Shown here in pieces: positions 1 through 21,408 of a stretch of 21,408 bases of DNA. Every line of letters starts with the position of its first letter. Position 1 is the first letter of the stretch. The notes beneath the pieces were generated by a model. It was not told the origin of the DNA, did not search any database, and was given only the letters and a program-made list of their open reading frames with translations. A program made the position numbers and the translations under genes. The DNA is from a virus, in the IMG/VR virus record IMGVR_UViG_3300006929_000155, positions 1 through 21,408 of that record; one strand, 5' to 3'.

Positions 1-1
1 A

Positions 2-1078
2 ATCTTTAGATTAACTGACAATATTTCTGGTAATTTAACACTGAGCAATGATAGTGCTCATAAAAAAATAATCTTAGATACAAATGGCAATAATATTTTA
101 AACTCTAGTGGATCTCCTATAACTAATAATTCAAGCACAGCTTTAGAAATAATAGGAAGTGGTAATGTACAATCTACTTTAAAAACTTTTACAGCTACTC
201 AAGCATCTAATTCTTATACGGGTACAACCACACCAAGTAATAGTGATAGTTCTACAGTTATTGTTGATGACGATCATACTTATAATGCTACGGGTCAATC
301 TGTGATTTTTACAACTTGGGTTACTGTAGATGGTTCTGGAACAGAAACAAGTTATAGTTCTGGAAGTGGATCAAACACACCTTATTTTATGCCAAAAGTT
401 CCTTCTGGAACAACTATTGTTGTTAGTAGTTCTAGTGTAACAGCAGGGACTTTATTAACAAATGCTCAATCTTCTACTGTTTTTGGTTCAGCGGGAGCAA
501 ATGCTAGTGGTATAGCCGCTAATTGGAAAATAAATGGAAGTTCACAAAGCGGTTCTTTTTCAGGTCAATCAGTAAGTGGTGGTATAGTGTCGGGGTCTAC
601 AGCTACTGTTACTGGTAATCCAAATTGTTTAGGGGTAAGGTTTATTGTATCTAGTGGTGTTTTTACAAGACAAGACGGTACAGCCAATTTTGATGATGGT
701 AGTGGAGACGAACCGGGGGGTTGCCAAACTTTCTCTTGGAGCACTTCTGATGATGAAGAGGCAGCTTCAGCAATAACTTCTGCTACAGCAAGTGGAATGA
801 CTGTTGTTACAGCAGGAAGAAGAATAAGATTTACAAATAATTTAGCGATTGCTGTTGCTATAACTGGCGATGACAATCCTTTTGGCTCTGTGTCTGTATC
901 AGCAGGTGCTACACAGACAGCAAACAGAGATTCAACCGATGGTTCTTTTGATATAGTAGGAACAGTTAGTGGTAATGATGGAAGTAGCCAACCTTATGCT
1001 TTAGCTCCCGTGAATAACGGAACAGGAAGTATTGTTACTTCGGGTTTAACAGGAACTTTATCAGCGAGTGCTTTATAA
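2..1078 (+). CDS. Partial Ser/Gly/Thr-rich virion protein (fibre- or adhesin-like), 3' end
   Basis: The frame is open from base 2, so the true start lies left of the window and 358 C-terminal residues are visible. A GTG at 302 is only an internal codon. The protein is dominated by Ser, Thr, Gly, Asn and Val with few charged residues. The first 60 or so visible residues have Asn/Gly turns alternating with short hydrophobic strands (for example LDTNGNNILNSSGSPI), the look of a beta-helix or beta-sandwich. No transmembrane segment or enzyme motif is seen. Its stop overlaps the next start as TAATG, and the next gene looks like a tail-accessory protein, so a fibre, appendage or surface decoration role is an inference. 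I do not recognise a specific family. Confidence 0.85.
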   Translation: MFRLTDNISGNLTLSNDSAHKKIILDTNGNNILNSSGSPITNNSSTALEIIGSGNVQSTLKTFTATQASNSYTGTTTPSNSDSSTVIVDDDHTYNATGQSVIFTTWVTVDGSGTETSYSSGSGSNTPYFMPKVPSGTTIVVSSSSVTAGTLLTNAQSSTVFGSAGANASGIAANWKINGSSQSGSFSGQSVSGGIVSGSTATVTGNPNCLGVRFIVSSGVFTRQDGTANFDDGSGDEPGGCQTFSWSTSDDEEAASAITSATASGMTVVTAGRRIRFTNNLAIAVAITGDDNPFGSVSVSAGATQTANRDSTDGSFDIVGTVSGNDGSSQPYALAPVNNGTGSIVTSGLTGTLSASAL

Positions 1079-3225
1079 TGCCAATGATAACTTTAAAATT
1101 TAAACCCGGAATAAACTCAGATGTTACAGCATACAGTAATGAAGGTGGTTTTGTTGATGGGAACAAAATAAGATTTCGTTTTGGGTTTCCAGAAAAGTTT
1201 GGTGGCTGGGTTAAACACAATGCTAATACTTATCAAGGTAAAGCAAGACGATTACATAACTGGGTGGCTTTAGATAGTTCAGACTATTTAGGCATAGGTA
1301 CACATTTAAAATATTACATAGAAGAAGGAACAACCTTTAATGATATAACACCAGTTAGATCTACAACAAGTGCTGGGGATGTAACTTTTTCTGCAACAAA
1401 TGGTTCCTCAACTGTAACTGTTATTGACCCTGCTCATGGTGCAAACTTAAATGATTTTGTTACTTTTTCTGGTGCAGCATCATTAGGTGGTTTAGTGACA
1501 GCAACAGTATTAAACCAAGAATATCAAATACAAAGTCTTATAAGTTCTAATCAATACACAATTACAGTAGGCGTTACGGCTAACAGCTCCGATACAGGCA
1601 GTGGTGGTGGTAGTGTTGTGGGCACTTATCAATTAAATGTTGGTACAGATTCAACAGTTGGTGGTACAGGTTGGGGTGCAGGTCAGTATGGTGGCACAAC
1701 AAGTGGTGCTTTAGCTACACAACTTAATGAAGCACTAGACGATAGCGAAACAGCTATAGATGTAGATAGCTCTACTGGTATTGTTGCAACAGATACTATT
1801 TTAATAGAAGACGAATTAATTACAGTAGGCACATTATCATCTAACACATTAGGAACGGGCGGAGGTCCATCAACAAGAGGCGCAGATGGTACTACAGCAG
1901 CAACTCATTCCGATAACACTTTGGTAAGATTAGCAAAAGGTAATGCTTCTTCTGCTGATGACTTTGTTGGATGGGGTCAAGCATCATCGCTTACTGTGTC
2001 TGGTGCTCAAATAAGAACATGGTCACATGATAATTTTGGAGAAGACTTAGTTATAAATCCTAGAGATAGTGGTATTTATTATTGGGATAAAACAAACGGA
2101 CTTTCTACAAGAGCTATAGAATTAAGTGCAACTTCTTTGTATTCTGGAGAAACAAGTGTACCTACTGTTGCAAAACAAATTATTGTATCTGACCAAGATC
2201 GTCATGTTATTGCTTTTGGCTGTGATGGTTTTGGTGCTAATGCAAGTGCGACACAAGGTAATGGTACGCAAGACCCATTATTAATTCGTTTTTCTTCTCA
2301 GGAAGATCCAGTTGATTGGTTTCCGTCCGCTACAAATACAGCAGGTGATTTAAGATTAGGTGGGGGTTCTACGTTTGTTCAAGCTGTTGAGACTAAACAA
2401 CAAATACTTGTTTTTACAGACAAAACCCTACACGCTATGAAATTTATTGGGCCTCCTTTTACTTTTGGTCTTCAAGAACTTTCTAAAAATATTACCATTA
2501 TGAGCCCAGCATCCGCTATTGCCGTAGATGATGCAGTGTTTTGGATGGGCAGAGATTCTTTTTATGTGTATGCAGGACAAACAACACCTTTACCTTGCAC
2601 AGTAAAAGATAAAGTATTTTTAGACTTTAACTTTGAAGACAAAGATAAAGTTCATGTGGGATTAAATACTGAATTTAGTGAAATAATTTGGTTTTATCCA
2701 ACATCAGGTAGCACAGATGTAGATGCTTATGTAGCTTACAACTATACAGAAAAGGTATGGTATTATGGAACATTAGCTCGCGATGCTTGGTTAGATAGAG
2801 GTATAAGACAACTACCTTTAGCCACAGGCGGAACATATTTATATAACCACGAAACAGGGTACGATGACGATGGTTCTGCTATGACGTCATTTATTGAATC
2901 TGCACCTATGGATATTGGTGATGGGGATAAGTTTGTGTCTATAAAACAACTGATACCAGACATTACTTTTGAGGGATCTACCAGTGTTAACCCAGCTGTT
3001 TCTTTTACAATTAAAGCAAAAACACATTCTGGTGCTAACTATGACCAGTCGGGCTCTAACACAACACAAAGATCGGCAACATCTCCAGTAGAACAATTTA
3101 CAAATAAATTAGATTATAGAATAAGGGGCAGATCTTTTGCTATAAGAGTAGAGTCAACAGATGAAGGAAGTAAATATAAATTAGGTACGCCAAGAGTAGA
3201 TGTACGAGAGGATGGTAGAAGGTAA
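1078..3225 (+). CDS. P22 gp10-like tail accessory / packaged-DNA stabilisation protein
   Basis: 715 residues. The order of motifs resembles the P22 gp10 family, which joins the portal ring to the tail hub and keeps packaged DNA in. An early segment contains EGGFVDGNKIRFRFGFPEK. A central region has repeated strand pairs typical of a beta-propeller, including ILVFTDKTLHAMKFIG (about residues 440-460), comparable with the 'FGSSTIEYFSLTG' part of gp10. The C-terminal beta domain contains YRIRGRSFAIRVES. A small Gly-rich beta domain is inserted around residues 217-285 (ILIEDELITVG, then TRGADGTTAATHSDN). The ATG overlaps the preceding stop by one base with no clear ribosome site, suggesting coupled translation. 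Family assignment is from memory of motif layout; a generic 'structural protein' label is the fallback. Confidence 0.65.
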   Translation: MPMITLKFKPGINSDVTAYSNEGGFVDGNKIRFRFGFPEKFGGWVKHNANTYQGKARRLHNWVALDSSDYLGIGTHLKYYIEEGTTFNDITPVRSTTSAGDVTFSATNGSSTVTVIDPAHGANLNDFVTFSGAASLGGLVTATVLNQEYQIQSLISSNQYTITVGVTANSSDTGSGGGSVVGTYQLNVGTDSTVGGTGWGAGQYGGTTSGALATQLNEALDDSETAIDVDSSTGIVATDTILIEDELITVGTLSSNTLGTGGGPSTRGADGTTAATHSDNTLVRLAKGNASSADDFVGWGQASSLTVSGAQIRTWSHDNFGEDLVINPRDSGIYYWDKTNGLSTRAIELSATSLYSGETSVPTVAKQIIVSDQDRHVIAFGCDGFGANASATQGNGTQDPLLIRFSSQEDPVDWFPSATNTAGDLRLGGGSTFVQAVETKQQILVFTDKTLHAMKFIGPPFTFGLQELSKNITIMSPASAIAVDDAVFWMGRDSFYVYAGQTTPLPCTVKDKVFLDFNFEDKDKVHVGLNTEFSEIIWFYPTSGSTDVDAYVAYNYTEKVWYYGTLARDAWLDRGIRQLPLATGGTYLYNHETGYDDDGSAMTSFIESAPMDIGDGDKFVSIKQLIPDITFEGSTSVNPAVSFTIKAKTHSGANYDQSGSNTTQRSATSPVEQFTNKLDYRIRGRSFAIRVESTDEGSKYKLGTPRVDVREDGRR

Positions 3226-3614
3226 TGTTAATTACAAGTATTCCTCAATATATACAAGGTATAACAAATGCAAAAATAGATTTGACAGATACTGACAATG
3301 AAGTCTTATACACCGCTCCAAGTAGTGCGGATTTTAATGCGTCAGTTATTAATTCAATACTTGTATCTAATGACTCTGGCAGTGCAGATACAATAACAGT
3401 AACACTTGTTTCTGGATCAGATATTTTTAGTCTTTTTAAACTAGAAGAAATTGGTGCAGTAAGTACAAAAGAATTATTGTTAAAAGACTTAATTTTGCAA
3501 AGTGGTGAGATAATAAAAGTGCAAGCCGCGACTGGAGCTAGACTTCATGTTGTTGCAAGCATACAAGAAATAAGTAAAACAAGAATAACAACAAGTGCTT
3601 TAGCTAATATATAA
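3225..3614 (+). CDS. Small beta-rich structural protein, unknown function
   Basis: 129 residues starting at an ATG that overlaps the previous stop by one base; a purine-rich AGAGGA lies at 3207-3212. The sequence alternates hydrophobic and polar residues with few charges (SILVSNDSGSADTITVTLVS), and has one short helix-prone stretch, STKELLLKDLIL. This suggests a small beta-sandwich, such as a head-tail joining or decoration protein. It sits between the gp10-like tail gene and the ejection-type genes, so it is probably a virion component. There is no signal peptide or membrane segment. I do not recognise a named family. Confidence 0.8.
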   Translation: MLITSIPQYIQGITNAKIDLTDTDNEVLYTAPSSADFNASVINSILVSNDSGSADTITVTLVSGSDIFSLFKLEEIGAVSTKELLLKDLILQSGEIIKVQAATGARLHVVASIQEISKTRITTSALANI

Positions 3615-3643
3615 CATAGACTAATAAATAAAAATAAAGTAGA

Positions 3644-5263
3644 ATGATGAACATGGACCCGGCAATAAAAGAAGAAAAAATACCAGCAGGTGGTATAGCT
3701 GACTTTATTTATACCGATGAAGAACTTAATGTTCTTGAAGACCAAGAACTTGAGCAGGTTTTCGGTGCGTCTGGTATTGCACAATTTAAAAAAATTGGTA
3801 AGAAAATAGCTGAGTATGGTCGTTACGGTGATGATACAGTAGCTCATGTGGAAAAAGGCGAGCTTATCGTGCCACGGGCCTTGATAGAAGATAATCCAGA
3901 ATTAAAAGAAAGTATTTTTTCACATCTAAAAGAACTGGGCGTTGAAGACCCAGAAAGATATGTAGTAGGAACAAGTAAAAATAGTATAAACCCTGACACA
4001 GGATTACCTGAATTTTTTCTAAGCAAATTATTTAAAGGTATTAAAAAAGGCGTAAGTAGTATAGGACGCGGTGTATCAAAGGCTTTTAAAGGTGTAGGTA
4101 AAGCTCTTAAAAAAGCAGCTCCTATAATTATACCTTTGGCTTTAAACTTTATGTTTCCGGGTTTAGGCGCTGTATATTCAGGTGCTTTGGGTGCAGGTAT
4201 AGGAACTTTGGTTCAGGGCGGAAGCGTACAAGACGCGTTTAAATCTGCTGTATTAGGCGGTGCTACGGGTGCTGTATCAGCTGGGTTTGCTGGTGAAGGC
4301 GGTTATGCTAACTTTGGTGAAAACGTAATGGCTGACGTACGTCAGGGAACTGCAAATATTGGGTCTGCTTTTCAAGGTAATTTTAAAGCTTTAACGGGTA
4401 CAACAAGTGCGCCGTCAAGTTTAAGAGATTTAATAGGTGAGTCAGAAGTAAAACCTTTTGTTACAGATGAGCAAGTTTTATCTGGGATGCCTAAAGGTGT
4501 AAACTATTCAGCAAAAGATCTTTCTTCATCAACAGGTTTAAAACCAAGCGAATTTCAATTTGATTATCTTCCGGGTGGTCCTGAAGGAACATACGCGCCT
4601 CCACCAGAATCAACGTCTATGTTTCAAAGTATGAAAGATTTTGGTACGCAAACTAGTGATTTATTATTTGGTAAAACTCCTACAGTTGAACAATTAAATG
4701 CAAGAGCAGCAGAATTAATAGCAAAAGACACTAGTGGAAAATTAACTTTTGACACTGCTTTGAAACAAGCTACAACGGAAATGAGCCCCGGTTTTTTAAG
4801 AAAATACGGTCCCTCAATAGGTATTGCGGGGTTAGGACTAACAGCAGCCGGTGCTTTTGATGAGCCTGAACAAGAAAGATTAGATGTACCAAGATCAGGT
4901 TTAGACGTTTATAGAGAAAACCCAGATTTATATAACGTAGGCAGCTTAACACGAAGCACGGGTCAAGGGACTTATGCAGTTCCGACAAGTTACGGTTTTC
5001 AATATAATCCTTATGTTTTTTCACAAGCACCTTTTCAAACAGCAGCTGACGGCGGTGAAATATTTCCAAGAAGAACTGGCGGTATCGCTCCTAACGAAGG
5101 CACACCGGGGAAAGATAGTGTTAGAGCTATGTTGATGCCGGGTGAATTTGTAATGACAACAGACGCTGTAAAAGGATTAGGTAACGGAAACCTTAACGCA
5201 GGCATAAATAATATGTATAGTGTTATGCGTAAACTAGAAAACAAAGGAAGGGCGATGGCATAA
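3644..5263 (+). CDS. Putative internal virion / DNA-ejection protein with membrane-active segment
   Basis: 539 residues. Adjacent ATG codons at 3644 and 3647 and another at 3653 make the exact start uncertain; the upstream sequence is A-rich without a clear ribosome site. Residues 62-80 (GDDTVAHVEKGELIVPRAL) and 489-508 (GKDSVRAMLMPGEFVMTTDA) both match the pattern 'G-x-D-S/T-V ... GE-F/L-V/I' seen near the ends of phage tape-measure-type proteins. Residues 127-158 are Lys/Gly-rich and amphipathic, followed by a hydrophobic, glycine-rich stretch at 159-215 (PIIIPLALNFMFPGLG; ALGAGIGTL) that could cross or disrupt a membrane. A second hydrophobic patch (IGIAGLGLTAAGAF) lies near residue 390. 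The C-terminal 71 residues begin with a DGG motif that recurs in two downstream proteins. It is the first of four consecutive ejection-type genes; the role is inferred. Confidence 0.7.
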   Translation: MMNMDPAIKEEKIPAGGIADFIYTDEELNVLEDQELEQVFGASGIAQFKKIGKKIAEYGRYGDDTVAHVEKGELIVPRALIEDNPELKESIFSHLKELGVEDPERYVVGTSKNSINPDTGLPEFFLSKLFKGIKKGVSSIGRGVSKAFKGVGKALKKAAPIIIPLALNFMFPGLGAVYSGALGAGIGTLVQGGSVQDAFKSAVLGGATGAVSAGFAGEGGYANFGENVMADVRQGTANIGSAFQGNFKALTGTTSAPSSLRDLIGESEVKPFVTDEQVLSGMPKGVNYSAKDLSSSTGLKPSEFQFDYLPGGPEGTYAPPPESTSMFQSMKDFGTQTSDLLFGKTPTVEQLNARAAELIAKDTSGKLTFDTALKQATTEMSPGFLRKYGPSIGIAGLGLTAAGAFDEPEQERLDVPRSGLDVYRENPDLYNVGSLTRSTGQGTYAVPTSYGFQYNPYVFSQAPFQTAADGGEIFPRRTGGIAPNEGTPGKDSVRAMLMPGEFVMTTDAVKGLGNGNLNAGINNMYSVMRKLENKGRAMA

Positions 5264-6171
5264 TGGCAGTAGAAGAAACCATTCAAACCGTTAGAGAAAG
5301 TCCGGAGATAGAAGCCTATCGAATTGGGCTTTTAAAATCAGCTAAAGAACTGGCGGATCAGGGCGTAACTTTACCTACGCAACAAGTCGCAGGGCTCACG
5401 GGTCTTCAAGAAGCAGCTAGAGCCCAAGCAGAGCAAGGTCTGGGCGCTTTTATGCCGTATGTTACTACAGCGGGACAGACTTTAGGGACAGCGGGACAAA
5501 CACTTGGCGGGGTAGAATCAGCATTAAGAGCTGGAGCTGGTCCTGTAACAGGGGACATGATTACTCGTTATATGAACCCTTATCAGTCTGCTGTTCAAGA
5601 TGAAATTAACAGAGCTTATGATATGCAATTAAACCAAGCTCGCGCAGGAGCGGTAGGTTCAGGCGCTTTTGGTGGATCAAGAGGACAGATAACAGAATCA
5701 GAAGTAGATAGAAACAGAGCTTCTGCTTTAGCGCAAGCGCAAGCACAGAATTTTATGCAGGCACAAGCGGGTGCTGAAAGAGAACTTGCAAGACAATCAG
5801 CTCTTGGTCAAGGCATAGCAGGGTTATCTGGGCAACAACAGCAACTTGGTTTAAGACAAGCGGCTCTTGGAGAAACGCTTCAAGGATTAGGTCAAAGAGA
5901 TGTAGAGGGCGCTTATAAAATAGGGCAGTTATTACAAGCACAAGATCAGGCTCAACTTGAAGCTCAAAGACAAACCGAAATGGGACAACTTTACGAGCCT
6001 TATCAAAGGTTAGGCTTTTTAAGCGATATTTACAGTAAAATACCTACTTCACAATCAACAATTACACAGGCCAGTGCGCCTAATGTATCACCGTTTCAGC
6101 AATATTTAGGCCTCGGTATTGCAGGATTATCAGCGGCAGCAGGGGCAAACAGAGCGGGGTTATTCGGATGA
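5263..6171 (+). CDS. Ala/Gln-rich internal virion (ejection-type) protein
   Basis: 302 residues, start overlapping the preceding stop as TAATG; GGAAGGG at 5246-5252 is a possible ribosome site. The centre contains RYMNPYQSAVQDEINRAYD followed by GAVGSGAFGGSR, a pairing I recall from podovirus internal virion / DNA-transfer proteins. Downstream, residues about 145-250 are Ala/Gln/Glu-rich and helical (ALAQAQAQNFMQAQAGAE), probably coiled coil. The C-terminus has a short hydrophobic run (YLGLGIAGLSAAAGANRAG). A seven-residue unit, TAGQTLG, is repeated in tandem near residues 68-82. By analogy with the short member of the T7 or P22 ejection sets it may be delivered into the host envelope with the DNA; this is inference. 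Its stop overlaps the next start by 4 bases (ATGA). Confidence 0.7.
   Translation: MAVEETIQTVRESPEIEAYRIGLLKSAKELADQGVTLPTQQVAGLTGLQEAARAQAEQGLGAFMPYVTTAGQTLGTAGQTLGGVESALRAGAGPVTGDMITRYMNPYQSAVQDEINRAYDMQLNQARAGAVGSGAFGGSRGQITESEVDRNRASALAQAQAQNFMQAQAGAERELARQSALGQGIAGLSGQQQQLGLRQAALGETLQGLGQRDVEGAYKIGQLLQAQDQAQLEAQRQTEMGQLYEPYQRLGFLSDIYSKIPTSQSTITQASAPNVSPFQQYLGLGIAGLSAAAGANRAGLFG
5467..5498 (+). repeat. Short in-frame tandem repeat (21-bp period)
   Basis: ACAGCGGGACA occurs at 5467-5477 and again at 5488-5498, 21 bases apart, encoding two adjacent TAGQTLG units. It looks like a small in-frame duplication inside the Ala/Gln-rich virion protein. Confidence 0.7.
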
Positions 6172-8990
6172 TGAATAGAAGTTTATTGCAACGACAAATG
6201 TTTGCAAACGGCGGAGCGGCTTTAAAACCCATACCAGCAGGTAATCAAGGTTTGCCAAATTTGCCGAAAGAAGTGCGCAACAACATGGGATATATGCAGG
6301 ATGGAGGCGTTGCAGGTTTGATGCAACAACCGGACATGGCAGCTATGCCAATGGAACAGCCACCAATGGCGGCTCAACAGGGTATGGACCCTAATTTACT
6401 TATGGGCGCATTAGAAAACGCAGCAGAAACAACAGGTGATTTAGAACAAGCCTCTGACTTTGAAAGCATGATGAACCAGTTTTCAGGTGGGGACAAATCA
6501 GAAGAAGAGCGAAGAACAGACTTAGCTTCTATTGTAGGTCCTGATGATGCTTCACAAACACCTGATAGTGTTTTAGCTCTTGTAACACCTGTCGTTCAAA
6601 TGGCGATGGTAGATGAAGGCATTGCACCGATGGCTCGCGAGGCAATGGACGTTCCGGTCGAAGGCGATATGGCTGGCGGAATAATGAGCATGACGGGGGC
6701 TGGCAACGAACCACCCGAAAATTTTAAGTTAGGCGGTGAGGTTCGCCGCCGTGGAGACGAGGACCCAGTTCAATATTTTGCTTCTACAAACGCTAATCGT
6801 GTAGCTGGAGACAGTAGTGGTAGGTTTACGCCTTTTCCAAATGTTACGGACACCAACATCAGTAATTTAGCTTTAAATCAAGCTGCTATAGCAAATAGAT
6901 TAAATATATTAGGGCAGATACCCCAAGCCGGTGAAGCCCGACCTTTGCAAGAAATTTTTGAAGATAAGAAAGATATATACAGTACGATTTTAGGAGACCC
7001 CGAAACACAAAAGAAAAGAACACAAGCGGATATTTTATTTGATATTGCAAACACGGCTTTAACTTTTTCGGCTCCTATGGAAGGAGAAAGGCCGGGTATG
7101 AGCGCAGCTGAAAGATTGGCGTTTGCAGCAACAAAAACAAAATTACTTCCTACTATAGCCGCAAGAGCCCGTGCAGATTCGCAGGCTCAACAGAAACTTG
7201 ACTTAGCTGCTTTGCAAGCCGCAGAAACTACGCAAGCGTCAGAAGCAAAATCAGCTAGTGCGGAAAAAACTAAAAGAATGGAGATAATGGGCAAAACTTA
7301 TAATCTAAAACCCGGTGAAAAAATTTTTAACAGAGCGGGTGATTTAATTGCAGAGGGCGGAGCTAAAGAGCAAGTTTTAAAACCGGGGGACGTTCTTATG
7401 AGAGGGACTGAAATAATAGCTAGAGGTGACGATAAGACTATTATATTAAGCGCCGGTCAAAGTATTATTCAAGATGGAAAAGTAATTCACAGCAAACCCG
7501 GAAGATATAGTTTAGCTCCAAACGCAGTGGTAAAGGATGAAAACAATAAAGTTATAGCATCTGGTGTAAGAATGATTAAAAACGTGCCGGAAGATTTATT
7601 TAATAAAATGAGTAAAGTCAATCAAGACATATTATTAGGTGTTTTAAGTAAAAATGTAAAAGGCCTGCCAACACAATTTTTCTTAAAGTTAGACGAAGCA
7701 GGTCAACAAAAAATAATTTTTGGCACAGAAAAAGTTAAAGGTATTCCAAAACCAACATTTGACGCTTTAACTAAAGACGAACAAGATATTGTATTAGGCA
7801 TTAAACCAAACACAGAAGAAAAAATTAAAGGTATTCCAAGAAGTATATTTGAAAAGTTTCCAAAAGCTGTGCAAATGCACATTGCAGGAGCCACTCAGGT
7901 TCTTAAACCGGGCGATTCTGTTATGTTTAACAACGAAGTTATTACTACAATACCTCCTAAAAAAGAAATAAAAGAGGTTAATGGAGAGTTGGTAATTGTT
8001 AATCCAGAAGATAATAGTACGGTAAAACTGTATGGTGAGAGAAAACCATTACCATCAAAGTTTTTTAATGTGACTATGAACGGAGTAACAACCGTTGTAG
8101 ATGCAAACACAGAAACAGGTATTAATACAATAGCCAGAGCTAATGCACTAAACACCGCGACACCCGGATCTGCAATAGTGACTACAATAAGCGCAGAGAA
8201 AAAATTTACTCCGCAAGCATTTTTATTAAAAGAAGATAATAAAGTTGTTACAAGTTATGATAATGGTAAGACTTATCAAGAGGATGGCGGTGAAATTGTA
8301 CCAATTAAAAATGCAATACCAATCAGTCCAGATAAATCTTATGAAGTGCACAATTCAGAAAAAATTAAATTAAATGCTAAAGATGAATTAAAAAAGTTAA
8401 ACGACAAATTTGCCACAAGTGCTAACTTTAATGACAGGGGTATTCCAGAACATCTTATTAAAGATTTTGAAGATGTTCAAAAAATGGTTTTAGACGGCAC
8501 AGGACCTTGGGCTAATATAAGAGCGGCATTTATGGCTATAGAAGGTTTTATACCCGATATTTTAATACCCGATTTTTTAGAAAAGGCGGGAAGATCTACT
8601 ACACAATCAAGACAATACCTAAGAGTAGTAACTGCTTTAGGTCGTTCCGCTTTAGTTAAAAACAACAAATTCCCAGTAAGAGAGATGGAATTTGTTAAAA
8701 CATTATTTCCGGATCCAGAAAAGTTTTTTACAGAACCTCGAAGAGAGGTTGAAAAATTAGTAACTTTAAAAGAAACTTTATTAGCACAAAAAGTTGAAAA
8801 TTTAAAAAGGTTGCAAGCAACAGGGTTAGAATTAAAAGATAAAAATAATTTAGTGGTTAACAACTCTGAGATAGATAGATTAATGACATTGTTAGGTGGA
8901 TACACTACAACAATTACACCTTCTAGTGGTGGTACTATAGTTAATGACCAAGAACAAAATGTTCTTGATAGCGTGATTATGGCCCCGTAA
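6168..8990 (+). CDS. Large internal virion (ejection-type) protein with two tandem repeat arrays
   Basis: 940 residues; two adjacent ATGs (6168, 6171) are possible starts, the first forming an ATGA overlap with the previous stop. The N-terminal 200 residues are Met/Gln/Gly/Pro-rich and carry the recurring motif: MFANGGAALKP (11-21), YMQDGGVAGLM (42-52) and FKLGGEVRRRG (186-196). Residues about 280-375 are helical and Ala-rich. Residues 380-469 hold four beta-hairpin-like units of 22-24 residues (LKPGEKIFNRAGDLIAEG, LKPGDVLMRGTEIIARG, then two divergent copies). Residues 470-578 hold four helical units of 26-30 residues starting with variants of VKGIP, and a fifth hairpin unit follows at 579. 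The rest is mixed, ending in a helical domain from about 740. No catalytic motif is recognised. Gene order suggests a T7 gp15-like position in the ejection set; this is inference. Confidence 0.65.
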   Translation: MMNRSLLQRQMFANGGAALKPIPAGNQGLPNLPKEVRNNMGYMQDGGVAGLMQQPDMAAMPMEQPPMAAQQGMDPNLLMGALENAAETTGDLEQASDFESMMNQFSGGDKSEEERRTDLASIVGPDDASQTPDSVLALVTPVVQMAMVDEGIAPMAREAMDVPVEGDMAGGIMSMTGAGNEPPENFKLGGEVRRRGDEDPVQYFASTNANRVAGDSSGRFTPFPNVTDTNISNLALNQAAIANRLNILGQIPQAGEARPLQEIFEDKKDIYSTILGDPETQKKRTQADILFDIANTALTFSAPMEGERPGMSAAERLAFAATKTKLLPTIAARARADSQAQQKLDLAALQAAETTQASEAKSASAEKTKRMEIMGKTYNLKPGEKIFNRAGDLIAEGGAKEQVLKPGDVLMRGTEIIARGDDKTIILSAGQSIIQDGKVIHSKPGRYSLAPNAVVKDENNKVIASGVRMIKNVPEDLFNKMSKVNQDILLGVLSKNVKGLPTQFFLKLDEAGQQKIIFGTEKVKGIPKPTFDALTKDEQDIVLGIKPNTEEKIKGIPRSIFEKFPKAVQMHIAGATQVLKPGDSVMFNNEVITTIPPKKEIKEVNGELVIVNPEDNSTVKLYGERKPLPSKFFNVTMNGVTTVVDANTETGINTIARANALNTATPGSAIVTTISAEKKFTPQAFLLKEDNKVVTSYDNGKTYQEDGGEIVPIKNAIPISPDKSYEVHNSEKIKLNAKDELKKLNDKFATSANFNDRGIPEHLIKDFEDVQKMVLDGTGPWANIRAAFMAIEGFIPDILIPDFLEKAGRSTTQSRQYLRVVTALGRSALVKNNKFPVREMEFVKTLFPDPEKFFTEPRREVEKLVTLKETLLAQKVENLKRLQATGLELKDKNNLVVNNSEIDRLMTLLGGYTTTITPSSGGTIVNDQEQNVLDSVIMAP
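7305..7574 (+). repeat. Four tandem beta-hairpin-type protein repeats
   Basis: Within the 940-aa protein, units begin at residues 380, 404, 427 and 449, that is every 22-24 residues. The consensus is roughly L-K/S-P/A-G-D/Q-x-I/L-x-x-x-G-x-V/I-I-A-x-G. Copies 3 and 4 (LSAGQSIIQDGKVIHSKPG; LAPNAVVKDENNKVIASG) are more divergent. A fifth unit (LKPGDSVMFNNEVITTIPP) lies at residue 579, after the helical repeats. Confidence 0.7.
7575..7898 (+). repeat. Four tandem helical protein repeats (VKGIP type)
   Basis: Units begin at residues 470, 497, 523 and 553 of the 940-aa protein with IKNVP, VKGLP, VKGIP and IKGIP. Each continues as x-x-x-F-x-x-L/M-x-K/E ... Q-x-x-I-L/F-G. At DNA level the 15-mer TTAAAGGTATTCCAA is identical at 7735-7749 and 7825-7839, consistent with duplication. 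Confidence 0.7.
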
Positions 8991-11900
8991 TGAGCGATTT
9001 AAAATTAAAACCTATTATATTAGACCAACCCGGTATAAATGAATTTTATAAAGTATTTGGTGCAGGCAAAGAAACCGTTGTAGGCGGTGTTCAAAAATTT
9101 ATGCCTGTTGACGAAATTATCGCTAGAGACGTAGCTTCAAAGTCTAGTACACAAATGCCCGGAATTTTTACCTATGAAAATTTAAAAGATGGGACAGCGC
9201 CTCTTTATGATTTATTACCTCTTTGGAAAGATATGTCTATCGATCAGCGTATAAGTAAATTAGGGACTAATGATAAAATTATTCAATTTTTAACCCGTAC
9301 AAGTAAAGGCGAAAAACTTGAATTTGGCACTATGGCTGAAGGTGCAAAAAGAGATGCTGCGCCGCAAGCATTTTCTTTAACCGGTCTTATAGCTGGGGCT
9401 AAAGTTGGTACACAGATAGCATCGAAAATCCCAGCCGTTGGGTTGCCGGGACTTGCAGTTAAATTTGGTATTCCTGCTGTAACAAGCATACTCGGTGCAT
9501 TTGGGGGTTGGAAGGGTGGAGAGTTTTTAACCTCTCAATTATTTGGTGACGAAAAAACAATATTACCGGGAACAAGAAAAGCTTATGCACAAGGAAAAAC
9601 AGCAGTTGGCGCTTTATCTTGGTTGCCTTTACCTTTTTTAATTTCTAAAAATGTTGATTTTGGAGCAGCTAAATATTTAGACAATTTAGCAGAAATGATA
9701 AAAAAAGGTTACGTTGTTAATCAACCTTTTTCTACATTTCAATCAGGGGTGGCCAAACAATTAACAACAGGAAAAGCGCCAAGAACAGCTCGTATTATAG
9801 CGGGCATTGAAAAAATGTTAACAGCGTCAGGTCAGTTTGCTAAAAAAAACCCAAAAGCTACGCTTGCAGTAGAAAGTATAGTTATGGGTTCTCAAACTAC
9901 ACTAGCAGGGGAATCAGAACAAAGTTTTCCCGGGGAGCCTCTTCCAAGAATAGGCATGGAGTTAACAGGTTCTTTTGTGCCGGGTGTTTTAGGAACGATT
10001 GTTATAGACAGATTCGGGACGGTACTTCAAGCTTTAAAAAATAGTTATACAAAAATAAAAGACACTGGTTTTAAAGAAGGGTTAAATATTTTAAAACAAA
10101 AACAGCAAAGGGGTGGTGCTGAAAAAATTATAAAACTCTTAGAAGAACATGGGGAAATTGATCCAGCAAGTGCTATAGATCAAACAAAATTTAACGCTTT
10201 AATTAAAAAACTAAGTGAAATAGAGGAATTTCAAACAGGTACTGCTTTAACCGCAGGCTTAAAAGCTAACAGCCCTGTTTTAATGTCTATAGAAGCGGCT
10301 TTAGCTCAAACAAGCAGAGGTTTAGGTAAACAACAAAAATCTGCTATTTCTCAACAAGGTACTGCTTTAAGAAATATGATAGCAGCTTTAATCAGAACAG
10401 GTGATCCGGTCGCTATTAAAGAAGCAATGAGGCTGTCTCAATCTATTTTTGAAACAGCTATAGGAACAAGATTAACCAACGCCACCCAACAACTATTAGA
10501 ATCTTTTTCAAAAGTCAAAGGAGATGATGTAGAAACTAACGCAGAATTAGGTAAAAATCTTTTTACAATGGTTGTAGAACAGTTGTCCCTTTCTCGTAAA
10601 ATGGAAAGAAACTTGTGGAACAAAGTAAAAACGGTAGAAATAGAAGAGTTTTTTAGCGGTGGACCAAAAAGAAAGAAATTAAACGAACCTAATTTTATAA
10701 AAGTTTTTAGAGATGAGTTTAAAGGCGATCCTGAAGAACTTATAGAATATCATGGCAAAACCATTGGTCCTTTAATAAAATATGTAAATAGAAAAGCTGA
10801 AGAATTAGGGCTAGGACCTGTTGTTGATCCTAAACTTATAGATGAATTAGCAAAAATTAAAGCACAAGACTTTACAAAAGTTGATAATGCAATAGATAAA
10901 ATAATAAGATTTAAAGGAACAAAAACTACAGAGGGAGAAATACTTCCAAATGACAAGGTTTTTACTGCTATAAATAAAGCTTTACAAGATAACAACATAG
11001 ATCCAATTACAATGGCCGACTTAAAAGACGGCACCAAGTTTACAAAAAACCAAATGGATATAATAAGAAACTATTTTGAAGTAGGTTCAGCAGAACCTAA
11101 ATTATATCTTCAAACCGGTAAGGGCTCAGGAGAAAGAAACAAAGATTTAAGAAGGATGCACTCGGGCAGTCTGTCAATTTACAACCAGTCAAAAAAATAT
11201 TTTGAACAAATAGCTAAAAAAGTAGGTGTGGAACCTCCCCCTGCCGCAACAGGCGCTGTTGATGAAGTTGGTACTGTAACTACAAACGAACTCGTTAAAA
11301 TGAGAAGTTTAGCTTTAAGTATTGCAAGAGGTCAATCAGGCCCTAACGGTAATAAGACAGCCGCTGGATTTGCTACTCAATTTGCAAAAGCAATTTTAGA
11401 TGATTTAAATTCTGTTCCGGAAGGAGCTAATCCCAATTATGATGCAGCAAGGGCTTTTTCTGCGGCTTTAAACAAGGTTTATACTCAAACTTTTGCTGGC
11501 GATATAGTACAAAAAACAAATTTAGGTGTTTACAAAAACAACCCTGAAACTTTAGTTAAAAATCTTTTTTCCGGTGGGGCAGATGCAACTAATTTAAGAG
11601 TTAAACAAATATTTGAAATAGGTAATTTTGCACAAAAAAATAATTTAGAAGGAGCAGAACTTTTACCTAATACCATAAGCGGCACTTTAAATATGGTTTT
11701 AAGGAACGCTAAAGCCGCAGCGATTGACCCTGATACAGGAGAATTTAATCAAAAAGCTTTACAAAGATGGATGACAGAAAATAAAGACTTATTAGATAGT
11801 CAAGCTTTTCAAGGTTTAAAATCAGACTTACAAAATTTAGATACTGCCAAAACACTTTTATCGGATACTTTTTTTAAAAATAAAAATTTGCAAAAAAAAT

Positions 11901-14581
11901 TAGATGATCAATTATATTTTAAAAATATATCAGGAAAAAATGCCATAGAAAGTCCAACTTATATTGCAGGCATGGCAATAGCTGGTAAAAATCCTACAAG
12001 AGATATAAGAAACTTAACTCGAATGGCTAAGGCTTCAAAAAATCCAGAACAAGCTTTAAATGGTTTATACACCTCTATGCTAGAATACGTTATGACAAAA
12101 GCTGGGGGGACTAGCCAAGCTTTTAGTGCAAGAAGTATGTTTGATTCATTGTTTTCTGAAATGCCGACAGCATTAAAACGAACTAACCTATCCGATATAA
12201 TGATCCAAAATGGTATTGCAACACAAAAACAAATGGATAATGTTAAAAGATTTGTTACTGAATTAGTTAAATACGAAGCAATGGAAGCAGCGGGTAAATT
12301 TGGAGCAGATGATTTAATAGATAATTTAAACCCTGTTTTAGGTTTTTATTTAAAAATTTCAGGCGCTTCCATAGGTCAATTTGTTGCAAGTAAAATGCCA
12401 TTACCGGGTAGCAGAGGTATGGGAACAGGACTAATTGAATCTCAGGCAGGTGTTGAGATAATGCAAAGAATTTTTAGAAATGTTCCGCAAAGCATGAAAA
12501 TGGATGTTATGGGTGAGTTAATGCAAGATCCTGTAAGATTAGCTCAAATGTTAAAAAAAGTAAGAACAGAACAAAAAGCTAAAACAGTGTCTGACAGTTT
12601 AAGTAACTGGTTGTTATCAAGTGGGTTTAAACCAATAAAACGAGTAATACCTGCTATTATAAGAGAAGTAGATGAAGAGATAACAGGTCCAGAATTTCTA
12701 TATGACGAACAGAATTCGGTCCAGCCTAATGTAACGGGGTCTCCCACCACCCAAATTACGGCAAGACCAGATAGCGGTGTGAACAACCGCATCGCGGCTA
12801 ATGTGGGCTCACCCCCACCTGCCGCGCCGAATGTAAATCAAAGGGCGCAATTTGCTAATCTTTTTCCGGGCGATATAACATCAGGATTAATTAAAGCTCA
12901 ACAACCAACACAGTTCATGCAAGACGGCGGAGAGGTTTATGATTTAAGAGAAGCTCCGGGTGTAGACGATCTTAGAGCTTTAACTCTTGAAGAGTATAAA
13001 AAGTTTACATTTCAACAATTACTTAATTTAAAATTAGAAAAAGATAAAGAATTAGATAAGTTTAATAATCCAATAAAATATTTAACACAAGACTTTGCTT
13101 TAGGTATGAATACCCCAGCAGCTGTAGCAAAGTTAAAACAAGAATCATTTGAAAAAGCTAATCAATTAGAGAAACAAATACAACAATATGGTATGGATAG
13201 AGAAATTGCGATACAAAATTATCCTCAAGCATTAGCTCAAGGTGCCCCTGTTTCTATGAGACGAAAACAAGATATTGAATCAGGTAATGTACAAATTACC
13301 GGTTTTCCTGATTATTTAGTCAAACCAATGCAAGACGGCGGAGCTGCATACGATATGGGACTTGAAACAGATGTCCCGGCTCAACAATCAATTATGTCAG
13401 GATTAGGTGCTGGATATAGTGAAGATAGTGAAATAAATGTTTCTAATTTGCCTTCTTCTATTTCTTATAATCCGATATCTAAGGTTAAAGCTGGAATTAC
13501 AGCTGTAAGTAATCCATTAGTAGATAAAATAATGAAAGGTTTTAAAATAGGACCTTTTAAGGTGAGCCCACGCGGTTTAGGTTTTACGGGTATGATGAGA
13601 TTTGCTGACGGAGGTATTGTAGGATTAGCAAATGGTGGCAGACCGGGGGGCATGGATTTAACACCACAAGACTATCAAAATTATTTAGAAAGCACCGATC
13701 AATTTGGCCCTTCTAGTGAATTTGGCACAGATGTATCAGAGGAAACAAGAGCAGCTGATAGATATGAAGACCCAGATGAAGCCAAGGGCGATATGTTTTC
13801 ATTGTCACCGGAATTATTTCGTGACTTGAGAGGAGCTACAGAAACCAACCCTTATCCAGAATCTACGTTAAGTCGTTTATTTGGAGCAAATACTTTTCAA
13901 TACGCTAATGTATTAGGCGGTCAAGAAGAAGTAGATAGAGTAAACGCACTTAGACAAGCACAAGCGTTGTACCCTGAAGATTACACAAAAAAAGATTTTT
14001 ATGCAGGACAACCAACCGTTCGTGGCGAAGCTGTTGATGTTTCTAGCCCTGCTCTACGAGTTATGAAAGCTGCTTTGCCTTATGGGTTAGGTTCTTTTTT
14101 GCCCGGTAATTATTTACCAGAAGAAATGGCTCAAGAAATTTTAAACCCAACCCAACAAAAAAGATTTGATTTAAATTTTTCTAAATTATTTGATGGCACT
14201 AACTTAATGAATATGTTTCCATTTGCAAAAAATTTTGGAGCAAAAACAACAACTAATCAACCTACTCGATCTTATGAAGAAGAACAATTAATGCCAAGAC
14301 CTCAAATAAATAGGGGTTATGGTATAACGGAATTATTAAACGTATCTCCAAATGACCAAATACGACGAAATTTACCGTTATACAATTCAGAATATAACAC
14401 CTTTGATGCTAGAAACCGTTTATATTCAAGGTTAGCACCATCGGAAGTTAACGTAAACCCTTTTACATATGGCGGTCAACAAATGTTTGACTTAAAAAAT
14501 ATACGAAAAGGTTTTGGTACTAATACAAAAGTTGTTCCAGACGGTAAAGGCGGTTTTATTGTTCAACAGTTAGGAATTTAA
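8990..14581 (+). CDS. Giant internal virion / ejection-type protein (1863 aa)
   Basis: The largest gene here, about a quarter of the window; the start overlaps the previous stop as TAATG. Residues about 126-180 are hydrophobic and glycine-rich (LTGLIAGAKVGTQIASKIP; FGIPAVTSILGAFGGWKGG), a possible membrane-insertion region. Residues about 250-1240 are largely helical and Lys/Ala/Leu-rich with no recognised catalytic motif; I saw no convincing transglycosylase signature. Residues about 1240-1300 form a Pro/Asn/Thr-rich linker (VGSPPPAAPNVNQR) coded by unusually GC-rich DNA. The C-terminal 550 residues carry DGG motifs: FMQDGGEVYDL (1309), MQDGGAAYDMG (1447) and FADGGIVGLANGG (1538). Its size and last place in the ejection cluster recall T7 gp16, which forms part of the trans-envelope DNA conduit; that parallel is positional only. 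Confidence 0.65.
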   Translation: MSDLKLKPIILDQPGINEFYKVFGAGKETVVGGVQKFMPVDEIIARDVASKSSTQMPGIFTYENLKDGTAPLYDLLPLWKDMSIDQRISKLGTNDKIIQFLTRTSKGEKLEFGTMAEGAKRDAAPQAFSLTGLIAGAKVGTQIASKIPAVGLPGLAVKFGIPAVTSILGAFGGWKGGEFLTSQLFGDEKTILPGTRKAYAQGKTAVGALSWLPLPFLISKNVDFGAAKYLDNLAEMIKKGYVVNQPFSTFQSGVAKQLTTGKAPRTARIIAGIEKMLTASGQFAKKNPKATLAVESIVMGSQTTLAGESEQSFPGEPLPRIGMELTGSFVPGVLGTIVIDRFGTVLQALKNSYTKIKDTGFKEGLNILKQKQQRGGAEKIIKLLEEHGEIDPASAIDQTKFNALIKKLSEIEEFQTGTALTAGLKANSPVLMSIEAALAQTSRGLGKQQKSAISQQGTALRNMIAALIRTGDPVAIKEAMRLSQSIFETAIGTRLTNATQQLLESFSKVKGDDVETNAELGKNLFTMVVEQLSLSRKMERNLWNKVKTVEIEEFFSGGPKRKKLNEPNFIKVFRDEFKGDPEELIEYHGKTIGPLIKYVNRKAEELGLGPVVDPKLIDELAKIKAQDFTKVDNAIDKIIRFKGTKTTEGEILPNDKVFTAINKALQDNNIDPITMADLKDGTKFTKNQMDIIRNYFEVGSAEPKLYLQTGKGSGERNKDLRRMHSGSLSIYNQSKKYFEQIAKKVGVEPPPAATGAVDEVGTVTTNELVKMRSLALSIARGQSGPNGNKTAAGFATQFAKAILDDLNSVPEGANPNYDAARAFSAALNKVYTQTFAGDIVQKTNLGVYKNNPETLVKNLFSGGADATNLRVKQIFEIGNFAQKNNLEGAELLPNTISGTLNMVLRNAKAAAIDPDTGEFNQKALQRWMTENKDLLDSQAFQGLKSDLQNLDTAKTLLSDTFFKNKNLQKKLDDQLYFKNISGKNAIESPTYIAGMAIAGKNPTRDIRNLTRMAKASKNPEQALNGLYTSMLEYVMTKAGGTSQAFSARSMFDSLFSEMPTALKRTNLSDIMIQNGIATQKQMDNVKRFVTELVKYEAMEAAGKFGADDLIDNLNPVLGFYLKISGASIGQFVASKMPLPGSRGMGTGLIESQAGVEIMQRIFRNVPQSMKMDVMGELMQDPVRLAQMLKKVRTEQKAKTVSDSLSNWLLSSGFKPIKRVIPAIIREVDEEITGPEFLYDEQNSVQPNVTGSPTTQITARPDSGVNNRIAANVGSPPPAAPNVNQRAQFANLFPGDITSGLIKAQQPTQFMQDGGEVYDLREAPGVDDLRALTLEEYKKFTFQQLLNLKLEKDKELDKFNNPIKYLTQDFALGMNTPAAVAKLKQESFEKANQLEKQIQQYGMDREIAIQNYPQALAQGAPVSMRRKQDIESGNVQITGFPDYLVKPMQDGGAAYDMGLETDVPAQQSIMSGLGAGYSEDSEINVSNLPSSISYNPISKVKAGITAVSNPLVDKIMKGFKIGPFKVSPRGLGFTGMMRFADGGIVGLANGGRPGGMDLTPQDYQNYLESTDQFGPSSEFGTDVSEETRAADRYEDPDEAKGDMFSLSPELFRDLRGATETNPYPESTLSRLFGANTFQYANVLGGQEEVDRVNALRQAQALYPEDYTKKDFYAGQPTVRGEAVDVSSPALRVMKAALPYGLGSFLPGNYLPEEMAQEILNPTQQKRFDLNFSKLFDGTNLMNMFPFAKNFGAKTTTNQPTRSYEEEQLMPRPQINRGYGITELLNVSPNDQIRRNLPLYNSEYNTFDARNRLYSRLAPSEVNVNPFTYGGQQMFDLKNIRKGFGTNTKVVPDGKGGFIVQQLGI
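12917..12932 (+). repeat. 16-bp direct repeat encoding MQDGG, copy 1
   Basis: ATGCAAGACGGCGGAG here is identical to 13328-13343. Both are in the same frame of the 1863-aa gene and encode the MQDGG motif. A diverged version (atgcaggatggaggc) occurs near 6295 in the 940-aa gene. Confidence 0.8.
13328..13343 (+). repeat. 16-bp direct repeat encoding MQDGG, copy 2
   Basis: Identical to 12917-12932 and 411 bases downstream of it, a multiple of three, so in the same reading frame. Confidence 0.8.
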
Positions 14582-14584
14582 ACT

Positions 14585-14761
14585 ATGATAAAAAAATTAC
14601 CCAAATCTAGGCCTAAACCTGAAACTATGACAAATACTCAAAAAAAACGATTGTTTAATGTTATGTTAAGTAATTTAAGTGAAAAAGACAGATCTGCTTA
14701 TTTAAATAAAGCCATCAAACAAGTATATCCAAAAAGTTTTTCTAAGCCTAAAAAAAAGTAA
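14585..14761 (+). CDS. Small basic protein of unknown function (58 aa)
   Basis: The ATG lies three bases after the previous stop, with AGGA at 14572-14575 nine bases upstream, and the TAA is 12 bases before the lysozyme start. The product is strongly basic: it begins MIKKLPKSRPKPETMTNTQK and ends VYPKSFSKPKKK. A short helix-prone centre reads FNVMLSNLSEKDRSAYLNKA. There is no hydrophobic segment long enough for a holin. The tight spacing between two real genes and a usable ribosome site support a real gene; a nucleic-acid-binding or small virion role would fit the charge but is a guess. Confidence 0.65.
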   Translation: MIKKLPKSRPKPETMTNTQKKRLFNVMLSNLSEKDRSAYLNKAIKQVYPKSFSKPKKK

Positions 14762-14773
14762 ACGGAGACTAAT

Positions 14774-15223
14774 ATGAACATAGATGAATTAAGACAAGAG
14801 CTAGAATACGATGAAGGCGTAGAATATAAAATTTACCACGATCACAAAGGTTACCCAACTTTTGGAATCGGGCACCTCATTACCCAGTCTGACCCTGAGT
14901 TTAGCTTACCTTTAGGAGCGCCTGTGTCCGAAGAAAGAGTAGCTGAATGTTTTAATCAGGATATAGAAACAACTATATCTGAATGTAAAATATTGTTTGA
15001 TAATTTTGATGAATTACCAGAAGAAGTGCAAAGAATCTGTGCGAACATGATGTTTAATATGGGAAGGCCTCGCTTATCTAAATTTAAAAAGTTTTGTGCA
15101 GCTGTAGCTGAACAGAATTGGGAAGAAGCCGCCGTGCAAATGGCTGACTCAAAATGGCACAACGTAGACGTACCAACAAGGGCTCAGCGTTTAGTCAAAC
15201 GTATGAAGGCTATGTCAACTTAA
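14774..15223 (+). CDS. T4-type lysozyme (endolysin, glycoside hydrolase family 24)
   Basis: 149 residues, cleaving the beta-1,4 link between N-acetylmuramic acid and N-acetylglucosamine in peptidoglycan. It aligns from residue 1 with T4 lysozyme at a constant offset of three: Glu14, Asp23 and Thr29 correspond to the catalytic Glu11, Asp20 and Thr26 of T4, in the context YDEGVEYKIYHDHKGYPTFG followed by IGHL. Further matches are CFNQDIETTI (T4 LFNQDVDAAV), MMFNMGRP (T4 MVFQMGET), WEEAAVQMADSKWHN and the final RAQRLVKRMK. It is somewhat shorter than T4 lysozyme (164 aa). There is no signal peptide, so export would need a holin, and none is recognisable here. Ribosome site GGAGA at 14764-14768. 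Last gene of the rightward late block; its end overlaps the opposing helicase gene by 9 bases. Confidence 0.95.
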   Translation: MNIDELRQELEYDEGVEYKIYHDHKGYPTFGIGHLITQSDPEFSLPLGAPVSEERVAECFNQDIETTISECKILFDNFDELPEEVQRICANMMFNMGRPRLSKFKKFCAAVAEQNWEEAAVQMADSKWHNVDVPTRAQRLVKRMKAMST

Positions 15224-16657
15224 CCAATTTTTGGTTTCTTCTTTTAATACTTGATCTGCAAGGTTAATTTTTTCCCGTAAAGCTTCTACAATCTTCTCGT
15301 CTATAGTTCCGGGCGATATTAAATCTACATACGTTACAGATTTTTTTTGACCTATTCTGTGCGCTCTGTCTTCTGATTGTAGTCTACTTTCTAAATCATA
15401 ACTATTACTGTAATATATAACAGTTGAGGCTTGGTTTAAAGTTATACCATAACCGCCCGTCTTTGGTTGACCTATAAAAAATCTTAACGAATCATTAGGA
15501 TCCTCAAATCTTTTAACTATCTCCTGTCTATCTTCTTGTTTTGTTTGTCCAAAATAAGTTTCCACTGTGTCTTTTCCATACTCCTCAACCAACCGTGCTT
15601 TTATTTCACCAATGCCATAAACATAATTACACCATATAATTACTTTACCACTTGTTTCCTGAATTATATTCATAAGCTCATCTAACCTATGATTATCCAA
15701 CACTTCTAAACGGCCCTCGTCACTTTCTAAATAACCACAACAAATCTGTTGTAATCGCATCAACTGCGTCAAAATACTGGTCGTTGTTGCCAGTTCTCCT
15801 TTAGCAAGCCGAGCTAGTGCGAATCGCCGCATTTCCTCATAAATTGTTTTTTGTTGATGCGTTAAAGCAACATTTCTTTTAATATAAATTTTATCAGGTA
15901 AATCCAAACAATCTTTCTTCAATGTTCTAGCTGAAAAGGTTAACAGCTTTTCATTCAACTCATCTAAACGTCTATACCCCACAATATCATTAAAGCTACG
16001 AGCCCCAAATGTTTTACGTTGCACCACTGCATATCTGTTTTGAAAAGCAAAATAACTTTCCTGACCGAGTGCTTGATTGTCTAAAAATTTACATTGTGAA
16101 AACAAATCCATAGGCGATTTAGTAACAGGAGAACCCGTTAATATTCTTTTATATTTTGCGTATTGCCCCAGCTGTAAAAGGTTTTTAGTTCTAACCGCCT
16201 GTCTGTTCTTAATTGTGGTGCTTTCGTCTACAACCATAATGTTGTCAGGGTTTTTCTTTAAAAAATAATACGCCGCTTTCTTACCTCGTTCTGTGCTAAA
16301 CGCTTCAACATTAACAAGAAAAAACTTTATACCGGGAAGTGTTTCAAACACCAGTTTGTTCATATCGTTTTGAAAAGCTTTAGCTTTAGTGGGCTTCCAA
16401 CTAACAATAAACCGTTCATATTCATCTGGTAAGTGATTCGGTATCTCTTGCTTTGCCCAGTTATCGTACACCCCCTTTGGTGCAACGATCAAAGCCGAAT
16501 CAATTTTGTCTTCTAATTTTAACTTACCTATCGTATCTATAATAACTTTTGATTTACCTAAACCCATTTCCATAAACAAGGCGTAGTATATACGGTCCCA
16601 GCTTTCATCAAATATTTCCTGTTGGTGCTGAAACGGTTTTGTTTTAAACATATACAT
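15215..16657 (-). CDS. SNF2-family superfamily 2 DNA helicase/translocase
   Basis: 480 residues, the only leftward gene. The helicase motifs appear in order: a Q-like N-terminus (PFQHQQEIF, residues 8-16), Walker A MGLGKS (31-36), motif Ia LIVAPKGVYDNW (56-67), Walker B DEST (144-147), motif III LTGSP (173-177), motif V GGYGITLNQAS, and motif VI RAHRIGQ (431-437). RAHRIGQ is characteristic of SNF2 proteins. It hydrolyses ATP and is expected to move along duplex DNA; phage versions are assigned to replication, recombination or repair. The length suits a minimal two-lobe protein without extra targeting domains. Start: ATG at 16657 has AAAGGA seven bases upstream; the in-frame ATG two codons later is an alternative. 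It diverges from the replication operon across a shared promoter region. Confidence 0.93.
   Translation of the reverse strand: MYMFKTKPFQHQQEIFDESWDRIYYALFMEMGLGKSKVIIDTIGKLKLEDKIDSALIVAPKGVYDNWAKQEIPNHLPDEYERFIVSWKPTKAKAFQNDMNKLVFETLPGIKFFLVNVEAFSTERGKKAAYYFLKKNPDNIMVVDESTTIKNRQAVRTKNLLQLGQYAKYKRILTGSPVTKSPMDLFSQCKFLDNQALGQESYFAFQNRYAVVQRKTFGARSFNDIVGYRRLDELNEKLLTFSARTLKKDCLDLPDKIYIKRNVALTHQQKTIYEEMRRFALARLAKGELATTTSILTQLMRLQQICCGYLESDEGRLEVLDNHRLDELMNIIQETSGKVIIWCNYVYGIGEIKARLVEEYGKDTVETYFGQTKQEDRQEIVKRFEDPNDSLRFFIGQPKTGGYGITLNQASTVIYYSNSYDLESRLQSEDRAHRIGQKKSVTYVDLISPGTIDEKIVEALREKINLADQVLKEETKNWLS
15222..15245 (+). terminator. Weak candidate intrinsic terminator after the lysozyme
   Basis: AACCAA (15222-15227), a 3-base loop and TTGGTT (15231-15236) form a 6-bp stem beginning inside the lysozyme stop codon, followed by the T-rich run TCTTCTTTT. 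The stem has only two GC pairs, so strength is doubtful. It also lies within the 3' coding end of the opposing helicase gene. Confidence 0.35.
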
Positions 16658-16664
16658 TTTTTAA

Positions 16665-16670
16665 TCCTTT
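16665..16670 (-). promoter_or_regulatory. Ribosome binding site of the SNF2 helicase gene
   Basis: On the minus strand AAAGGA stands seven bases before the ATG at 16657, which favours that start over the in-frame ATG at 16651. Confidence 0.7.
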
Positions 16671-16674
16671 GTGC

Positions 16675-16702
16675 TTGACATATATTATATAACCCATATA
16701 TT
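16675..16702 (+). promoter_or_regulatory. Sigma70-like promoter for the rightward replication operon
   Basis: TTGACA (16675-16680, a perfect -35 consensus) is followed after 16 bases by TATATT (16697-16702). Transcription would start near 16710 and read the 189-aa, SSB-like, primase, 98-aa and UvrD-like genes. Together with its location 55-80 bases before the first gene, this is the clearest promoter in the window. Confidence 0.7.
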
Positions 16703-16713
16703 CTTATATGCAA
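16684..16713 (-). promoter_or_regulatory. Divergent sigma70-like promoter for the SNF2 helicase gene
   Basis: Read on the minus strand, TTGCAT (16713-16708) is followed after 18 bases by TATAAT (16689-16684), a perfect -10 with a moderate -35. It overlaps the rightward promoter, so the two probably compete or are co-regulated. A short leader of about 20 bases would carry the AAAGGA ribosome site. Confidence 0.5.
16695..16710. promoter_or_regulatory. Inverted repeat, candidate operator between divergent promoters
   Basis: CATATA-TTCT-TATATG is a perfect 6-bp inverted repeat with a 4-base centre. It covers the -10 of the rightward promoter and touches the -35 of the leftward one. The octamer CATATATT also occurs 16 bases earlier (16679-16686), giving two related half-site groups. 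A binding protein is inferred, not shown. Confidence 0.4.
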
Positions 16714-16756
16714 GACAATAATAAAGTCTTTAATCACGAACCACGGAGAATTAGAT

Positions 16757-17326
16757 ATGAGTGATTTATTACAGCAGGTAGAAGCTGACTCAATGAGCGC
16801 AGATTCTATTAGTGATGTGAGCACAGATAAGTTAAAAAGTATTGCTGACATCGCACATAAGATAGCCTTAAAAGAAGACGAGGTTTCACAGCTTGAAGAG
16901 AAACTCAAGCTTGCGAAAAAAGAACTTCTTTCCTTAACTGATGAGGATATGCCGTTGTTGATGGAAGAGATTAACTTAGAAAGTTTTACTTTATCAGACG
17001 GCTCTAAAGTAGAGATTGTTCCAACATACGGAGGTACAATTAAAGTAGCTGATCGTCCAAACGCGCATGATTGGTTACGTCAAAACAACTTTGGTGATTT
17101 AATTAAATCATCTGTAGCGGCTGAGTTCGGTATGGGTGAAGATAATATAGCTAAAGATTTCTATGAAGCGGCTCTGTCAAGAGGATTTCATGTAGATAAA
17201 AAAGAAATTGTCCACAGTAGTACGCTTAAATCATGGATAAGAGAACAAACTGAAGCGGGTCAGGACATACCACCGATTTTTGGTGCGTGGACTGGTCGTA
17301 GAGCTAAAATTATGAAAGGGAAATAA
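16757..17326 (+). CDS. Coiled-coil protein of unknown function, first gene of replication operon
   Basis: 189 residues, with ribosome site GGAG at 16745-16748, eight bases before the ATG. The N-terminal 30 residues are acidic and Ser-rich. Residues about 36-62 form a predicted coiled coil (HKIALKEDEVSQLEEKLKLA). The second half is a mixed globular domain containing FTLSDGSKVEIVPTYGGTIK, then NAHDWLRQNNFGDLIK and a basic C-terminus, TGRRAKIMKGK. No nuclease, helicase or DNA-binding signature is recognisable. One base separates its stop from the start of the SSB-like gene, so a replication-associated role, such as a partner or loader of the next protein, is reasonable but unproven. Confidence 0.85.
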   Translation: MSDLLQQVEADSMSADSISDVSTDKLKSIADIAHKIALKEDEVSQLEEKLKLAKKELLSLTDEDMPLLMEEINLESFTLSDGSKVEIVPTYGGTIKVADRPNAHDWLRQNNFGDLIKSSVAAEFGMGEDNIAKDFYEAALSRGFHVDKKEIVHSSTLKSWIREQTEAGQDIPPIFGAWTGRRAKIMKGK

Positions 17327-17327
17327 A

Positions 17328-18170
17328 ATGGCTGAAGTTGTAAAAAAAGAAGCAACACAAGTTGCTACGCTTGACCATAGTATGCTTGAAGCAGACTCAG
17401 GTCTTGGTAATAAAGAAGTAAATCAAGATACTTTAAGTATTCCGTTTTTGAAAACTAATCTTTCAAAACAGATACTTGAAGCTAACCGAGGTGCTGTATC
17501 AGGCGATATGTATAATACAGTTACAGGTGAGATATACGATAGAGATAAAGGAATCAAGGTTGTGCCTTGTGTGTTCCAAAGACGCTTTATTCAATGGTCT
17601 CCACTTGGCGATGAGCAAAGCGCTCCTATCGCAATCTATGCTACCAAAGAAGAATGTCCAGATACACAGAGAAGTAAGGAAGATAATAAAGAATATCTTA
17701 CTGACGGATCTGGTCACTATATTGAGGACACCCATCAACATTATTGTTTGATTGTTAAGATGGATGATAAGGGTAACTTTACTGGTGCTACAGATGCTGT
17801 AATGATTGCAATGAAAAGCACTTCTTTAAAAGCAAGCCGTAAATGGAATAGTATCATTTCTACAAGACGTAAGCAAAAAGCTGACGGCTCTATGTTTATA
17901 CCACCTAGATTTTTATTTACATATAATCTTGGTACTTACATGGAAAGTGGACGTAAAGGTGACTATTTTGTTTGGGACATGAAACTATCAGACGAGGTTT
18001 CAAATATTGCTCTTTATAATGAAGCTAAAGCTTTTGCATTATCCGTTGAGCAAAATAACGTCAATGTAAAGTATGAGCAAGACGGTCCATCTGCGTCTAA
18101 AACGGAAGAGCCTACAGCTCCGCCAAAAGCAAAGTCTGATACGGACGATCAAGAGAAGATGCCGTTCTAA
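17328..18170 (+). CDS. Putative single-stranded DNA-binding protein
   Basis: 280 residues, ribosome site AAAGGG at 17315-17320 within the end of the previous gene. The strongest clue is the C-terminus: a disordered Pro/Ala/Lys-rich stretch leading into the acidic tail SDTDDQEKMPF. Bacterial SSB proteins end in a comparable acidic peptide closing with P-F, and T7 gp2.5 ends in an acidic tail closing with F; such tails dock partner proteins. The body (residues about 35-235) is a mixed, largely beta domain with aromatic and basic residues (KGIKVVPCVFQRRFIQWSPL; KASRKWNSIISTRRKQK) suited to an OB-like fold binding ssDNA. The fold is not proven by motif. It lies directly before the primase. An alternative is a recombination (annealing) protein. 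Confidence 0.6.
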   Translation: MAEVVKKEATQVATLDHSMLEADSGLGNKEVNQDTLSIPFLKTNLSKQILEANRGAVSGDMYNTVTGEIYDRDKGIKVVPCVFQRRFIQWSPLGDEQSAPIAIYATKEECPDTQRSKEDNKEYLTDGSGHYIEDTHQHYCLIVKMDDKGNFTGATDAVMIAMKSTSLKASRKWNSIISTRRKQKADGSMFIPPRFLFTYNLGTYMESGRKGDYFVWDMKLSDEVSNIALYNEAKAFALSVEQNNVNVKYEQDGPSASKTEEPTAPPKAKSDTDDQEKMPF

Positions 18171-19699
18171 TGTGGGAGACTTTTAGTTCAATTTTTGATG
18201 GGCTAGAAGAAGCTTTTGGCACTTACAAGATAGATAAGACCCAGACCAATGGCAAAAAGTCTGGTAGAGCTTCCTTAGTAAGGGAGCCACGGACTAAGGA
18301 TCATTGGACGGGTCATCTATCAGGTCAGGGAGATTCTTTAGGTATCATACCGATTAATGCAAACTCACAATCTAAGTGGGGTTGCATTGATATTGATACC
18401 TATCCTCTTGACCATAAAACATTAGTTGAAAGAATTAGAAAATTAAAACTACCACTGGTAGTATGTCGTTCTAAAAGTGGTGGCGCTCACTGTTTCTTAT
18501 TTAGTAGCGAGTGGGTAGAAGCTAAAGATATGCAACAAACACTGCAACATATATCAGCCGCGTTAGGGTACGGACAAAGCGAGATATTTCCAAAACAGAT
18601 AAAATTACATTTAGATAGAGGCGATGTAGGTAATTTTTTAAACTTGCCTTATTATGACGCAGAGAACGGCCTACGGTACGCGATTAAGGATGATGGGTCT
18701 TCGGCTACCCTAGAAGAGTTTATAGCGCTGTATGAGCAATATAAGCTGAATAAAGAGCAAGTCATAGCTTTACAAGTTGAAGACATAAAAGATACGCCTA
18801 TAAAAGATGGTCCGCCATGTTTACAAACATTGTGCGCAAGTAAGATTAGCGAAGGTGGGCGTAATAATGGGTTATTTAACATAGCGGTTTATTTAAGAAA
18901 AGCCTATCCGGATAGTTGGGAAACAGAAATACTGACTTATAATATGACTTACTTGGAGCCTCCCCTACCGTTATCGGAGGTTAACATCGTAGCTAATCAG
19001 GCAAAGAAAAAAGATTACGCGTATAAATGTAATGATGCGCCTATAAATTCACATTGCAATAAAGAGTTATGTAGAACGCGATTACATGGGGTAGGAGCGG
19101 CTGTTCAAGGCGCAACTATAGCAAACCTTAGAAAATACAATTCAAGCCCTCCTGTGTGGTTTATGGACGTTAGCGGGGAACCTTTAGAATTAGACACAGA
19201 AGCGTTGTTATCTCAGCCCACTTTTCAAAAGGCTTGTATGGAACAACTTAACTTCATGCCACGATCAGTTAGGAAAGAGGCATGGGAGGCACGGATTAGT
19301 GCCTTATTGAATGAAATGAAAGAAAATGATGCGGCTATCATTGAGGTAGCTGAAGACGCAAGCACAAGCGGACAGTTTTATGATTATTTAGAGGAGTTTT
19401 GCCGACACTTACAGCAAGCTCAGGAAAAAGAAGAGATATTGTTAAGAAGACCTTGGACAGATGAAGAGGAACACTTAACCTATTTTCGGCTTAGAGACTT
19501 TGAAAGCTTTCTTAAAAAGAATAAGTTTTTTGAGTATAAGTCGCACAAGATAGCCCAGCGCTTACGAGATATTAACGGGTCCAGTACGGTTATGAAAATC
19601 AATAACCGCTCGGTTCGCGTTTGGGCTATACCATCATATCGTAACACGGATCACGAATTTAATACACCAGATTTAAAAACAGAGAAGGAGCCCTTTTAA
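18170..19699 (+). CDS. Archaeo-eukaryotic-type (TOTE-like) DNA primase
   Basis: 509 residues; TAATG overlap with the SSB-like gene. The N-terminal domain carries primase-polymerase signatures: motif I GCIDIDTYPLD with metal-binding Asp74 and Asp76, motif II CRSKSGGAHCFLF with the nucleotide-binding His107, then EIFPKQ (138-143) and GNFLNLPYY (154-162), an order I associate with TOTE-type primases. Residues 217-301 form a helical C-terminal primase region with RNNGLFNIAVYLRKA and five cysteines (217, 222, 287, 296, 301), likely binding zinc or an Fe-S cluster. The last 150 residues are helical with a possible winged-helix segment (RLRDFESFLKKNKFFEYKSH). There is no fused helicase. The enzyme would make primers for phage replication. 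The protein ends in KTEKEPF, recalling the SSB-like tail. Confidence 0.8.
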   Translation: MWETFSSIFDGLEEAFGTYKIDKTQTNGKKSGRASLVREPRTKDHWTGHLSGQGDSLGIIPINANSQSKWGCIDIDTYPLDHKTLVERIRKLKLPLVVCRSKSGGAHCFLFSSEWVEAKDMQQTLQHISAALGYGQSEIFPKQIKLHLDRGDVGNFLNLPYYDAENGLRYAIKDDGSSATLEEFIALYEQYKLNKEQVIALQVEDIKDTPIKDGPPCLQTLCASKISEGGRNNGLFNIAVYLRKAYPDSWETEILTYNMTYLEPPLPLSEVNIVANQAKKKDYAYKCNDAPINSHCNKELCRTRLHGVGAAVQGATIANLRKYNSSPPVWFMDVSGEPLELDTEALLSQPTFQKACMEQLNFMPRSVRKEAWEARISALLNEMKENDAAIIEVAEDASTSGQFYDYLEEFCRHLQQAQEKEEILLRRPWTDEEEHLTYFRLRDFESFLKKNKFFEYKSHKIAQRLRDINGSSTVMKINNRSVRVWAIPSYRNTDHEFNTPDLKTEKEPF

Positions 19700-19995
19700 T
19701 GTCAGACGATGAAAGAATGGTTAAGGCTGACGGCCTTGAAGATGCAATCATAGGTATTGGTAGTCGTATCAATATGCCTGAAGTTTTAATTTATAGTTAT
19801 AATAAGTGTGTAAAAATATTTATGGAACGGGACGGAATGACGCACGAGGAAGCTATAGAATGGATGGAATACAATGTTGTCGGTGCTTGGGTAGGAGAAA
19901 CAACACCTATATTTGTACATGAAATACCTTTAGATCAAAAAATAGATGATTTTTTAGAAGATATGGGTTTTGATAAGCCAATAAACGATAATTAA
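19699..19995 (+). CDS. Small phage protein of unknown function (98 aa)
   Basis: 98 acidic residues; ribosome site AAGGAG at 19685-19690, eight bases before an ATG overlapping the primase stop. Key segments are DGLEDAIIGIG, YSYNKCVKIFMERDGMTHEE and EYNVVGAWVGETTPIF. I recall this spacing (a 'DG-x-x-x-A-x-x-G' start, a 'GM-x-x-E-E-A' helix and 'N-x-x-G-A-W/Y-x-G-E-x-T-P') from many small phage proteins that remain uncharacterised. No metal site, membrane segment or DNA-binding motif is apparent. Its fixed place between primase and helicase suggests a link to replication; function is unknown. Confidence 0.85.
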   Translation: MSDDERMVKADGLEDAIIGIGSRINMPEVLIYSYNKCVKIFMERDGMTHEEAIEWMEYNVVGAWVGETTPIFVHEIPLDQKIDDFLEDMGFDKPINDN

Positions 19996-21408
19996 TGTTT
20001 AGAATATTTGGACCGCCGGGCACCGGAAAGACAACAACTTTGTTAAATATGGTTGATGATACATTAAATAAAGGCACGAACCCTAACCACATAGCGTTTC
20101 TTGCTTTTACACGCAAAGCGGCTAACGAAGCTAAAGAGAGAGCGGCTAAACGATTTAAACTTGACCCTGAAAAGGATTTGTTTTTTTTTAGAACCTTACA
20201 TAGTTTAGCGTTATCTATGACAGAGATTAGACCGGAACAGGTTATGTCCAAACAACATTTTGAGGAACTAGGCAAAAAGATAGGTATGGTGTTGAGTAGA
20301 ACCTCCGGTCAGGAAGACGTTACAGAGATGCAAAACCACGATCATCCTATCCTTAACGTTATTAATTTAGCCCGTCTTAGAAAAATAGAACTAAGAAAAC
20401 AATATAATCAATCTTATATTGAAGATGACTGGAACACCGTTAATTATGTTAATCAGTGTTATAAAGAATACAAACAACACAGAAACTTATATGATTTTAC
20501 GGATATGTTGAAAGTGTTTGTAGATGAAGCTGACAAGTGTTGCCCTGATTTTGAAGTCACTTTCCTTGATGAGGCTCAGGATTTATCTCCGTTGCAATGG
20601 GATATAGCCCATGCTTTAGATAAGAAAAGTAAATTTATGTTTGCAGCCGGAGATGATGACCAAGCTATATATAGATGGGCGGGTGCCGACGTAGATCATT
20701 TCATTACACTGGACGGCTCAAGCGAAACTCTATCGCAATCGTACCGCGTTCCTAAATCCATACACGCCATAGCCGAACAAATAGCCGCCCGAATAAAACA
20801 TAGATACCCCAAGAAGTATCAACCCAAACAAGAGAATGGCACCGTCAATCACATAGCCCGTATAGATGACCTTGATCTGTCTGACGGTCAATGGCTAGTG
20901 TTAGCGCAAGCCGGTTACATTCTCAAGCCCGTAGCCGAAACGCTCAAGTCCCTTGGTATGTTATTCAATTACAAAGGTCACAGGTCAATCTCGGCTAGGA
21001 TATCTGCGGCTGTCAATGGCTGGGAACAGCTCCGTAAAGGAAGAAGCATAACCCTGGAGGCCGCCCGTGACGTCTACAGCTACATGAGCACCGGCACACG
21101 GGTCAAGCGCGGTTTTAAAAAACTATCTGGACTGGATAGCGATGCTTTACTAGACTTAAATCTTTTACAGGAGCATTACGGTTTGCTTATCGGCGATGAA
21201 CTCATATGGCATAAGGCCCTCGACAGACTACCGGAAGAACAACGGGTCTACATAACAGCGCTCTTGAGGCGTGGAGAGAAGTTCAATGCAGAGCCCCGTA
21301 TCACAGTATCCACGATCCACGGGTCAAAGGGCGGAGAAGCCGACAATGTAATCCTGTTTACAGATCTGTCCCCCGCGGCTGACGAAGCTTTTCGTATAGG
21401 CAACGATG
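19995..21408 (+). CDS. UvrD-like superfamily 1 helicase, 5' portion (runs off window)
   Basis: 471 residues are visible and the frame is still open at the last base. The ATG overlaps the preceding stop, and an in-frame TAA at 19989-19991 fixes this start. SF1 motifs appear in order: Walker A GPPGTGKTT (6-14), motif Ia AFLAFTRKAANEAKER (34-49), Walker B LDEAQDLSPLQ (191-201), motif III AGDDDQAIYRWAGAD (218-232), motif IV SQSYRVP (247-253) and motif V ITVSTIHGSKGGEADNV, near residue 445. It should unwind DNA 3' to 5' using ATP, in replication or repair. The protein begins directly at Walker A, so the Q motif normally placed upstream in UvrD is absent. Base composition changes within the gene: about 32-35% GC before 20,640 and near 50% after it. 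Confidence 0.93.
   Translation, partial: MFRIFGPPGTGKTTTLLNMVDDTLNKGTNPNHIAFLAFTRKAANEAKERAAKRFKLDPEKDLFFFRTLHSLALSMTEIRPEQVMSKQHFEELGKKIGMVLSRTSGQEDVTEMQNHDHPILNVINLARLRKIELRKQYNQSYIEDDWNTVNYVNQCYKEYKQHRNLYDFTDMLKVFVDEADKCCPDFEVTFLDEAQDLSPLQWDIAHALDKKSKFMFAAGDDDQAIYRWAGADVDHFITLDGSSETLSQSYRVPKSIHAIAEQIAARIKHRYPKKYQPKQENGTVNHIARIDDLDLSDGQWLVLAQAGYILKPVAETLKSLGMLFNYKGHRSISARISAAVNGWEQLRKGRSITLEAARDVYSYMSTGTRVKRGFKKLSGLDSDALLDLNLLQEHYGLLIGDELIWHKALDRLPEEQRVYITALLRRGEKFNAEPRITVSTIHGSKGGEADNVILFTDLSPAADEAFRIGND

Follow-up and report, generated by a model that had tools for sequence, protein, structure and literature searches.

A Gly-Gly motif as a probable joint between swappable mini-domains of virion-type marine phage proteins

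The window, that is, the whole stretch of DNA analyzed here, is a 21.4-kb virus record. It carries, in order, the end of a fibre-like gene, genes for proteins of 715, 129, 539, 302, 940, and 1863 aa, a lysozyme gene, and helicase and replication-type genes. The 715-aa protein is a virion structural protein (phrog_3287), and its homologue in phage DSL-LC04 (Gammaproteobacteria) is named stabilization protein. The 302-aa protein (5263–6171) matches the DNA ejection protein family phrog_4287 (E 2e-10), and the 1863-aa protein (8990–14581) is related to the 'DNA transfer protein' of DSL-LC04 (E 9e-33), so that both have sequence matches to known ejection protein families. The DSL-LC04 counterpart of the 539-aa protein (3644–5263) is annotated as 'tail tape measure protein', and residues 442–522 match the tape-measure PHROGs phrog_934, 37649, and 6090, as a tape-measure C-terminal module of the GPGTGTSDSIPAMLSDGEFVM type. 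The 940-aa ejection-type protein (6168–8990) had no match in the PHROG comparison. The genes for the 539-, 302-, 940-, and 1863-aa proteins, and the joints, modules, cassette, and 16-nt repeats located within them below, are on the plus strand. The order 715-(129)-539-302-940-1863 recurs in dozens of IMG/VR loci and in DSL-LC04, which was the sole match to the 1863-, 539-, or 940-aa protein among 50,697 phage records. The block is thus conserved and follows tail and stabilization genes, as does the P22/T7-type ejection set.

A sequence-only reading of the window had pointed to a short motif, F/M-A/Q-D/N-G-G, in three of these proteins. Every copy that it named in the 539-, 940-, and 1863-aa proteins is present in the sequence, although the 1863-aa protein holds four rather than three (MQDGG twice, FADGG at 13601–13615, and LANGG at 13625–13639). 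The 16-base stretch said to be shared by two copies is exact: ATGCAAGACGGCGGAG starts at 12917 and 13328 and occurs nowhere else on either strand of the window. KLGGEV rightly counts as a member, since it marks the place of a conserved 'PPVNFNQGGEV' in which F186, G189, and G190 are invariant. The placement of the copies in linkers also agrees with the AlphaFold2 (AF2) models, in which pLDDT is below 50 at residues 15–29, 39–78, and 185–230 of the 940-aa protein and at residues 459–476 of the 539-aa protein; the joints are therefore predicted to be disordered. Only local confidence was used, as the models are weak overall (pTM 0.30 and 0.25). A PDB fold search with the weak 940-aa model gave no match at E ≤ 0.001, a fold search of viral models with that of the 539-aa protein turned up nothing informative, and the 539 profile found no relative among solved structures.

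Relative to shuffles of the 539-, 940-, and 1863-aa proteins, the strict pattern [FMLYAVI][AQ][DN]GG was seen seven times against 0.16 expected (1 vs 0.05, 2 vs 0.03, and 4 vs 0.08, respectively). Because this pattern was picked post hoc, after reading the proteins, it was re-tested on homologues, with about 35 relatives per family compared with shuffles. Enrichment was strong in the 940 family (37 vs 4.0 expected) and the 539 family (34 vs 4.8), and moderate in the 1863 family (14 vs 4.8), where the copies were limited to the closest relatives of the window. The 302 family was depleted (4 vs 10.9), the 715 family had none (0 vs 2.2), and neither the other upstream genes (10 vs 6.7) nor the replication genes showed enrichment. 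The proposed link with ejection proteins thus holds for three of the four ejection-type proteins of the block, but the 302-aa DNA ejection protein has no joint. An unbiased compilation of all GG contexts in the 940 family gave (P/V)xx(F/M)(Q/A)(E/polar)GG(I/V)(V/A), with M (65 vs 17 expected) and F (53 vs 13) prominent at position −3 from GG.

Three GG pairs of the 940- and 539-aa families belong to the small set of invariant columns, and a fourth is nearly invariant, in alignments whose mean column identity is about 20%. At the N-terminus of the 940 family the layout is RQMFxxGG, a filling, and xxGG. The first joint is FANGG at 6201–6215 (R9, M11, F12, G15, and G16 invariant in 41 homologues). 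The second, MQDGG at 6294–6308 (G46 and G47 nearly invariant), closes the filling, and the third, FKLGG at 6723–6737, is the PPVNFNQGGEV site described above. In the window, the slot is filled by LKPIPAGNQGLPNLPKEVRNNMGYMQ, a mini-domain with the core LPxxVRNxMGY that we call module A (LKPIPAGNQGLPNLPKEVRNNMGYMQDGG, 6222–6308). Relatives carry there module A, the A-like A' or A'', module B, which is a dockerin/EF-hand-like loop (FPDLSGDGKVTQKDILMGRGV), or nothing. The homologous site thus accepts unrelated fillings while the GGs stay.

Among 50 distinct insertions and deletions in the 940 family, 9 are flanked by GG on both sides, against 1.08 for random placement and a maximum of 5 in 500 trials; several of the nine stem from one event, which leaves about six independent ones. 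There was no such effect in the 539 family (5 of 178 vs 2.9 expected), and in the 1863 family the count was 1 of 6. At two of the 940-family events the joint DNA has no exact long repeat; long homology is therefore not always needed. Two other features of the 940-aa protein were seen in passing. For residues 376–465 (window 7293–7562) AF2 predicts roughly a dozen short strands in which a hydrophobic/G-D pattern recurs (PGDVLMRGTEIIARG...), an arrangement resembling a beta-solenoid. The gene also contains an imperfect 36-nt direct repeat (7727–7762 and 7817–7852, 83% identity, 90 nt apart; VKGIPKPTFD / IKGIPRSIFE).

The 539-aa protein has an N-terminal GG site, IPAGGIADF (3683–3709), whose G17 is nearly invariant in the family, and a C-terminal joint, AADGG (5042–5056, residues 467–471), whose G470 and G471 are invariant in 51 homologues. 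Beyond this AF2-disordered joint lies a C-terminal module (EIFPRRTGG...DSVRAMLMPGEFVMTTDAVKG...NMYSVMRKLE, 5057–5260) with confidently predicted helices at residues 506–538.

In the 1863-aa protein the two 16-nt repeats (12917–12932 and 13328–13343, with the MQDGG codons at 12917–12931 and 13328–13342) delimit a cassette of 411 nt, or 137 aa (12917–13327). In two relatives, L003 (at about 90% identity) and L005, precisely the stretch from MQDGG to MQDGG is missing, and the junction reads ...TQF-MQDGG-AAYDMGLET.... The cassette is also missing from L014, which favours its gain rather than its loss. Another relative, L002, shares 98.8% DNA identity with the window from repeat to repeat, compared with 30–55% identity over residues 1–1200. 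Past copy 2 its identity drops over some 200 nt to 87%, then 49%, and then 33%, and upstream of copy 1 it stays at 82–98% across 210 nt. The transferred tract therefore ends sharply at copy 2 and starts before copy 1, so that only its right-hand breakpoint coincides sharply with the motif. Further downstream, the FADGG and LANGG copies form an island (FADGGIVGLANGG, 13601–13639) that is kept in L002, L003, and L005 within a highly diverged C-terminus. A G+C-rich patch at 12737–12826, encoding about NNRIAANVGSPPPAA, is conserved in L002, L003, L005, and L014; its DNA is 98% identical to that of L002, which is distant elsewhere.

We considered a signal at the DNA level. GACGGCGG occurs in the sense direction only and at three DGG codon sites only, and the MQDGG of the 940-aa protein uses codons unlike those of the 1863-aa copies; the conserved thing is therefore the protein, and a DNA-level signal was rejected.

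Modules A and B were found on many other phage proteins. In viral contigs of IMG/VR there were at least 503 confirmed matches to module A and at least 566 to module B; 80 loci per module were kept for study and 139 instances examined (60 A and 79 B). With the module masked, the carriers fell into 28 single-linkage clusters of otherwise unrelated proteins, some of which are only fragments, and we therefore count at least 20 unrelated carriers. They comprise the 940 family, DUF5872-like basic proteins, proteins of 260 to 860 aa, a phrog_4287 DNA-ejection protein, and proteins of 62 to 90 aa. The closing GG lies exactly 4 residues past the A core in 57 of 60 instances; for B it lies 6 residues past the core in 60 of 79 and 8 residues past it in 10 more. 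From one cluster to another, 67% of residues match for A and 79% for B, values inflated by search patterns that favor conserved instances, and identity at fourfold codon sites is at the random level (0.34 and 0.32). The sequences are therefore old and under selection on the protein. A mobile DNA element as vehicle of the modules was ruled out, since fourfold sites are saturated between carriers.

The neighbors of carriers outside the 940 family include terminase, portal, major head, virion structural, and DNA-ejection genes, with a minority of metabolic genes, and these neighborhoods fit a virion or delivery role for the carriers. A profile search of 60 virus records, most of them picked for having one module and all possibly incomplete, found A in 21 and B in 28, each exactly once, both in none, and neither in 11. 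A mutual exclusion of A and B is suggestive only, and the single copy per genome is the firmer result. Among bacterial genomes of 84,980 species, module A was nearly absent, with 7 loci, one apparently spurious (L237); most of the others come from marine single cells or metagenome-assembled genomes (MAGs). One contig of an Epulopiscium single-cell assembly (L231) bears a marine-phage-type module A protein and is possibly contamination. Module A also exists on its own, in microproteins about 38 to 60 aa long (L234, L233, and L230, the last being CRP-1 gp63). Small basic phage proteins have further recurring C-terminal motifs, GxAxxGTxFxGV/F and RGCGxVMxxRRKxTK (carriers L083, L086, L141, L193; L106, L124).

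A small, unrelated basic protein body (WIQKAIKKPGSLRKSLGVKKGEKIP..., 'KKPGSLRKSLG...') is a clean demonstration of module interchange. It is found alone or behind A (L235, a Chitinophagales MAG contig), A'' (L269), B (L238 and others, 13 of 80 loci), or a different EF-hand-like loop (L250), and the modules on it end in KKGG. Its match to the Fusellovirus VP2 capsid family is weak (E 0.02–0.18) and below the cut-off. This body (KKPGSLRKSLGVKKGEKIP...LGQRARLAETLKKM) is very common in viral contigs; it was noted at 12001–12072 of L229 (HTVC027P gp44) and in L238, L250, L269, and L235.

Across these proteins the GG is constant at fixed sites while the segments between GGs are swapped, gained, or lost as units, and some mini-domains reappear, with a set spacing to GG, in numerous phage proteins that are otherwise unrelated. 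We consider it probable that F/M-x-x-G-G, followed by a small or hydrophobic residue, is a flexible joint by which virion-type proteins of marine phages connect mini-domains that can be exchanged. Two glycines acting as a hinge would allow a new mini-domain to work on any carrier, and recombination products joined at this hinge would survive. Repeats in the joint DNA, 16 nt long here, might sometimes supply the homology. Specific function would be carried by the mini-domains and not by DGG; a putative binding or docking role, either inside the virion or during ejection, is plausible. More tentatively, the mini-domain vocabulary (the dockerin/EF-hand-like loop, LPxxVRNxMGY, and others) may be a set of functional equivalents, one copy per genome, plugged through GG onto an available virion-associated carrier or made as a free microprotein and serving one common packaging or delivery step; we hold this to be possible but doubtful.

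The sequence-only reading had suggested a protease-processing, assembly, or portal-docking tag that marks proteins for packing. As a packing or portal-docking tag, F/M-x-x-G-G would be bound by one virion component and every bearer would be packed. The enrichment in three ejection-type families only, the preference for F/M at −3 in the 940 family, and the location of module carriers near terminase, portal, head, and internal virion genes speak for it. However, the 302-aa ejection protein is without the motif, as is the 1863 family beyond close relatives; the sites have nothing but GG in common, the sequence after GG being specific to each site; and A and B are single-copy per genome, which counts against a tag present on each packed protein. 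We judge such a tag unlikely, and its broadest form, a common tag on all ejection proteins, was rejected in view of the depletion in the 302 family and the one copy of each module per genome.

A processing site, with proteolysis behind GG freeing the mini-domains in peptide form, seems slightly less likely still. GG-specific peptidases are present in some phages and count in its favor. Modules and bodies also occur as separate small genes (reading frames of 38 to 92 aa), as expected if the products work apart, and P22 gp20 may need cleavage (PMC8954989). Against cleavage, the window yielded no candidate GG-peptidase, and the residue before GG in relatives varies among E, K, D, N, Q, S, T, and M, a variability that does not fit a strict P1 preference like the T4-type L/I-x-E rule; a cut behind GG itself may nonetheless occur. 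The least probable explanation is chance or composition, namely that linkers rich in glycine contain many GGs and that the reader selected a pattern from them. The pattern was indeed chosen afterwards, and the 1863-aa protein contains about as many GGs as expected (15 vs 13.9), but this explanation is already contradicted by the shuffle tests, by the lack of the motif in the glycine-rich 302 and 715 families, and by the invariant columns.

The rapid divergence of ejection proteins makes it difficult to trace how they evolved and which of their parts do the work, and the Gly-Gly joint would provide a ruler for cutting them into parts. By marking mini-domain boundaries it may explain part of their mosaicism. 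The analysis also flags two very common, unnamed mini-domains of marine phages, modules A and B, the latter dockerin-like. That each occurs in single copy, and that the two apparently exclude each other, can be tested directly.

Several known systems bear comparison. The capsid-targeting sequence of T4 internal proteins is a short element on several packaged proteins. The Gly-Gly joint is likewise a short element present on several proteins, but it differs in having internal and C-terminal sites rather than N-terminal ones alone, no L/I-x-E cleavage consensus before G or A, and single-copy modules. Module B, found in relatives and not in the window, is like dockerin type I (PF00404) in its DxSGDGxVTxxDIL loop. 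Its best matches in Pfam and among PDB sequences are dockerins, and the calcium loop D-x-[SN]-x-D-G-x-[IV]-x-x-x-D is invariant or nearly so in the 79 instances; the best match to the Pfam dockerin family (E 0.008, 16.7 bits) is below the cut-off of 22.9 bits, and module B has one loop repeat instead of the two of dockerin type I.

Ejection proteins of the P22/T7 type (gp7/gp20/gp16 and gp14/gp15/gp16) are described as showing mosaic conservation and fast evolution (PMC8954989, a review in which the word glycine is absent). The block in the window is like them in having a series of three to four ejection-type genes behind the tail genes, a match to a DNA-ejection PHROG, and high divergence, and unlike them in its larger proteins. 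For the 940-aa protein, whose model is weak, the searches gave no sequence or fold match to solved ejection proteins. Fragment shuffling and ejection-protein mosaicism are thus known. The Gly-Gly joint and the A and B mini-domains had no earlier description in the part of the open-access literature covered, which is weak evidence of novelty. That unrelated phage proteins share exchangeable fragments has been described as protein-fragment shuffling, or domain mosaicism, in phage proteomes (PMC10684548, where the terms ejection, linker, and glycine are absent). Compared with that general shuffling, the exchanged units here are fragments of 25–40 aa or cassettes, they are bounded by a conserved Gly-Gly joint, and they belong to ejection-type and small head-region proteins.
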